NCBI RefSeq assembly: GCF_900115815.1
Contig: NZ_FOXV01000002.1
Span: 310,001 to 374,000 of the forward strand
Direction: 5' to 3'
Length of the DNA: 64,000 nt
Source of the DNA: Roseivivax halotolerans
Lineage (GTDB): Bacteria > Pseudomonadota > Alphaproteobacteria > Rhodobacterales > Rhodobacteraceae
The notes beneath the pieces are model-generated. The model made no database searches and was not told the origin of the DNA. It saw nothing but the letters and a program-made list of their open reading frames with translations. This document shows positions 1-64,000 of this stretch, one piece after another; the stretch's first letter is position 1, and every line of letters starts with the position of its first letter. A program made the position numbers and the translations under genes.

Positions 1-177
1 GCCGCCGAGTTGACCGCGGCCGGCGATCTCGTCTCCGTCGCGGGCGGCGGCGATACCGTCGCGGCGCTCAACAAGGCCGGCGCGGCGGAGCGGTTTTCCT
101 ACATCTCAACCGCCGGCGGCGCGTTCCTCGAATGGATGGAAGGCAAGACCCTGCCCGGCGTTGCGGCATTGGAGTAA
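1..177 (+). CDS. pgk: Phosphoglycerate kinase, C-terminal end (5' part outside window)
   Basis: The window opens inside this gene; only the last 58 codons and the stop are visible. Phosphoglycerate kinase interconverts 1,3-bisphosphoglycerate plus ADP with 3-phosphoglycerate plus ATP in glycolysis and gluconeogenesis, in the cytoplasm. The visible part carries the family's nucleotide-binding segment [15 protein letters not shown] and the closing segment [17 protein letters not shown] followed by KTLPGV, both highly characteristic of PGK. The reading frame is intact to a TAA stop. It is followed on the same strand by an FtsB-like gene after about 90 bases. The identification rests on a fragment but the motifs are distinctive. 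Confidence 0.93.
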
Positions 178-267
178 CAGTCGGGAATATCGGGATTCCC
201 TCAGCCCGGACGGCGTGTCATAGTCGTCCGGCAACGCGCCCGCCAGAGGCGCATTCGAGGCAGAGCG

Positions 268-567
268 ATGACCCAACGCACCCGTCCGGCCCTTGGCGGC
301 CTTCTCATCTTCGCCTTCCTGATCTCCGTGGGCGCCTATTTCGCCTTCGCGGCGATCCAGGGCGATTACGGCATCTTCCGCCGCGCCGAGATCGAAGTGG
401 AGGCGCAGGAACTCCGCACCGAACTGGCCGCACTCGAGACCGAGGTCGCGCGGATGGAGAACCTCACCCGCCGCCTCTCTGACGATTATCTCGATCTCGA
501 CCTTCTCGATGAACGCGCCCGCGATGTGCTCGGCCTGCTGCGCTACGACGAGGTGGTGGTGCGCTAG
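268..567 (+). CDS. ftsB: FtsB/DivIC-like septum formation initiator
   Basis: A 99-residue protein with a short cytoplasmic N-terminus, one hydrophobic segment at about residues 10-31, and then a heptad-rich charged region (about 35-75) predicted to form a coiled coil. This is the layout of the FtsB/DivIC family, small bitopic division proteins that join FtsL and FtsQ at the septum. The C-terminal motif DLLDERARDVLGLLRYDEVV is typical of the alphaproteobacterial branch, in which the protein is sometimes only named septum formation initiator. Its length is normal for the family. The gene stands alone between pgk and an unrelated gene. The family call is strong; the division role is inferred from the family. 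Confidence 0.85.
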   Translation: MTQRTRPALGGLLIFAFLISVGAYFAFAAIQGDYGIFRRAEIEVEAQELRTELAALETEVARMENLTRRLSDDYLDLDLLDERARDVLGLLRYDEVVVR

Positions 568-662
568 GGTCGCGCCTCTGGCGTTTTTCACGCCGGATCC
601 GGTTTTCCTCCGCGCAGGCAGGCATATACTCGGTCAGCGAAGCGAAAGGCAGACGTTGAGCC

Positions 663-1544
663 ATGCAGGTCATCCTCCATAGCGGTGTTCATTTTACCGA
701 CGAGGGCCGGTTCCTGAAGGCCATGCAGCGCAACGCGCCGCTCCTGCGGGAGGTTGGCGTCGCGATACCGGGGCCGAGCCGCTATCGCACACTCCTCTCC
801 GAAGCCGCCCATCGTCTTGCTGGCGGCACGCCCGCCCCCGAAGCGCGCGAAGTCTTGCTCGACGGGCTTCTCGACGAGGATTGGGGCGGGATCGACCGGA
901 TCATCCTCAGCCATCCCAATTTCTTTTCCGTGCCGCGCCTCGCCATGCAGGGCGGCGTTGTCTACCGCAAGGCAGAGGAGCGCATCGACGTGATCAAGAC
1001 GCTCTTTGCGGGCGACAGCGTCGAGGTGTTTCTCGGCCTCCGCGATCCCTCGGGCTTCCTGCATTCGGCCTATCGCGAGGGCGACTTTCCCGATTTCGCC
1101 ACCTTCCTTGACGGCGCGGACCCCGATGCCTTTCGCTGGTCCGGCCTGATCCGCCGCCTGCGGACGGCGCATCCCGATGTCCCGTTGACGTGCTGGTGCA
1201 ACGAAGACACGCCGATCATCTGGGGCCAGATCATCCGTGAGGCCGGCGGTTTTGAGTCCAACCGCAAGGTCAAGGGCGCCTTCGATCTTCTGCACGAGAT
1301 CATGGATCCCGAGGGCATGAAGCGCTTCCGGGCCTATCTCCACCAGCACCCCACGATGACCGAGCGCCAGAAGCGCCGGGTAATGGTGGCCTTCCTCGAC
1401 AAATACGCGATGGACGAGGAGATCGAGGAAGAACTCGATCTGCCCGGATGGGACGAGGCCCGCGTCGACCGGCTGAGCCAGGTCTACGAGGACGATGTCC
1501 AGGAGATCGAGCGGATGCCCGGCGTGACCTTTATCGCCCCATGA
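663..1544 (+). CDS. Sulfotransferase-like protein of unknown function
   Basis: A 293-residue soluble protein with no signal peptide or membrane segment. Two features recall the sulfotransferase fold. The N-terminus has the beta-strand/loop/helix pattern HSGVHFTDEGRFLKAMQRN at the position where PAPS-dependent sulfotransferases have PKTGTTTLQ..L..N. The middle has VEVFLGLRDPSGFLHSAY (about residues 119-136), resembling the 3'-phosphate-binding R-D-P...S-x-Y segment. The canonical P-loop-like sequence is absent, so transfer activity is doubtful. The stop overlaps the start of the next gene in an ATGA arrangement, indicating translational coupling with a cysteine-cluster protein. Fold membership is inference; the protein may simply be a Rhodobacteraceae-specific family. 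Confidence 0.55.
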   Translation: MQVILHSGVHFTDEGRFLKAMQRNAPLLREVGVAIPGPSRYRTLLSEAAHRLAGGTPAPEAREVLLDGLLDEDWGGIDRIILSHPNFFSVPRLAMQGGVVYRKAEERIDVIKTLFAGDSVEVFLGLRDPSGFLHSAYREGDFPDFATFLDGADPDAFRWSGLIRRLRTAHPDVPLTCWCNEDTPIIWGQIIREAGGFESNRKVKGAFDLLHEIMDPEGMKRFRAYLHQHPTMTERQKRRVMVAFLDKYAMDEEIEEELDLPGWDEARVDRLSQVYEDDVQEIERMPGVTFIAP

Positions 1545-2287
1545 GCGCCAAGGCCCGCCATCCCCGCGACGTGCCCGCCTTGCGCGCAGCCCTCGCGCGC
1601 CTGCGTCTGCCTGGCGGGCAAGGCGGCGCGGTCGCTCGCGCCCGCGCTTTGCTCGACGTCTATCTCGAGACCGCCGAGGCTCACGGCGAGAGTTTCGAGG
1701 CCACGGCGCGGGCCCTCCGCGCCGGTGTTCCAGCCATCCGCCTTGGCGGCGCGGAATTGTCTGCCCAGACCTCCCAACCCGGAAACCCTGCGGAGAGTGC
1801 CGCCTGCGCGCCCGGCTGCGCCTGGTGCTGCGTCCTCTCCGGCCCCGACGGCGGCGTCATCCTCGAGGCCGAGGCACGTCGTGTTCATGCCGCGCTCGCA
1901 CCGCTCACAGGGCAGCCTGACGGGCGCGAATGGATGGACGATGCCTGCCCGGCGCTCGACCCCGACACCCGCATGTGCCGAATCTACGAGGCACGCCCGA
2001 TGATCTGCCGGACATATCTCTCGGACGATGCCGAGGCCTGCCGCGCGATCGCTCACGGCACACCCGCTTCGGGTCCGGGCGTTCTCGGTGCGCAAAGCGT
2101 CTATCTTGCAGCGCATTCCCTGGCCCGCGCGGCGCTCAAGGGACTCGCACAGGTGCCGACCTACGCGCTGGCGAAGGTCGCGGCGGAAGCGCTCGCCGGG
2201 TCGGACGAAGAGGCCGCTTTGAAGGCCGCGCGGCACAAGCCCAAGGTTCTCGAAGACGAGCGCGCGCGGATGGGCGGCAGCCTCTGA
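1541..2287 (+). CDS. YkgJ-family cysteine cluster protein
   Basis: A 248-residue cytosolic protein. The start at 1541 is chosen because its ATG overlaps the preceding TGA, and longer in-frame starts would lie inside the upstream gene. It contains the cysteine constellation of the YkgJ/UPF0153 family, thought to bind zinc or an iron-sulfur cluster: C89, C93, C96 and C97 in the segment CAPGCAWCC, then C136, C146 in DTRMCRIYEARP, and C156 in MICRTY. The R-I-Y-x-x-R-P-x-x-C-R motif is the family hallmark. The specific role of these proteins is poorly known; some are linked to metal handling or modification. Coupling to the sulfotransferase-like gene suggests a shared but unknown process. Confidence 0.8.
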   Translation: MSAKARHPRDVPALRAALARLRLPGGQGGAVARARALLDVYLETAEAHGESFEATARALRAGVPAIRLGGAELSAQTSQPGNPAESAACAPGCAWCCVLSGPDGGVILEAEARRVHAALAPLTGQPDGREWMDDACPALDPDTRMCRIYEARPMICRTYLSDDAEACRAIAHGTPASGPGVLGAQSVYLAAHSLARAALKGLAQVPTYALAKVAAEALAGSDEEAALKAARHKPKVLEDERARMGGSL

Positions 2288-2289
2288 GG

Positions 2290-2664
2290 TTACTCTGCGG
2301 GCACGAGCGTCACGTCATGCCCGGCCCCGGTCAGAACGACCACGCCAGCGACCAGATCAGCGTCGAGCGTCACGGGCCCCGACAACATCTCGAAGATCGC
2401 GGTCTCCTGCGCGGCGCGCTGGCCCAGGCAGGCCATCTTCGTGGCGGCGAGCGCGGGGCCCGCTGTCAGAATGCCGTCCGCGACTTCCGCCTGCCCCGAG
2501 AACCGATTGCACCCCGTGCTGCCCGAGAGCCGCCCCTCGGCATCGAGCGACAGGGCCGCGCCTTCGCCCGCCGCGGCGCCATCCACCGCCTGGATGCGCC
2601 ACTCCGCCGCCTGACCGAGCCCCGCGCAAAACATCAGCGCCGCTGCCACTCCGAGTATCCGCAT
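2290..2664 (-). CDS. META-domain (HslJ-like) secreted protein
   Basis: A 124-residue protein beginning MRILGVAAALMFCAGLGQA, a Sec-type signal peptide with likely cleavage after residue 19, so it is expected in the periplasm. The mature part is a single META domain: W-R-I near the start, then LSLDAEGRLSGSTGCNRFSG (about residues 38-57), then ATKMACLG with a second cysteine (C79) that could pair with C52. META domains occur in HslJ and in Leishmania META proteins. In bacteria they are linked to stress or drug tolerance, but the biochemical role is unknown. A longer upstream reading would bury the signal peptide, so 2664 is preferred. It ends tail-to-tail two bases from the preceding gene. Confidence 0.78.
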   Translation of the reverse strand: MRILGVAAALMFCAGLGQAAEWRIQAVDGAAAGEGAALSLDAEGRLSGSTGCNRFSGQAEVADGILTAGPALAATKMACLGQRAAQETAIFEMLSGPVTLDADLVAGVVVLTGAGHDVTLVPAE

Positions 2665-2686
2665 CGCTCCGCCCTTCCCGCGCGGC

Positions 2687-2947
2687 TCAGCCCATGCCGA
2701 GCGCGGCCTTGTACATATCGAGGATCGCCTCTTCCTCGGCGATGTCATCGGGCTCGCGCTTGCGCAGCGCGATCACCTTGCGCATCACCTTGGTATCGTA
2801 GCCGCGCGCCTTGGCCTCGGCCATAACTTCCTTCTGCTGCTCGGCAACGTCCTTCTTTTCCTGCTCGAGCCGCTCGAACCGCTCGATGAATTGCCGCAGC
2901 TCACCCGCCGCGACGCCGTAGCCGTCAGATGCCTGAGAGTCGTCCAT
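2687..2947 (-). CDS. gapR: GapR-family (DUF2312) nucleoid-associated DNA-binding protein
   Basis: An 86-residue, highly charged protein of the DUF2312 family. The segment GYDTKVMRKVIALRKREPDD and the preceding helix FERLEQEKKDVAEQQKEV match GapR of Caulobacter crescentus. That protein is a dimeric/tetrameric clamp that binds AT-rich overtwisted DNA ahead of the replication and transcription machinery and stimulates topoisomerases. The start at 2947 is decided by a strong ribosome binding site, AAGGAGG, seven bases upstream on the minus strand. The gene lies 22 bases upstream of the META-domain gene on the same strand and may be co-transcribed with it, although the products look unrelated. The family assignment is firm; the function is by homology. 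Confidence 0.88.
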   Translation of the reverse strand: MDDSQASDGYGVAAGELRQFIERFERLEQEKKDVAEQQKEVMAEAKARGYDTKVMRKVIALRKREPDDIAEEEAILDMYKAALGMG

Positions 2948-3069
2948 GAATGCCTCCTTGGGGAATTGCCGAACCGGGTAGCGCGCGGGCGCGAGGCGGG
3001 CAAGGGGTTGCCTGTGCAAGCAGGCTCCTTTACCGCGCGGTCCAGGTCGTATCGGCAAAGGATCGCGGA

Positions 3070-3285
3070 ATGGATATCTTGATCTGGGTGGGCGTGATCG
3101 TCTCCGCCGCCGGGCTTGGCGGCCTTGTCTGGACCATTGTCCGCGTCGCCTCCGCACGCCGCCGCAACCTGCCCGATGCCGAGCTGCGCGCAGAGCTGCA
3201 GAAGGCCCTGCCGCTCAATCTCGGCGCGCTGTTCCTGTCGGTCATCGGCCTGATGCTGGTCGTGGTCGGCATCTTCCTCGGCTGA
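3070..3285 (+). CDS. Small two-segment membrane protein of unknown function
   Basis: A 71-residue protein with two hydrophobic segments: residues 3-24 (ILIWVGVIVSAAGLGGLVWT) and about 50-70 (LGALFLSVIGLMLVVVGIFL). They are joined by a basic/charged loop, ASARRRNLPDAELRAELQKA. It should be a small inner-membrane protein with the loop on the cytoplasmic side by the positive-inside rule. Similar short proteins are widespread in Rhodobacteraceae annotations as hypothetical. The start ATG at 3070 directly begins the first hydrophobic segment; longer in-frame starts add low-complexity arginine-rich sequence and are rejected. It is read divergently from gapR. No function can be assigned. Confidence 0.6.
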   Translation: MDILIWVGVIVSAAGLGGLVWTIVRVASARRRNLPDAELRAELQKALPLNLGALFLSVIGLMLVVVGIFLG

Positions 3286-3378
3286 CGCGCCCCTCTTTGG
3301 ATTGGGACAAATACCGCGAGAGCGCGAGAGCTGGCTCTCGCCGGGGCGCACCGGGGCTCAATGCCCCGGAGCGACCCG

Positions 3379-5178
3379 TCACTCCGCCGCGATGCCGTCG
3401 GTGAATTGCAGCCGGGCGAGGCGCGCGTAAAGCCCGCCTTCTGCGACCAGCGCATCGTGACGGCCCGTCGCGACGATCCGGCCCTGGTCCATAACCACGA
3501 TCCGGTCGGCCTTCTTCACCGTCGCGAGGCGATGCGCGACGATGATCGTCGTGCGGCCCGTCGCCAGGTGATCGACGGCGTCCTGCACCGCGCGCTCGCT
3601 TTCGGCATCGAGCGCCGATGTCGCCTCATCCAGGAGCAGCACCGGCGCGTCGCGCAGGATCGCGCGCGCGATGGCGATGCGCTGCTTCTGGCCGCCCGAC
3701 AGCATCACGCCGCGCTCGCCGAGATAGCTGTCATAGCCCTCGGGAAGCGCCGCAATGAAATCGTGCGCCGCGGCGGCCCGCGCCGCCGCCTCGATCTCGG
3801 CCTCGCTCGCATCGGGCCGCCCGAAACGGATATTGTCCCGCGCCGAGGCCGCGAAGATCACCGGATCCTGCGGGACGAGCGCGATATGCTTGCGAAACGC
3901 CTCGCGGCTCATCTCGTCGAGCGCAACCCCGTCGAGCCGCACACGGCCCGAAGCCGGATCGTAGAACCGCAAGAGAAGCTGGATGATCGTCGTTTTCCCC
4001 GCGCCGGACGGCCCGACGAGCGCAACGGTCTCGCCCGGCGCGACATCGAGGCTCACACGATCGAGCGCGGCGATATCGGGCCGCGCGGGATAGGCGAATG
4101 TGACATCCTCGAACGAGATCGCGCCGCGCACCGGCTGGGGCAGCTGCACCGGGCTCTCGGGCTCGCTGATGGAATCTTCGCTGTCGAGCAGCTCCACCAG
4201 CCGCTCGGTCGCGCCTGCCGCGCGTTGCACCTCGCCAATCACTTCCGACAAGGCCGCGACGGAGCCTGCAACCATTACCGAATAGATCACGAACTGCACG
4301 AGCGCCCCCACGCTCATCTCGCCACCCCGAACCTGCGCCGCGCCCATCCAGAGAACACCGACGATGCCCGAGAAGACGAGGAAGATCACGATCGCGGTCA
4401 TCAGCGCACGCGTCCAGATCCTGCGGCGCGCGGCATCGAAGCTCTCTTCGGTGACATCGGCAAAGGTGCGTTGCGAGATCGTCTCGTGCGTGAAGGCCTG
4501 CACCGCCTGTACCGACAACAGCGCCTCGGAGGCATTGCCAGACGACGCCGCGATCCAGTCCTGGTTCTCGCGGCTCAGGACGCGCAGACGCCGCCCCAGG
4601 ACAAGGATCGGCACGATCACCGCCGGCACGATCAAGAGAACCATCAGCGTCAGCTTCCACGACGTGAAGAGCATCAGCACGAGCCCGCCCACGAAGATCA
4701 GGATGTTCCTGAGCGCGATGGAGATCGACGAGCCGATGACCGACAGGATCAGCGTCGTGTCCGTGGTGATCCGGCTCAGCACCTCGCCGGTCATGATGCG
4801 TTCGTAGAAGGCGGGCGACAGGGTGATGACGCGATCGAAGACCGCCATGCGGATATCCGCCACGACACGCTCGCCGAGGCGCGTGACCAAAGCATAGCGC
4901 AGCGCAGTGCCCACCGCGAGCAGCGCGGCGATCCCGAGCGCGGCCGCGAAATAGCGGTCGAGCAAAGCGGCCTCGCCGCCCTCGAAATTATCGACGACAC
5001 GGCGCACGGCCATCGGAAGGATCAGGGAGACGGCGGCGGTCAGCACGAGCGCGAGGATCGCAGCGCTCATCAAGGCCCGGTAAGGCGACAGGAACGGCCA
5101 CAGACGCGCCAGCGCGCCAATCTTGCGCGATTTCGCACGATCCTGCGCGCTATCGTCTTTTGCGAGCCCCCGCGCCAT
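3379..5178 (-). CDS. ABC exporter, fused membrane and ATPase domains (MsbA/LmrA-like half-transporter)
   Basis: A 599-residue half-transporter of the MsbA/MdlB/BmrA type, working as a dimer in the inner membrane to export lipids or drugs by ATP hydrolysis. The N-terminal half (about 30-330) has six hydrophobic segments (for example LMSAAILALVLTAAVSLILP and ILIFVGGLVLMLFTSWKLTL). The C-terminal nucleotide-binding domain shows Walker A GPSGAGKTT near residue 390, signature LSGGQKQRIAIARAIL near 490, Walker B VLLLDEATSALD near 513 and the H-loop VAHRLATV. All catalytic motifs are intact and the length is normal. No adaptor or outer-membrane partner lies nearby, so the substrate is unknown. Confidence 0.88.
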   Translation of the reverse strand: MARGLAKDDSAQDRAKSRKIGALARLWPFLSPYRALMSAAILALVLTAAVSLILPMAVRRVVDNFEGGEAALLDRYFAAALGIAALLAVGTALRYALVTRLGERVVADIRMAVFDRVITLSPAFYERIMTGEVLSRITTDTTLILSVIGSSISIALRNILIFVGGLVLMLFTSWKLTLMVLLIVPAVIVPILVLGRRLRVLSRENQDWIAASSGNASEALLSVQAVQAFTHETISQRTFADVTEESFDAARRRIWTRALMTAIVIFLVFSGIVGVLWMGAAQVRGGEMSVGALVQFVIYSVMVAGSVAALSEVIGEVQRAAGATERLVELLDSEDSISEPESPVQLPQPVRGAISFEDVTFAYPARPDIAALDRVSLDVAPGETVALVGPSGAGKTTIIQLLLRFYDPASGRVRLDGVALDEMSREAFRKHIALVPQDPVIFAASARDNIRFGRPDASEAEIEAAARAAAAHDFIAALPEGYDSYLGERGVMLSGGQKQRIAIARAILRDAPVLLLDEATSALDAESERAVQDAVDHLATGRTTIIVAHRLATVKKADRIVVMDQGRIVATGRHDALVAEGGLYARLARLQFTDGIAAE

Positions 5179-5280
5179 GCATCCTCCTCAGCCGGTGTCG
5201 GGTCAGGTTTTGGCAGCTTGGCACGAGAGCCGCAAGCGCGACACGATTGCACGGGCCCGGATCGGCTTTGGGGAGGAAGC

Positions 5281-5354
5281 TGGAGCGGGCAGCGGGAATC
5301 GAACCCGCACCAAGAGCTTGGAAGGCTCGTGTGATACCATTTCACCATGCCCGC
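5281..5354 (-). tRNA. tRNA-Gly (anticodon TCC)
   Basis: On the minus strand the sequence folds as a complete tRNA. The acceptor stem GCGGGCA pairs with TGCCCGC, the T arm is GCGGG-TTCGATT-CCCGC, and the anticodon loop CTTCCAA (anticodon TCC) is held by GAGC/GCTC. The outermost anticodon-stem pair is a C-T mismatch. The discriminator is T and the CCA end is encoded (positions 5281-5283). It lies about 100 bases upstream of the ABC exporter start on the same strand. Nothing suggests an integration site next to it. Confidence 0.96.
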
Positions 5355-5555
5355 CCAGTGACTTCAGCGTGTATGATACCGGATTTGCGTGGTCAAGCAT
5401 TCCGCGCCTCTTGTGGCATATCGGCGCCGGGCGCGGCCAGCCAAGGCGATGAAACCACGCCTCCTTTTCGTCAAGAGGTGGATAGAGCGGCGCTTGGTGA
5501 CTACGTCTGCTCCAACCGTGACATAAAGACGAAACCGCAAGGATCCTTCCCAAAG

Positions 5556-6632
5556 ATGCCTCCCGAGCTCGACAACAGCCTGATCGTCCACGTCTTCGGC
5601 GAGACCGATTTTACCTCGCTCAGCATAGACAAGAGCCGGTTCGAGGACCGCGAAACACCGGTGTTCGACAGTCCCGAGGGCGATGAATACGTGCAGGTTC
5701 TGGGCGCGCTCTTCGGCAACGAGCGCTGGGAAGAGCTGAAGGACAAGACGGCCGAGAACGGCATGAGCTATCACGACCTCGTCGCGGGCACTGTCGCGAG
5801 CCTTCTTTCCGGCACCGAAGCCGTGAAATTCGCCCTGGCGCGAGGCTACAACCTCGTGGCGCTCGGCGTTTTCCGCGCGAACAAACGCAGTGGCGCACAA
5901 ACCTATTCCGCGCGTTTTCTCGGCACTTCGATGACCAGCAGCCTCGAGCCGCGCGCGCATCTCGAGCTTGTGCGCGAAGGCAGCAAGGCGATGGCGCCCT
6001 TCGTGGTCGAGGATATCGACAACGGCAAGATTGCCGAGGACAGCATCCTTGCGCGCCTCATCACCGGCGAGGAGGATATGGGCATCACCGAGGAGACCGA
6101 GGACGAGCCGGAAGACGCCCTGCCCGTATCCACCTTCTTTCACGAGATGGTCACCGAGCGCGGGCTCGAGACCGTGATCGTCTGCGCCTGCGACAGCGCC
6201 GTTGCGGGCGATATCGCACAGGTCGGGCAAATGTCCGTGGGGCTCGTCTCGGGCATCATTCCGACACCGCATGGCAGCGTCGGCTATTGGCTATGGCATG
6301 TCTGCCCGGACACGCCCGCAGGCTTCTTGCAGGAGCAATTCATCGATCTCGGCTCGCTGCCGAGCTCGCTTTACGACCGTATGAAACGATCCGAGACGAT
6401 CCGCTTTCTCGTCGTCGACCGCGCCACCCAGGAAAACACCGGCGGGGTCTTTCTCGCGACGCGGAGCATCGGTCTCGAGGAATTCGAGGCAATGGCGGTC
6501 GAGATCGCCGCCTCCGAAGAGAATGCCGATTTCGAGGCCGCCTGCGAGCATGTCATGGCGACGGTGGAGCCCGAGGACTTCCTCCGCCAAGCCGAGAAGA
6601 ACCAGGGCTCGGGCCACAGCAACCTGCACTGA
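5556..6632 (+). CDS. Unrecognised cytosolic protein, 358 residues
   Basis: I do not recognise this protein. The start at 5556 follows AAGGATCC and gives 358 residues with an acidic composition, no signal peptide and no membrane segments. It appears to have two alpha/beta regions, about 10-150 and 190-340, separated by an acidic linker around TEETEDEPEDAL (about residues 173-184). Segments such as VKFALARGYNLVALGVFRAN and LETVIVCACDSAVAGDIAQV read like buried strands with connecting helices. No catalytic motif stands out, although two cysteines lie in IVCACDS. It is flanked by tRNA-Gly and a secreted protein and appears monocistronic. The frame is convincing because codon bias is consistent throughout. 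Confidence 0.7.
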   Translation: MPPELDNSLIVHVFGETDFTSLSIDKSRFEDRETPVFDSPEGDEYVQVLGALFGNERWEELKDKTAENGMSYHDLVAGTVASLLSGTEAVKFALARGYNLVALGVFRANKRSGAQTYSARFLGTSMTSSLEPRAHLELVREGSKAMAPFVVEDIDNGKIAEDSILARLITGEEDMGITEETEDEPEDALPVSTFFHEMVTERGLETVIVCACDSAVAGDIAQVGQMSVGLVSGIIPTPHGSVGYWLWHVCPDTPAGFLQEQFIDLGSLPSSLYDRMKRSETIRFLVVDRATQENTGGVFLATRSIGLEEFEAMAVEIAASEENADFEAACEHVMATVEPEDFLRQAEKNQGSGHSNLH

Positions 6633-6748
6633 CCGGGCCAAAGAGCGGCGCTGCCGCTCCCACTGCCTCACTTTCGCCCCAATCACCCTCTATTAACACG
6701 ATCAGCCAAGCGGTGGGGGCCCTTGTGCGAATGATAGGGAGCAGCCTC

Positions 6749-7360
6749 ATGCTTCGCAGAACGCTGACCGCCGCAATTCTCATTGCGACGTCCTCGACCG
6801 GAACGGTCGCAACCGCCCAGGATGGCGTGAATACCGTGTTCGAGATCACGATGCTCGGCAGCGGATATTTCCCTGAAGTCGCTTACGTCGATCCGGACGA
6901 TACGATTCGCTTCTACAACGCATCCAACGTCGCGATGGCAGCCACCGCACTCGATCTGTCCTGGTCCACGGGTCTCGTTAGCCCCGGTGAAACGGTAACG
7001 CTGAGCGTGACAAACGAGGATGGCGAGATCATCAGCGCCGATTTCGACAACAGCGTGCCCGAAATGGGCGGCGACGGGCTGATCGCGGCCGTGCTCGACC
7101 CGCTGGTCGACACGGTCTCTGCCGAGGGCCGGATCGAAACCTCCTCCGTCGTGCCGGATTTCCGCGACGCCTTCGGTCGCCCGATCAGCGACGAGGAAGC
7201 GGTCGAACTCTTCGGCGAGCCGACGGTCGATACGGACGGCGATGGTGATCCGGACGGGTATGACTGGTATGCCCTCCTCACGCCCGAGAAGACGACGGAT
7301 CCCGCAGCGACCTCCCTGCTCGGCGGGGAAGACGAGGCATCCGGCAGCGTCGAGCCGTAA
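6749..7360 (+). CDS. Secreted cupredoxin-like protein with C-terminal DxDxDG calcium-type motif
   Basis: A 203-residue protein with a Sec signal peptide (MLRRTLTAAILIATSSTG, cleavage probably after ATA near residue 23). The mature N-terminal half reads FEITMLGSGYFPEVAYVDPD followed by DTIRFYNASN, the strand pattern of a cupredoxin-type beta sandwich. The usual copper ligands (His...Cys..His...Met) are not visible, so it may not bind copper. Near the C-terminus VDTDGDGDPDGYDW resembles an EF-hand or dockerin calcium loop. The ATG at 6749 is favoured over 6731 by AGGGAG seven bases upstream. It is followed by a strong intrinsic terminator, so it is probably transcribed alone. The function is unknown. 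Confidence 0.65.
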   Translation: MLRRTLTAAILIATSSTGTVATAQDGVNTVFEITMLGSGYFPEVAYVDPDDTIRFYNASNVAMAATALDLSWSTGLVSPGETVTLSVTNEDGEIISADFDNSVPEMGGDGLIAAVLDPLVDTVSAEGRIETSSVVPDFRDAFGRPISDEEAVELFGEPTVDTDGDGDPDGYDWYALLTPEKTTDPAATSLLGGEDEASGSVEP

Positions 7361-7401
7361 GGCGCCCTTTCCTCCGCCCACACGGTGGATCCGAGATGGC
7401 T

Positions 7402-7430
7402 AAAGGGGCTCGACGCGATCGGGCCCTTTT
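7402..7430 (+). terminator. Intrinsic terminator after the cupredoxin-like gene
   Basis: A 12-base-pair stem (7402-7413 with 7419-7430, two G-T wobbles) around the five-base loop CGCGA. The 3' arm ends in TTTT at 7427-7430. It lies 41 bases after the stop of the plus-strand gene and before the 3' end of the convergent NAD kinase gene. Confidence 0.75.
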
Positions 7431-7512
7431 GCGCGATCCGTATTCATTGCGGGAACGTGCGGTCGAACCCGTGTATTCTGACAGGCGAGGGTAAACCTTC
7501 TGCTCCGCCGGA

Positions 7513-8268
7513 TCAGACGAATTGCTCGCGGATGAGACGCTCTTCGAGGCCATGACCGGGATCGAAGAGCACCCGGTGCGAGATCTCGGGCGCGGAGCGG
7601 ATCTTCACCTGAACCACGTTTCGTACGGAGCGGCTGTCCGCCTCTGCCATGACGGGACGTTTCTCAGGGTCGAGCACCTCGATCTCCACCATCGCGGTCT
7701 TGGGCAGGAGCGCGCCGCGCCAGCGCCGGGGGCGAAAGGCCGACATCGCAGTCAGGGCCAGAACATCCGCGCCGATCGGCAAGATCGGTCCATGCGCCGA
7801 GTAATTGTAAGCGGTCGAACCCGCCGGCGTCGCCACCAGCGCGCCATCGCAGACAAGCTCCGCCATCCTGAGCCGGCCATCGACCGAGATCTTGAGCCGC
7901 GCCGCTTGCGGGCCTGCGCGCAGCATGGACACCTCGTTGATCGCGAGCGCCTCGTAGATCTCGCCGTCCGTCTGTTCGGCCTCCATCGCGAGCGGGTTGA
8001 TCTCCGCCTCCTCTGCCGCCGAAAGCCGGTCGATGAGGTTATGCTCGGAATATTCGTTCATCAGAAAGCCGACCGTGCCGCGATTCATGCCGTAGACGGG
8101 CGCGGGAATGTCCTGGGTGCGGTGCAGCGTCTGAAGCATGAACCCGTCGCCGCCGAGCGCGACGATGACATCCGCATGGGTCTCGGCATGGTCGCCATAG
8201 CGGCGGGAGAGCGCGGCCTTGGCCGATTGCGCAATCGGCGCATTGGAGGCGGCAAAGGCGATCCTCAT
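7513..8268 (-). CDS. nadK: NAD kinase
   Basis: NAD kinase phosphorylates NAD to NADP with ATP in the cytoplasm and is the only source of NADP. The 251-residue protein has the family's GGDG motif at residues 39-42 ([14 protein letters not shown]), the NE/S motif region [10 protein letters not shown], and [18 protein letters not shown], the conserved NAD-binding and nucleotide-binding loop. Length is normal for the compact alphaproteobacterial form. It is read divergently from glyA, with about 197 bases between the two starts for their promoters. Confidence 0.95.
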
Positions 8269-8465
8269 GGGCGCGGCGCTCCTGTTTCCTGTCCGGCACG
8301 CAATACGCCGAAAGAAGCACAGGCTTTCCCGAAGCGCCAGCGGGGGACGTCATATTGTCCCGAAACGCCGCTTCCGGGCTTTGAGCGCGGCGGATTTGTC
8401 GATACATGAGCCGAAATACGGACACTGCGGCGGCTTCTGCCCGCCCCGACCCAGGAGATGCGCTC

Positions 8466-9761
8466 ATGAACGCCCCCCATCGCGATGACGGCTTCTTCAC
8501 CGAAACGCTTGAAAGCCGAGACGCAGAGCTGTTCGCCGCCATGAAAGGCGAGCTCGCCCGCCAGCGCGAAGAGATCGAACTCATCGCCTCCGAGAACATC
8601 GTCAGCCGCGCGGTGATGGAAGCCCAGGGCGGCGTGATGACCAACAAATACGCCGAGGGCTATCCCGGACGCCGCTACTACGGCGGCTGCGACTGGGTCG
8701 ACATCGCCGAGAACCTCGCGATGGAGCGCGCCTGCAAGCTGTTCGACTGCGCCTTCGCGAACGTGCAGCCCAACTCGGGCAGCCAGGCCAATCAGGGCGT
8801 GTTCACCGCACTCCTCAAGCCCGGCGACACCATCCTCGGCATGAGCCTCGATGCGGGCGGGCACCTGACGCACGGCGCCAAGCCGAACCAGTCGGGCAAG
8901 TGGTTCAACGCCATTCAATATGGCGTCCGCAAGCAGGACAACCTGATCGATTACGACCAGATCGCGGAGCTCGCGACCGAGCATCAGCCGAAGATGATCA
9001 TCGCCGGCGGCTCGGCCATCCCGCGCCAGATCGACTTCGCCAAGATGCGCGAGATCGCCGACAGCGTCGGCGCCTACCTGCTCGTCGACATGGCGCATTT
9101 CGCGGGGCTGGTTGCAACGGGCGAATATCCCTCGCCTTTCCCCCATGCCCATATCGCCACCACCACGACCCACAAGACCCTGCGCGGCCCGCGCGGCGGC
9201 ATGATCCTCACCAATGACGAGGACATTGCGAAGAAGGTCAATTCGGCGATCTTCCCCGGCATCCAGGGCGGCCCGCTGATGCATGTCATCGCCGCCAAGG
9301 CCGTCGCCTTCGGCGAGGCGCTGGAGCCCGGCTTCAAGACCTACCAGAAGCAGGTCATCGCCAACGCGCAGGCGCTGTCGGACCAGCTCATCAAGGGCGG
9401 GCTCGACACCGTGACGCACGGCACCGATACCCACGTCGTGCTCGTGGATCTGCGCCCCAAGGGCGTGAAAGGCAACGCGACCGAGAAGGCGCTCGGCCGC
9501 GCGCACATCACCTGCAACAAGAACGGCGTACCCTTCGACCCCGAAAAGCCGACCGTGACCTCGGGCATCCGCCTCGGCTCGCCCGCGGGCACGACCCGCG
9601 GCTTCGGCGAGGCAGAGTTCCGCCAGATCGCGGACTGGATCATCGAGGTCGTCGACGGGCTCGCGGCCAATGGCGAGGACGGCAATGCCGCCGTCGAGGC
9701 CAAGGTGAAGGCTGAGGTCGAGGCGCTCTGCGCGCGCTTCCCGATCTATCCGCACCTTTGA
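8466..9761 (+). CDS. glyA: Serine hydroxymethyltransferase
   Basis: GlyA is a PLP enzyme that converts serine and tetrahydrofolate to glycine and 5,10-methylenetetrahydrofolate. The 431-residue protein has [20 protein letters not shown] near residue 40, the tetrahydrofolate/PLP core [19 protein letters not shown], and the PLP lysine in [13 protein letters not shown] (K237). The start at 8466 is chosen for AGGAG eight bases upstream; an upstream ATG at 8406 would add 20 residues not seen in the family. A long GC hairpin follows the stop. I saw no glycine riboswitch in the leader. Confidence 0.97.
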
Positions 9762-9769
9762 CGGCTCTA

Positions 9770-9795
9770 GAGGCCGGGCCGTCTGGCCCGGTCTC
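9770..9795 (+). terminator. Hairpin after glyA (terminator without a clear U tract)
   Basis: An 11-base-pair GC-rich stem (9770-9780 with 9785-9795, one G-T wobble) closes the tetraloop GTCT nine bases after the glyA stop. The following GCCATTTCC is not a proper T run, so it may act as a weak intrinsic terminator or an mRNA 3'-end stabiliser. Confidence 0.5.
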
Positions 9796-9874
9796 GCCAT
9801 TTCCGGGCAGATGACTGCCCTTGCATGTTCCGCGCGCTATGGTCTTGTCTGACGACAGGAACAGGAGCCCGAAG

Positions 9875-10278
<404 letters not shown>

Positions 10279-10282
<4 letters not shown>

Positions 10283-10653
10283 ACGAACCCGCGCCAGCGC
10301 AGAACCGCGATCAGCGCGGAGAAGACCAGAAGCACGTTGAGTGCAATCGCCCCGGTCAGGTGCAGGATCCGAGTCTTGCGCCGCTCCGCCACGTCGACGG
10401 ATTTCAGCCAGGAGGTCGCCCGCGTCGCCGCCTTTTCCGCGGCCGCGAGGTCGAGTTGCCGGCCGATCTTGGGATGCCCCATCAGCTTGCGCGTCTCGGC
10501 GACGGTCTTCAGGTCACGCCGCACCCAGCGCGGCAGCATCCGTCCGGGCTTCGCGATGCGTTTCTCGAACGGTCCGCGCGAGACGCCGAACTTCTCCTCG
10601 AGCAGCGTCTCGAGCTTGCGTACCTGCTTTTCCAATTGGTCACCGCGCGTCAT
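10279..10653 (-). CDS. Small C-terminally membrane-anchored protein of unknown function
   Basis: A 124-residue protein, strongly basic, with a helical N-terminal region (MTRGDQLEKQVRKLETLLEE looks like a short coiled coil). It ends in one or two hydrophobic stretches, about residues 96-118 (LHLTGAIALNVLLVFSALIA). It should be tail-anchored or bitopic with its charged part in the cytoplasm. I do not recognise a named family; proteins of this kind are annotated as hypothetical in Rhodobacteraceae. It is convergent with the cupin gene, with a four-base tail overlap, and divergent from the hydrolase gene, with a 77-base gap. Confidence 0.6.
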
Positions 10654-10730
10654 GACGCTCTTGCTATCCCGCCTGCGCGCAAAGGAAAAGCCGCTGGAAG
10701 CCGCGCGCCGAGGGCGCTATCCCTCAGCTC

Positions 10731-11495
10731 ATGTTGAACACGATCCGTCACGGCGATGCCGCCCTGCCTCCGCTCGTCATCGTGCATGGCCTCTATGGCC
10801 AGGCCCGCAACTGGACCCGGATCGCCAAGGACCTTTCCGACATTCGCCACGTCATCGCCGTCGATCAGCGCAATCACGGCGCATCCTTCCGGGCGGACAG
10901 CCATTCCTACGAAGACATGGCCGGAGATCTGGCGGAAGTGATCGAGAGCCTCGATCAACCGGCCGACGTCGTGGGACATTCGATGGGCGGGAAAGCCGCG
11001 ATGCTGCTGGCGCTGACGCGCGGCGATCTCGTCCGCCGTCTCGTCTCGGCGGACATGGCGCCCGTTGCCTACGATCACGACCACCAATCCGGGTATATCG
11101 ATGCGATGCGCGCGGTGGACCTTTCGACTGTTACCAAGCGCTCCGATGCCGCCAAGCAGCTGGCGGAGCACGTGGACGACCCCACCTTGCAAGGTTTCTT
11201 CACCCAATCGCTGGACGTCGCCGAGAAGCGCTGGCTGCTGAACCTCGACGTGCTCGCCCGCGATATGCCGAAGATCCTGGGATGGCCGGAGATCGAGGCA
11301 CAGTTCGAGGGGCCGACCTTGTTCCTATCGGGCGCGCAAAGCGACTATGTCACGCGCGAGATGCGCGACGCCATTCGCGCACTGTTCCCGCGCGCCCGCT
11401 TCGCGAAGATCGCAGGGGCGGGGCACTGGCTCCATGCCGAGAAACCGGACGAGTTCGCGGCGACGCTGCGCGCGTTCCTGACCGCTGAGGGCTAA
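10731..11495 (+). CDS. Alpha/beta-hydrolase, YbfF-type esterase
   Basis: A 254-residue alpha/beta-hydrolase close to E. coli YbfF, an acyl-CoA/short-chain esterase. The oxyanion-hole segment is VIVHGLYGQARNW and the DQRNHGAS segment is typical of the family. The nucleophile elbow is VVGHSMGGKAA with catalytic S84, and the catalytic histidine is in GAGHWLHAEKPDEF (H232). The acid is probably within the SGAQSDYV region. There is no signal peptide, so it is cytoplasmic. The 3' end overlaps the convergent lipoprotein gene by four bases. The fold and catalytic residues are clear; the substrate is not. Confidence 0.88.
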   Translation: MLNTIRHGDAALPPLVIVHGLYGQARNWTRIAKDLSDIRHVIAVDQRNHGASFRADSHSYEDMAGDLAEVIESLDQPADVVGHSMGGKAAMLLALTRGDLVRRLVSADMAPVAYDHDHQSGYIDAMRAVDLSTVTKRSDAAKQLAEHVDDPTLQGFFTQSLDVAEKRWLLNLDVLARDMPKILGWPEIEAQFEGPTLFLSGAQSDYVTREMRDAIRALFPRARFAKIAGAGHWLHAEKPDEFAATLRAFLTAEG

Positions 11496-11848
11496 AGCCG
11501 CTGGCAGGAGCGTTCGGCGGTGTCCACGAAGCGCTCGTAGCGGTCCCAGAAATCGTCGTCCCGCTGAGTCTGGGAATATTTCACGTCATGCGCTTCCTGC
11601 GGGTCCTTGAAGAACCTCGAGGCGCGCCGCGCATCTCCCCTATCGAGCGTCCGGTCCGCCGATGCCTGCACGCAGCCGCAGAGCGCCCTGTTGCGTGCCT
11701 TCCGGTCCGAGCTCATGCAGGCCGAATAGATCGGTCCCGTGGCGAATTGGACCACCGGAGCCGACGGGCTGGTTCGCCCGCCACCGCATGCTGCAAGGAA
11801 AAGGGTTGCCGTCATCGCCCCAGCTAGGGCTTTGGAGATGCCCGTCAT
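11492..11848 (-). CDS. Small lipoprotein of unknown function
   Basis: A 118-residue protein starting MTGISKALAGAMTATLFLAAC, a lipoprotein signal with lipobox LAAC (modified cysteine at residue 21). The mature part is short and contains three further cysteines (SACMSS, ALCGCVQ), then a charged helical C-terminus ending in ERSCQRL. A-L-C-G-C-V-Q-x-x-A resembles small periplasmic proteins that appear widely in Rhodobacteraceae without assigned role. Start 11848 is preferred over upstream ones because it places the signal peptide at the N-terminus. It lies 96 bases downstream of acyP on the same strand and could share its transcript. Confidence 0.7.
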   Translation of the reverse strand: MTGISKALAGAMTATLFLAACGGGRTSPSAPVVQFATGPIYSACMSSDRKARNRALCGCVQASADRTLDRGDARRASRFFKDPQEAHDVKYSQTQRDDDFWDRYERFVDTAERSCQRL

Positions 11849-11944
11849 ATCGTCCGCCTGCTCTGTTCTGCCTGCGGGTTCGCCCCGCTTGGGCTGGATG
11901 ATGCACGAAGCGGGGCGCGCGCGCAATTCACCACTCTGTAGGGG

Positions 11945-12220
11945 TCAGCCGGTGATCTCGAATCCGGTTGGCGGCGGACCTTCTGCTTCGTTCACGTCGA
12001 TCGCGGAGACCTGCGCCATGCGCGGCCCCTGCTTCAACCGTCCCAGCATAGTCTGGACCGCCTGATCGGGCCCGGAGAAGACAGCTTCGACATCGCCGCC
12101 CGCGAGGTTTCTGACCCAGCCCGACAGCCCGAGTTCCTGCGCGTTCTCCTGCGTCCAGGCGCGATAGGACACGCCCTGCACGCGGCCAGAGATACGTGTG
12201 CGGATATGGCGGTCGGGCAT
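11945..12220 (-). CDS. acyP: Acylphosphatase
   Basis: A 91-residue enzyme hydrolysing acyl phosphates, of normal family length. The signature GRVQGVSYRAW contains the catalytic arginine (R20), and GLSGWVRNLAGGDVEAV contains the catalytic asparagine (N38). The C-terminal strand PPTGFEITG also fits. The cytoplasmic role is scavenging or turnover of carboxyl phosphates such as 1,3-bisphosphoglycerate, but the physiological role in bacteria is unclear. It is transcribed away from the Pao-type operon, whose first gene starts 159 bases to the right. Confidence 0.93.
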   Translation of the reverse strand: MPDRHIRTRISGRVQGVSYRAWTQENAQELGLSGWVRNLAGGDVEAVFSGPDQAVQTMLGRLKQGPRMAQVSAIDVNEAEGPPPTGFEITG

Positions 12221-12379
12221 AGCGGCTCCAGTACTAGTTTCAGGCAGGACTCTGCGTGTCCGGCCCGCGCTCCGTCAACCACGCCATGTGCCGGCAGGAA
12301 CAATGCCGCGCTGAAGCCGTTTGCCATGCAGCGACGGTGGTGCCGATGCCCCACCTGCCATTCTGCACCGGAGACACGG

Positions 12380-12883
12380 ATGAAAACCACCCTCACCGTC
12401 AATGCGCGCGAATATGATGTGGATAACGATCCACGCCGCACGCTTCTTGATACCTTGCGCGACGATCTCGGCCTGCCCGGCACGAAGAAGGGCTGCGATC
12501 ACGGCCAATGCGGGGCCTGCACGGTTCTGCTTAACGGCGAGCGCGTCAATTCGTGCCTTTGCCTCACAGCGATGCATGACGGCGACGAGATCACCACGAT
12601 CGAAGGCATCGGCTCGCCCGACAAACTCTCGGCGCTTCAGGAAGCCTTCGTGAAGCATGACGGCTACCAGTGCGGCTATTGCACGCCGGGTCAGATCATG
12701 TCCGCGACCGCGATGCTGAAGGAGATCTCGGACGGTGCGCCCTCTTACGTGAGCGACGATCTTCAGACCGCATCCCTGAGTGATGCCGAGATGGCGGAGC
12801 GCATGTCCGGCAATCTTTGCCGTTGCTCGGCCTATCCGCTTATTCGTGAGGCCATCGCGATGGCGTCGGAGGTCAAGAAATGA
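12380..12883 (+). CDS. Molybdenum hydroxylase small subunit, two [2Fe-2S] clusters (PaoA-like)
   Basis: The 167-residue small subunit of a xanthine-oxidase-family aldehyde oxidoreductase. It carries a plant-ferredoxin type cluster (C39, C44, C47, C59 in [16 protein letters not shown]...C) and a second alpha-helical cluster (C98, C101 in [11 protein letters not shown], plus C147 and C149 in NLCRCSAY). It transfers electrons between the molybdenum site and FAD. E. coli PaoA has a long Tat signal peptide, but this protein starts [14 protein letters not shown] with none, so this complex should be cytoplasmic. The stop overlaps the next start by four bases. It is the first gene of a three-gene operon. 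Confidence 0.92.
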
Positions 12884-13884
12884 AGCCATTCGATTACATT
12901 CGCGCGGGCGAGATCGAGGACGTCGCCGGCGGGCAGATCATCGCAGGCGGCACGAATCTTCTGGACTTGATGAAGATCCAGGTCGTCGCGCCCGATGCTC
13001 TCGTGGACATCACCCGGCTCGACGGTCTGTCGGACATTGCCGAACACGAAGGCGGCCTTCGTATTGGCGCGCTCGTGACCAATACGACGGTCGCGAACGA
13101 TGCAAGGGTTCGTGAGGGCTGGCCGCTGTTGTCGCGGGCAATCCTCGCGGGCGCTTCGGCGCAGATCCGCAACAAGGCGACCACCGGCGGCAATCTCTTG
13201 CAGCGCACCCGTTGCCCCTATTTCTATGACACCTCGCAGGCCTGCAACAAACGCGCCCCAGGCTCGGGCTGCGCGGCGATGGGCGGCGCGGGACGGATGC
13301 TCGCAATCTTCGGCACGTCCGAGCATTGCCTCGCCGCGCATCCCTCCGACATGGCGGTCGCGATGGCGGCGCTTGAAGCCGAGGTGGAGATCACCAATGC
13401 CAGCGGAGAGACCCGCTGCGTGCCCATGAACGACTTCTATCGCGGCCCGGCAGATCGACCCGATGTCGAAACGGTGCTTGGGGACGGTGATCTCGTCACC
13501 GCCGTGATCCTGCCAACGCCGCGCGCCGGGGAACGCCAGACCTACCGCAAGGTGCGGGATCGCGCGTCCTACGCCTTCGCGCTCGTTTCCGTGGCAGGTT
13601 CCGTCCGTATGGAGGGTGACACGATCAAGGATGTGGCCCTCGCCTATGGCAGCGTCGCGCCGCATCCGTGGATGGATCAGAAGGTGGTGGAGATGCTCGA
13701 GGGCGAGACCGCTTCGAACGAGCTGTTCCAGCGCGCGGCAAAGACCCTTGTGCCCGAGACCGCGCCGCATCCGGACACCGAATACAAGATCACCCTGCTG
13801 CGCCGCACCTTCATCGCCGCCATGCGGCAATTGACCGGGCTCGCAGACAGTGCCGGCACCGATATTTCGAGGGCTCACTCATGA
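12880..13884 (+). CDS. Molybdenum hydroxylase FAD subunit with extra [4Fe-4S] insertion (PaoB-like)
   Basis: The 334-residue FAD subunit. The FAD-binding motif is [11 protein letters not shown] (residues 22-32) and the second flavin loop is [18 protein letters not shown]. The cysteine-rich insertion [17 protein letters not shown] continues into RAPGSGCAA (C112, C122, C131, probably with C150). It matches the [4Fe-4S] insertion of E. coli PaoB/YagS and 4-hydroxybenzoyl-CoA reductase, and is missing in ordinary xanthine dehydrogenases. This places the operon in the PaoABC aldehyde oxidoreductase group. The CO dehydrogenase C-terminal domain follows. It overlaps both neighbours with ATGA junctions, so all three subunits should be made in step. 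Confidence 0.92.
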
Positions 13885-16064
13885 AAGATCACTTCACGAT
13901 GGACGCGCCGCAGCCGCGGCTGCTGGACGAAATGAAACAGGGTGTCATCGGCACGCCGATGGACCGCCCGGACGGCCCGCAGAAGGTGTCAGGCACCGCC
14001 GGCTATGCCGCGGATCACACCACCGAGAACATGGTTCACGGCGTCCTGGTGCGCGCGACGATCACGCGCGGCCGCGTCAGGCAGATCGACAAGAGCAGCG
14101 TCGAAGCAATTGACGGCGTGATCGATGTCATCACCGATGCGCGCATGATCCGCAATCCGGCGCAAGGCATGGCCGGGTCCGCGCCGGTGCAGCCCGGCGA
14201 TGCGGTGCATTACCACGGTCAACCTATCGCGGTTGTCGTGGCGGAGACCTTCGAGGCCGCCCGCGATGCCGCGCAGCGTCTAGCCGTGCATTACGAGACC
14301 GAAGAGGCCGCCGTCACGCCTGAAACCAGCACCGATGTCGAAACCGGCGAGCCGGAGACGGCGGGCGATTTCGAGGCGGCATGGTCGGGTTCGGAGGTCA
14401 CCGTCGACAAGACCTACACGACCGGCGCTCATGCCGCTGCCGCGATGGAGCCGCACGCTGCCATCGCGGAATGGAAAGATGGTGCGGTGACGCTTCGGAG
14501 CGCGCTGCAGATGGTGCGCTTCAACAAGAAGGAGCTGGCGGACACACTCGGCATCGATCCCTCCAACGTTCGCATCCTCGCGCCGTTCATCGGGGGGGGC
14601 TTCGGATCGAAGCTCGGCCTCGGCCCGGAAGCCGCCGCAGCGGCAATCGCCGCCGAGAAACTCGGTCGCCCCGTACGCGTCGTGATGACCCGGCAAAACG
14701 TCTTCGACACGGTGCTGCGCCGCTCCGAGACCTCGCAGCGCGTGCGTTTCGGCGCGACGAAGGCCGGCAAGATCACCGCGATCGCACATGATGACCGGGT
14801 GTCGAACATCGATGGCGAAGGCTTCGCCGAGCCGGTCACGCAAGCCTCGCAGTTCCTTTACGGCGCAGACGGGCTGAGCTTTACCCAGACCCTTGCGCGG
14901 ATCGCCACGACCCCCGCGGGCTCCGTGCGCGCACCGGGTGAAGCGGTGGGCATGCTGGCCTTCGAAGCCGCGCTCGACGAGCTGGCCGAAAAGCTCGGGA
15001 TCGACCCCGTGCAGCTGCGCCTCGATAACCTGCCCGAGACACATCCGATGGATGGTCGGCCCTACAGCGCACGGCGCCTCGCCGATTGCCTGAAGGACGG
15101 GGCCGAGCGCTTCGGCTGGGCGGATCGCGGGGCACCCGGATCGCGCCGCGAAGGCGATTGGCAGATCGGCATGGGTGTCGCCTCGGCAGCGCGGGCGAAT
15201 ATGCTCATCAAATCCTCGAGCCGCGTGCGCCTGACCGGCAATCGGGCCATCGTCGAGACCGACATGACCGACATCGGCACGGGCACCTACGCGATCCTCG
15301 CGCAGATCGCCGCCGAGGCGCTTGGCCTCGATCCCTCGCATGTCGAGGTGCGGCTCGGCGATTCTGACCTGCCTGGCGCATCGGGATCTGGCGGCTCTTT
15401 CGGCGCCAACTCGGCCGGCTCCGCGACCTTCCTCGCCGCCAAGAAGATCCGCGCACGCATCGCCGAGGCGCTTGGATGCGCCGAAGACAGTCTGACACTG
15501 CAGAATGGTCTTGCCCGAGGCGACAACAGGGAAGCGGCGCTGACCGACCTCGTCACCGAAGAGTTTCTCGAAGAGGCGACGGTCAAGGCCGGTAAAACCT
15601 CTGAGAGCCATTTCTCCTCGGGCTTCGGCGCGCATTTCGCCGAAGTCGCGGTGCATGAATGGACCGGCGAGGTCCGTGTGCGCCGGATGCTGGGCGTGAT
15701 GTCGATGGGCCGCATCCTCAACGAGAAGACGGCCCGCAGCCAGGCAATCGGCGGGATGATCTGGGGTATTGGATCGGCGCTGACCGAGGAGATGCAGAGC
15801 GATCCGCGGGACGGCCATGTGGTGACGCGGGATCTCGCCAATTACCACGTTCCGGCCCATGCGGACGTTCCGGGCCAGATGCAGGTCGTCTTTCTTGAGG
15901 AACGCGACGACTACGCCAACCCGATCCAGACCAAGGGCATCGGCGAACTCGGCATCTCGGGTGCGGGCGGCGCGATCCTGAACGCCATCGCCCATGCGAC
16001 GGGCCGCCGGGTCTACGACTACCCCGCGACGCCCGACCGGGTGCTGGCCGCGCTGGACGCGTAA
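13881..16064 (+). CDS. Molybdenum hydroxylase large, molybdopterin-binding subunit (PaoC-like)
   Basis: The 727-residue catalytic subunit binding the molybdenum cofactor. The Moco glycine loop is [12 protein letters not shown] near residues 236-247, and [20 protein letters not shown] is the substrate/Moco segment near 350. The catalytic glutamate that abstracts the water proton is in [14 protein letters not shown] (E689). In E. coli PaoC this enzyme oxidises aromatic aldehydes to acids. Start 13881 overlaps the stop of the FAD gene. No dedicated Moco chaperone (XdhC/PaoD) gene follows; the next gene is lepA, so maturation would rely on a factor elsewhere. Confidence 0.93.
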
Positions 16065-16075
16065 GAGACGGAACT

Positions 16076-16100
16076 GGGGCCGCGGCAGCGCTGCGGCCCC
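16076..16100 (+). terminator. GC-rich hairpin after the molybdenum hydroxylase operon
   Basis: An inverted repeat of eight bases (16076-16083 with 16093-16100) lies 12 bases after the large-subunit stop. A nested palindrome in the loop can extend the pairing. No T run follows, so it is either an imperfect intrinsic terminator or a stabilising 3' hairpin between the operon and lepA. Confidence 0.45.
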
Positions 16101-16220
16101 CTCCTCGACCGATGGGGCCATCCGGGCCGTGAAAAACGAAGGCGGAGCGGCGTCGTGCCACCCAGACGGGACGCCATCCCACCTTGACCGTCCCACGCTC
16201 CCGCGTCATATCGCCAAGCC

Positions 16221-18026
16221 ATGAGCACACCCCTTTCGCGCATCCGCAACTTCTCCATCGTCGCCCATATCGACCACGGGAAATCCACCCTGGCCGACCG
16301 GCTGATCCAGCTCACCGGAACGGTGTCCGAGCGGGACATGAAGGACCAGTTGCTCGACGCGATGGATATCGAGCGCGAGCGCGGGATCACCATCAAGGCG
16401 AACACCGTCCGCATCGAATACCCCGCCAAGGACGGCGAAACCTACGTGCTGAACCTTATCGACACGCCGGGACACGTGGACTTCGCCTACGAGGTCGCGC
16501 GCTCGATGCAGGCGGTCGAAGGCTCGCTTCTGGTGGTGGACGCCACGCAAGGGGTCGAGGCGCAGACGCTCGCCAACGTGTATACCGCCATCGACGCCGA
16601 CCACGAGATCGTGCCGGTCCTCAACAAGGTCGACCTGCCTGCCTCCGATCCCGACCGCGTGCGCGAGCAGATCGAGGATGTGATCGGCATCGACGCTTCC
16701 GAGGCATGCCTGATCTCGGCCAAGACGGGCGTGGGCATCCCGGACGTGCTCGAAGCCATCGTGCAGAAGCTGCCGCCACCTGACGAGGGCGATGCGAACA
16801 AGCCGCTGAAGGCGATGCTCGTCGATTCGAAATACGACCAGTATCTCGGCGTCATCTGTATCGTCCGGGTGATCGACGGCACGCTCAAGAAGGGCGACCG
16901 CATCCGCATGATGAAGACGGGCGGCACCTATGACGTCGACGATGTGGGCGTCTACCGGCCTGTCATGACCAATGTCGACAGTCTCGGCCCCGGCGAGATC
17001 GGCTATCTCAACGCCTCGATCAAGCAGGTGCGCGACACTCGCGTCGGCGACACGATCACCCACGAGAAGAAGCCCTGCGAGACGCCGCTTCCGGGCTTCA
17101 AACCCTCCGTGCCGGTGGTGTTCTGCGGGCTCTTCCCCGTCGATGCCAACGACTTCGAGGATATGCGCGACGCGATCGAGAAGCTCGCGCTGAATGATGC
17201 CTCCTTCACCTACGAGATGGAGACCTCCGCCGCGCTCGGCTTCGGCTTCCGTTGCGGGTTCCTGGGGCTTCTGCACCTCGAAGTGATCCGCGACCGGCTT
17301 GAGCGGGAATACGGCATCGAGCTCATCACGACCGCGCCCTCGGTGATTTATCACCTCTACAAGAAAGACGGCGAGCGGATCGATCTGCACAACCCCGCCG
17401 ACATGCCGGACATGACCTATGTCAGCCATATCGAGGAGCCGCGTATCAAGGCGACGATCATGGTGCCGGACGAGTATCTGGGCGACGTGCTCAAGCTCTG
17501 CCAGGAGCGGCGCGGCATCCAGCTCGACCTGACCTATGTGGGCGGCCGGGCGATGACGGTTTACGATCTGCCGCTGAACGAGGTGGTCTTCGACTTCTAT
17601 GACCGGCTGAAATCCGTGACCAAGGGCTATGCCAGCTTCGATTACGAGCTGATCGGCTACCGCGAGGACAACCTCGTGAAGATGTCGATCCTGGTGAACG
17701 ACGAGCCCGTCGACGCGCTCGCCATGATGGTCCACCGCGACCGGGCCGAGATGCGCGGCCGCGCCATGTGCGAGAAGCTCAAGGAGCTGATTCCGCGCCA
17801 CATGTTCAAGATCCCGATCCAGGCCGCCATCGGCGCCAAGGTCATCGCCCGCGAGACGCTGTCCGCGATGCGTAAGGACGTGACCGCGAAATGCTACGGC
17901 GGCGATGCGAGCCGGAAGAAGAAGCTTCTGGAGAAACAGAAGGCCGGCAAGAAGAAAATGCGCCAGTTCGGGAAGGTGGAGATCCCGCAGGAGGCGTTCA
18001 TTTCGGCGCTGAAGATGGACAGCTGA
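16221..18026 (+). CDS. lepA: Elongation factor 4 (LepA) GTPase
   Basis: A 601-residue translational GTPase that back-translocates or remodels stalled ribosomes. The G1 motif is AHIDHGKST (residues 15-23), G2 lies in [11 protein letters not shown]3 is DTPGHVDF, G4 is NKVD (in [10 protein letters not shown]) and G5 is SAKTG. The LepA-specific C-terminal domain is present (SIREDNLV-type segment, then [19 protein letters not shown]), which distinguishes it from EF-G. Length is normal. It stands alone, followed by a strong hairpin and a short lipoprotein gene. Confidence 0.97.
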
Positions 18027-18166
18027 GGCGCGAGCCGGGTCGCCAGCGTGAGCCCGCGCCGCGCACCCAGCGCCTGCCCGCGGGGTGGCGCTCCGACGAT
18101 CGAACGCAAGCGCTTTATCTCGACCACACCCTCGCAAAGATCGAACGCAAGTCCGCACTGCCCCAA

Positions 18167-18196
18167 AGCGCCAGCCCGTCCGGGCGGGCAGGCGCT
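18167..18196 (+). terminator. Strong hairpin in the lepA downstream region
   Basis: A 12-base arm (18167-18178) pairs with 18185-18196 through 11 pairs and one A-A mismatch around the loop TCCGGG. It lies about 140 bases after the lepA stop and 97 bases before the next gene. No T run follows. Together with a 13-base direct repeat just upstream it is the only structure seen in this 266-base gap. Confidence 0.45.
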
Positions 18197-18292
18197 GGGA
18201 ACGCGGCGGCCGCGAGCGGCCTTGATTCCGCGCTCCCCGGCGCGAGGCACACGCGTGTTGGTGATGCACGCCACCCCGGCTAGCCTCACGCC

Positions 18293-18628
18293 ATGCTGAG
18301 ACCTCCACTCCTCCTGCCGCTCGCTCTGGCCGCCTGCACCCCTGCCCCGAACCATCTCGGCAATCCGCTCCTTTTGCCGGTCTCGGCACTCACGACTGGG
18401 GCGCAGAACGCCGCCTACAACGCCCGCCGCGCGGAGGTGAAGGCGGTGTTGGCGGGAACAGGACCGGCGGTCCTGCATGATGCGAACGCCCAGGCGCGGC
18501 TCTGGCGCGTGGCTCCGGTGCCGGTGGCGGAGCGCAAGGATGTGTTGCGGGACATTGCAGACCTCCCCGATCCCGGCAGTGCCGAATGGATCGAGGCGGC
18601 GACGGTGACGGTTATGGTCAGGCTTTGA
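18293..18628 (+). CDS. Short lipoprotein of unknown function
   Basis: A 111-residue protein starting MLRPPLLLPLALAACTPAP, a clear lipoprotein signal with lipobox LAAC and the lipidated cysteine at residue 15. Aspartate does not follow the cysteine, so sorting to the outer membrane is possible. The mature part has a helical segment (QNAAYNARRAEVKAVLAGTG) and no motif I recognise. It ends 11 bases inside the 3' end of the convergent phosphatase gene. The lipobox and consistent codon use make it a likely real gene. Confidence 0.65.
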   Translation: MLRPPLLLPLALAACTPAPNHLGNPLLLPVSALTTGAQNAAYNARRAEVKAVLAGTGPAVLHDANAQARLWRVAPVPVAERKDVLRDIADLPDPGSAEWIEAATVTVMVRL

Positions 18629-19085
18629 TCTCTGCCCGTTCGAGCCGGTTCAGAAGCGCCTCGGCGCAGCGCTCCACGAGGTCGAGCGCGCCGTCGAAAT
18701 CGCGGGTGTGATAGGGATCAGGCACCGCGTCCGTGCCCGGCTCCTCCAGAAGGTCGGTGAACAGAAGCATCTCCGCGCCACCCTCGGGCCGCATCGCCTC
18801 GAGATCGGCGCTGTTCTGCGGGTCCATCGCGATCACAATGTCGAAGCGCTCGAAATCCGCCGCATTGGCCTGCCGTGCCCGCAGGCCCGACAGATCGTAG
18901 CCCCGCGCCTGCGCCGCCTCCTGCATCGGTCCGTAGGGCGGATCGCCGATATGCCAGTCGCCGGTGCCCGCGCTGTCGAGCGTCAGATCCAGACCGCGCT
19001 CCGCCGCTTTCTGGCGCACGACCCCTTCCGCCGAGGGCGAGCGGCAGATATTGCCAAGACAGACGAACAGGATGGATGTGGGCAT
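18618..19085 (-). CDS. Low-molecular-weight protein tyrosine phosphatase
   Basis: A 155-residue phosphatase of the LMW-PTP/arsenate reductase-like fold. The catalytic P-loop C-x5-R-S is at the extreme N-terminus (VCLGNICRSPSAEG: nucleophile C9, R15). The general-acid loop is VPDPYHTRDF near residue 125. Length matches the eukaryotic-type LMW-PTPs rather than the Wzb exopolysaccharide type, and no capsule genes are nearby. The start at 19085 places the P-loop at the normal distance from the N-terminus. It is divergent from the sirtuin gene, with about 52 bases between starts. Confidence 0.9.
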   Translation of the reverse strand: MPTSILFVCLGNICRSPSAEGVVRQKAAERGLDLTLDSAGTGDWHIGDPPYGPMQEAAQARGYDLSGLRARQANAADFERFDIVIAMDPQNSADLEAMRPEGGAEMLLFTDLLEEPGTDAVPDPYHTRDFDGALDLVERCAEALLNRLERAEIKA

Positions 19086-19137
19086 TGGGCCTCCGGTATT
19101 GACCTTCAACAAGTGAGCCCGTGCCCCGCGAAAGGCA

Positions 19138-19830
19138 ATGATGGACGGCAAGATCGTGATCCTGACCGGGGCGGGCATCTCCGCGGAAAGCGGGCTCGGC
19201 ACGTTCCGCGACAAGGACGGCATCTGGACGAAGCATTCCATCGAGGATGTCGCGACGCCCGAGGCCTTCGCCCGCGATCCTGCGCGCGTCCAGGCGTTCT
19301 ACAATGCCCGCCGCGCGCAGGCCGCGGAGGCAACACCCAACGCCGCCCATATCGCGCTGGCGGAATTGCAGGCGGCGCGGCCGGACACGGTGATCGTCAC
19401 GCAGAACGTCGACAGTCTGCACGAGGCGGCAGGGGCCAAGGTGATCCACATGCATGGTGAGTTGTCACGGGCGCTCTGCGCCGTGTGCAGGCACCGCTGG
19501 GACGCGCCGCTCGAGATGCGGGTGGGCGAGACCTGCCTGTCGTGTGGCGCGCCCGAGGCGCGACCCGATATCGTCTGGTTCGGAGAAATGCCCTACCACA
19601 TGGAGGAGATCCTCGATCACCTGCTCGATGCCGATCTGTTCGTCGCCATCGGCACGTCGGGGCTTGTCTACCCGGCGGCGGGTTTCGTCGAGGAAGCCCG
19701 GATCGCCGGGATCGACACGGTCGAGATCAATCTCGAGGCCACGGAAGCCTCGGCGCTGTTCGACAGGACGGTGACCGGCCCCGCGAGCGACGCGGTGCCG
19801 GCCTGGGTCAAGGGGATGCTGGGGCGCTAG
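19138..19830 (+). CDS. cobB: Sir2-family NAD-dependent protein deacylase
   Basis: A 230-residue sirtuin removing acyl groups from lysines with NAD consumption. The NAD-binding motif is GAGISAESGLGTFR (residues 11-24), the active-site loop is TQNVDSLHEAAG, and the catalytic histidine lies in HMHGEL. Zinc is bound by ALCAVC and TCLSCGAPEARPDIVWFGE. The Y55-x-x-R58 pair in FYNARRAQ matches the residues that give class III sirtuins (CobB, SIRT5) desuccinylase activity. Two adjacent ATGs (19138, 19141) make the exact start ambiguous by one codon. Confidence 0.93.
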   Translation: MMDGKIVILTGAGISAESGLGTFRDKDGIWTKHSIEDVATPEAFARDPARVQAFYNARRAQAAEATPNAAHIALAELQAARPDTVIVTQNVDSLHEAAGAKVIHMHGELSRALCAVCRHRWDAPLEMRVGETCLSCGAPEARPDIVWFGEMPYHMEEILDHLLDADLFVAIGTSGLVYPAAGFVEEARIAGIDTVEINLEATEASALFDRTVTGPASDAVPAWVKGMLGR

Positions 19831-19839
19831 CCCGGCGCG

Positions 19840-20343
19840 TCAATTGCCCGACGCGCCGTGATTCATGTCGCCGTGGTTCATATCCCCGTGGTTCATCGCG
19901 CCATGATCCATGTCCTGCCGTTCGCGGTCGACCACGATATCGAGCGAGACCTCCGTTCCGTCCTCGAAGCCGAGGGTGACAGGCACGGTCTCGCCCTGGA
20001 TCAGCGGATCGTTTAGCCCCATGAACATGACGTGATCGCCGCCCCGGGCGAGTTCGTGCGTCGCACCGGGCGCGATCTCGATGCCGTCTTCGATCTCCAC
20101 CATCTGCATCATGCCATTTTCGGCTTCGATATGGGTGTGAAGCTCGACCCGCGCGGCGATCTCGGAGGCGGCGGTGACAAGACGCATCGGGGCGTCACCG
20201 GTATTCTCGATCACCATGAAGGCTGCGCCTGTCGGGGCGGAGGGCGTGGCACTGCGGATATAGGCGTCGGAGACTGTGATCTCCGCGGCAGCGGCGGAAG
20301 CGAAGAGCGCGGCGGCGCTCGCGATGAGGGTCGTACGGAACAT
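19840..20343 (-). CDS. Periplasmic copper chaperone PCu(A)C with Met/His repeat tail
   Basis: A 167-residue secreted protein (signal MFRTTLIASAAALFASAAAA). The mature part is a PCu(A)C domain. The Cu(I) ligands H and M are seen in HTHIEAENGMMQM and GGDHVMFMGL, with the family's PSAPTGAAFMVIENTGDAP strand. These proteins deliver copper to the Cu-A centre of cytochrome c oxidase in the periplasm. The C-terminus is an extra tail of four imperfect five-residue units, M-x-H-G-x/M-N-H-G-D, encoded by 15-base tandem repeats. It would add copper-binding capacity. It lies 48 bases downstream of another secreted small protein on the same strand. Confidence 0.9.
   Translation of the reverse strand: MFRTTLIASAAALFASAAAAEITVSDAYIRSATPSAPTGAAFMVIENTGDAPMRLVTAASEIAARVELHTHIEAENGMMQMVEIEDGIEIAPGATHELARGGDHVMFMGLNDPLIQGETVPVTLGFEDGTEVSLDIVVDRERQDMDHGAMNHGDMNHGDMNHGASGN
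19857..19916. repeat. Tandem 15-base repeat in the copper chaperone tail
   Basis: Four imperfect copies of a 15-base unit (core CCGTGGTTCAT on the plus strand, about 19857-19916) encode the Met/His-rich tail of the PCu(A)C protein. The period is a multiple of three, so copy number could change without frameshift. Confidence 0.7.
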
Positions 20344-20391
20344 GAGCGGAATCCTTTCCCGGTCCGGATCTGATAGAATTGACGTAACGGA

Positions 20392-20736
20392 TCAGGACAG
20401 GAACGGCGGCGCCCGCGCGTGAGGTCCGAGGATGGCGCGTCCCGCGCTTTGCCGGGACGCCACAGCATCAACATGCGCGCGAAGGTTCGCAGCGCGCAGA
20501 GACGATATCCGGGGCGCATCCGCGACGAACAGGAGCGCATCCCCGGCATCGGGGCAAAGCTGGCTCCGGCGGACCGGCTCGCCCTCGGTATTGAGCGTAA
20601 GCGTGACGCGCTCGAGACCCGAACATAGGATGACGCTTTCATGGGCCGGCGCCGCGCCGCGCGCCACGGCCATCTCGATGCTGGTTCCGGCAAGGACCAG
20701 CGCAAGCAGGCAAGACAGGAGGGCGCGCAGTATCAT
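20392..20736 (-). CDS. Small secreted protein next to the copper chaperone (possibly DUF2946-like)
   Basis: A 114-residue protein with a signal peptide (MILRALLSCLLALVLAGTSI) and a short mature part containing two cysteines: SVILCSGLERVTLTLNTEGE and RSQLCPDAGDALLF. The paired cysteines and placement beside a PCu(A)C chaperone recall the small DUF2946-type proteins that accompany copper genes, but the characteristic histidines are not evident. It ends in a low-complexity GPHARAPPFLS. Start 20736 is preferred because longer readings run antisense through the next gene. The operon link with the copper chaperone (48 bases) is the best clue to its role. Confidence 0.6.
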   Translation of the reverse strand: MILRALLSCLLALVLAGTSIEMAVARGAAPAHESVILCSGLERVTLTLNTEGEPVRRSQLCPDAGDALLFVADAPRISSLRAANLRAHVDAVASRQSAGRAILGPHARAPPFLS

Positions 20737-20859
20737 GCCTCCGTCATGCCGCCTCACCCTTTCGCCGGCAAGGCGACAATTGAGCGCCGCGATTGAAAAG
20801 CTTCCCCGGAGCGCTGAGCCTTTGCTATTTTCGCAAAGAGGCCAGGAGGAGCCCCAGCC

Positions 20860-21633
20860 ATGACAGCCCTTACCGATCCGCCTGTCGCGAAAGACGTGGC
20901 ATTGGCGCGACTTTCGCTCGGTGACCTTGCCAAGATCCTCCGGGCAGGCTGGCGCGACTTTACGCGCGCGCCGCAATTTGGGCTTTTCTTTGCAGGGGTC
21001 TACGTCATCTCGGGCCTTGCACTCTGGGCACTCGTCGCGGGACTTTTCACCTGGACGCTCAGCTTCACGCTTGGCTTTCCGCTGGTCGCGCCCTTCCTCG
21101 CCGTGGGGCTCTACGAGGTGAGTCGCCGGATCGAGGCGGGCGCGGAGCTGAGCTTTCCAAGCGTGCTCGGCATCGTCTGGCGAGAGCGCACACGCCAGAT
21201 TCCCTGGGCGGGCGCGGTGATCGTGATCTACTTCCTGTTCTGGTCGTTCTTCGCCCACATGCTCTTTGCGCTCATCATGGGACCCTCGGCGCTGATGGGA
21301 CCGCCCGACGATCTCGCGACCTATCTGACCGGCGCAGGGCTTCGCATGCTCGCGGTCGAAGCGGCGTTCGGGGCGGCCTTCGCGCTTCTGCTCTTTGCGA
21401 TGACGGCGATCAGCCTGCCGATGCTTCTCGACCGCGAACTCGATTTCGTGACCGCGATGCGCCTGTCCATCCGCGCCACACGCGAGAATTTCGCGGTCAT
21501 GCTGGTCTGGGCGGCGCTGATCGCGGGGTTGACCTTCCTGGCGCTGCTGCCGTGGTTTCTGGGCCTTTTCGTCGTGCTGCCCGTTCTGGGCCACGCAAGC
21601 TGGCACCTCTATCGCCGCGTGATGCCGGTCTGA
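20860..21633 (+). CDS. DUF2189-family integral membrane protein
   Basis: A 257-residue inner-membrane protein of the DUF2189 family. A charged N-terminal region includes LRAGWRDFTRAPQFGLFFAG, the family's conserved W..D....P..G motif. It is followed by about six hydrophobic segments (for example GLALWALVAGLFTWTLSFTL and AGAVIVIYFLFWSFFAHMLF). The C-terminal ends with PVLGHASWHLYRRV, also conserved. In some relatives the gene sits near cytochrome or copper genes; here it is divergent from the copper chaperone pair. The function is unknown. A strong CAGGAGGA ribosome binding site precedes the ATG. Confidence 0.85.
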   Translation: MTALTDPPVAKDVALARLSLGDLAKILRAGWRDFTRAPQFGLFFAGVYVISGLALWALVAGLFTWTLSFTLGFPLVAPFLAVGLYEVSRRIEAGAELSFPSVLGIVWRERTRQIPWAGAVIVIYFLFWSFFAHMLFALIMGPSALMGPPDDLATYLTGAGLRMLAVEAAFGAAFALLLFAMTAISLPMLLDRELDFVTAMRLSIRATRENFAVMLVWAALIAGLTFLALLPWFLGLFVVLPVLGHASWHLYRRVMPV

Positions 21634-21643
21634 CCGGCCAAAC

Positions 21644-21671
21644 AAAAAGGCGCGCCCTGGGGCACGCCTTT
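21644..21671 (-). terminator. Intrinsic terminator of rpmB
   Basis: Arms 21646-21652 and 21665-21671 (AAAGGCG/CGCCTTT) form a hairpin. Read on the minus strand it is followed by T5 (complement of 21644-21648), making a good terminator 24 bases after the rpmB stop. On the plus strand it could also end the DUF2189 transcript less efficiently. Confidence 0.75.
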
Positions 21672-21695
21672 GAGTTCGTCAAATGAAAGCCAAGC

Positions 21696-21989
21696 TCACG
21701 CCTCGGCGGAGGTGCGGGCTTTCATGATCTCTTTCTTGACCTTCAGCGCCGCGTCGGAGAGCTGGCTGTCCTTTGCCTTCTCCAGATAGCGGTCGAGACC
21801 GCCGCGGTGGTCGACCGTACGCAGAGCCGAGGACGAGATACGCAGCTTGATGCCACGGCCCAGCGTCTCGGATTGCAGGGTCACCTTGTTCAGGTTCGGC
21901 AGGTAGCGCCGCTTGGTCTTGTTGTTGGCGTGGCTGACATTGTTGCCAACCATCGGGCCTTTACCGGTCAGTTCGCACACGCGCGACAT
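21696..21989 (-). CDS. rpmB: 50S ribosomal protein L28
   Basis: A 97-residue L28 of the large ribosomal subunit. The hallmark start [20 protein letters not shown] and the following [15 protein letters not shown] are present, as is the basic [20 protein letters not shown]. The start at 21989 matches the universal [11 protein letters not shown]-terminus. The C-terminal extension [15 protein letters not shown] is typical of alphaproteobacteria. It has its own terminator. The next gene upstream, meaB, is 125 bases away on the same strand. Confidence 0.97.
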
Positions 21990-22113
21990 GGGTTCATCCT
22001 CGTCAATGTCAGGGCGAAAGAGCGGTGTTGCGACTTTCACCAAATGGAAAGGACGCCGCAGGGGCGGCGCCCGGAATCTTGTCGCGCTTCTTTAGGCAAG
22101 CGGAGAGGTGGCG

Positions 22114-23112
22114 TCAAGTCCCTCCGGGCCCGCGCTGCAGATAGGTCGTGAGCAAATCGTCTGCGGCCGCCGCCGCTGTCAGATCGCCTGCCTCGACCTG
22201 CCCTGCGAGCCGCTCCATCGCGCCCTTCACCGGCTCCCGGCGCAATGTCGACAGGAGCGCCTCGCGCACCTCCGCCTCGAACCAGTAGCGCGCCTGTGCC
22301 CGCCGCCGCGCATCCCAGTGCCCGGCCTCGCGCCGCCATTCGGCAAGCGTTGTCATCTCGTCCCAGGCCGTGTCGAGACCCGTCTCTTGCGCCGCAGAAA
22401 CGGTCAGCGCCTTAGGGAACCCTTCGGGATCCTGCGGACGCTTGCGCAAAAGCCGGAGCGCCCCGGCATAATCGGCGCAGGTGCGGCTTGCCGTGGCCTT
22501 GAGATCGCCGTCCGCCTTGTTGATCAGGATGATGTCGGCCATCTCCATGATGCCGCGCTTGACGCCTTGCAGCTCGTCTCCGCCCGCAGGGGCCAGCAGC
22601 AGCACGAAAAGGTCCGACAACTCGGCCACCACCGTCTCGGACTGGCCGACGCCGACCGTCTCGATCAGGATCACGTCGAAATCCGCCGCTTCGCAGAGCT
22701 CGATCGCCTCGCGCGTCCGACGGGCGACGCCGCCGAGATGGCTCTGGCTGGGCGACGGGCGGATGAAGGCGTTCGGATCGCGCGAAAGCTGCTCCATCCG
22801 GGTCTTGTCCCCGAGGATCGAGCCGCCCGAGCGCGCCGAGGACGGGTCCACCGCCAGCACGGCGACCTTGAGGCCCTGTGCGGTCAGCATCAGACCGAAA
22901 GCCTCGATGAAGGTCGATTTGCCGACACCGGGCGTACCGGAGAGCCCGACGCGCAAAGCCTGCCGTCCGTGATCGGCATCCTTCAACGCTTGCAGAAGCG
23001 CGATGGCGTCGGCCCGGTGATCCGCGCGCCCGCTTTCGACAAGGGTGATCGCGCGGGCCAAGGCCCGCCGTTTGGACGACAGGATATCAGTGCTGAGCTC
23101 GTCGATATCCAT
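22114..23112 (-). CDS. meaB: MeaB-type G-protein chaperone of methylmalonyl-CoA mutase
   Basis: A 332-residue P-loop GTPase of the MeaB/ArgK family that loads and protects adenosylcobalamin in methylmalonyl-CoA mutase. Walker A is GTPGVGKSTFIEAFG near residue 59. Then come VLAVDPSSARSGGSILGDKT, the DVILIETVGVGQSE switch region (G3) and NKADGD (G4). The helical extension after the G domain (residues 220-330) mediates dimerisation. The mutase itself is not in this window. The gene is the last of a minus-strand run with moeB, dut and coaBC, 36 bases after moeB. Confidence 0.93.
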   Translation of the reverse strand: MDIDELSTDILSSKRRALARAITLVESGRADHRADAIALLQALKDADHGRQALRVGLSGTPGVGKSTFIEAFGLMLTAQGLKVAVLAVDPSSARSGGSILGDKTRMEQLSRDPNAFIRPSPSQSHLGGVARRTREAIELCEAADFDVILIETVGVGQSETVVAELSDLFVLLLAPAGGDELQGVKRGIMEMADIILINKADGDLKATASRTCADYAGALRLLRKRPQDPEGFPKALTVSAAQETGLDTAWDEMTTLAEWRREAGHWDARRRAQARYWFEAEVREALLSTLRREPVKGAMERLAGQVEAGDLTAAAAADDLLTTYLQRGPGGT

Positions 23113-23148
23113 GCCGCCTCTCGTCTTGGAACCGGCCCCGTTCTGGCC

Positions 23149-24210
23149 TCAGCCCCGCGATTTGTCCAGATCGCCGCAGACGGGGCAATCGGCCCGGCGT
23201 CTCAGCGCGATCTTCCGCGTCTCGCCCCAGAGCGCGTCGTAGATCATCATCTCGCCTCGCAACGGCGCGCCTGCATCAGTGGCGATCTTCACGGCTTCGA
23301 CGGCCATCATCGCGCCAACGACACCCGGCAGCGGGCCGAGCACCCCGGCCTCCGCGCAGGAGGGCGCAAGGCCCGGCGCGGGCGCTTCGGGGAAGATGCA
23401 CTCGTAGCACGGCGCATCGTTTGCCGGGTCGAAGACAGAGAGCTGTCCTTCCCATTGCGACAGTGCGCCGGAGATCAGCGGCAGGCCAGCTTTCACGGCT
23501 GCGCGGTTCGCAAGATAGCGCGTCTCAAAATTGTCCGTCCCGTCGAGGATAACGTCATAGTCGGCGAACAGCTCGCTGGCGATGTCCTCGGTCAGACGCC
23601 TCTGATAGGGTTTCACCGTGATATGCGGGTTCTGGGTAAGCATCGCCGCCTCGGCCGAGAAGACCTTCGGCATCCCGATATCGGCGTCCCGGTGGATCAC
23701 CTGCCGCTGCAGGTTCGCGTTCTCGACGCTGTCATCGTCGATCACGCCGATCGTGCCGACACCGGCCGCCGCGAGATATTGCAAGGCTGGCGCGCCGAGG
23801 CCGCCTGCCCCGATCACGAGGACGCGCGCCTCTTTCAGCGCCTTCTGACCCGGACCGCCGATCTCGCGCAGCACGATGTGGCGGGCGTAGCGCTCAAGCT
23901 CGGTCGTGCTGAACGTGCCCTTGGGTTTCGCAGGCGCTTCCTCGGCCTCTTTCTCTTCGGCCTTCGCCCGCAAGCGTCCGAGCCCCTGGCGGTAGAGGAA
24001 CACCAATACAGCCATGCCTCCGAAGATGAGCCAGGGCGCGGCAGAGCCACCGGTCGCTTCGCGCAAGGGATGGCCGTCCGGCAAGGCCACCTGCAGACCG
24101 AGCACTGCGACGTAGAGAAGGCCCAGCATGATGAGCCGCGCTTGCCGGGGCGTGCCCATGAGATGCCCGAGGCCCCATAGGGCGGCGGCCATGATCAGAA
24201 CCAGCACCAT
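23149..24210 (-). CDS. moeB: Membrane-anchored MoeB/ThiF-family adenylyltransferase
   Basis: A 353-residue E1-like enzyme activating the C-terminal glycine of MoaD/ThiS-type sulfur carriers. The ATP-binding motif is VIGAGGLGAPALQYLAAAGV, followed by IDDDSVENANLQRQVIH and the nucleotide/arginine-finger region DGTDNFETRYLANRA. The zinc cysteines are CYECIFPE and CPVCGDLD. Unlike E. coli MoeB (about 249 residues) it has a roughly 90-residue N-terminal extension with three hydrophobic segments (LVLIMAAALWGLGHLM, IMLGLLYVAVLGLQVAL, APWLIFGGMAVLVFLY), which should anchor it in the inner membrane. Its start overlaps the dut stop by one base. Confidence 0.9.
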   Translation of the reverse strand: MVLVLIMAAALWGLGHLMGTPRQARLIMLGLLYVAVLGLQVALPDGHPLREATGGSAAPWLIFGGMAVLVFLYRQGLGRLRAKAEEKEAEEAPAKPKGTFSTTELERYARHIVLREIGGPGQKALKEARVLVIGAGGLGAPALQYLAAAGVGTIGVIDDDSVENANLQRQVIHRDADIGMPKVFSAEAAMLTQNPHITVKPYQRRLTEDIASELFADYDVILDGTDNFETRYLANRAAVKAGLPLISGALSQWEGQLSVFDPANDAPCYECIFPEAPAPGLAPSCAEAGVLGPLPGVVGAMMAVEAVKIATDAGAPLRGEMMIYDALWGETRKIALRRRADCPVCGDLDKSRG

Positions 24211-24671
24211 CAGCCGCGCCCTGTCGAGCCGAAGCCGCCGTCACCGCGCGGTGTCTCGTCCAGCGTCTCGGTGAGAGCGAACGCGGCCTGCACCACCGGC
24301 GCGACGACAAGTTGCGCGATGCGGTCGCCGTGGCGGATCGTGTAGGGTTCGCGGCCGGCATTCATCACGATCACGCCGAGCGGCCCTCGATAATCGCAGT
24401 CGATCGTGCCGGGTGCGTTGGGCAGCGTGATCCCGTGCTTGAGCGCAAGTCCCGAGCGGGGGCGGATCTGCGCCTCGTAGCCGTCCGGAAGCGCGAGGCG
24501 GAAGCCCGTTGGCACGAGAACACGCGCGCCGGGTGCAAGCTCGACGCTGCGCCTATCCACGAGATTCGCGCGTAGATCCGCCCCGGCCGCGCCGGATGTC
24601 TCGTAGCGCGGCAGGCCCAGCGTCCGGTCCGCGCCCTCGTCCCACATGATGCTGACGCGCAACGGGCTCAT
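24210..24671 (-). CDS. dut: Deoxyuridine 5'-triphosphate nucleotidohydrolase
   Basis: A 153-residue trimeric dUTPase, converting dUTP to dUMP and pyrophosphate and so preventing uracil incorporation. All five motifs are visible: [41 protein letters not shown] (with the catalytic aspartate), GDRIAQLVV and the C-terminal [10 protein letters not shown] that closes over the active site. Start 24671 gives the normal length. The stop and the moeB start share one base (TGATG), and coaBC ends 38 bases upstream, so the three are probably one transcript. Confidence 0.97.
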
Positions 24672-24709
24672 GGCGTCGTCTCTCGGAAAATCCGCAAAAC
24701 TCCTGCCCC

Positions 24710-25909
24710 TCACACTGCGTCCAGCGCCTGCGCGATCCGCGCGGCCAATTGCATCGCCACCTGGTCCTTGCTCATGCGCGGCCAACTCTCCGCGCCATCC
24801 TCAGTAATGAGGGTGACCGCGTTCTCGCTTCCGCCCATGATGCCCGTCGCGGGCGAGACATCGTTGGCGAGGATCCAGTCGCAGCCCTTGCGCGCACGCT
24901 TCGCGGTGGCATGCGCCTCGACATCGTCGGTTTCGGCGGCGAACCCCACGACAAGCGAGGGGCGTCCGTCGCCCATCTGCGAGATCTCCGCGAGAATGTC
25001 GGGATTTTCCGAGAACGTCAGGGTCGGCAGCCCGCCCTTCGTCTTCTTGATCTTCGAGGCGCTCTCTTCGGCCACGCGCCAATCGGCGACGGCAGCGGCC
25101 GCGATCATCGCATCGGCGGGCAGCGCCGACAGAACGGCCTCGCGCATCTGCCGGGCGGTCTCTACGCGCACCACCTCGACACCTTCGGGCGGCGGGATCG
25201 TGGCGGGGCCGGTCACGAAGACGACCTCGGCCCCCTGCCCCGCGAGCGCCCGCGCAATGGCGGTGCCTTGCGCGCCAGAAGAGCGGTTGGCGATGTAGCG
25301 CACGGGGTCTATGGGCTCGTGCGTCGGCCCGGAGGTCACGACGATGCGCCGCCCTGCCAGGGGCCCTGCCGCGAGCCGCGCTTCAATGGCGGCGACGATC
25401 TCCAAGGGCTCCGCCATCCGTCCCGGCCCGTATTCGCCGCAAGCCATGCCGCCCTCGTTGGGGCCGGTCACGTGCACGCCGTCCGAGACGAGTGTCGCGA
25501 GGTTGCGCTGCGTTGCGGGGTGATCCCACATCCGCACGTTCATCGCCGGCGCGATCAGCACGGGCGTGTCGGTCGCCAGAAGAAGCGTCGAGGCCAGATC
25601 GTCTGCGCGCCCCTGAGCCATTTTCGCCATCAGATCAGCCGTCGCGGGAGCCACGACCACGAGATCCGCGACCCGGCTGAGCTGGATATGACCCATCTCC
25701 GCCTCTTGCGTGAGATCGAACAGGTCCTGATGAACATCCGCCCCGGCCAGCGCCGCGACCGATAGAGGCGTGACGAATTCCGCACCGGCGCGCGTCAGAA
25801 CCGGCGTCACGGCCGCACCGCGCTCGCGCAGGCGGCGGATTAGATCGAGGCTCTTGTAGGCCGCGATGCCCCCGCCAATGACCAGAAGAATTCGTTTTCC
25901 CTGAAGCAT
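24710..25909 (-). CDS. coaBC: Bifunctional phosphopantothenoylcysteine decarboxylase / phosphopantothenate-cysteine ligase
   Basis: A 399-residue fusion enzyme performing two steps of coenzyme A synthesis. The CoaC flavoprotein half (1 to about 190) has [20 protein letters not shown] and the active-site [16 protein letters not shown]. The CoaB half has [20 protein letters not shown] and the nucleotide-binding [10 protein letters not shown], followed by ILANDVS. The start at 25909 ([10 protein letters not shown]) matches family N-termini; an upstream GTG/ATG reading would add 105 unrelated residues. It clusters with dut as in many proteobacteria. Confidence 0.96.
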
Positions 25910-25973
25910 ATCCGCCCCGACAAGCCGTTCTTTTTCAGGTCTAAAGACGCCTGCGCCCCGGCACAAGCGCCGC

Positions 25974-26768
25974 TCAGTGGAAGGCGGCGCAGGGATCGCC
26001 CCGGTCGACCGCAGGCGCGGTTTCGATCCGGTCGAAGCCTTCGGGCAAGGGCGGTGCGCCCTCCTCGGCCTGTCCAAGCGTTGCCATCCGCACATCGGGT
26101 GCGGCACGAGCGATGAGCGCGGGCGCCCCCCAATCGGGCCGGGCATGACCGTTCCCGGTGATGACGACGACCGGGCCGCCCTCTGCCTCGAGCGCATCGA
26201 GCGCCGCTTCCGCGATCTTCGCATCGCGAAGCCGCTGAATATCGACCATCACCGGCAGCATCTCTTCGGGCAGCGCGTCGCAATGCGCTTCGGCTTGCAG
26301 CGCCTGCCGGGCCTCCTGCTCGTCGGCGGGCAGCGGCTCGGGAAGACCGAACCGGTCAGCGCCCTGACCGAACGCCTCCACCATGCCGATTTCCGATGCC
26401 CGCCGCGCATCCTCGCGCGGAACAGCAGCGCCAAAAAACGCGGCCTCGGGCGCGGCGGCGAAGATCGGATAATACATCGTGAAATCCGGCCAGCCGCTTT
26501 CGGCCCAATCCAGCGCCTCGCCAAGCGCGGCCTCGTCGGCAACGAGCTCGGGCGTGATGCGGCTCGCCTGGTCCGGCGTGAGCATCTCGAAGACGAGCGC
26601 TGTCGGCGCAATCTCCGCCACGAGCTCCGCCTGACGCGCGTGATGTGCCGGATTGTCGTGCTGTTCGCCAAGAAACACCACGTCAGCTGACGCGAAATCG
26701 CCCCCGTCGGCAAGTGCGACAGGGGCGAGAGAGATCGCGGCAACCGCCAGTGACGTCAGGCGAGGAAT
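25974..26768 (-). CDS. ChaN-like haem/iron-regulated protein with signal peptide; non-standard start
   Basis: A protein of the ChaN/DUF399 family, haem-binding proteins linked to iron uptake. Conserved parts are VVFLGEQHDNPAHHARQAEL, the LVFEMLTPDQ segment, YYPIFAAA and the C-terminal VVVITGNGHARPDWG. The only AUG/GUG/UUG start in the frame is a GTG at 26681, which begins inside the first core strand. Reading upstream, the frame stays open and encodes PRLTSLAVAAISLAPVALA, a good signal peptide, so translation probably begins at AUU 26768 (GAGG seven bases upstream) or CUG 26759. Either would overlap the rpoH 3' end. The product would be about 261-264 residues and exported. Confidence 0.7.
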   Translation of the reverse strand: MPRLTSLAVAAISLAPVALADGGDFASADVVFLGEQHDNPAHHARQAELVAEIAPTALVFEMLTPDQASRITPELVADEAALGEALDWAESGWPDFTMYYPIFAAAPEAAFFGAAVPREDARRASEIGMVEAFGQGADRFGLPEPLPADEQEARQALQAEAHCDALPEEMLPVMVDIQRLRDAKIAEAALDALEAEGGPVVVITGNGHARPDWGAPALIARAAPDVRMATLGQAEEGAPPLPEGFDRIETAPAVDRGDPCAAFH

Positions 26769-27634
26769 GCTCTGACCTCGCGAGACTGGGTTTCCAGCGT
26801 CTTGCGCATCTTCTGGAAGGCGGCGGCTTCAAGCTGGCGGACGCGCTCTTTCGAAAGTCCAAGCTCGTTGCCGAGGCTTTCGAGCGTGCGGGTCTCTTCC
26901 TTGAGCTTGCGCTCGCGCACGATAAAGCGCTCCCGGTCGTTGAGCTGCTGCATGGCGATGACGAGCCATTCACGCAGTTGCTCGGTGTCGTGGGTATTTT
27001 CGACAAGCTCCGATGCCTGCGTGCTCTCGTCTTCCAGCGCATCGATCCATTCGCGGCCCTCATCCTCGACGGACTGGGTGGCGTTGAGCGAGTAGTCGGA
27101 TCCCGAAAGACGCCCTTCCATCATTTCGACATCGTGCAGCGGCACGCCGATCTCGGTCGAGATCATCTGGCGCAGCTGATGGCGGTCGAGGCTCGCACCA
27201 TTGGCGGCCGCTTCGCGCTCGATCCGTGCTTGCACACGGCGCATGTTGAAGAAGAGTGATTTCTGCGAGGAGGTCGACCCGGTGCGGACCATCGACCAGT
27301 TCCGCATCACGTAATCCTGGATCGAGGCCTTGATCCACCAGACCGCGTAGGTCGAAAAGCGAACACCGCGGTCCGGATCGAACTTGTCGGCGGCCTTCAT
27401 GAGGCCAAGCCCGGCTTCCTGGATGAGATCGTTCATCGGCGCGCCGTACCGCTTGAATTTGGCTGCCATGGAAATGGCGAGACGCATGTAGGCCGTGATA
27501 AGACGGTGAAGCGCCGCTTCGTCCCGTTCATCGCGCCACGCATAGGCAAGCTTCAATTCGGTTTCGGCATCCAGCAGCTCGGCCTTCATTGCCCGCCGTG
27601 ACAAGGTCTGATCGTTGAATGCGTCTAGAGCCAT
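26756..27634 (-). CDS. rpoH: Heat-shock sigma factor RpoH (sigma-32)
   Basis: A 292-residue sigma factor directing RNA polymerase to heat-shock or oxidative-stress promoters. Region 2 is clear: DLIQEAGLGLMKAADKFDPD, then FSTYAVWWIKASIQDYVMRN with the RpoH-type NWSMVRTGSTSSQKSLFFNM box. Region 4 has LESLGNELGLSKERVRQLEA. Start ATG 27634 is preferred over GTG 27640 because GGGAG sits six bases before it. Rhodobacteraceae often have two RpoH paralogues; which one this is cannot be told. It is divergent from comM, sharing a 220-base intergenic region. Confidence 0.95.
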   Translation of the reverse strand: MALDAFNDQTLSRRAMKAELLDAETELKLAYAWRDERDEAALHRLITAYMRLAISMAAKFKRYGAPMNDLIQEAGLGLMKAADKFDPDRGVRFSTYAVWWIKASIQDYVMRNWSMVRTGSTSSQKSLFFNMRRVQARIEREAAANGASLDRHQLRQMISTEIGVPLHDVEMMEGRLSGSDYSLNATQSVEDEGREWIDALEDESTQASELVENTHDTEQLREWLVIAMQQLNDRERFIVRERKLKEETRTLESLGNELGLSKERVRQLEAAAFQKMRKTLETQSREVRAFLA

Positions 27635-27791
27635 CTTCACTCCCCAGTGAAAAACTACAGGTCATTTTTGAGGGACGTCTAGACCTGCTTACGGGGGCTG
27701 AACGCCTCTGGATCGGAATCGGTTTCAAAAAAATTTCGCGCGATACTGGAAATCGGGCAATGATCGCTTAGGCGCACAACGGTATACCTTC

Positions 27792-27807
27792 TTAATGCTT
27801 CGCTAAC
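27792..27807 (+). promoter_or_regulatory. CtrA-like binding site upstream of comM
   Basis: The sequence TTAATGCTTCGCTAAC fits the CtrA consensus TTAA-N7-TTAAC with one mismatch (C for the first T of the second half). It lies 48 bases upstream of the comM start. TTAA is rare in this GC-rich DNA. In Rhodobacter capsulatus CtrA controls competence-type genes, including comM, needed to take up gene transfer agent DNA. Confidence 0.5.
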
Positions 27808-27854
27808 CTTGTTGGCCGAAGGCTTTCGCTATCGTCAGATGCGGAGCCTCAGGC

Positions 27855-29367
27855 ATGGTCGCCGTCGCCTATACCGTCGCCTTCGAGGGCGTCTCGGCCC
27901 GCATGGTCGAGGTGCAATGCGCCGTGTCGCCCGGGATGCCCGCCTTCGCCATCGTGGGCCTGCCCGACAAGGCGGTGTCAGAGGCGCGAGACAGGGTCCG
28001 CACGGCGCTCTCGTCCCTGTCGATCGCGCTCCCCTCCAAGCGGATCACGATCAATCTGTCACCCGCGGATCTGCCGAAGGAAGGATCGCATTTCGACCTG
28101 CCGATCGCGATGAGCCTTCTCGCAGCGCTCGATATCGTGCCTAGGGACGCGGTCGCCGGACACGTGGCGCTCGGGGAATTGTCGCTGAACGGGGCACTGG
28201 TGCCGGTTGCAGGTGCGCTCCCCGCTGCGCTGGCTGCCGCCGAGGAGGCGCGCGGGCTTGTCTGTCCGGACGGCTGCGGCGCGGAGGCCGCCTGGGTCGA
28301 TGCGTGCCAGGTGATCGGCGCGGAGTCCTTGTTGCAGCTCGTGCAGCATTTCACCGGTCAATCGCCCCTTGCACCTGCAAGACCCGGAGAGGTCACCGCC
28401 GCACGCGGCGCGCGCGATCTCAACGAGGTGAAGGGGCAGGAAAAGGCGAAACGCGCGCTCGAAATCGCCGCGGCGGGCCGTCACCATTTGATGCTGATCG
28501 GCACTCCGGGATCGGGCAAGTCGATGTTGGCGGCCCGGCTGCCGGGACTCTTGCCGCCGCTCTCGCCGATGGAGGCGCTCGAAACCTCGATGATCCATTC
28601 GCTGGCAGGGCTTCTTGATGAAGGCGGCATATCGCGCGAGCGGCCGTTCCGCGCACCGCATCATACCGCCTCGATGCCCGCGATCGTCGGCGGCGGTCGG
28701 CGCGCCCAGCCGGGCGAGATCAGCCTCGCGCATAATGGGGTCTTGTTCATGGACGAATTCCCGGAATTTCCGCGCACCGTGCTCGAAACCTTGCGCCAAC
28801 CGATCGAAACGGGCGAGGTCATGGTCGCGCGGGCCAATGCCCATGTGACCTATCCGTGCCGGTTCCTGTTGATCGCAGCCGCCAATCCCTGCCGCTGCGG
28901 CTACCTGCCCGACGCCGAACGCGCCTGCGCGCGCGCCCAATTGCGGGGAAGACTATCTGGGGCGGATATCGGGGCCGCTGATGGACCGGTTCGACCTGCG
29001 GATCGAGGTGCCGCCGGTTGCGTTTACCGATCTCGATGCGCCATCTGGGGGCGACAGCTCCTTGGTCGTGGCCGACCGCGTCGCCGCGGCGCGCGCGGTG
29101 CAAGCGGCCCGTTTCGGCGAGAAGAGTGCGTGCCGCACCAATGCCGATGCGGAGGGACGCCAACTCGATGAGATCGCGCCGCTCGACAGCGAATGCCGCG
29201 GCCTCATCATCTGCGCCGCCGAGCGGTTGAGCCTCTCCGCCCGCGGCTACCACCGGACCTTGCGCGTTGCGCGCACCATCGCGGACCTCGAGGGCAGCGC
29301 GGACATCCGCCGCCCGCACCTTGCCGAGGCGCTGAGCTACCGGCTTCTGTCGGCGAAGGAGGCCTGA
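27855..29367 (+). pseudogene. comM: comM/YifB-family AAA+ Mg-chelatase-like ATPase, broken by a frameshift
   Basis: ComM is a hexameric helicase that promotes branch migration during natural transformation. The N-terminal Lon-like domain (AYTVAFEGVSARMVEVQCAV) and Walker A LMLIGTPGSGKSMLAARLPG are present. So are FRAPHHTASMPAIVGGGRR, NGVLFMDEFPEFPRTVLETL and the zinc-like CRCGYLPDAERAC. After about residue 360 the frame is lost at a (GC)5 tract (28927-28936). The expected APNCGEDYLGRISGPLMDRF continues in another frame from there to a stop at 29367. Restoring two bases would give a full-length protein of about 504 residues. Unrepaired, the product is a 438-residue protein with an unrelated tail, stopping at 29171. 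A sequencing error cannot be excluded. Confidence 0.82.
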
Positions 29368-30230
29368 ACGAACTCTGCCGTGCGGACAAGGCTTTCCCGC
29401 GCTTCGGGCAAGTAGCCATCGAAGAGCTGCCAGACATGCGGCATCTCAGGGACAACATCCTCGCTCACCACGCCGCCGAAGTCTCGCAGCCGCTCCGCCA
29501 ACCGGTGGCTGTCGTCCCGCAGGATCTCGTGCTCGCCATATTGCAGGAAGACCGGCGGGCAGCCGGGATACGTGGCATAAAGCGGCGAGGCGTGCGGATC
29601 GCGGGGATCGTGGTCCCCCAGATAAAGCTCGACGACCTCGGCCATCCGCGTCACCGGCAAAACGGGATCGACCTCGGCATTCAGCTCGAGGCTTTCGCCT
29701 GTCAGCGCAAGATCGGTCCAGGGTGAAAAGGCAAAGGCGGCGGCAGGCGGCGTGCCCTCCTCGCACAGCGCCGCAAGCAGCGCCATCGCGAGACCGCCTC
29801 CCGCCGAATCGCCCCCGAGCACAATGTCCTGCGGTCTGTAACCGAGATCGGCAAGCCGGTCCCACGCTGCGCGCGCATCCTCGAAGGCAGCGGGAAACCG
29901 ATGCTCCGGCGCGAGGCGGTAGCTGACGGCGCAGACCTCGACGCCGGTCATCTGCGACAAAAGACCGAGCGGGCCGAGATAGCCCTCGACGCTGCCCGAG
30001 ATATAGGCGCCGCCGTGAAAATAGAGGATCGCCGCATTCGGCAGGCACGGTCCGGTATTGATCCAGGTCAGCCCGCCGGGGCGGTGCCAGTAACGCAAAT
30101 AGGGCGGGTGCCGCAGCACGTAAGGCAAAAGGTCGACCTGGGCGGCATGGCGCGGATCGAAGACATGCTTCAGGAACGGCTTCAAGAGGTACCGAAGCGG
30201 CCCCGAGATGATCCGCGACTGCCAGCTCAT
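29337..30230 (-). CDS. Alpha/beta-hydrolase of the hormone-sensitive lipase type
   Basis: A 297-residue esterase. The oxyanion-hole motif HGGAYISGS and the nucleophile elbow [16 protein letters not shown] identify the HSL/family IV branch. The catalytic histidine is probably in EMPHVWQLF near residue 265, and the acid in the DPVLP or [12 protein letters not shown] regions. The N-terminal cap (about residues 1-50) is typical. There is no signal peptide. The start at 30230 overlaps the gshB stop by four bases, so it is probably co-translated with gshB; no functional link is known. The 3' end overlaps the comM remnant by 31 bases. Confidence 0.88.
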
Positions 30231-31162
30231 GCGCGGCGGGCTTCGATCGCCTCCCAGATGCGGGCGGCGATGTTGACGTTGTCGAAGCGTTCGAGCTCCT
30301 GCAGCCCGGTCGGCGAAGTCACGTTGATCTCTGTCAGGTAGTCGCCGATCACGTCGATGCCTACGAAGATCTGGCCCTTCTCGCGCAGGCGCGGGCCGAT
30401 CGTCGCGCATATCTCGCGGTCGCGCTCGGTCAGCGCGACCTTTTCGGGCCGGCCGCCCACATGCATGTTGGAGCGCACCTCGCCTTCGGCCGGCACGCGG
30501 TTGATCGCGCCCACGGCCTCGCCGTCGACCAGGATGATGCGCTTGTCGCCCTTGGAGACCGCGGGCAGGAATTTCTGCGCGATCAGCGGCTCGCGCGAGA
30601 AGCCGGTAAACATCTCGTGCAGCGACGACAGGTTCCGGTCCTCGGCACCGAGCTTGAAGATCCCCGCCCCACCATTGCCGTAGAGCGGTTTCAGAATGAT
30701 GTCGCCATGTCGTTCCCGGAACGCCTTGAGCGTGGCGAGATCCCGCGCGATCGTCGTCGGCGGCGTGAGTTCGGGGAAGTCGAGGACCAGCAGCTTCTCG
30801 GGAAAGTTCCGCACCCAGAAGGGATCGTTCACCACGAGCGTCGTCTTCGACAGCCGATCCAGAAGATGCGTCGTGGTGATGTAGTGCATATCGAATGGCG
30901 GATCCTGGCGCAGCCAGACCACGTCGAAATCAGCGAGATCCACATGGGTCATCTCACCAAGGTCGGCATGATTGCCGACGTCGCGCCGCACGGAGAGGGG
31001 TCTGCCGCGCGCGGTAATCCGACCTTCCTCGTAAGCCAGCGCATCGGGCAGGTAGTAGAACAGCGAATGGCCGCGCGCCTGCGCCTCCTCCGCGATGCGA
31101 AACGTGGAATCGGCGTTGATGTCGATGGGCCCGATCGGGTCCATCTGGATGGCGACTTTCAT
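30227..31162 (-). CDS. gshB: Glutathione synthetase
   Basis: A 311-residue ATP-grasp enzyme joining gamma-glutamylcysteine and glycine. The start [20 protein letters not shown] is the conserved N-terminal domain. [10 protein letters not shown]-type residues appear as [20 protein letters not shown]. The ATP-grasp core has [18 protein letters not shown] and the C-terminal [19 protein letters not shown] binds the product and magnesium. Length is normal. It is the second part of a minus-strand group with yraN and rsmI, though 185 bases separate it from yraN. Confidence 0.97.
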
Positions 31163-31347
31163 GTTGGCACTCCCGGGCGCGGTCGGTCTGTTGCGCCAAG
31201 AGATGCGTCAAAGCCGGGGCGGGGGCAATGGCGAGGCTGGATTTCATGCCTCGGAGCGGCGAACCTCCGATCCATGTAGGCTAGGCCGCCGTCGCCGCTT
31301 AGCGGTCGTGGGACGCGTCTGTCTTCGGCCAGACCTTGCGACCCGCC

Positions 31348-31719
31348 TCAGGCCATCAACGCGTTTTCCAGAATACGAATCTCGCCGAACCCGTTCACCA
31401 GCGCGACATCGACGCGCATCTCGGTCAGAAGACCGTTCGGCTGGCTTCCTGCGAATTCTTCGCCCGCGCGGCAGATCCGTGCGGCCTGACGTGGCGAGAG
31501 TGCCTCTGCGGCGCGGTCGAAGGAGCGGCTTTTCTTGACCTCGACGAAAACGAGCCCAGGACCATCGGCAAGAACCAGATCTATTTCGCCGCATCTCCCG
31601 CGCCAGCGCGTCGCAAGAGGCCGATAGCCGCGAGCGGCATAATCCGCCGCGACCTGCGCCTCGGCCGACAGGCCCGCCTGATAAGCGAGCGCGCCGGTTG
31701 CGGGTGATGCAAAGCTCAT
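31348..31719 (-). CDS. yraN: YraN/UPF0102 family endonuclease-like protein
   Basis: A 123-residue protein with the restriction-endonuclease-like core of the UPF0102 family: GLSAEAQVAADYAARGYRPL, then TRWRGRCGEIDLVLADGPGL and VFVEVKKSRSF. These residues (E...D...E-x-K) form the presumed metal site. It is a cytoplasmic protein of unknown biological role, proposed to be a Holliday-junction-resolvase-like nuclease. Its ATG overlaps the rsmI stop by four bases, and the rsmI-yraN pairing is common across proteobacteria. Confidence 0.92.
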   Translation of the reverse strand: MSFASPATGALAYQAGLSAEAQVAADYAARGYRPLATRWRGRCGEIDLVLADGPGLVFVEVKKSRSFDRAAEALSPRQAARICRAGEEFAGSQPNGLLTEMRVDVALVNGFGEIRILENALMA

Positions 31720-32582
31720 TCCCTCAGTTCCTTCGCAAGCATCATGGCCTCCTGGTAGACGGGCCGCTTCTTCACACCGAGCATCTGTGCGACATAATCG
31801 GCCGCATCGCGCACCGACATCGTCTGCAACGCCTCCTCGAGCGCCCTTGTTACGTCCGATCCGCTAACATTTTCCAAACGCCCGCGGTCGATCAGCACCA
31901 CGACCTCGCCACGCGCAGCTGAATTTTCGTAAAATTCAGCAAGCTCGCCCAACGACCCGCGCCGCACCTCCTCGAATTTCTTCGTCAGCTCCCGCGCGAC
32001 CGCCCCCTGCCGCTCCGCCCCGAGCGCCGCTTCGGCATCACGCAGCATCGCCGCCAGACGCCGGGGCGATTCGTAGAAGACCAAAGTCGCCGGAACCCCG
32101 GCGAGCTCTTCGAGCGTGCGCCGCCGTGCGGATTGCTGGTTCGGCAGGAATCCCGCGAAGAGGAACCGGTCCGTCGGCAGCCCCGCCAGCGTCAGCGCCG
32201 TCACGACGGCCGCTGCGCCGGGCGCGCTCGTGACGGGATGCCCGGCCTCCGTCGCGGCCCGCGCCAGGTCGAAGCCGGGATCCGAAATCATGGGCGTGCC
32301 CGCTTCTGAGGCATAGGCCACCGATTTGCCTTCCGCCATCGCCGCAAGGATCTGCGGACGCATCTTCGCGCCGTTATGCTCGTGATACGCGAGCACCGGA
32401 CGTCCGCCAAGCGAGATACCGTGAATTTCCAGAAGCTTGCGTAGCGAGCGCGTGTCCTCCGCCGCGAGCACGTCCGCGCTCGACAGCACGTCCAGGGCGC
32501 GCAGCGTGATGTCGCGGGCATTGCCTATCGGCGTTGCGACAAGGGTCAGACCCGGCGGAAGGCTGCTCTCATGCTGTTTCAT
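31716..32582 (-). CDS. rsmI: 16S rRNA (cytidine(1402)-2'-O)-methyltransferase RsmI
   Basis: A 288-residue SAM-dependent methyltransferase of the tetrapyrrole-methylase fold modifying C1402 in the ribosomal P site. Motifs: LVATPIGNARDITLRALDVL, AEDTRSLRKLLEIHGI, YHEHNGAKMRPQILAAMAEG, then VAYASEAGTPMISDPGFDLA and LAGLPTDRFLFAGFLPNQQS. All of these are RsmI signatures. The start MKQHESS is divergent from the LpoA-like lipoprotein, with 103 bases between the two starts. Confidence 0.96.
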   Translation of the reverse strand: MKQHESSLPPGLTLVATPIGNARDITLRALDVLSSADVLAAEDTRSLRKLLEIHGISLGGRPVLAYHEHNGAKMRPQILAAMAEGKSVAYASEAGTPMISDPGFDLARAATEAGHPVTSAPGAAAVVTALTLAGLPTDRFLFAGFLPNQQSARRRTLEELAGVPATLVFYESPRRLAAMLRDAEAALGAERQGAVARELTKKFEEVRRGSLGELAEFYENSAARGEVVVLIDRGRLENVSGSDVTRALEEALQTMSVRDAADYVAQMLGVKKRPVYQEAMMLAKELRE

Positions 32583-32685
32583 GGTTGGACCCGTTAACCC
32601 GCTGTTCTAAGCTCGCGACAAAGCGGCGCAGGCCCGACCGGCGCGCCGACCGAACCACCGATAAGGATCGAGGGAGCCCGATACA

Positions 32686-33864
32686 ATGTTTGCCCTGTTT
32701 ACCGCCGCTCGCAAGGCGCTTCGCAAAACCGCGCTGGTCGCGGGCCTGACAGCGCTTGCCGCCTGCGACGCCACCTCCATCGGCTCCCTGACGCCTGGCG
32801 CTGGCGGCGGACGGATCGACGCATCCGAGCCTGTGCCCGTGGCCCTTTTGCTGCCTCGTTCGGATGCCAATGCCGGGTCGATCCCGCGCGATCTGGAAAA
32901 CGCGGCTCGCCTTGCCATCCAGAGCCTCGACGGCGTGTCGGTTGATCTGCGCGTCTACGACACGGCCGGTCAGCCTGCAACCGCCTCCGCCGTTGCACAG
33001 CAGGCCGTCGACGAGGGCGCGGTGGTGATTCTCGGCCCGCTCTACGGCGAAGCGGCGAATGCCGCAGCGATCGCGGTCGCCGACGAGGGCGTCAACGTTC
33101 TCAGTTTCTCCAACAACCCGACCATCGCGGGCGGCAACCTGTTCATCCTCGGCCAGACATTCCAGAACACCGCGAGCCGGCTTGTCAGCTACGGCGCGCG
33201 CCAGGGCCAGACCGACATCGCCGTGCTGTTCCAGGACAACATCGCCGGGCAGATCGGCCGCAACGCGGTGCAATCCGCGGCCTCCGCCAATGGCGCCCGC
33301 GTCGTCGCCTCGGAAGGCTACCAGCTCAACACCGAGAGCCTGACCTCCGCGATCGGGCGCATCTCGCCGCTGGTCGATGCCGGGGAGGCCGACACGCTGA
33401 TGCTGACCGATAGCTGGGAGGGCGGCCTCTCGGTCGTACTGCAGCTGGCGCCCGAGCAGGGCATCTCGCCCGCCTCTACGCAGTACATGGGACTGACGCG
33501 CTGGGATTCGCGTCCCGACGGCTTCCAGCTTCCGGGGATCGAGGGGGCATGGTTCACCCTGCCCAACCGCTCCGCGCTCTCGGCCTTCGAGGGTCGGTAT
33601 GCCGCGGCCTATGGTGGCTCTCCGCACCCGCTCGCCCCGCTCGCCTTCGACGGGATCAATGCGATCGGCTCGCTCGTCAGCCGCGGCAGCGGCATCGACC
33701 GGGCTGCGCTGACGCAGGGCGCTGGCTTCCAGGGCGCGACGGGTGTATTCCGCTTCCTGGCCAACGGGACCAATGAACGCGGTCTCGCCATTGCCACGGT
33801 GCAGAACCAGCAGGTGACGATCATTGACCCCGCCCCCCGCTCCTTCGGCGGTGCCGGTTTCTGA
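32686..33864 (+). CDS. Penicillin-binding-protein activator (LpoA-like) lipoprotein
   Basis: A 392-residue lipoprotein: signal FTAARKALRKTALVAGLTAL with lipobox LAAC at about residues 24-27. The mature protein is a periplasmic-binding-protein fold (Peripla_BP_6/leucine-binding type) with VPVALLLPRSDANAGSIPRD, then VVILGPLYGEAANAAAIAVA and VNVLSFSNNPTIAGGNLFIL. This matches the C-terminal domain of LpoA, which activates the peptidoglycan synthase PBP1A from the outer membrane. The N-terminal TPR domain of enterobacterial LpoA is absent, as in alphaproteobacteria generally. Synteny opposite rsmI-yraN supports the call. The 3' end overlaps glnD by 41 bases. Confidence 0.85.
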   Translation: MFALFTAARKALRKTALVAGLTALAACDATSIGSLTPGAGGGRIDASEPVPVALLLPRSDANAGSIPRDLENAARLAIQSLDGVSVDLRVYDTAGQPATASAVAQQAVDEGAVVILGPLYGEAANAAAIAVADEGVNVLSFSNNPTIAGGNLFILGQTFQNTASRLVSYGARQGQTDIAVLFQDNIAGQIGRNAVQSAASANGARVVASEGYQLNTESLTSAIGRISPLVDAGEADTLMLTDSWEGGLSVVLQLAPEQGISPASTQYMGLTRWDSRPDGFQLPGIEGAWFTLPNRSALSAFEGRYAAAYGGSPHPLAPLAFDGINAIGSLVSRGSGIDRAALTQGAGFQGATGVFRFLANGTNERGLAIATVQNQQVTIIDPAPRSFGGAGF

Positions 33865-36634
33865 GGAAACCAGCCCGGACACGACCACCACGCCCGACCT
33901 CATCGCGCCTTCGGACGAGATCTTCGACCGGGGGCGCGTTCGCGAGCGGTTGTGGGAAGACCTTGGCGATGCGACCGGCGAGCGCGCCGTGCGCGAGATC
34001 GTCGTCCGCCATTTGAGCGCGGCGCGGGATGCCGGGCGCGACCGGATCGCCGAGGCATTCCGGACGTCCCCGTTCAAGTCTCCCCAGGTCACGCGCGCCT
34101 ATACCTATATCACCGACTGCCTCATCGCGCTGACGTTCGAAGTCGCGACAGAGAAGCTGCACCGGATGCCCAACCCGACCGAGGGCCAGCGCATCGCCGT
34201 CATGGCCGTGGGCGGATACGGGCGGGGCGAGATGGCCCCCTTCTCGGATGTCGATCTGCTGTTCCTGACGCCCTACAAGATCACCGGCTGGGCCGAGAGC
34301 GTCATCGAATCGATGCTCTACGTGCTGTGGGATCTGAAGCTCAAGGTCGGTCACGCCTCGCGCACGGTTAAGGATTGCCTGCGCCTCGGCGCCGAGGATT
34401 ACACGATCCGCACCGCGATGCTCGAATGCCGCTACCTGACGGGCCACCGGGCCCTCGCCCGCGAGCTGGAAGAGCGGCTTCGGAGCGATCTCTTCGAAGG
34501 CACCGAGGCGGACTTCGTGCAAGCCAAGCTCGAGGAGCGCGAGAGCCGGCACGAAAAGCAAGGCGGCCAGCGCTACGTCGTCGAGCCGAACGTGAAAGAG
34601 GGCAAGGGCGGTCTAAGGGATCTGCAATCGCTCTACTGGATCCTCAAATACGTCCACCATACCGACAATCCCGAAGAGCTTGTGGCCAAGGGCGTCTTCC
34701 GCCCCGAGGAGTACCGCACTTTCCGCGAGGCCCAGGCGTTCCTCTGGGCCGTGCGCTGCCACCTGCATCTTCTTGCGGGCCGCGGGATGGAAAACCTGAC
34801 CTTCGACATGCAGGTCGAGGTCGCCGAGCGCATGGGCTTTTCCGATCGCGGCGGCCGGCGCGGCGTCGAGATCTTCATGCAGACCTATTTCCGGCACGCG
34901 GTGGCGGTGGGCGACCTCACGCGCATCGTCCTGACCTCGCTCGAGGCGGATCAGAAGAAGGAGGCGCCGCTCCTCGTGCGCCTCTTCACCCGCGCGCCCA
35001 AGGTCCGCAGCGGATACCAGGTCACGAACGGACGGCTCGCCATCGCCGATGACGCGACCTTCCTTTCGGACAAGATCAACATCCTCAGGATTTACGAGGA
35101 GGCGCTCCGCACCGGCCTGTTGATCCACCCCGACGCGATGCGTCTCATCCAGGCCAACCTGCACCTTATCGACGAGGACATGCGTCGTTCGAAGGAGGCG
35201 CAACGGATCTTCCTCGACCTGATGCTGAAGCACGGCAACCCCGACCGCGCGCTGAGGCGGATGAACGAGCTCGGCGTCCTTTCGGCGTTCATTCCCGAAT
35301 TCGAACCCATCGTCGCGATGATGCAATTCAACATGTATCACAGCTACACGGTCGACGAGCATACCATCCAGTGCATCTGGCACCTCTCGGAGATCGAGCA
35401 GGAAAACCTTGTCGAGGAGCTGCCTGTCGCCTCCACCATCCTGCGCGAAGGCGTGAACCGCCGGGTCCTCTACGTCGCTCTGCTTCTGCACGATATCGGC
35501 AAGGGCCGCGACGAGGATCATTCGGTGCTCGGCGCGAAGATCGCCCGCGTCGTCGCGCCCCGGCTCGGGCTCAACAAGGCCGAATGCGCCACCGTCGAAT
35601 GGCTGATCCGCCATCACCTTCTGATGTCCGACATGGCGCAGAAGCGCGACATCGCCGATCCGCGCACGGTGCGCGACTTCGCCAAGGCGGTTCAGACGAA
35701 AGAGCGGCTCGATCTGCTTTGCGTGCTCACCGTCTGTGACATCCGCGGCGTCGGGCCCAATGTCTGGAACAACTGGAAGGCCGCGCTCCTGCGCGCGCTC
35801 TACCGGCAGACGCACCGCGTCCTCGAGGACGGGATGGAGGCGATCACCCGCGAGAATCGCAGCGTCGAGGCCAAGAAGCTCCTGCGCGAGCGGCTGGATC
35901 ACTGGGACAAGAAAGACCTGCGCGCGGAAACGAGCCGCCACTACGAGACCTATTGGCAGGGCCTGCACGTCACCGCACACGTGGTCTTCGCCGAGCTTCT
36001 GAAGGATATCGGCACCGACGAGATCCGGATCGACATCCATCCCGACGAGGATCGAGACGCGACCCGCGTGTGTTTCGCGCTGGTTGACCATCCCGGCATC
36101 TTCGCCCGGCTCGCGGGTGCCCTGGCACTGGTCGGCGCGAACGTGGTGGATGCGCGGACCTATACTTCCAAGGACGGGTTCGCGACGGCGGTGTTCTGGG
36201 TGCAGGATTCCGAGGGGCATCCCTACGAGGCCGCGCGCCTGCCGCGTCTGCGCTCGATGATCGACAAGACGCTCAAAGGCGAGGTCGTGGCCCGCGAAGC
36301 GATCAAGTCGAAGGACAAGATCAAGAAACGCGAGCGCGCCTTCAAGGTCGCGACCTCGATCACCTTCGACAATGACGGCTCGGAGATCTACACGATCATC
36401 GAGGTCGACACCCGCGACCGCCCCGGTCTTCTTTATGACCTCGCGCGCACATTGTCGGAATCGAACATCTACATCGCCAGCGCCGTGATCGCGACCTATG
36501 GCGAGCAGGTCGTGGACAGCTTCTACGTCAAGGACATGTTCGGGCTGAAATTCTACACGCCGTCCAAGCAGAAGGTGATCGAGCGCCGCTTGCGGCAGGC
36601 GATCGAGGACGGCGCCAGGCGGGCTGCCGAATAG
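33824..36634 (+). CDS. glnD: [Protein-PII] uridylyltransferase / uridylyl-removing enzyme
   Basis: A 936-residue nitrogen sensor that uridylylates PII proteins at low glutamine and removes UMP at high glutamine. Domains in order: nucleotidyltransferase with GGYGRGEMAPFSDVDLLFL near residue 130; the helical PII-binding region; HD hydrolase with LLLHDIGKGRDEDHSVLGA near 554; and two ACT domains, near 748 (VCFALVDHPGIFARLAG) and 859 (IEVDTRDRPGLLYDLAR). No ATG precedes the conserved start; TTG 33824 or GTG 33851 are the options, both inside the upstream lipoprotein gene, suggesting translational coupling. Confidence 0.96.
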   Translation: MTPPPAPSAVPVSEETSPDTTTTPDLIAPSDEIFDRGRVRERLWEDLGDATGERAVREIVVRHLSAARDAGRDRIAEAFRTSPFKSPQVTRAYTYITDCLIALTFEVATEKLHRMPNPTEGQRIAVMAVGGYGRGEMAPFSDVDLLFLTPYKITGWAESVIESMLYVLWDLKLKVGHASRTVKDCLRLGAEDYTIRTAMLECRYLTGHRALARELEERLRSDLFEGTEADFVQAKLEERESRHEKQGGQRYVVEPNVKEGKGGLRDLQSLYWILKYVHHTDNPEELVAKGVFRPEEYRTFREAQAFLWAVRCHLHLLAGRGMENLTFDMQVEVAERMGFSDRGGRRGVEIFMQTYFRHAVAVGDLTRIVLTSLEADQKKEAPLLVRLFTRAPKVRSGYQVTNGRLAIADDATFLSDKINILRIYEEALRTGLLIHPDAMRLIQANLHLIDEDMRRSKEAQRIFLDLMLKHGNPDRALRRMNELGVLSAFIPEFEPIVAMMQFNMYHSYTVDEHTIQCIWHLSEIEQENLVEELPVASTILREGVNRRVLYVALLLHDIGKGRDEDHSVLGAKIARVVAPRLGLNKAECATVEWLIRHHLLMSDMAQKRDIADPRTVRDFAKAVQTKERLDLLCVLTVCDIRGVGPNVWNNWKAALLRALYRQTHRVLEDGMEAITRENRSVEAKKLLRERLDHWDKKDLRAETSRHYETYWQGLHVTAHVVFAELLKDIGTDEIRIDIHPDEDRDATRVCFALVDHPGIFARLAGALALVGANVVDARTYTSKDGFATAVFWVQDSEGHPYEAARLPRLRSMIDKTLKGEVVAREAIKSKDKIKKRERAFKVATSITFDNDGSEIYTIIEVDTRDRPGLLYDLARTLSESNIYIASAVIATYGEQVVDSFYVKDMFGLKFYTPSKQKVIERRLRQAIEDGARRAAE

Positions 36635-36749
36635 GCAAAGTTGACAGACGAAGGCCGTGCCAGCGCGTTGCGACTTGGGCCGCGCGGCAGGCCCGCCTAT
36701 CCTCGCAAGGCACCCGGCCGCAGACGGCCCTCACGAAAGGATGCCAGCC

Positions 36750-38444
36750 ATGAGCCACACCGAGACCCGGATCGCCGCCGCGCGGGGCGAGCGCCCTGCC
36801 GATCTCGTTCTTCGAGGCGGGCGGGTGCTCGACCTGGTGACCGGCGATCTGCTGGAGGGCGATGTCGCCGTTCTCGGCGACCGCATCGTAGGCACCTGCG
36901 AGAGCTACGAGGCCGCGCGCGTGATCGACGTCACCGGCCTGACTTTGGTGCCCGGCTTCATCGACACGCATCTGCATGTCGAATCCTCGCTCGTCACGCC
37001 GTTCGAGTTCGACCGCTGCGTGACGCCGCTGGGCGTGACGACGGCGATCTGCGACCCGCACGAGATCGCAAACGTGATCGGCGCGGACGGCATCCGCTAC
37101 TTCCAGTCGGCCTCTGAGCATCTTCTGATGGACCTGCGCGTGCAGCTGTCGTCCTGCGTGCCCTCGACGGATATGGAGACGTCCGGCGCAACGCTCACCG
37201 CCGAGGATCTCGCGCCGCTACGCGGCCATCCTTCGGGGATCGGGCTCGCCGAAGTGATGAACTATCCCGGCGTCATCCATCGCGACCCCGCGATGATGGC
37301 CAAGCTCGCGCTCTTCGAGGGTGGGCATATGGACGGGCACTGCCCGCTTCTCTCGGGGCGCGATCTCAACGCCTATATCGCCGCGGGCATCAGGACGGAG
37401 CATGAGGCGACCTCGGAGAACGAAGCGCGCGAGAAACTGCGGAAGGGGATGCGGGTTCTCATCCGCGAGGGCTCCGTCTCGAAGGATCTGCACGCGCTCG
37501 CGCCGCTCCTGACCGAGCGCACCGCGCCGTATATGTGCCTCTGCACCGACGATCGGAATCCGCTCGATATCGGGGAGGAAGGGCATCTCGATCACATGAT
37601 CCGCACGCTGATCGGGCTCGGTGTGCCGCCGCTTGCGGCCTATCGGGCGGCCTCGCTATCGGCGGCGGAAGCCTTCGGGCTCAAGGATCGCGGGCTGATC
37701 GCGCCGGGCTACCGTGCCGATATCGTCGCCCTTCCCGACCTGGCCGAATGCCGAGCGGAGATGGTCATCGCGGGCGGGCGGATCGTGGACGACGCGGCCT
37801 TCGCGGCGCGGGGCAGTATCGATCCGGTCGGCCGCAAATCGGTCCACGCGCCGCCGCTGACGCCGGCCTCCTTCCGCTCGCCCGGCAATCGCGCCGAAAC
37901 GCCCGTGATCGGCATCCGCGAAGGACAGATCCTCACCGATCACCTCACCGAAGAAATCGAGCCTGTGGACGGCGACAAGCGCCCCGACCCGGCCCGTGAT
38001 CTCGTCCGGATCGCGGTGGTGGAACGGCATGGGCGCAACGGCAATATTTCCACGGGCTTCGTGCGCGGCTTCGGCCTCACGCGCGGGGCCATCGCCTCGA
38101 CCGTCTGCCACGATCACCACAACATCGCCTGCGTCGGGATCGATTACGAGGACATGGCGCTGGCCGCCTCGCGACTTTCGGAGATCGAGGGGGGATTCGT
38201 CGTGACGGCGGGCGGCGAGATCCTCGCGGAACTCGCGCTGCCCGTCGCAGGCCTCATGTCGCTCGGCACGTTCGAGGAGGTGCGGCGCGATCTCGAAACC
38301 TTGCGCCATGCCGCGAAGAGCCTCGGCGTGACGCTGAACGAGCCGTTCCTGCAGCTCGCCTTCCTTGCCCTGCCGGTGATCCCGGCGCTCAAGATCACCG
38401 ACAGGGGAATGGTGGACGTCACCCGGTTCGAGCTGTTGCCCTGA
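36750..38444 (+). CDS. ade: Adenine deaminase
   Basis: A 564-residue amidohydrolase deaminating adenine to hypoxanthine for purine salvage. Metal ligands are in [20 protein letters not shown], then [52 protein letters not shown] and CTDDRNP. The C-terminal domain with [20 protein letters not shown] and [10 protein letters not shown] is specific to the Ade/YerA-type enzymes rather than cytosine deaminases. Start 36750 is favoured by AAGGA eight bases upstream; ATG 36741 is also in frame. It lies 115 bases after glnD and may have its own promoter. Confidence 0.94.
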
Positions 38445-38447
38445 GGC

Positions 38448-39140
38448 TCACATTTCGATGGGCGAGAGCACCTCGGCCTCGATCACGTCGACGCCCGACA
38501 GTTCCGCCTTCATGACGTCCACCGATTGCTCGAGCGCGGGGAAGGTCTTGTAATGACAGGGGATCACGGTCTTGAAGTCGAAGAAGGTCTTGGCCGCGTA
38601 TGACGCCCGCTTCATGTCCATCGTGAAGTGCCCGCCCGCGCAGAGGATGCCGATATCGGGTTTGTGCAGGTCGTTGAAGATCTTCATGTCGGCCATGACA
38701 TCCGTATCGCCCGAGACATAGATCACATGGCCGTCGCCCTCGATCATGTAGCCGCATTCGGACCCGGCCGATTGCAGGATGTTCTCGCCCGGCATCGTCG
38801 AGGAATGGGTGGCGTGGACCATCGTGATCTTCACGCCGTCGAGGTCGACCGTACCGCCCTTGTTGAAGCCGAGCGTGTCGAGTCCTTCGGTCTCGCCCCA
38901 GAAATTCATCAGGTCGAACTGGCCGACGATCTGCACGGAGAGCGACTTGGCCATGTCCACGACCTCCGAGGCATGGTCGAAATGCCCGTGCGTCAGCAGG
39001 ATATGCGTCGCGCCATCGGTCGCCTCGGCCTTGCGATCCTCGGGAAAGGACGGGTTCCCGTCGAGCCAGGGGTCGAGCAGGATCACCTTGCCGCCGATTT
39101 CGAGGCGGAACGAGCCATGTCCGAGCCATGTGATTTTCAT
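38448..39140 (-). CDS. UPF0173 metal-dependent hydrolase (metallo-beta-lactamase fold)
   Basis: A 230-residue cytosolic protein of the UPF0173 family. The start MKITWLGHGSFRLEIGGKVI, then LLDPWLDGNPSFP, and the metal motif LLTHGHFDHASEVV (H-x-H-x-D-H) are all family hallmarks. Further ligands appear in VHATHSS and YVSGDTDVMADM, and the last histidine in TVIPCHYKTFP. The reaction is unknown; relatives act as phosphodiesterases or lactonases. Start 39140 follows a good GGAGAG site. It is convergent with ade, three bases apart. Confidence 0.93.
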   Translation of the reverse strand: MKITWLGHGSFRLEIGGKVILLDPWLDGNPSFPEDRKAEATDGATHILLTHGHFDHASEVVDMAKSLSVQIVGQFDLMNFWGETEGLDTLGFNKGGTVDLDGVKITMVHATHSSTMPGENILQSAGSECGYMIEGDGHVIYVSGDTDVMADMKIFNDLHKPDIGILCAGGHFTMDMKRASYAAKTFFDFKTVIPCHYKTFPALEQSVDVMKAELSGVDVIEAEVLSPIEM

Positions 39141-39238
39141 GAGGTCTCTCCTTCGATGCTGTCTTCTTCGGCATAGGCTAGCCTGTCCGGCGCCACTGAC
39201 GAGGTTATATCTGGCACGCGACGCTTCGGGGGAACGGG

Positions 39239-39904
39239 ATGGACTGGCGAACCTACATCGACGGCTATTGCGAACGGCTGGAACCGGGGCTCTGGGCAGA
39301 GCCGATCAACGCGCTCACGAATCTCGCCTTCCTGATCGTCGCGGCGCTTCTCTGGCGACCGAGCCGAGGCGTGCCTGTCGCCCGCGCGCTCGTCCTGATC
39401 CTCGGGCTGATCGGGATCGGATCGGGGCTCTTCCACACGTTCGCCGAACCCTGGGCGGGCCTTGCGGACGTTCTGCCCATCGCTGTCTATGTCGCCCTCT
39501 ACATCTTCGCGGCGAACCGCGACTATCTGGGGTTCGGCACCTGGGCGGCGCTCGGCATCACCGCGCTCGAATTCGCCGCCATCGCGGCGGTCGGCTCAAG
39601 CCCGGTCTTTGCCTGGCTCGGCGGATCGGGCGCCTATGCCCCGATCCCCTGCATCATCGCGCTCTACGCTTTGATCCTCGCCCGCAGCGCACCCGCCACC
39701 GCGCGGGGCCTTGCCATCGGCGCGGCGCTTCTGGCGCTTTCGATCACGTTCCGCGCGCTCGACGCGCCACTCTGCGGCACGCTGCCTTTCGGCACGCATT
39801 TCCTCTGGCATATCCTGAACGCGCTCATGCTCGGCCACATGATCCGGGTCTATCTCGCGCGCATCGCCGAGGCCCGGCTTGCGGGCCGCGCGGACGGGCG
39901 ATAA
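39239..39904 (+). CDS. Ceramidase/CREST-family integral membrane protein
   Basis: A 221-residue membrane protein with about seven hydrophobic segments. It carries the CREST-superfamily residues of alkaline ceramidases: EPINALTNLAFL at the first segment, GSGLFHTFAEPWAGLADVLP (the S...H...D metal site), and the C-terminal H-x3-H pair in THFLWHILNALMLGHM. In eukaryotes these enzymes hydrolyse ceramide using zinc. Bacterial members are common in Rhodobacteraceae and have unknown substrates. The metal residues look intact, so it is probably a hydrolase. It stands alone before gatC, with 45 bases between them. Confidence 0.85.
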   Translation: MDWRTYIDGYCERLEPGLWAEPINALTNLAFLIVAALLWRPSRGVPVARALVLILGLIGIGSGLFHTFAEPWAGLADVLPIAVYVALYIFAANRDYLGFGTWAALGITALEFAAIAAVGSSPVFAWLGGSGAYAPIPCIIALYALILARSAPATARGLAIGAALLALSITFRALDAPLCGTLPFGTHFLWHILNALMLGHMIRVYLARIAEARLAGRADGR

Positions 39905-39949
39905 ACGCGACGCGAACGAAAGACGTCAGACCAGAGAGGCCCCGCCCCC

Positions 39950-40237
39950 ATGTCGATTGACGAAAAGACCGCGGCCCATGTCGCCAAGCTCGCCCGGATC
40001 CGGGTCGAGGAAGCGCGCCTTCCCGAGCTCGCACAAGAGTTCAACACCATTCTCGGCTTCATCGAGCAGCTCTCGGAAGTCGACGTGGACGGCGTCGAAC
40101 CCATGGTCTCGGTCACGCCCCAGCGCCTCAAGCGGCGCGAGGATGTCGTGACGGCAGGCGGCGATGCGAAACGCGTCCTGTCGAACGCGCCCGATGCGCG
40201 CGAGGGCTTCTTTGCCGTTCCGAAGGTGGTGGAATGA
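39950..40237 (+). CDS. gatC: Aspartyl/glutamyl-tRNA amidotransferase subunit C
   Basis: A 95-residue subunit that stabilises GatA in the GatCAB amidotransferase, which corrects Glu-tRNA(Gln) and Asp-tRNA(Asn). Recognised by [40 protein letters not shown] and the terminal [17 protein letters not shown]. Length is normal. Its stop overlaps the gatA start as ATGA. GatB is not in the window. Confidence 0.97.
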
Positions 40238-41715
40238 GCGAACTCAGTGCCATGAAGATCGCCGAGGCCCGCGATGCGCTGGCCAAGGGCGAAGTCACAA
40301 GCGTAGAGCTTACCGAGGCCTGCCTTGCGGAGATTGAGGGCGCGGATGCGCTCGGCGCCTTCGCGCACAAGACGCCCGATAAGGCGCTTGAGATGGCCCG
40401 CGCGGCGGATGCGCGGATCAAGGCGGGTGATGCGACGGCGATGACGGGCATCCCGCTTGGCATCAAGGATCTCTTCTGCACGCAAGGCGTCGACAGCCAG
40501 GCGGCGAGCCGGATTCTCGAAGGCTTCCGCCCCGAATACGAATCCACCGTGACGCGTCAGCTTTTCGAGGCGGGCGCGGTCATGCTGGGCAAGCTCAACA
40601 TGGACGAGTTCGCGATGGGCTCGTCGAACGAGACCAGCGTCTACGGCAATGCGGTGAACCCCTGGAAGGTCGACGACCGCGCGCTGACGCCCGGCGGCTC
40701 CTCGGGCGGTTCGGCAGCGGCGGTCTCGGCCGATCTCTGCCTTGCGGCGACGGGCACGGATACCGGCGGCTCGATCCGCCAGCCCGCGGCCTTCACCGGC
40801 ATTACCGGCCTCAAGCCCACCTATGGCCGTGTCTCTCGCTGGGGCATCATCGCCTTCGCCTCCTCGCTCGACCAGGCTGGCCCCATGACCAAGGACGTGC
40901 GCGACGCGGCGATCATGCTGCAGGCGATGGCCGGGCACGACCCGATGGATTCGACATCGGCCGACCTCGCCGTGCCGGATTTCGAGGCGATGCTGACGGG
41001 CGATATCAAGGGCAAGACCATCGGCATTCCGCGCGAATACCGCATGGAGGGCATGCCGCAGGAAATCGAGGATCTCTGGGCCGAGGGGCGCAAGATGCTC
41101 GAGGATGCGGGCGCGAAGATCGTCGATATCTCGCTGCCGCACACGAAATACGCGCTGCCCACATATTACGTGATCGCCCCCGCCGAGGCGTCCTCTAACC
41201 TCGCGCGCTATGACGGCGTGCGCTATGGCCGCCGCGCCGAGCTCGGCCAGGGCGACGGCATCGTCGACATGTACGAGAAGACCCGCGCCGAAGGCTTCGG
41301 TCCCGAGGTGCAGCGCCGCGTGATGGTCGGCACCTACGTGCTTTCCGCTGGCTTCTACGACGCCTATTACAACCGCGCCCGCAAGGTCCGCACCCTCATC
41401 AAGCGGGACTTCGAGGAAGCGTTCGCGCAGGGCGTCGACGCTATCCTGACGCCTGCGACGCCCTCGGCCGCCTTCGGGCTCGGCGAGATGCAGAACGCCG
41501 ATCCGGTTCAGATGTATCTCAATGATGTGTTCACCGTGACCGTGAACCTCGCGGGGCTTCCGGGTATATCTGTTCCGACCGGCCTCGACAAAAGCGGTCT
41601 GCCGCTCGGGCTGCAGCTCATCGGTCGGCCCTGGGAAGAGGGCGATCTGCTGAATACCGCCTATGCGCTCGAGCAGGCGGCAGGCTATGTGGCCAAGCCC
41701 GAACGTTGGTGGTAA
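40234..41715 (+). CDS. gatA: Aspartyl/glutamyl-tRNA amidotransferase subunit A
   Basis: The 493-residue amidase subunit, releasing ammonia from glutamine for transamidation. The amidase-signature triad is visible: lysine K78 in [14 protein letters not shown], cis-serine in [20 protein letters not shown] (about residues 152-171), and the nucleophilic serine in [16 protein letters not shown]. GatA-specific segments [20 protein letters not shown] and [14 protein letters not shown] are present. It is coupled to gatC by a four-base overlap. Confidence 0.98.
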
Positions 41716-41751
41716 CGCCCGTTCGGCTCAACTGACGTATCGGAGGTGCGC

Positions 41752-42465
41752 ATGATGCGCTTTCACATCCTGACTCCTGTCGCGCTTCTTGCGCTGACCG
41801 CATGTGCGCCGTCGGTCCCCGACAGTGGCGCGGGCGTCGGTTTCGACAGCTACGATGACAACCGTCGCGCCGCGGTCGACGCGGAGCTTCAGGGCACCGG
41901 CACGACCGCCGTGCAGCCGCCCGCCGATGTCTCCTCGCAGCCCTTGGATGGCGCATCCGGCACCGGTGGCGGCGACGATGTTGCCGAGATGGCCGCACGC
42001 GCGCTCGACGGTAATTCGGGGCCGGTCGACGCCTCGCCCTCCAACCCGCCGCCGCAATCGGTGACAAATGCCGCCGGCATTTCCGACGAGCAGAATTTCG
42101 ACTCGGTGTCCGGCGAACGGTCGATCGAGCAGGACGCGGCGCTCATCCAGCAGAACCGGGCTCAGTACCAGGTGATCCAGCCGGGCGCAGTGCCGCAGCG
42201 CACCGGCAATGAGGGGCCGAACATCGTGGCCTACGCGCTCCAGACCAACAACCAGGTCGGCCAGCCGCTCTATCGGCGTGGCCCCTTCTCGTCAAAGGAG
42301 AAGGAAGCTCGGAACTGCCGCAGCTACGCATCGAGCGATCTGGCGCAGGAGGCGTTTCTCGCCGCGGGCGGGCCCGAGCGCGACCGCGAAGGGCTCGATG
42401 CCGATGGCGACGGCTTTGCCTGCAGCTGGGATCCGTCGGTCTTCCGCTCGGTGCGCGGAAGCTGA
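41752..42465 (+). CDS. Excalibur-domain lipoprotein
   Basis: A 237-residue lipoprotein. The signal MRFHILTPVALLALTAC gives a lipobox LTAC. The middle (about 20-170) is low complexity, rich in G, S, D, P and Q, and probably unstructured. The C-terminus has the excalibur-type pattern: a cysteine in ARNCRSYASSDLAQEAFLAA, then GGPERDREGLDADGDGFACS with the calcium-binding D-x-D-x-D-G loop and a second cysteine. Excalibur domains are found in extracellular proteins and bind calcium. GGAGG precedes two adjacent ATGs (41752, 41755). Its stop overlaps the presumed start of the amidase gene. Confidence 0.78.
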   Translation: MMRFHILTPVALLALTACAPSVPDSGAGVGFDSYDDNRRAAVDAELQGTGTTAVQPPADVSSQPLDGASGTGGGDDVAEMAARALDGNSGPVDASPSNPPPQSVTNAAGISDEQNFDSVSGERSIEQDAALIQQNRAQYQVIQPGAVPQRTGNEGPNIVAYALQTNNQVGQPLYRRGPFSSKEKEARNCRSYASSDLAQEAFLAAGGPERDREGLDADGDGFACSWDPSVFRSVRGS

Positions 42466-43127
42466 GGATCGAACGACGCCCCTCGCCCAATTGCGGGCCG
42501 CGCCGTGACGGCGCGCGGCCCGACCACGTCATCATCCACTACACCGCCATGCAGACGCCCGAGGCAGCGCTGACGCGCCTCTGCACGCCCGAGGCCGAGG
42601 TGTCGGCCCATTACCTCATCGCCGAGGATGGCCGGACTTGGCAACTCGTCGACGAGGAGATGCGGGCCTGGCACGCGGGCGCCGGGCAATGGGGCGCGAT
42701 CACCGACATGAATTCGCGCTCGGTCGGGATCGAGCTTGCCAATGACGGTGCCTCGCCCTTTCCCGAGCCGCAGATGGCGGCTCTCGAAGCGCTCCTGCCG
42801 GACATCATGCAGCGCTGGGACATCGCGCCCGAGCGTGTGATCGGGCATTCCGACATGGCCGTCGGGCGCAAGATCGACCCGGGTCCGCGCTTCGATTGGA
42901 GACGCCTGGCGCTGTCGGGGCTCGCGGTCTGGCCGGAAACGGGCAGACCGGGAGAATTCGAGGCCGATGCGCGCCGCGCGGGCTTTGCCTGGGCGGAAGG
43001 TCAGGAAGAGGCGCTGCTCAACGCGGTGCGGCTACGGCTGCGGCCCTGGGGCGACGGGCCGCTCTCGGATGCGGATCGCGCGGCGATAGCGGGTCTTGCC
43101 GCGCGATATCCAGCGGCGGAGGCTTAG
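42462..43127 (+). CDS. N-acetylmuramoyl-L-alanine amidase (AmpD-type), no standard start codon
   Basis: A zinc amidase cleaving the muramic acid-peptide bond, for peptidoglycan recycling. The first zinc ligand is in DHVIIHYTAM, then SAHYLIAEDGRTWQLVDEEM, WHAGAGQW, NSRSVGIELAND and the second ligand region VIGHSDMAVGRKIDPGPRF. The first ATG in the frame (42549) is the methionine after HYTA and would delete the zinc histidine and first strand. Upstream the frame continues through SPNCGPRRDGARPD to the preceding stop, with no AUG, GUG or UUG. CUG 42462 (overlapping TGA) or AUC 42468 are the candidates. No signal peptide, so cytoplasmic. The boundary given is the outer one. Confidence 0.8.
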   Translation: MRIERRPSPNCGPRRDGARPDHVIIHYTAMQTPEAALTRLCTPEAEVSAHYLIAEDGRTWQLVDEEMRAWHAGAGQWGAITDMNSRSVGIELANDGASPFPEPQMAALEALLPDIMQRWDIAPERVIGHSDMAVGRKIDPGPRFDWRRLALSGLAVWPETGRPGEFEADARRAGFAWAEGQEEALLNAVRLRLRPWGDGPLSDADRAAIAGLAARYPAAEA

Positions 43128-43130
43128 CAG

Positions 43131-43913
43131 CTACCGCGCCCGCGCCGCGTAAAGCGCCACCGCTGCGGCATTCGACACGTTGAGCGAGCCGAAACCGCCC
43201 GCGAAGTCGATCCGCACCAGTGAATCGCAACTTTCCTTGGTCTTGGGCCGGAGTCCCGGACCTTCCGCCCCCAGAACCAGCGCCACGGCCCGGCTGCCCG
43301 CCTCGGCGATAGCCGCCTCGAGAGACCCGTCCGCCTCCCCATCAAGACCGAGCACCGTGTAGCCCATATCCTTCAGCGTCTCGATCGTGCGCGACAGGTT
43401 GACCTCGCGCAGATAGGGCTGACGCTCGAGTGCGCCTGACGCGGTCTTGGCGAGCGCCCCGGTCTCCGGCGCGGAATGATGTTTCGTGCCGATCACGGCA
43501 CGCGCGCCGAACACCTCGGCCGAGCGCAGGATCGCACCGACGTTATGCGGATCGGTCACGCGGTCCAGAAGAACGACGCGCGGCGGCCGCTCTCCATCTC
43601 CGGCAGCGACGTCGGCAAGCGGGCCCCAATCGAGCGGTTTTACCTCGAGCGCCGCGCCCTGATGCACGGAGCCGGGATCGAGCGGCGCAGAGAACTTCCT
43701 CGGATCGTGGATCTCCGCCTCGACACCCGAGGCCGCCACCGCGTCCTTCAGCTTTTCGCTGGCATTGGGCGTCAGGATCAGCCGAAGCTTCACACGGGCG
43801 GGATTCTCCAGCGCATCGCGCACGGCGTGCAGACCAAAGAGCCAGACGGTTTCCGCCGCGCCGGCTTTCTTCGCCTGCTCTTTCTCGACCACCCAACGAG
43901 GCTTTTTCGCCAT
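43131..43913 (-). CDS. rlmB: 23S rRNA (guanosine(2251)-2'-O)-methyltransferase RlmB
   Basis: A 260-residue SpoU-family methyltransferase with the trefoil knot that binds SAM. The N-terminal substrate domain starts VWLFGLHAVRDALENPAR. The three SpoU motifs are LLDRVTDPHNVGAILRSAEV, LVLGAEGPGLRPKTKESCD and GGFGSLNVSNAAAVALY. The start is set at ATG 43913 (MAKKPRWV); a GTG three codons further upstream is possible. It is convergent with the amidase gene, and tRNA-Tyr lies divergent from it, 128 bases away. Confidence 0.94.
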   Translation of the reverse strand: MAKKPRWVVEKEQAKKAGAAETVWLFGLHAVRDALENPARVKLRLILTPNASEKLKDAVAASGVEAEIHDPRKFSAPLDPGSVHQGAALEVKPLDWGPLADVAAGDGERPPRVVLLDRVTDPHNVGAILRSAEVFGARAVIGTKHHSAPETGALAKTASGALERQPYLREVNLSRTIETLKDMGYTVLGLDGEADGSLEAAIAEAGSRAVALVLGAEGPGLRPKTKESCDSLVRIDFAGGFGSLNVSNAAAVALYAARAR

Positions 43914-44041
43914 GTCATGCACCTTTGTTCACGGGTCTCCGGCATGTCCGAGAGCGCCCCGTCATGCAAGGGATTTTCCGGTTGACGGGCCATAGGGCCT
44001 TCTGTATCCGACGCTCCACGCGAGGGCTGCGAGCCCGCGCA

Positions 44042-44125
44042 GGGCGACGCGCTGCAAGGTGCGGCAGCGGACTGTAAATCCGCCGGGGAGACCCACGCCT
44101 GGTTCGATTCCAGGGTCGCCCACCA
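44042..44125 (+). tRNA. tRNA-Tyr (anticodon GTA)
   Basis: A class II tRNA with long variable arm. The acceptor GGGCGAC pairs with GTCGCCC, the T arm is CCTGG-TTCGATT-CCAGG, and the anticodon stem-loop GCGGA-CTGTAAA-TCCGC has anticodon GTA. The variable arm spans about 44084-44097. The discriminator is A and the CCA end is encoded at 44123-44125. Confidence 0.97.
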
Positions 44126-44150
44126 TTTTCCCCAACGTATTAGAAGACCG

Positions 44151-45389
44151 TCATCCGTGCCCGAACCGGCGCGCGGCATAAGGCGCGAGATCGACGTTCG
44201 GACGCCGCCCCATCAGCGCCTCGGCCAGAAGCCGTCCCGTCTTCGGACCGGCGGTCAGTCCGACATGGTGATGCCCGACAGCGCCCCAGAGGCCGCTCTG
44301 CCCGATCTCCCCAAGAAGCGGCAGGGAATCCGGCAAGGCCGGGCGGTGCCCCATCCATTCGCGGGCTGTCCCGAGCGCGAGGTTCGGGAACGCCTTTGCC
44401 GCCTGCCTCCGGAGCAGTCCGAAGGGCGCGCGGGAGGGTCCGGCCTCGGTGCCGCCGAATTCAAGAATTCCGGCAAGCCGCGTGCCGTCCGTCATCGGTG
44501 TTGCCACGAATTGCCCGCTGGCGACCATCGTGGGTTGGCGGGGGCCGCCTGCCGTATCACTGAGCTGCAGATGATACCCGCGCTCCGTCTCGAGCGGCAG
44601 ATCGAGGCCCGCTTCGGCGAGAAGCGCGCGCGATCCGAGACCTGCGGCCACCACCACACGCTCGTAGGCGCGCGTTTCTCCATCCGCGATCACGCCGTGC
44701 ACCTTACCGTCCTCGAGGACAAGATGCTGCGCCTTCGCCCGCCAGAGCATGCCACCTTCGGCTTCGAAGGTCTGTGCCAATGCCGAGACATACGCGCCGG
44801 GATCGGCGATGAAACCGTGATCCTTCATGACGGCGAGGCAACCGATGCCGGGACCAAGGGCCGGATCATACTCCTGCACCGCGCGTCCCTCGATCCGCTC
44901 ATGCGGAAACCCCGCCCGCGCCTTGATCGCAAGCGCCGCCGCATCCGCCGTGTAGGCCCGCATATCCTGGTAGGCATAGACGTAATCGGATCGCCGGAGG
45001 AACGCCTCGGCGCGCGTGCCTTTGGCTAGTGCCTCATGCGATTCGACCGCATCGGTCACCAAGGTTTCCAGCGCCGCGCCGATCCGCGCGACCTCCGCTT
45101 GTCCGGCATGACGCGCCGCGCGCAAGAGCCAGGGCAAGACCTTCGGAAGGTAAGCCCAACGCAGGAAAAGCGGCGCATCGCGATCAAGCAGCATCCCCGG
45201 CGCGCGACGGATGGCGGCCGCATCGAGCGAAGGCCGAACCGCCGAGGCGGCAAGCACGCCGGCATTGCCCCAGGACGCGGCCGCGCCCGGATCACCCCTT
45301 TCGATCAGCGTCACGTCCGCGCCCAGCCGTCTCAGCCAGATCGCAGACGATACCCCGACGATCCCTGCCCCGATGACCGCGACGCGCAT
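44151..45389 (-). CDS. dadA: FAD-dependent D-amino-acid dehydrogenase-like oxidoreductase (DadA type)
   Basis: A 412-residue DAO-family flavoenzyme. The N-terminal dinucleotide fold is MRVAVIGAGIVGVSSAIWL followed by RRLGADVTLIE, and the C-terminal GLWGAVGHHHVGLTAGPKTG binds the flavin. The ASWGNAGVLAASAVRP motif is typical of DadA, the small subunit that oxidises D-amino acids to keto acids at the inner membrane and passes electrons to the respiratory chain. The substrate cannot be fixed by sequence. It follows the CoA-binding gene by three bases on the minus strand, so the two are probably co-transcribed. Confidence 0.88.
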   Translation of the reverse strand: MRVAVIGAGIVGVSSAIWLRRLGADVTLIERGDPGAAASWGNAGVLAASAVRPSLDAAAIRRAPGMLLDRDAPLFLRWAYLPKVLPWLLRAARHAGQAEVARIGAALETLVTDAVESHEALAKGTRAEAFLRRSDYVYAYQDMRAYTADAAALAIKARAGFPHERIEGRAVQEYDPALGPGIGCLAVMKDHGFIADPGAYVSALAQTFEAEGGMLWRAKAQHLVLEDGKVHGVIADGETRAYERVVVAAGLGSRALLAEAGLDLPLETERGYHLQLSDTAGGPRQPTMVASGQFVATPMTDGTRLAGILEFGGTEAGPSRAPFGLLRRQAAKAFPNLALGTAREWMGHRPALPDSLPLLGEIGQSGLWGAVGHHHVGLTAGPKTGRLLAEALMGRRPNVDLAPYAARRFGHG

Positions 45390-45392
45390 GGC

Positions 45393-45863
45393 TCAGAGCT
45401 TGGACGAGATGACGCCCGTCGCGAAGCCGCCCATACGCAGCTCACCGAACAGGCGCTGATATTCGATCTTCGGGCAGCGATTCTGGATCACGTCGACGCC
45501 GCGCGCCTCGGCTGTCGCCGCCGCCTCGGCGTGTTCGACACCGATCTGCATCCAGACAGTCTTGAGCGTCGGGAAAAGCTCCAGCGCCTCGTCGACGATG
45601 GGCGGCACGGCCTCGGAGCGGCGGAAGATATCGACCATGTCGACCTCAGCGTCGATATCGGCCATCGACCCCACCACCTCGCGCCCGAAGACAACGCTGC
45701 CCGCATGTCCGGGATTGACCGGATACACCTCGAACCCCTTGAGCGACAGATACCTGCCGACATAGTGGCTCGGCCGCACCGGGTTGGGCGACACCCCGAT
45801 CATGGCGATCACGCGAGTACGTTTCAGAATGTCTCGGATATGGGCGTCGGAATAGGCTGTCAT
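45393..45863 (-). CDS. CoA-binding domain protein (YccU type)
   Basis: A 156-residue protein consisting of a single CoA-binding Rossmann domain as in succinyl-CoA ligase alpha and in E. coli YccU. The motif IAMIGVSPNPVRPSHYVGRY marks the nucleotide loop. GFEVYPVNPGHAGSVVFGRE follows, then VDMVDIFRRSEAVPPIVDEA and VWMQIGVEHAEAAATAEARG. The C-terminal NRCPKIEYQRL is a family signature. Function unknown. An intrinsic terminator sits 17 bases before the ATG, so its promoter must be either read-through or in the short interval. Confidence 0.9.
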   Translation of the reverse strand: MTAYSDAHIRDILKRTRVIAMIGVSPNPVRPSHYVGRYLSLKGFEVYPVNPGHAGSVVFGREVVGSMADIDAEVDMVDIFRRSEAVPPIVDEALELFPTLKTVWMQIGVEHAEAAATAEARGVDVIQNRCPKIEYQRLFGELRMGGFATGVISSKL

Positions 45864-45879
45864 GCGACCAGACAGCACG

Positions 45880-45910
45880 AAAAAGGCGCCCGGGCAAGAA
45901 CCCGAGCGCC
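45880..45910 (-). terminator. Strong intrinsic terminator upstream of the CoA-binding gene
   Basis: Arms 45885-45894 and 45901-45910 pair with a single C-A mismatch around the loop 45895-45900. On the minus strand they are followed by five T residues (complement of 45880-45884). It ends transcription coming from the right, either from the orphan CoxL gene or from a short transcript starting in the intergenic region. Confidence 0.75.
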
Positions 45911-45916
45911 AGTCAC

Positions 45917-45951
45917 GGAACGAGGGACAGTGAAGGTCTCGCGAGCGTTCC
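45917..45951 (-). ncRNA. Possible small structured RNA or leader, with the adjacent terminator
   Basis: A six-base inverted repeat (45917-45922 with 45946-45951, GGAACG/CGTTCC) encloses further weak pairing. It directly precedes the minus-strand terminator at 45880-45910. The region between 45864 and 46047 has no open reading frame and is more AT-rich at its right end, where a promoter could lie. This fits a small RNA of roughly 70-110 bases or a regulated leader of the CoA-binding gene. No family match is recognised and no promoter is certain. Confidence 0.3.
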
Positions 45952-46047
45952 GAGCCCGCGATCCTGATAAATAAATGGGCGCGAAAGACACAGTTTAAAG
46001 GCCAATCGCAAAAGCGTGAACATTTTCGGTTGCACTTGGGAATAAAG

Positions 46048-48348
46048 CTATTCCGCGGCCAGCGGAGATTCGGCGGCGCGTAGCATCTCCCAGACCCGGT
46101 GCGGCGTGAAAGGCATGTCGGCTTGCCGCACGCCCCGCTGCCAAAGCGCGTCCTGCACGGCGTTCGAGATAGCGGCGAGCGCGCCGACGGTGCCGGCTTC
46201 CCCGCAGCCTTTCATCCCCATCGGGTTCGAGGTGGAGGGCACAGGTTCGGTCTCGAAGCGGAAGAACGGAAGATTGTCGGCGCGCGGCATCGCGTAATCC
46301 ATCAGGGAGGCGGTCAGAAGCTGACCGGTCTCATCATAGACGACCCGTTCTAGCAGCGCCTGGCCCGCGCCTTGAGCGATCCCGCCGTGAACCTGCCCCT
46401 CGACCAGCAAGGGATTGATGAGATTGCCGAAATCGTCGACGATGGCGTAGCGATCGAGGCTCACTTCGCCGGTCTCGGGGTCAACCTCCACCTCGACGAC
46501 ATGACAGCCATTGGGGAAGGACCGAGCGGCGAGCTTTTCATGCGCCTTGAATGACAAAAGCGCATCCTGCCCTTTCTCGCGCGCCATCTCCGCCACCTCG
46601 AGCATGGTCGGCGTCTCGTTCGATCCTTCGATCCGGAACCGCTCATCGTCGAAGGATACGTCGCCCCGCCCGACGCCGAACTCATCGGCCAGGAAGCCCG
46701 AGAACGCGGTCACGATATCGTCCACGGCCTTCAGCGTGACATTGGCCTGCACCGTGACCGAACGCGATCCGCCAGTGCCTCCGCCTTGCGCGATCTTGTC
46801 CGAATCGCCCTGAACGACGCGGATCGCCTCCACGGGGATGCCGGTCTGATCGCTGAGAAACTGGGCATAGACCGTCTCGTGCCCCTGCCCGTTTGATTGG
46901 GTGCCGACATAGATGGTCGCGCCGCCGTCTTCGAACACGACTTCCACGCCCTCGTCGGGCGCGCCAAGAATGGCCTCGATATAGTAGCAAAGCCCCTGCC
47001 CGCGCAGCTTGCCGCGCGCCTCGGTCTCGGCCTTGCGCGCGGCAAAGCCTTTCGCGTCGCTCGCGCGTTCGGCATGGGTCAGAACGCGGGCGAATTCGCC
47101 GACATCGTAGGTCTCGCCGCCGACGGTATCGTAGGGAAACCTGTCCGGCGCGATGAAATTGCGACGGCGCAGCTCCCACGGGGTCAGACCCAGCTCGCGC
47201 GCCGCACGGTCCATCATCCGCTCCAGAAGGTAGATCGCTTCGGGCCGCCCGGCCCCGCGATAGGCGTCGACCTGGCAGGTATTGGTGAAGAACGCCTCGG
47301 ATTCGAGATAGGCCGCCTTGATGTCGTAGACGCCTGTCATCACCCGGCTGAAGAGCTGCGTCTGCATGAGCGGGCCGAACTGGCTGGCATAAGCCCCGAG
47401 GTTGAAGCGCGTATCGATGCGGTATCCGGTGATCCGGTACTCGGCGTCGAAACCAAGCGTCGCGGTCGAGACGAGATCGCGGCCCATATTGTCCGACAGC
47501 ATCCCCTCGCCGCGCTCGGCTGCCCAGCGGACGGGCCGCCCCAGCATCCGCGCGGCTTGGGCGACCGCGAAATATTCGGGATAGATCATCGTTTTCATGC
47601 CGAAGCCGCCGCCGACATCCCGCGTGGTGACATGGACGGCTTCGGGATCGAGGTTGAGAAGCTTCGCGAATTGCGACTTGTGTGTCCAGACGCCCTGGCT
47701 CGAAAGGTCGACATGCAGACGCTCGCCGTCCCAATCGGCGATACATACGCGGCCCTCGAGCGAATTGGCGATGACCTTGTTGTCGGACACTGTCATCGTG
47801 ACCGTGTGCTCTGCCGTCTCCAGCGCCTCGGACACCTTGTCCTCGTCGCCGATCCCGAAGGTGACGGAGCGGTTGTCCGGGGCTTCGTCGTGCAGCGCCT
47901 CGCCGCCCGGCCCGATCTCGAGATGTACCGGGAGATCCTCGATATCGGGCATGATGAGCTCTGCCGCATCCTTGGCCTGATCGAGTGTTTCGGCCACGAC
48001 CAGCGCCATCGGCTCCCCGACGAAGCGCACCTTGTCCTCGGCGAGGATGGGGCGGCGCGGGGCGATGCCGGAGCTGCCGTCGCGGTTCTTGACCATCACG
48101 GTAAAGAGCCCGTCGGTCACGCCTTCGGCCCGCAACTCGTCAGCGGTCAGCACCAGATGCACGCCCGGCGCGGCGCGTGCCTCCTCCACGTCCATCCCGG
48201 TGATCCGGCCATGCGCGACCGGCGCGCGCAGGAAGACACCGTAGAGCGCGCCATCCGGGGCCGCATCGTCGGTATAGCGCCCTTCGCCCTTGAGAAACCT
48301 CACGTCCTCGCGGCGGGGGACGGGTTGGCTTTTTCCGAACTTTTCCAT
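46048..48348 (-). CDS. Xanthine oxidase-family large subunit (CoxL form II-like), without partner subunits
   Basis: A 766-residue molybdopterin-binding large subunit. It starts with QPVPRREDVRFLKGEGRYTD, then GGGFGMKTMIYPEYFAVAQA (Moco loop) and VDAYRGAGRPEAIYLLERMM. The latter has the AYRGAGR of form II enzymes rather than the AYxCSFR of true CO dehydrogenase. The catalytic glutamate is in MGMKGCGEAGTVGALAAISN. It is therefore probably an aldehyde or heterocycle hydroxylase. The FeS and FAD subunits normally encoded beside it are missing here. Start 48348 fits family N-termini; a longer reading adds 33 unrelated residues. Confidence 0.88.
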   Translation of the reverse strand: MEKFGKSQPVPRREDVRFLKGEGRYTDDAAPDGALYGVFLRAPVAHGRITGMDVEEARAAPGVHLVLTADELRAEGVTDGLFTVMVKNRDGSSGIAPRRPILAEDKVRFVGEPMALVVAETLDQAKDAAELIMPDIEDLPVHLEIGPGGEALHDEAPDNRSVTFGIGDEDKVSEALETAEHTVTMTVSDNKVIANSLEGRVCIADWDGERLHVDLSSQGVWTHKSQFAKLLNLDPEAVHVTTRDVGGGFGMKTMIYPEYFAVAQAARMLGRPVRWAAERGEGMLSDNMGRDLVSTATLGFDAEYRITGYRIDTRFNLGAYASQFGPLMQTQLFSRVMTGVYDIKAAYLESEAFFTNTCQVDAYRGAGRPEAIYLLERMMDRAARELGLTPWELRRRNFIAPDRFPYDTVGGETYDVGEFARVLTHAERASDAKGFAARKAETEARGKLRGQGLCYYIEAILGAPDEGVEVVFEDGGATIYVGTQSNGQGHETVYAQFLSDQTGIPVEAIRVVQGDSDKIAQGGGTGGSRSVTVQANVTLKAVDDIVTAFSGFLADEFGVGRGDVSFDDERFRIEGSNETPTMLEVAEMAREKGQDALLSFKAHEKLAARSFPNGCHVVEVEVDPETGEVSLDRYAIVDDFGNLINPLLVEGQVHGGIAQGAGQALLERVVYDETGQLLTASLMDYAMPRADNLPFFRFETEPVPSTSNPMGMKGCGEAGTVGALAAISNAVQDALWQRGVRQADMPFTPHRVWEMLRAAESPLAAE

Positions 48349-48382
48349 GAAAGGTGTCTCCGGCTGAGGGTTTGGCCGGACC

Positions 48383-49522
48383 TTAAATCTCCGTGACGCG
48401 GTGTCCAGTGCCCGAGAGAGTGACGGTCTCCGCCCGGCCGTAACCATTGAAACCGGTGGCGATGGCGCTGCCGTAGGCTCCGAGACCCGGGAAGATCAAG
48501 TAATCGCCCTCCGCGATGTCGGCAGGCAACGCCAGCACCTCCGGCAGCCGGTCGATACTGTCGCAGGTCGGGCCAAAAACGATGCGCGGCTCTGGCTGAG
48601 CGTTGCGAGGCCCATCAGGGCCAAGCGTCACGACACCCGCCCCGGCGGCCATGTCGCGCCATTCGGCAAGATGGCCGTAGACCCCGTCATTGAGAAAGAT
48701 CGCCTCGCCGCTCAGCGCCTTGACCTGCAGCGCCAGCGAGAACGCGTCTGCCACAAGCGCGCGGCCCGGCTCGCACAACAGCGCGGGCGGCGTTTCGAAG
48801 GCGTCCTGCGCGGCTCGCTCGATGGCCTGGAAGATTGCTCGGAAATTCGGGGACGCGCCGCCGCGCGCCGCGGGAAAGCCGCCGCCGACATTGAGCCGCT
48901 CCAGCGTCACCCCGGCGTCGTCCGCGACGCGTGCCGCCGCGTGGATATACGCCACCCACGCCGCCGGTTCGGTGCATTGCGTGCCGGGATGGAAACAGAT
49001 CGCAGGCCGCGCGCCGCGCGCAGCCGCTGCGGCCAGTAGCGCGGTGGCGGCGGCGGGCTCCGCCCCGAATTTCGCGCCGAAATCGTAGGCCGCGCCAAGG
49101 ACAGGCAGCTTGAGCCGTACGCTGATCTCGTGGCCCGCCACATCGCCGAGCTTGTCGAGCTCGCTCATCCTGTCGACGGACCATGAGGTAACGCCCGCCT
49201 CCCGCGCGAGCGCGATCTCGCCGCGCGCGCGAACCGGGTTGTTGTAGTGCAAGACCGCGCCGGGCAGTACGCGGCGCACCCAGTCGATCTCCTCGGGAGA
49301 GGCAACATCGAAAGCGGATATGCCGGACGCGCGCAGCGCTTCCAGAACATGCCGCGCGGGGTTCGCCTTGACCGCGTATGTCACTTGTCCCGGAAACCCG
49401 CGCAGGAAGGTCTCTGCGCGCGCAGCCAGCGCCTCGGGGCGGAAATAGAGAACCGGCGCTTCCGGCATCGCGTGCGCGAGATGCGTCGCCTCGGTCGTGA
49501 AAAATCTGTCCTGCCGAACCAT
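48383..49522 (-). CDS. Group IV PLP decarboxylase (ornithine/lysine/diaminopimelate type)
   Basis: A 379-residue alanine-racemase-fold decarboxylase. The PLP lysine is K52 in TYAVKANPARHVLEAL. Other motifs are FDVASPEEIDWVR, ICFHPGTQCTEP, LNVGGGFPA, ALLCEPGRALVA (PLP phosphate) and FGPTCDSIDRLP (active-site cysteine of the second subunit). This set matches the ornithine decarboxylases of the eukaryotic-like group, making putrescine, more than diaminopimelate decarboxylases. Which amino acid is used is not certain. Its start faces the Lrp/AsnC regulator, 110 bases away, suggesting regulation by that protein. Confidence 0.88.
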   Translation of the reverse strand: MVRQDRFFTTEATHLAHAMPEAPVLYFRPEALAARAETFLRGFPGQVTYAVKANPARHVLEALRASGISAFDVASPEEIDWVRRVLPGAVLHYNNPVRARGEIALAREAGVTSWSVDRMSELDKLGDVAGHEISVRLKLPVLGAAYDFGAKFGAEPAAATALLAAAAARGARPAICFHPGTQCTEPAAWVAYIHAAARVADDAGVTLERLNVGGGFPAARGGASPNFRAIFQAIERAAQDAFETPPALLCEPGRALVADAFSLALQVKALSGEAIFLNDGVYGHLAEWRDMAAGAGVVTLGPDGPRNAQPEPRIVFGPTCDSIDRLPEVLALPADIAEGDYLIFPGLGAYGSAIATGFNGYGRAETVTLSGTGHRVTEI

Positions 49523-49564
49523 GCCTGCCCTCACTGCTCTTGTTTTGAGAAAGTGTGCGGCAGG

Positions 49565-49608
49565 TTTTCGTCGCTTTCACGCGCCACTTGAGTCAGTCTG
49601 AACGAAAA
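49565..49608. promoter_or_regulatory. Candidate operator between decarboxylase and Lrp-type regulator
   Basis: A perfect seven-base inverted repeat, TTTTCGT at 49565-49571 and ACGAAAA at 49602-49608, lies in the 110-base divergent intergenic region. Lrp/AsnC proteins bind AT-rich imperfect palindromes there. Binding is inferred, not shown. Confidence 0.3.
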
Positions 49609-49632
49609 TTCCGGCAGATCGCAGGACAAATC

Positions 49633-50061
49633 ATGCAAATCGACGATACCGACCGTCACCTGATCGCACTACTCGCCGAGAACGCCCGCGCGCCGGTCGC
49701 CAAGCTGGCGCGCGCGACGGGACTCGCGCGGACCACGGTTCAAGCCCGGCTCGAACGGCTGGAAAGCTCAGGCACCATTGGCGGGTACACGATCCGCAAG
49801 GGACCGGGGCTGAAGCCCGTGCTCTCCGCCTCCGTTCTGGTCTCAGTCGAGCCTCGCAGCGAGGCTGCGGTCGTCGCCCGGCTGAAAGCTTTGCCCGGTA
49901 TCGTCCGCGCGACCACGACCTCGGGGCGCACGGACCTTCTTGTGGAAGTCACGGCGGAGACAACAGAGGCGCTCGACGCGCTCCTGGACAGGATCGGGGA
50001 GGCGAAGGGCGTCAGAAGTTCCGAAAGCCTCATTCACCTGACGACGAAGATCGCGCGTTAA
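49633..50061 (+). CDS. Lrp/AsnC-family transcriptional regulator
   Basis: A 142-residue regulator. The N-terminal winged helix (MQIDDTDRHLIALLAENARA then KLARATGLARTTVQARLERL) is followed by the effector-binding RAM domain (VSVEPRSEAAVVARLKALPG, TTTSGRTDLLVEVTAETTEA). These proteins sense amino acids and form octamers. The ATG at 49633 gives the standard Lrp N-terminus; longer readings add 26 unrelated residues. It is divergent from the decarboxylase gene and probably controls it. Its last four bases overlap the 3' end of yciB. Confidence 0.93.
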   Translation: MQIDDTDRHLIALLAENARAPVAKLARATGLARTTVQARLERLESSGTIGGYTIRKGPGLKPVLSASVLVSVEPRSEAAVVARLKALPGIVRATTTSGRTDLLVEVTAETTEALDALLDRIGEAKGVRSSESLIHLTTKIAR

Positions 50062-50666
50062 CCCTGCCCGTCTTCTTCCAGCGCGTAGTCGCGGAAAAGC
50101 GCGCCTTGGGCGATGAAGAAGGCAAAGAGCGCTGCCGTCAGACCGAAGGTCTTGAAATAGACCCAGGTTTCGGTCGTCATCGTCCGCCAGACAATCTCGT
50201 TGAGCACCGCCAGTGCAAAGAAAAAGGCGCAGAGCCGCTGGGTGAGCTTCATCCAGCCCTCATCCTTGAGCGGCATCAGACCTTCCATCACGAGGCGGAG
50301 ATAGCTTTGCCCGCGCAGGAGCCCGACGCCGAGGACCGCGCCGAAGAGCAGGTAGATCAGCGTTGGCTTCATCTTGAAGAAGCGGTCGTCGTTCAGCCAG
50401 ACCGACAGACCGCCGAAGACCACGATCAGCACCGCGGTCACGATCTGCATACGGCTGAGATGCCCGGTGAGAGCCCACAGCGCCGCGGTCGAGGCGAGGA
50501 TCACCGGAATGAAGCCGGCTGTCACGACGATGAAGCCGTCATATTCCGTCCCGCCGATGGTGAAGACGCGATCCTTGAGCCAGAGATACGCCACGAAAAA
50601 CAGGATCACCGGACCCAGTTCCAGCCCGCTTTTCACCAGCGGATTGATCTCGCGTTTCTCGCTCAT
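50058..50666 (-). CDS. yciB: Inner-membrane protein YciB/IspZ (septation protein A)
   Basis: A 202-residue protein with five or six membrane segments (ELGPVILFFVAYLWLKD, FIVVTAGFIPVILASTAALW, QIVTAVLIVVFGGLSVWLND, TLIYLLFGAVLGVGLLRGQS). It carries the family's NPLVKSGLELGPVILFF, RFFKMKPTLIYLLF, and NEIVWRTMTTETWVYFKTFG. IspZ of Shigella affects septation; E. coli YciB influences envelope integrity with division proteins. Length is slightly above typical (about 180). It lies 38 bases downstream of the transporter gene on the same strand. Confidence 0.94.
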   Translation of the reverse strand: MSEKREINPLVKSGLELGPVILFFVAYLWLKDRVFTIGGTEYDGFIVVTAGFIPVILASTAALWALTGHLSRMQIVTAVLIVVFGGLSVWLNDDRFFKMKPTLIYLLFGAVLGVGLLRGQSYLRLVMEGLMPLKDEGWMKLTQRLCAFFFALAVLNEIVWRTMTTETWVYFKTFGLTAALFAFFIAQGALFRDYALEEDGQG

Positions 50667-50704
50667 GGTCTCTCCTTCGTTTTGCTCGTGGTGATATGGG
50701 GTAT

Positions 50705-51607
50705 TCAGCCGCCCATCTCAACGATGACCGCGCCGGTCGCGATCAGCGTCATCAGCGCGATACGCCGTGGCCCCACCGTTTCCTTGAGCACGAGCCAGCC
50801 GATCACCGCTGCGAAGACGGTCGAGGTCTCGCGCAGAACTGCGGCCTCGCCGACCTTGTCGAGCCGCGTTGCCAGCATCACCGACCCGAACGAGAAGAAG
50901 GCGACGATGCCGCCCACGATGCCGCGCAGCGCCAGTGGGCCGAGTGTCGGTCTATCCGCCATGCGGCTCCACCGCCAGACCGCATAGGGCGGCATCGCCA
51001 GCCCGTCGATGAAGAAGAACCACGCAAGGAAGGTAAAGGGGTTCGCCGTCGCGCGGATCCCATAGGCGTCGTAGGTCGTGTAAAGCGCGACCAGAAGCCC
51101 GGTTATGACCGCGAGGATAAGCGCGATCCCGAGCGACTCCCGCTGCGTCTCGAGAAAAATGAAATTGTAGACAGCTAATCCGAAGATCCCCGCGAGCAGC
51201 ACGCCGACGCCCAGCCATTGCACGCCGGTGAAGACCTCGCCAAAGAGGATCCCCGCTCCGATCACGGTGAAAAGAGGCCCCGTGCCGCGCACCACGGGGT
51301 ATACGACCGTGTAGGCCCCCTTGGTATAGGCCAGCGCCTGCATGATCTTGTAGCCGGTGTGAATGACGAACGCGCCGGCGAAGATCGGCCACATATGCGG
51401 CTCGGGGAACGGCACGAGAAACAGCGCGATCGGCATCGCCATCAGCCCGTAGGAGGCATCTATCGCCCCGCGCGACAGCCACGGATCGTGCCGCCCCTTC
51501 TGAAGCGCGCCGAAGACCGCGTGCAGAAAGGCCGCCAGCAGCGCCAGCGCAAGCGCGAGCCGATGCCCCGCCTCGGTCCCTTCGAGCGATACGATCAGGT
51601 CGGACAT
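50705..51607 (-). CDS. EamA/DMT-superfamily transporter
   Basis: A 300-residue permease with ten hydrophobic segments in two EamA repeats (about 10-145 and 155-300). Repeat motifs include KGAYTVVYPVVRGTGPLFTV in the first half and LRETSTVFAAVIGWLVLKET in the second. The DMT family exports or imports small metabolites such as amino acids; the substrate is unknown. It precedes yciB on the minus strand and is probably co-transcribed with it. It faces the MgtC-type gene across a 111-base region. Confidence 0.9.
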   Translation of the reverse strand: MSDLIVSLEGTEAGHRLALALALLAAFLHAVFGALQKGRHDPWLSRGAIDASYGLMAMPIALFLVPFPEPHMWPIFAGAFVIHTGYKIMQALAYTKGAYTVVYPVVRGTGPLFTVIGAGILFGEVFTGVQWLGVGVLLAGIFGLAVYNFIFLETQRESLGIALILAVITGLLVALYTTYDAYGIRATANPFTFLAWFFFIDGLAMPPYAVWRWSRMADRPTLGPLALRGIVGGIVAFFSFGSVMLATRLDKVGEAAVLRETSTVFAAVIGWLVLKETVGPRRIALMTLIATGAVIVEMGG

Positions 51608-51718
51608 GCGGGCTCCGACAAATAAGGTGCATTCTCCGCAAATTTTTTAGCGGCACCCGGAAACATCACACCAAAAGGGGCGTTCGTCACGTAAGTGTTA
51701 CAAACAGGAGCGGCGCAC

Positions 51719-52213
51719 ATGCCTTGGCTTGAGCTACTCCGGCAGGAGTTCCTCACCACATTCAGCACCACGCCATTACCGGTCGCGGCGCTGCGGCTGG
51801 TCTGCGCGGCGACGCTCGGCGCCGTACTCGGCTGGGAAAGGGAGCGCCGCGACAAGCCTGCGGGCTTACGCACGCACATTCTCATCGCCATCGCGGCTTG
51901 TCTCTTCACGCTGATCGCGTTCGACCTGATGGATCTTCCCGAGAACGACCAGGATTCACTCCGCACAGATCCCATCCGTGTCATCGAGGCGGTCACACAG
52001 GGCGTGGCGTTTCTGGCCGCGGGCTCGATCATCACCCACGGCGCGAAGGTGCAGGGCCTGACCACGGGCGCGGGCATGTGGATGGCCGGCGCGGTGGGGC
52101 TCTCCTGCGGCACGGGCAACGTGCCGCTGGCGCTCCTGGCCACCGGCCTCGGCCTTGCTGTCCTCTGGATCATGGCAGCGCTCGCCCCTGCCGAACGCGC
52201 GAACGACGACTGA
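51719..52213 (+). CDS. MgtC/SapB-family membrane protein
   Basis: A 164-residue membrane protein with the MgtC core: RLVCAATLGAVLGWERERRD (segment 1 ending in the E-R-E motif), then AGLRTHILIAIAACLFTLIA, RVIEAVTQGVAFLAAGSIIT and GLTTGAGMWMAGAVGLSCGT. The family includes MgtC, a virulence and low-magnesium factor acting on F-type ATP synthase; many environmental members have unknown roles. The cytosolic C-terminal ACT-like domain of true MgtC is missing, so this is the short SapB type. CAGGAG eight bases upstream supports the start. Confidence 0.92.
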   Translation: MPWLELLRQEFLTTFSTTPLPVAALRLVCAATLGAVLGWERERRDKPAGLRTHILIAIAACLFTLIAFDLMDLPENDQDSLRTDPIRVIEAVTQGVAFLAAGSIITHGAKVQGLTTGAGMWMAGAVGLSCGTGNVPLALLATGLGLAVLWIMAALAPAERANDD

Positions 52214-52231
52214 GCCGCGCGTCCGCCGATC

Positions 52232-53518
52232 TCACCGTTCGAGCCCGGTCAGCGCGGCGGCGAATTCCTCGGGATCGAAGGGCGCGAGATCGTCGATCTG
52301 CTCGCCGACACCGATCGCGTGGATCGGCAGGCCGAACCGGTCGGCCAGCGCCACCAGCACCCCGCCTTTCGCAGTCCCGTCCAGCTTGGTCATCACGAGG
52401 CCCGAAACGTCGGCGAGCTTCTGAAAGGTCTCGACTTGGTTGAGCGCGTTCTGCCCCGTGGTCGCATCGAGCACGAGCAGCGTATTATGCGGCGCGTCGG
52501 GATCTTTCTTGCGGATGACGCGCACGATCTTCTCGAGCTCGGCCATGAGGTCGGCGCGGTTCTGAAGCCGCCCCGCCGTGTCGATCATCAGAAGGTCCGC
52601 GCCGTCCGACTGCGCCTTGCCGAGCGCATCGAAGGCCAGGCTGGCCGGATCCGAGCCTTCGGGCGCGGTCAGGACCGGCACGCCCGCGCGCTCGCCCCAG
52701 ACCTGGAGCTGCTCCACGGCGGCGGCGCGGAACGTATCGCCCGCCGCGATCACCACGGACTTCCCGGCGGCACGGAACTGCGAAGCAAGCTTGCCGATCG
52801 TCGTGGTCTTGCCCGACCCGTTCACGCCGACGACCAGCACGACCTGCGGCTTAGACGGATAAAGCGGCAGCGGCTTGGCGACGGGCTCCATGATCCGCGC
52901 GATCTCGGTGGCGAGCAGCTCCTTGATCTCCCGCGTGGAGAGCCTGCGCCCCATCCGCCCCTCGGCCATGTTCGCCGTCACGCGCAACGCCGTCTCGACG
53001 CCCATATCGGCGGTGATGAGCAGCTCCTCGAGCTGTTCAAGCATATCATCGTCAAGCGCGCGCCGCATCTCGGTCGCCTGCCCGCGCTTGCCGAAGAGAC
53101 GCGAGAAGACACCGCCGCCCGCTGGTGCCTCCTGCGGTGTCTCGGGCGCAGTCTCCGCAGGCGCCTCGGGGATCTCGATCGGCGTCAACGCCGGGCGCTC
53201 GGTTGGCGGCTCGGGCGCGGGATCCTCGGGCATGGGCACGTCCGGCGCGGGCGTCTCCCCCGGCTCGGGCTGCGGATCTTCCGGCTGTGGCGCTTCGCGG
53301 GGCGGCTCGGGCGGGGTCTCGGGAGCCGGGCGCGGCGCAGGCTCGGGGTCTTGGGGCGGCGTGACGTCCGGTGCCTCGGGCTCGGGTGTCGCGGGGCGCT
53401 CGGGCTCCGGTGTCTCGGGCTCGGCGCTGCCACCCTCCTCGACGATGGCATCGAGCCCCTCCTCGAGCTTCGACGAGGATTTGAAGAGCTTGGATTTGAG
53501 CTTGCCGAAAAAGGACAT
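52232..53518 (-). CDS. ftsY: Signal recognition particle receptor FtsY
   Basis: A 428-residue SRP receptor GTPase for co-translational targeting of membrane proteins. The NG domain (about 135-428) has VVGVNGSGKTTTIGKLASQF (G1), AGDTFRAAAVEQLQVW, LLMIDTAGRLQNRADLMAEL (G3), VMTKLDGTAKGGVLVALADR (G4) and the closing GVGEQIDDLAPFDPEEFAAA. The N-terminal A region (about 27-120) is a proline/glutamate-rich repeat (P-E-P-E, P-x-P-E-x-P units), likely disordered and acidic, unlike the shorter tails of many relatives. The start MSFFGKLKSKLFKS is amphipathic and could bind lipid. Confidence 0.96.
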   Translation of the reverse strand: MSFFGKLKSKLFKSSSKLEEGLDAIVEEGGSAEPETPEPERPATPEPEAPDVTPPQDPEPAPRPAPETPPEPPREAPQPEDPQPEPGETPAPDVPMPEDPAPEPPTERPALTPIEIPEAPAETAPETPQEAPAGGGVFSRLFGKRGQATEMRRALDDDMLEQLEELLITADMGVETALRVTANMAEGRMGRRLSTREIKELLATEIARIMEPVAKPLPLYPSKPQVVLVVGVNGSGKTTTIGKLASQFRAAGKSVVIAAGDTFRAAAVEQLQVWGERAGVPVLTAPEGSDPASLAFDALGKAQSDGADLLMIDTAGRLQNRADLMAELEKIVRVIRKKDPDAPHNTLLVLDATTGQNALNQVETFQKLADVSGLVMTKLDGTAKGGVLVALADRFGLPIHAIGVGEQIDDLAPFDPEEFAAALTGLER

Positions 53519-53626
53519 GCCGTGCCTGCCTGGCCTGGGAAAGGATCCCCTTTCACCTATCCCCTCGCCTTCGTGAGGAAAAGGCCCGTTGACCCCGCCG
53601 CATGCAGCGGCCTTAGACTTCACCTC

Positions 53627-54523
53627 ATGCTGCGTCTCGCCTTGCTCCTTCTGTGCCTCTTGCCCGCGCCAGCCGCCGTCGCCTTCGAGCTGCGCGCGCC
53701 GGGCACGCTATGCTCCTCGGGCAAAACGGCGAATGTGCAGTGCATCCGGCCCGCGCATCGCGCGCACGACATCTGCCAGGCGATCGGACATTTTGCCGGC
53801 GCGAACGGGCTGAACCCGCATTTCTTCGCCCGGCTTCTCTGGCAGGAAAGCCGCTTTGATCCCAACGCGCTCTCACCCGCCGATGCGCGCGGCATCGCGC
53901 AATTCATCGACAGCACGGCGGCTCTGCGTGGCCTGACCGACAGCCTGAACCCGGCGCTCGCCATCGAATATTCCGCCCAATACCTCGCCGAGCTGACGAC
54001 CCGTTTCGGCAATGAAGGCCTCGCGGCCGTTGCCTATAACGGCGGCGAGGCGCGCGCCGAGGGGCTGATCGCAAAGACCGGCGGCCTTGCCCGCGAGACC
54101 GTCGACTACGTTCAGATCATCACCGGCCTGACCGCCGAGACCTGGCGCGACGATCCACCCGAAGAGCCCGATTTCCGTCTGCAGGGCGATATGCCGTTCG
54201 AAGACGCTTGTCTTGAACTCGCGCTCGAAAGCCGCCTCAGCGTCTATCCCGATCCAGAGCCCGTCATCGCCCCCTGGGGCGTACAGGTCGCCTTCGGCCG
54301 CTCCAAAAGCGCCGCGCGCGAGGCATTCACCCGCAAGACACGCGCCTGCCAGAGCGTTGCAAACGCCGCCGACCTCGACCTCGTCTTCGTCAAGAACCGC
54401 GTCTCGGGGCGGCAGGGCTTCTACATGGCCCGGCTCGGTGCCGAGAACGGGCGCGCGGCGGGTCAGCTATGCGACCGCCTCAGGTCATCGGGCTGCGTCT
54501 GCGCGGTCTATCGCAACGACTAG
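53627..54523 (+). CDS. Periplasmic lytic transglycosylase (SLT domain)
   Basis: A 298-residue secreted protein: signal MLRLALLLLCLLPAPAAVA, cleavage probably after residue 19. The SLT domain has the catalytic glutamate E74 in LLWQESRFDPNALSPADARG, followed by IAQFIDSTAALRGL and AAVAYNGGEARAEGLI, the family's [A/N]YNGG signature. It cleaves the MurNAc-GlcNAc bond in peptidoglycan. The C-terminal third (about 195-298) is a separate region with several cysteines (FEDACLEL, RACQSV, GQLCDRL, CVCAVY) and resembles a SPOR-like domain by pattern only. It is read away from ftsY. Confidence 0.9.
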   Translation: MLRLALLLLCLLPAPAAVAFELRAPGTLCSSGKTANVQCIRPAHRAHDICQAIGHFAGANGLNPHFFARLLWQESRFDPNALSPADARGIAQFIDSTAALRGLTDSLNPALAIEYSAQYLAELTTRFGNEGLAAVAYNGGEARAEGLIAKTGGLARETVDYVQIITGLTAETWRDDPPEEPDFRLQGDMPFEDACLELALESRLSVYPDPEPVIAPWGVQVAFGRSKSAAREAFTRKTRACQSVANAADLDLVFVKNRVSGRQGFYMARLGAENGRAAGQLCDRLRSSGCVCAVYRND

Positions 54524-54578
54524 CCGCGCCGCCCCTGCTTTGGCTTGGCAAAAATACCGTATAGATCCCGCTCGACGC

Positions 54579-55280
54579 TCAGACCGCCAGATGCCGTTTC
54601 GCGATCTCCGGCGCTGCATCGAGCGCGGAAAAATCACCCTCGAAGACGACCCGGCCGTGGTCGATCACCGCCACCCGGTCCGCCACGGCGCGGGCAAAGG
54701 GCAAGGCCTGTTCGGACAGAAGCACGCTCAGCCCTTCGCGTTTGAGGCGCAGGATCGCACGGGCCATTTCGGTCACGATCACCGGCGCGATGCCTTCGGA
54801 TGGCTCGTCGAGCAGAAGGCAGGCCGGGTTGCCCATGAGCGTCCGCGCGATCGACAACATCTGTTGCTCACCGCCCGAAAGCGCCTTGCCCCGCGCCTCG
54901 GCGCGTTCGGCAAGGTTCGGGAAAAGCTCGAACAAGGCTGCCTCGTCCCATCGCGGCACGCCTTCTCGCGCGGCCTGCCGCCCGGTCTCGAGGTTCTCGC
55001 GCACGGTAAGCTGCGTGAAGATGCGACGGTCCTCGGGCACGTAGCCGAGGCCTGCCCGCGCCACCCGGTAGGGATCGCTTCCCGTGATGTCCTCTCCGCG
55101 AAAGCGCACTTGCCCACCCGCGACAGGCAGCATCTGCATCGTGGCCTTGAGCGTCGTGGTCTTGCCAGCGCCGTTGCGGCCCAGAAGCGCGACAACCTCT
55201 CCCGGTCCGACAGATAGCGACAGACCCTGCAGGATCTGCGCCTTGCCGTAGAAGACCTCGAGTCCCTCCAGCTCAAGCAT
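54579..55280 (-). CDS. livF: Branched-chain amino-acid-type ABC transporter ATPase LivF
   Basis: A 233-residue ABC ATPase. Walker A is LLGRNGAGKTTTLKATMQML, the Q-loop region is GYVPEDRRIFTQLTVRENLE (a LivF signature), the ABC signature is LSGGEQQMLSIARTLM, and Walker B is CLLLDEPSEGIAPVIVTEMA. With LivG it powers the HAAT-type importer encoded next to it. The start at 55280 overlaps the livG stop by eight bases. It is the last gene of the operon livK-like, livHM, livG, livF. Confidence 0.95.
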   Translation of the reverse strand: MLELEGLEVFYGKAQILQGLSLSVGPGEVVALLGRNGAGKTTTLKATMQMLPVAGGQVRFRGEDITGSDPYRVARAGLGYVPEDRRIFTQLTVRENLETGRQAAREGVPRWDEAALFELFPNLAERAEARGKALSGGEQQMLSIARTLMGNPACLLLDEPSEGIAPVIVTEMARAILRLKREGLSVLLSEQALPFARAVADRVAVIDHGRVVFEGDFSALDAAPEIAKRHLAV

Positions 55281-56043
55281 CGGCCAGAGCCTCCGGGTCG
55301 AGGCCGACGCCGAGATAGACCTCGCGCACCCGCGCATCGGCGCGGACCTCTTCGGGCGTGCCTTCCGCGATAAGCGCACCCCGGTCGAGCACCATCACCC
55401 GTTCGGCATGGGCGAAGACGACATCCATGTCGTGCTCGGTGAAGAGGATCGTCATGCCAGTCTCGCGAGCGATGCGGGTGACCGTCTCCATCAAGTCGGT
55501 GCGTTCCGTCGCGGCCATGCCCGCCGTCGGCTCGTCCATGAGCAGGAGCCGCGGCTCCCCGGCGAGGGCGATGGCAAGCTCGAGCCGCTTGAGATCGCCA
55601 TAGGCCAACACCGCCGCGGGCCGGTCCGCCTGGTCGGCAAGACCAACGGTGTCAAGGAGCGCCTCGGCGCGCTCCCGGTGCAGATGCCGCGCGTAGGGCA
55701 GGATCGACAGGGTTCGGCCGTCATGGGCAAGGCAGGCGGTCTGGACGTTCTCCGCGACGCTCATCGAGGCCCAGGTCCCGGTGATCTGGAAGGTCCGTCC
55801 GATCCCGCGCCGCACGATCCGCGCAGGGCGCAGGCCGGTAATCCGCGCGCCGCCGAAATAGACCTCGCCCGAATTGGGCCGCGTCTCGCCCATCAGCATC
55901 TTGAAGAGGGTCGACTTGCCTGCGCCGTTCGGTCCGATCAGCGCACGGACATCCCCTGCCGCAAGCTCGAAGCTCACGCCGTCGACGGCGCGCAGCGCGC
56001 CGTAATGGCGGGAAAGATCCCGGACATCCAGAAGCGCGCTCAT
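55273..56043 (-). CDS. livG: Branched-chain amino-acid-type ABC transporter ATPase LivG
   Basis: A 256-residue ABC ATPase. Motifs: Walker A ALIGPNGAGKSTLFKMLMGE, the LivG signature GIGRTFQITGTWASMSVAEN, an ABC signature region LAYGDLKRLELAIALAGEPR (LAYGDLKRLE in place of canonical LSGGQ, as in many LivG proteins), Walker B LLLMDEPTAGMAATERTDLM, and H-loop LFTEHDMDVVFAHAERVMVL. The extended C-terminus EEVRADARVREVYLG is typical. Its start overlaps the permease stop by four bases. Confidence 0.95.
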   Translation of the reverse strand: MSALLDVRDLSRHYGALRAVDGVSFELAAGDVRALIGPNGAGKSTLFKMLMGETRPNSGEVYFGGARITGLRPARIVRRGIGRTFQITGTWASMSVAENVQTACLAHDGRTLSILPYARHLHRERAEALLDTVGLADQADRPAAVLAYGDLKRLELAIALAGEPRLLLMDEPTAGMAATERTDLMETVTRIARETGMTILFTEHDMDVVFAHAERVMVLDRGALIAEGTPEEVRADARVREVYLGVGLDPEALADA

Positions 56044-57878
56044 CGCTGCACCCGCGCCCAAAAGGCCCTTGCCGTGCCGACGATGCCTTGCGGCGCGATG
56101 GTCACGATGAAGAGCACCACGAGGCCCAGCGTCAGCCGCCAGTATTCGAACCGCGTCAGCCAATCGACGCCCGCCTCGAAGACCGCGCCACCGACCCAGC
56201 CGCCCGAGAGCGTCTTCACCCCGCCGAGAAAGACCACGATCAGCGCATCGAAACTCCGCGCGATCTCGAGCTCGTTTGGAAAGACCGAGCCCTTGGCGAA
56301 AACGAAGAGCCCGCCCGCGAGCCCTGCCATCGCCCCCGCGAAGGTGAACGCCGCCCATTGCAGGCGCCGCACGTCGAGCCCCGAGGCCGCCGCGCGCGGA
56401 GCATTGTCCCGCGCGGCGCGCAGCGCGTATCCGAAGGGCGCATGAGCCGCATGGCGCAACATCAGGATGCCTCCCACGCAGAGCGCGAAGGTCAGAAGAT
56501 AGAAGATCGCATTGGGATCGGCCCAGCGCGCGGGCCAGATGCCCACAAGCCCGTCAGAGCCGCCGGTGAACGCGCCGCCCTGCCAGACGAGCGACCAGAG
56601 AAGCTGCGCGAAGGCGAGCGTCAGCATAGCGAAATATACGCCCGAAGCCCGGAGCGCGACGAACCCGATCCCGAGCGCGAGAAGTCCGGCGCTCAGAGGT
56701 GCTAGGAGGAGCGCTAATTCCATCGGCGCGCCGGCATGGCGCACCAGCAGCGCCGCAGCGTAGGCCCCGCCGCCATAGAAGGCCGCATGCCCGAAGCTCA
56801 CCAGACCGGCTTGCCCCAGAAGAAAATGCAGCGAGGCCGCGAAAAGGCAGAAGATCAGGATATCCGTGGCGAGGATCACCGCGAAGCCCGACCCGTAGAG
56901 CGGCAGCGCGGCAAGCACAACGAGCGCCAGCGCGACCCCGACACGGACCGGCCAGCCTGCGGGCCGGATTGGATCTTCAGGCGGGCCGACCTGACCCATC
57001 TCGCCTGCGACTTCTTCCCGCCCCAATAGGCCGAAAGGCCGCCACATCAGCACCGCGACCATGACGACGAAGGTCAGCGCCAGGGTCGATTGCGGCAGGA
57101 AGGTCACTCCGAAAACCCCCACCACCGAGATCAGCACCGAGGCGAGATATGCGCCAGGAAGCGAGCCCATGCCGCCCACCACAACGACAACGAAGACCGA
57201 GGTGAGGATGGTGAAATCCATGAGCAGGTCCGCCCCGCCCTTGGGTAATTGCAGCGCGCCGCCAAGCCCCGCAAGCGCGCAGCCAAGCGCGAAAGTCCCC
57301 GTGAAGAGCCAGCGCTGGTTGACGCCGAGCGCGCCAACCATTTCCCGATCCTGCGTTGCCGCACGCACGAGGATGCCGAACCGCGTGCGGGTGATCAGCG
57401 CCCAGAGCGCCAGGGCAACCAGAGGCGTGATCGCGATGAGAGCGAGATCGTATTTCGGCACCGGCTCACCCAAAATACGGACCACCCCGCGCAATCCCGG
57501 CGCGCGCGGACCCAGAAGATCCTGCGGCCCCCAGATCATCAGCGCGAGATCCTGCACGATCAGGATGACCCCGAAGGTCGCGACCAGCTGAAAAAGCTCT
57601 GGCGCGGCATAGACCCGGCGCAGGATCACGATCTCGACGAAGGCTCCGATCGCGCCGACGGCGATCCCGGCGAGCAGGATCGCGCTCCAGAAGCCGAAGG
57701 ATCCCGGCAGCACCTGCATCAGCGTCCAGCCGATATAGGCCCCGAGCATGTAGAAGGAGCCATGCGCGAAGTTCACGATCCGGGTGACGCCGAAGATCAG
57801 CGACAGGCCCGAAGCGACCATGAAAAGCGCCCCGGCATTGGCCAGCCCGGTCAGGATCTGCGCGAGGATCGGGCCCAT
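56040..57878 (-). CDS. Fused LivH-LivM permease of a branched-chain amino-acid-type ABC transporter
   Basis: A 612-residue protein combining both membrane subunits. Residues about 1-290 are LivH-like (ASGLSLIFGVTRIVNFAHGS, VVVVVGGMGSLPGAYLASVL, FGVILIVQDLALMIWG). A hydrophilic linker (about 292-315) follows. Residues about 316-612 are LivM-like (ASLHFLLGQAGLVSFGHAAF, YFAMLTLAFAQLLWSLVWQG and the EAA-type loop GLAGGLFVFAKGSVFPNELE). Both halves have intact signature loops. In most operons LivH and LivM are separate genes, so the fusion forces a 1:1 heterodimer. No frameshift or internal stop is visible, and a start for a free LivM is not obvious. Confidence 0.92.
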   Translation of the reverse strand: MGPILAQILTGLANAGALFMVASGLSLIFGVTRIVNFAHGSFYMLGAYIGWTLMQVLPGSFGFWSAILLAGIAVGAIGAFVEIVILRRVYAAPELFQLVATFGVILIVQDLALMIWGPQDLLGPRAPGLRGVVRILGEPVPKYDLALIAITPLVALALWALITRTRFGILVRAATQDREMVGALGVNQRWLFTGTFALGCALAGLGGALQLPKGGADLLMDFTILTSVFVVVVVGGMGSLPGAYLASVLISVVGVFGVTFLPQSTLALTFVVMVAVLMWRPFGLLGREEVAGEMGQVGPPEDPIRPAGWPVRVGVALALVVLAALPLYGSGFAVILATDILIFCLFAASLHFLLGQAGLVSFGHAAFYGGGAYAAALLVRHAGAPMELALLLAPLSAGLLALGIGFVALRASGVYFAMLTLAFAQLLWSLVWQGGAFTGGSDGLVGIWPARWADPNAIFYLLTFALCVGGILMLRHAAHAPFGYALRAARDNAPRAAASGLDVRRLQWAAFTFAGAMAGLAGGLFVFAKGSVFPNELEIARSFDALIVVFLGGVKTLSGGWVGGAVFEAGVDWLTRFEYWRLTLGLVVLFIVTIAPQGIVGTARAFWARVQR

Positions 57879-57905
57879 CGGCGGTCCTTTGTCAGCCCTG
57901 CGAGA

Positions 57906-59111
57906 TCACTCGGACGGGCGGCGCTCTGACACGGTCTCGTCGTCCGGCAGGTAATCGGCGCCGTCGCGATACGACCAGTCGACCATGACGCCCTGTCCGT
58001 CCTCCACCGCGGTCGTGCCGACGAACGCGCCCATCGTCGCCTGGTTGTCGATCTCGCGGTAGATCACCTCGCCCACGGGGCCCGTCACCGACAGCCCCTC
58101 GAATGCCGCGCGGATCGCGTCCGGCTCGAGGCTGTCGGCCTCGCGGAGCGCCGCGGCGACCGAAAGGCCCGTCATGTAGCCCACAAGCGAGCCGTTCTTC
58201 GGCGTCTCGTCCCAACGCGTCTCGTAGGCGCTGACGAATTCGGCGTTCGGCCTGTCATCGAAAGCGTACCAGGGATAGCCCGTCACGACCCAGCCTTCGG
58301 GCGCCTCGGGCCCGAGCGGCTCGAGATATTCGGGCTCGCCTGACAGAAGGCCGAACACCTCGCGCCCGTCGAAGAGACCCCGGTCGCCGCCCTCGCGCAC
58401 GAACTTGGCAAGGTCGGGGCCGAAGGTCACGTTGTAGATCGCGTCGGGCTTGGCGCGTTCCAGGGCCTGCACTTCGGCGCCCGCGTCGATCTGGAAGAGC
58501 TGCGGCCATTGCTCGACGACGAACTCTACCTCGGGTTTCAGCTCCGTCAGCACCTCCTTGAAGGCCGCGACAGCGTCGTTGCCATAGGCGTAGTTGGGCG
58601 CGATCGTCGCATAGCGGATGGCATCGGTCTTGGCCGCCTCTTCGGCCAGCATCGCGGCCTGCATGTAGGTCGAGGCGCGCAGGCGGAAGGTCCAGGGATT
58701 GCCCTCCGACCAGACCAGAGCATCGGCCAAGGGCTCGGAGGCGAGGTAGACCCAGCCCTGGCGATCCGCGAGCGAGGAGATGGCGAGGCCCACATTCGAC
58801 AGGATCGAGCCGGTGATCATCACCGTGCCCTCGCGGGTCATCAGCTCTTCGGCGATGCGGATCGCCTCGCCCGGCTCGCCCTGATCGTCGCGGAAGATCA
58901 CCTCGATCGGACGACCGTCGATGCCACCGGCCGCGTTGACCTCTTCGACAGCCATCTCGTAGCCCTTGCGATATGGCTCGGCGAAGGCAGCCATGCGCTT
59001 GAAATGGTTGATCTCGCCGATGCGGATCGCCTCGCCGTCCTGCGCAACGAGCGGCGCGGCTATGGTCGAGATTGCGGAGACCGTGAGGGCGGCAAAGGTT
59101 CTGCGGAGCAT
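57906..59111 (-). CDS. ABC transporter periplasmic substrate-binding protein (LivK-like)
   Basis: A 401-residue periplasmic binding protein. The signal is MLRRTFAALTVSAISTIAAP with likely cleavage after LVA at about residue 23. The mature protein has the Peripla_BP_6 fold: IRIGEINHFKRMAAFAEPYR, then VEEVNAAGGIDGRPIEVIFR and GEPGEAIRIAEELMTREGTV. YNVTFGPDLAKFVREGGDRG lies near residue 230. Ligand identity is not clear; relatives bind branched-chain amino acids, amides or aromatic compounds. It is the promoter-proximal gene of the operon and 27 bases upstream of the fused permease. Confidence 0.92.
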   Translation of the reverse strand: MLRRTFAALTVSAISTIAAPLVAQDGEAIRIGEINHFKRMAAFAEPYRKGYEMAVEEVNAAGGIDGRPIEVIFRDDQGEPGEAIRIAEELMTREGTVMITGSILSNVGLAISSLADRQGWVYLASEPLADALVWSEGNPWTFRLRASTYMQAAMLAEEAAKTDAIRYATIAPNYAYGNDAVAAFKEVLTELKPEVEFVVEQWPQLFQIDAGAEVQALERAKPDAIYNVTFGPDLAKFVREGGDRGLFDGREVFGLLSGEPEYLEPLGPEAPEGWVVTGYPWYAFDDRPNAEFVSAYETRWDETPKNGSLVGYMTGLSVAAALREADSLEPDAIRAAFEGLSVTGPVGEVIYREIDNQATMGAFVGTTAVEDGQGVMVDWSYRDGADYLPDDETVSERRPSE

Positions 59112-59222
59112 GAGGCGCGTGTCCTTTTCGGCGCTGTCGTCAGGGTTGTAAGCACTTGCAGGGCAGGATTGCAAAGCTCAAAACCGGGAAAGCCCGGCAA
59201 AAGGCAAGGAGGAGGCCCTGGA

Positions 59223-59909
59223 ATGAAGCGCAGCCGCGTGAACGACATCATGGAGGAGGCGGACGCGACGATGCGCCGCTTCGGCTTCGTCCTGCCGCCC
59301 TTCGCCTATTGGACACCCGAGGAATTTCGCACGCGCGCAAGCAATGCGCGGCATGTCATCGACGCCCGCTGCGGCTGGGACATCACCGATTTCGGCGCGG
59401 GCCGGTTCGACGAGCTTGGCCTTTTCCTGTTCACGCTCCGGAACGGAAAGCTCTCGGACCTCGAGGCCGGGCGTGGCATGTGTTACGCGGAGAAGCTCCT
59501 GATTTCGAAGAAGGATCAGCTGTCGCCCATGCATACGCATTTCCTCAAGGCCGAAGACATCATCAATCGCGGCGGCGCCACGCTCTGCGTCGAGCTTTTC
59601 GGTTCAGACGATGCGGGCGGCTGTGCCGAGGATCGCGGCGGCACGGTCATGTGCGACGGCGTCGCTGTGGAATACGGCCCCGGCGAGATCCTGCGCCTTG
59701 CGCCCGGAGAAAGCGTCACCCTCCGCCCCGGCGACTGGCATGCCTTCTGGGGAGACGGCGGCGATGTCCTGATCGGCGAGGTTTCGACCGTGAACGATGA
59801 CGAGACCGACAATATCTATCGCGAGCCGCTGGGGCGGTTCTCCGACATTGAGGAGGACGCCGCGCCGCGCCACCTGCTGGTCTCCGATTACGCGCGGTGG
59901 CTCGCATGA
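59223..59909 (+). CDS. D-lyxose isomerase-like cupin
   Basis: A 228-residue cupin-fold isomerase. The segment KDQLSPMHTHFLKAEDIINR carries the metal ligands H-x-H...E of D-lyxose ketol-isomerases, and LRPGDWHAFWGDGGDVLIGE gives the last histidine. These enzymes interconvert D-lyxose with D-xylulose and D-mannose with D-fructose. Length is typical. AGGAGGAGG precedes the ATG by eight to nine bases. Its stop overlaps the start of the aldose epimerase gene (ATGA), so the pair is a small sugar operon. It is read divergently from the ABC transporter operon. Confidence 0.88.
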   Translation: MKRSRVNDIMEEADATMRRFGFVLPPFAYWTPEEFRTRASNARHVIDARCGWDITDFGAGRFDELGLFLFTLRNGKLSDLEAGRGMCYAEKLLISKKDQLSPMHTHFLKAEDIINRGGATLCVELFGSDDAGGCAEDRGGTVMCDGVAVEYGPGEILRLAPGESVTLRPGDWHAFWGDGGDVLIGEVSTVNDDETDNIYREPLGRFSDIEEDAAPRHLLVSDYARWLA

Positions 59910-60832
59910 ACGAGCAGCTGCAAATCGTGGAGATCGGCGACGGCCCGCTCCGCGCCCGCCTCGTCAATCGCGGCGCATCGGTCGCGGCACTGACGCATGA
60001 CGAGATCGAGACGCCGCTCGTCCTCGGCTATGACGATCCCGCCGCCTACCTGACCGACGCCGAGTTCATGGGGGCGATCGTCGGCCGTGTCGCGAACCGG
60101 ATCGAGGACGCCGAGGTCGAGCTCGATGGCGCGCGGCACCGCCTTGTTCCGAACGAAGGCCCCACCATCCTGCATGGCGGACCGGACGGCACCTGGGCGC
60201 AGCTCTGGACGCTGGAGGCGGCAAGCGAGACCGAGGCGCGCTTCACGCTGACCTTGGCCGACGGGCATATGGGATTTCCCGGAGAGCTGCGGATCGAAGC
60301 GCTCTATGCCTGCTCGGGCGAGACGCTGAGCATGTCGCTCACCGCGAGCACCGACAGGGCGACCTTCTGCAACCTTGCGAGCCACATCTATTACGCGCGC
60401 AGCCCCGACGCGCGGCTCATGGTCCCGGCGGATACCTATCAGCCCGTCACGAACGGCATACCCGATGGCGACCCTGAAACGGTCGCGGGCACGAGGTTCG
60501 ACTATCGGACACCGTCGCCCATCGCCTCGCCCATCGACCACAACCTCTGCCTGTCCCGGCACCGCGCGCCATGCCGGGAGATCGCGGTGCTGGATGAGCC
60601 GAAATACCGCCTCGCGATCGCCTCGACCGAGGCGGGGCTGCAAATCTATGACGGCGGCCATCTCGACCTGCCGGGCGGTATCGGCGGACGGCACTACCGT
60701 GCCGGTGACGGGCTCGCCCTGGAGCCGCAGGCCTGGGTCGATGCCCCGAGGCGTGCCTGGGCCGATCAGGTCATCCTGCAGCCCGGCGAGACCTACGCAC
60801 AGGAAACCCGGATCATCGTTACCCCGCGCTAG
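59906..60832 (+). CDS. Aldose 1-epimerase family protein (GalM/YeaD type)
   Basis: A 308-residue mutarotase-fold enzyme that equilibrates alpha and beta anomers. Family residues: YLTDAEFMGAIVGRVANRIE (the GR..NRI motif), NEGPTILHGGPDGTWAQLW (substrate histidine), TFCNLASHIYYARSPDAR (catalytic histidine), and GDGLALEPQAWVDAPRRAWA with the catalytic glutamate. The frame starts either at ATG 59906 or an upstream GTG; the ATG overlaps the preceding stop and is preferred. It likely feeds the correct anomer to the lyxose isomerase. Its end is convergent with the FAD dehydrogenase, four bases overlapping. Confidence 0.92.
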   Translation: MNEQLQIVEIGDGPLRARLVNRGASVAALTHDEIETPLVLGYDDPAAYLTDAEFMGAIVGRVANRIEDAEVELDGARHRLVPNEGPTILHGGPDGTWAQLWTLEAASETEARFTLTLADGHMGFPGELRIEALYACSGETLSMSLTASTDRATFCNLASHIYYARSPDARLMVPADTYQPVTNGIPDGDPETVAGTRFDYRTPSPIASPIDHNLCLSRHRAPCREIAVLDEPKYRLAIASTEAGLQIYDGGHLDLPGGIGGRHYRAGDGLALEPQAWVDAPRRAWADQVILQPGETYAQETRIIVTPR

Positions 60833-62220
60833 TCGATCTCGACGACCTTGCCGGGGTTCATCAGGTTCAGCGGATCGAGCGCGCGCTTGATGTCGGCCAT
60901 CACGTCCACCGCGTCGCCGTGCTCGTCGCGCATATAGGCCATCTTGCCCGAGCCGATACCGTGCTCGCCAGTGACGGTGCCGCCCAGATCGAGCGCGACA
61001 TGGCTCACCTTCGAAGCCAGCGCCTTGGCCCTCGCGACCTCATCCGCGTCCTCTGGATCGACGAGGATCGAGAGGTGGAAATTCCCGTCGCCCACATGGC
61101 CCACGAGCGGTGCGACAAGTCCGGCCTCGGCGATCATCTCCTTGGTGCGCCGGATGGCCTCGGCCAGCGCGGAGATCGGAACGCAGCTGTCGGTGACCAC
61201 ACCCCGCGCGCCGGGCCGCAGCGATTGTGCGGCGTAATAGGCGTTGTGGCGCGCTTCCCAGAGTTTCGTCCGGTCTTCGGTTTTCGTGGCCCAGGCGTAA
61301 TTGGCCGCGCCGAACTCCTCTGCGATGTCGCGGAAGCTTTGCACCTGTTCCTCGACGCCCGCTTCGGTGCCGTGGAACTCGAGGAAAAGATGCGGCCGTT
61401 CGGGCAGGCCCAGATCGGGGTTGTAGAGGTTCATTCCCCGCATCTGCACCTCGTCCAGGAGCTCCACCCGCGCGAGGGGCAGACCCGACTGGATGGCAAG
61501 GATCACCGTCTCGACCGCCGCGCCGATATCGGGAAAGTCGCATGTCGCGGCCGAGATCCGCTCGGGCTGGCCAAAGAGCCGCAAGGTGAGCTTGGTGATG
61601 ACGCCCAGCGTACCCTCGGAGCCCACGAAGAGATGGGTCAGATCATATCCGGCGGAAGATTTGCGCGCCCGCGTGCCGGTCTCGATCACCCGGCCATCCG
61701 CAAGGACCACCTCGAGCGCGAGCACATTCTCGCGCATCGTCCCGTAGCGGACCGCGTTGGTGCCGGAGGCCCGCGTCGCGGCCATGCCGCCGAGGGTGGC
61801 ATTCGCGCCCGGGTCCACGGTGAACATGAGACCCGTCGCGCGCAACTCCTCGTTCAGCGCCTTGCGGGTGACGCCCGGCTGAACGACCGCGTCGAGATCC
61901 TGCTCATGGACCTCGAGGATCCTGTTCATCCGGCTCGTATCGATCGAGATTCCGCCCTGAAGCGGCACGACATGCCCTTCCAGCGAAGAGCCGATGCCGA
62001 ACGGTACCACCGGGCAGCGATGGGCATGGCAGGCGGCCATGATCCGGCTGACTTCCTCGGTGCTTTCGGGAAAAACCACGGCGTCGGGCAGGTGCGGCGC
62101 GGCATAGGCCTCGTCGCGCGCGTGCAAATCGCGCACGGATGCGCCGGTCGAGATCCGCTCGCCGAGCCAGTCCGACAACTCGGCGATGAGCGCGGCGTGA
62201 CCGCTTGCCTGTCCATCCAT
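60829..62220 (-). CDS. FAD-linked 2-hydroxyacid dehydrogenase (GlcD/D-lactate dehydrogenase type)
   Basis: A 463-residue VAO/PCMH flavoprotein. The FAD domain has PVVPFGIGSSLEGHVVPLQG, then TVDPGANATLGGMAATRASG and VGSEGTLGVITKLTLRLFGQ. The C-terminal domain contains VGHVGDGNFHLSILVDPEDA (metal and substrate histidines) and VTGEHGIGSGKMAYM. This fits mitochondrial-type D-lactate dehydrogenases or GlcD of glycolate oxidase; no GlcE or GlcF genes are adjacent, so it probably works alone. It faces the incomplete M50-like gene across a 232-base region. Confidence 0.92.
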   Translation of the reverse strand: MDGQASGHAALIAELSDWLGERISTGASVRDLHARDEAYAAPHLPDAVVFPESTEEVSRIMAACHAHRCPVVPFGIGSSLEGHVVPLQGGISIDTSRMNRILEVHEQDLDAVVQPGVTRKALNEELRATGLMFTVDPGANATLGGMAATRASGTNAVRYGTMRENVLALEVVLADGRVIETGTRARKSSAGYDLTHLFVGSEGTLGVITKLTLRLFGQPERISAATCDFPDIGAAVETVILAIQSGLPLARVELLDEVQMRGMNLYNPDLGLPERPHLFLEFHGTEAGVEEQVQSFRDIAEEFGAANYAWATKTEDRTKLWEARHNAYYAAQSLRPGARGVVTDSCVPISALAEAIRRTKEMIAEAGLVAPLVGHVGDGNFHLSILVDPEDADEVARAKALASKVSHVALDLGGTVTGEHGIGSGKMAYMRDEHGDAVDVMADIKRALDPLNLMNPGKVVEID

Positions 62221-62452
62221 GAAGATGCCCCCTCTGTTCACTCGATACCCTAACAGCCGGCGCTTTCCAGCGCGAGAGGCGGCGCTCAGGCCACGCCTTT
62301 ACCCTGCGGCATTCCGCGCCGCTTGAGCGGCGGGGATGGGTGGCGTAAAATCGCCGATAACGTAACGTTGGGGCCTCAAAGCCCCGCCCCTTGGGTGCGA
62401 CCCGCGGATCAGACCGGCCCTGCCCGACCGCCAAAGCACCGGAGCGCGAATC

Positions 62453-64000
62453 ATGTCGAAAGACCGCAATGTCTTCGAAGCGGTGAAGTCCGGAGCAGCC
62501 TATGAACGGCCGCGCCTGCGGGACGGGCTCTCCGTGTCCGAGACCAGCGGCAAAAGGGGCGCGGGGAAATCCGCCCCGAAATTCGAGCTGACAGACCCTG
62601 CGACCGGCAAGACCTTTTCCCTTTCACCCGAGGAAAAGCACCTCCTCGAGGCTGCGAACGGAGAGCGCCACTTGCGCGAGCTGCATGAAGGGCAGGATGC
62701 CGAGACGAAGCTACCCCCCGAACAGGTGCTCGATTTCTTCCGCCGTTTGCATATCCGTGGCTTCCTAGGCACCGAGGCACCCGCGCCCCAAGCTCCGCGC
62801 AAGCCCGCACGGAAGCCCGCCGCCGCCCGATCGCCCGAACGCAGCCGTGCCAGCGCACCGCACATCAATGCTGCACCGCGAACAGCCAAGGCAAAGGATG
62901 CGGCGAAGCCCGTAGAGACGGATCCGCGTGACGCCAGCCCGGCATCCGCGACGGACGAAGACGCCGGACCCAAGGCCCCGACGGCACCGGCCCGGAAAAA
63001 GCCTGCGCGGATCACGAAGGCGCCGGATGCGGCGGCCCGGACCGCCAAGGTCGAGCCCAAGGCGCGAACCGCGACCGCGAGCAAGACGTCCCTGCGCGCG
63101 GAACCGGCCAAGTCAATGCCTCAGCCCGAGGCAGATCGCTTCGACGCGGTCACCTCCGATCTCCGGGCAGATACGCCGCGCCCTGCGAAAGCGCGCAAGA
63201 GCGAAGACGATGCTCTCGCCGCAATGTTCGGCCCGGACGATTTCGACGACGGCATGTTCGGCCCGATGGGCGGCACAGGCGCACCGGGCGGATTTGGCGG
63301 AATGGGCGGCGGCGGACTGGGCGCAGGTGGCGGGTTTGCCGGTGGGTTCGGCGGAGGTGGCGGGCGCGGCGGCGGCAACGGCGAACGACTGCGCGCCATT
63401 CTGCAGGCGCGCCAAGGCCAAGGCGGCGGCTTCCAACCTCAGCAAGAGGTGCAAGGTCCGGCGCGGCTGACGCTTTTCAATCCAGGCTTTCTTCTGAAGC
63501 TTCTCTACGTCGCGGGCTACCCGCTCAAGTTCCTGTTCTGGGCCATCGTGCCGCTTGTGCTCGTGGCGGGTATGACGGCGGCGCAGAATTGGCCGATCCT
63601 GATCGCCGATCTGAACGTCCTCCTCACCCAATTCTCCAAGATCGGGCTTCTGATCACTGGCGCGCTCTCCGTGAACCTGGTCTCGCGCCTCGCGCAGGGT
63701 GTCGCGATCCGGGCGCATGGCGGACAGGTCAAGGGGCTCGGCCTTATGCTCGTCTTCGGCGTCGTGCCGCGTTTCTTCGTGGATACCGGAAGCGTGCGTG
63801 GACTCGACCGGCGCGGACAGCTTTGGTCCTACGGCGCGCCCCTTCTGGCGCGGCTGTCGGTCTTCTCACTCGGCATGGTCTTCTGGGCGGTGACGCGCGA
63901 AAGCGGCACATGGGCGTCCGAGCTCAGCCTGATTTCGGCTCAGTTCGGGCTTATCATGTTCCTCGTGACCGCGCTGCCCTTCGTCCCCGCAGAGGGTCAG
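62453..64000 (+). CDS. PqqD-like domain plus M50-like membrane protein lacking HExxH (3' end outside window)
   Basis: An open frame of at least 516 codons running off the window. About residues 45-105 form a winged-helix region resembling PqqD: SLSPEEKHLLEAANGERHLR then LPPEQVLDFFRRLHIRGFL. Next comes a lysine/alanine/proline-rich linker (about 108-255), an acidic segment ARKSEDDALAAMFGPDDFDD, and a glycine-rich stretch (about 268-310). Hydrophobic segments follow (YVAGYPLKFLFWAIVPLVLV). The later part, IRAHGGQVKGLGLMLVFGVV then PRFFVDTGSVRGLD, closely resembles the post-HExxH part of site-2 proteases used in peptide maturation. At the HELGH position it reads VSRLAQG. It is probably a non-proteolytic relative. 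Neighbours downstream are unknown. Confidence 0.68.
   Translation, partial: MSKDRNVFEAVKSGAAYERPRLRDGLSVSETSGKRGAGKSAPKFELTDPATGKTFSLSPEEKHLLEAANGERHLRELHEGQDAETKLPPEQVLDFFRRLHIRGFLGTEAPAPQAPRKPARKPAAARSPERSRASAPHINAAPRTAKAKDAAKPVETDPRDASPASATDEDAGPKAPTAPARKKPARITKAPDAAARTAKVEPKARTATASKTSLRAEPAKSMPQPEADRFDAVTSDLRADTPRPAKARKSEDDALAAMFGPDDFDDGMFGPMGGTGAPGGFGGMGGGGLGAGGGFAGGFGGGGGRGGGNGERLRAILQARQGQGGGFQPQQEVQGPARLTLFNPGFLLKLLYVAGYPLKFLFWAIVPLVLVAGMTAAQNWPILIADLNVLLTQFSKIGLLITGALSVNLVSRLAQGVAIRAHGGQVKGLGLMLVFGVVPRFFVDTGSVRGLDRRGQLWSYGAPLLARLSVFSLGMVFWAVTRESGTWASELSLISAQFGLIMFLVTALPFVPAEGQ

Follow-up and report, generated by a model that had tools for sequence, protein, structure and literature searches.

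A putative M50 pseudoprotease fused to RRE-type and HlyD-type domains is linked to PUFA-synthase-like PKS genes

Leader-recognition domains and the branch of M50 proteases that includes the daptide and epipeptide types are associated with ribosomal peptides, and RRE domains are known chiefly as peptide binders; adaptors of the DevB type work with an ABC transporter. A functional precedent for a site-2 protease (S2P)-like protein that escorts rather than cuts is TmcE of TMcin biosynthesis, whose non-catalytic S2P-like membrane part has been proposed to act as an escort from maturation to the exporter (PMC13252029). TmcE spans the membrane twice and works alongside an active S2P, within a RiPP cluster, and neither PqqD nor HlyD is mentioned in the main text of that paper. 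The RRE-Finder paper notes that polyketide BGCs can hold LanB-like proteins with an RRE that is possibly vestigial (PMC7470986), and what we say below of an RRE is tempered for that reason. Type O secondary-lipid synthases, with a product described as uncharacterised and a PPTase of the hShxH type, are listed for Dinoroseobacter, Parvularcula and Gloeobacter in PMC3098273.

Closest in architecture to the protein described here are PqqD-M50-HlyD fusions that carry an HExxH motif (e.g. L025:6508-8724:-; Pfam PqqD 4.9e-6, M50 1.7e-7). These have the same domain order and a homologous M50 half (hhalign probability 98.6, E 7.4e-16) but, unlike the pseudoprotease, keep HELAHG and NPLLKFDG, and they end mostly in an FLxxFxV-like tail whereas the pseudoprotease ends in WSWIP. 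Where their loci were examined they adjoin GAF-HlyD and SecA-like genes, not PKS genes: a GAF-HlyD homologue lies by the fusion gene in nine of nine loci (L025:4533-19901, L027:2-14354, L026 and L116-L121) and a SecA-like gene in eight, the exception being L121. The L025 and L027 loci also contain a giant ORF (over 2500 aa), adhesin-like by eye. Such a set is possibly a secretion system equipped with a SecA of its own; a literature search on it gave nothing.

The domain kinds in our protein are already known; what the literature searched does not show is their union in one chain whose zinc ligands are lost throughout the subfamily and whose gene is linked to PKS/NRPS genes. Among the matches listed from open-access literature, none describes an RRE/PqqD-M50-HlyD fusion or its PKS linkage in its title or the opening of its abstract. 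The pseudopeptidase review PMC11266112 does not mention M50, site-2, S2P, EGY3 or intramembrane, and the accessible text of PMC13291983 mentions neither HlyD nor sulfotransferase.

Domain architecture of the fusion protein

The window, a stretch of 64,000 nucleotides from the marine bacterium Roseivivax halotolerans, ends inside the gene, whose ORF is still open at that point. The complete gene has 991 codons and lies at G000:C31:372453-375428 (+) (L003:453-3428:+), 1428 bases of it past the window end (to G000:C31:375428). The parts inside the window are as follows.

62453..64000, plus strand: 5' part (516 of 991 codons) of a gene read as an RRE - pseudo-M50 - HlyD fusion, from the ORF
62453..62791, plus strand: predicted PqqD/RRE-type winged-helix domain, residues 1-113, from the AF2 model (pLDDT 80) and Foldseek matches to TbiB1, lasso B1 and PqqD
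62792..63463, plus strand: linker of disordered type, first basic and then Gly-rich, residues 114-337, from composition; length and charge vary among relatives
63464..64000, plus strand: putative pseudo-M50 (S2P-type) membrane domain, residues 338-516 in the window and to ~615 in the full protein, from NCBIfam NF041824 and hhalign
63683..63697, plus strand: SRLAQ where HELAH stands (former zinc site), residues 411-415, from alignment with three HExxH relatives
63734..63784, plus strand: GLGLMLVFGVVPRFFVD block, residues 428-444, from an alignment of 20 rows
63986..64000, plus strand: PAEGQ in the position of the third S2P motif (NPxxxxDG), the final bases of the window, from alignment

The AF2 model of residues 1-113, made from 19 rows, is predicted to adopt a three-strand plus three-helix winged PqqD/RRE fold, consistent with the PqqD-like winged helix proposed for the N-terminus in an earlier, sequence-only reading of this DNA. 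The sole Foldseek match under E 0.001 is the RiPP recognition element TbiB1 with its leader peptide (5v1u, E 7.6e-4), followed by lasso B1 (6jx3, E 0.015) and PqqD (5sxy, E 0.022), with TM-scores of 0.53-0.54 by query length; GdmN chains also stand among the matches. Pfam PqqD was weak, with no match reported for the window's protein and, below the curated cut-off, one of 19 relatives at E 0.058. The long basic linker and glycine-rich hinge of the same reading hold for this protein, in which residues 113-250 carry 31 K/R against 16 D/E before a Gly-rich stretch, but the basic charge is no family trait, since residues 1-254 of the R. lentus ORF carry 38 K/R and 46 D/E. A stand-alone 306-aa glycine-rich ORF (L082:10613-11533:-) in the PKS cluster of another genome, G213, resembles this hinge.

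The remainder of the protein is an M50-type part followed by an adaptor. The daptide_HExxH model NF041824 matches at E 8.9e-7 on the part inside the window and at E 5.7e-12 on the whole protein (residues 338-615), and 16 of 19 relatives match it, while nine of the 19 match the YydH/LiaK epipeptide model NF058609; together with the hhalign result this substantiates the M50-type relation first read from the letters. The scores are far under the curated cut-offs (45.5 bits against 300 for NF041824), and, in further difference from the daptide and epipeptide proteases, the zinc site is missing and no RiPP context was found. Pfam M50 gave no match for the window's protein, and no PDB sequence was matched by the M50 profile at E up to 1. 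An HlyD-type adaptor had been anticipated as a neighbour; it is present, not as a separate gene but in the same polypeptide, from residue ~655 onward (TIGR01730, E 8.4e-31). HlyD domains were matched in all 19 relatives and the DevB model in 18, and we see no ABC transporter of the kind that DevB adaptors use. A model of the R. lentus protein has pLDDT 75 and pTM 0.45, the latter making its placement of domains unreliable; its HlyD half resembles MacA (3fpp, E 3.8e-16) and EmrA, and the 50 matches listed of 643 from Foldseek are adaptor proteins. Seven hydrophobic segments are predicted in our protein, which makes an RRE inside and an HlyD part outside possible. We read it as a single, putative inner-membrane protein that begins with an RRE/PqqD-like domain and a flexible linker, goes on to an S2P/M50-type domain without its zinc site and another membrane helix, and ends in a HlyD/MacA/EmrA-type adaptor; its topology would place its two ends on opposite sides of the membrane.

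Loss and retention in the M50 domain

The H-E-x-x-H of three HExxH relatives aligns on S-R-L-A-Q, so that the His-Glu-His set is absent as had been claimed, and the refuting case of a true HExxH further along the chain does not hold: none occurs anywhere in the 991 aa, nor does one of the 21 aligned pseudoprotease proteins contain H[EDQ]xxH. Whether SRxxQ is conserved had been posed as a check, and it is not kept across the family, the first histidine position reading S in 11, T in 4, A in 3, G in 2 and V in 1 of the 21, the glutamate position R in 16 and the second histidine position Q in 11; SRxxQ as a new catalytic motif was rejected on these counts. Other positions are firmer. P and R of the PRF in the GLGLMLVFGVVPRFFVD block are invariant and F nearly so (20 rows). 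At the third motif, PAEGQ has E in place of the D of NPxxxxDG and retains G, with the motif's own P a few residues upstream; P and G are found in 21 of 21 proteins, the acid is D in 14, E in 6 and N in 1, and the leading N is present in only two. L105 and L109 read SSG here. By homology, the membrane domain is a relative of S2P/M50 proteases from which the zinc motif has gone, a predicted pseudoprotease.

Relatives were found by profile search of genome contigs, a single-sequence search having given none. The subfamily comprises 29 genomes, namely our own, G004, G043, 24 loci from the profile search, L105 and L109 (L043 = G005, L050 = G007 and L062 = G160 are counted once, and L085 is taken as L058 on identical coordinates). 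HExxH is present in 0 of the 27 that can be read at the zinc site (the 21 aligned proteins, G043, L045, L061, L064, L105 and L109; L056 and L066 are too short). A search of the phylum with a mixed profile matched 93 of 398 genomes at E 1e-15, and of the best-scoring 30 loci, which were examined, 26 keep HExxH; the four without it (our own, L085, L105 and L109) all end in WSWIP. A tree of 41 M50 domains, made by a quick method and midpoint-rooted, parts 23 pseudoprotease from 18 HExxH rows by one branch with an SH-aLRT of 100. The M50 domain is under purifying selection, with dN/dS of 0.36, 0.35, 0.24, 0.09 and 0.08 (NG86, five pairs, dS above 2 in two of them), similar to the HlyD half at 0.30, 0.30, 0.16, 0.06 and 0.11. 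Taken together, the absence of HExxH from all 27, the single branch and the low dN/dS make the loss of the zinc site look old and maintained, not a matter of decay, and common to proteobacteria and cyanobacteria.

The origin of the HlyD half was considered separately. A derivation from the GAF-HlyD partner of the HExxH fusions was suggested by W-x-W-x-P endings, alike in most, and by 113 versus 56 bits for our own sequence; it was rejected as unproven because the HlyD half groups with eight other adaptors when these are added to the tree (support 91).

Linkage to PKS and NRPS genes

The pseudoprotease is a conserved subfamily linked to PUFA-synthase-like PKS clusters. Such a PKS lies within 25 kb of the pseudoprotease gene in 20 of the 29 genomes: our own, G004, G005, G043, G160, L114, L115 and 13 of 22 further genomes. 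The criterion was that both genes lie on one contig and no more than 25 kb apart. The 22 were searched with the last 1308 residues of the smaller PKS ORF (end of AT, DH, PPT and an esterase-like tail), and only matches to the PKS part of this query were counted. Across alpha- and gammaproteobacteria and cyanobacteria the recurring neighbours are a PKS (once an NRPS) with ACP, sulfotransferases, an AlkP-type phosphodiesterase and a protein of 506 aa. The block is clearest in L114 and L115, where PKS, ACP, AlkP, the hydrolase/506-aa homologue and the pseudoprotease follow one another on one strand with small gaps. Two genomes have contiguous pseudoprotease, TPR and PKS genes on one strand and one has pseudoprotease and PKS in the same way; in L065 an NRPS and an esterase-like ORF lie directly upstream on the same strand (NRPS-esterase-pseudoM50), and in L047 the start of the other PKS protein adjoins the gene. 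Among the remaining genomes, L050 has the pseudoprotease where a contig ends and its PKS on a different contig, and the gene is on contigs of 3-9 kb in L049, L056, L063, L064 and L066, with a PKS match on another contig in L056 and L064 and none in the genome in L049, L063 and L066. Hydrolase and 506-aa-type protein, separate in Roseivivax, share one 862-aa open frame at L114:6236-8821 and L115:5987-8572.

Among genomes of the same bacterial family, one per genus, the gene occurs in 3 of 198 (our own, G043 and G160), a fourth match in G105 covering the HlyD half only. The 506-aa marker appears at E under 1e-100 in the same three genera, with weaker matches in G026 and G213, both genes are found in the same four of nine Roseivivax genomes, and 12 of 15 pseudoprotease genomes tested carry the marker. 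G043 and G160, from other genera, have the pseudoprotease together with PKS, AlkP and 506-aa homologues. G026 has no pseudoprotease and no PKS match in the 60 kb examined, its match being to the esterase-like tail.

The cluster common to our genome, G004 and G005 contains an ACP, the 506-aa protein (no Pfam match; BNR-like by eye), SDRs, hydrolases, the AlkP-type phosphodiesterase, sulfotransferases (the second just below the Pfam cut-off) and two PKS proteins, which Pfam reads as NMO-KS-AT-KR-DH and KS-AT-DH-PPT, with ACP seen by eye only. Our PKS has VTLSH, with T for S, and that of G213 ISLAH at the hShxH motif of Type O PPTases, a tentative likeness drawn from this motif and from the taxa listed in PMC3098273, not from gene order. 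A GlcD-like gene, read from its translation, is the upstream neighbour on the opposite strand, and a terminator-like hairpin (-24.8 kcal/mol, z -2.6) lies between the pseudoprotease gene and the cluster.

A possible role and its rivals

The homology and the lost zinc site are best read as a pseudoprotease scaffold or receptor with a PqqD/RRE-type domain built in, as the sequence-only reading had it. What that reading expected around it was a peptide system, for which we find no support. Among 18 small ORFs of our own cluster none is both conserved and precursor-like: the one clear match, 104 aa long, is encoded in between cluster genes, a further two fall within the GlcD-like gene and the remainder are weak. 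Neither a radical-SAM enzyme nor any other RiPP-modifying enzyme is among the neighbours scanned, and the partners that recur are PKS/NRPS genes. A receptor or scaffold of an undescribed RiPP pathway whose precursor is remote or of an unusual kind is therefore improbable, even though the RRE fold matches leader-binding proteins and the M50 part is closest to the RiPP-maturation proteases of the daptide and YydH/LiaK kinds.

Somewhat more credible, if still unlikely, is a chaperone that helps a protein made by the cluster (the 506-aa protein, the AlkP-type phosphodiesterase or the esterase), rather than a small product, to be secreted or assembled in the membrane, which would make the protein a cousin of the PqqD-M50-HlyD sets with a SecA paralogue. 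The company of GAF-HlyD and SecA-like genes in the HExxH loci and the co-occurrence of the 506-aa gene with the pseudoprotease speak for it; against it, the two pseudoprotease loci searched (L114 and L115) have no SecA-like or GAF-HlyD match, and, in the tree with other adaptors, its HlyD half and that of the HExxH proteins do not come together. We give little credence to a domain that is retooled rather than dead, performing other chemistry such as ester or thioester product release through the PRF Arg together with the third motif's Pro and (D/E)G. R103, P172 and G178 (numbering of the first alignment row) are invariant in 20 rows and D or E stands at the third motif in 20 of 21, but no known catalytic set is recognisable, and the SSG of L105 and L109 lacks the acid. 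Least probable is an iRhom-like regulator, in which the dead M50 part binds substrates of an active S2P or inhibits it. Intramembrane pseudoproteases with such roles are known, the iRhoms (PMC3149277), but our genome and five relatives have no second member of the pseudoprotease's M50 family at E 1e-5 (G317 has one), and the HlyD fusion and PKS linkage would be left unexplained.

Since the genes that keep returning beside the pseudoprotease encode an assembly line rather than a ribosomal peptide pathway, and an export adaptor closes the chain, we propose an RRE-guided, non-proteolytic membrane receptor or escort fused to its own export adaptor and handling a polyketide- or lipid-type product, a reading to which we give an even chance. 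In the cytoplasm the RRE domain would catch either the cargo itself or a partner that is a protein or is bound to a carrier; the fold of the dead protease would hold and escort it in the membrane without cutting; and the HlyD arm may connect to an outer-membrane duct, so that the polyketide- or lipid-type product, or a protein acting on it, would be handed out of the cell. Several observations count against this escort and export model. Sequence models barely detect the RRE domain, a kind best known for peptides. In our own genome the downstream cluster genes are convergent to the pseudoprotease gene, which stands outside their operon. The cluster proteins scanned include no recognisable ABC, RND or MFS pump and no TolC. 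Three of the 15 pseudoprotease genomes tested lack the 506-aa marker, and in L048 the 506-aa gene lies 0.5 kb from the pseudoprotease with the PKS on a different contig. In G213, PKS genes, sulfotransferases and a TPR protein are present while a search at E 1e-5 gives no M50-HlyD relative, which shows that the cluster need not include the pseudoprotease. The wider claim, of a new kind of exporter or escort that unites RRE-type domain, dead S2P membrane receptor and MFP arm in one chain and replaces a dedicated pump in polyketide/lipid and, once, NRPS clusters of proteobacteria and cyanobacteria, is tentative and probably goes too far.

One protein joins an RRE-type domain, a zinc-less protease and an adaptor beside PKS genes in many relatives, which suggests that a dead protease has been reused to help send a polyketide-like product out of the cell. 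A leader-recognition-type domain and a disarmed protease stand here with polyketide and nonribosomal assembly lines; they offer a testable handle on how PUFA-synthase-like clusters move their product to the membrane or outside, and add to the S2P family a putative pseudoenzyme whose loss of zinc ligands is common to two groups, proteobacteria and cyanobacteria.

Two further genes of the Roseivivax cluster lie beyond the window. The PKS ORF G000:C31:388441-394464:- has no stop between its phosphopantetheinyl transferase, a signal-peptide-like segment and a PHB-depolymerase-like domain, and is possibly a natural fusion. The 104-aa protein (G000:C31:384888-385202:+) sits between AlkP and a sulfotransferase and is kept in G004 (56%) and G005 (about 52%).
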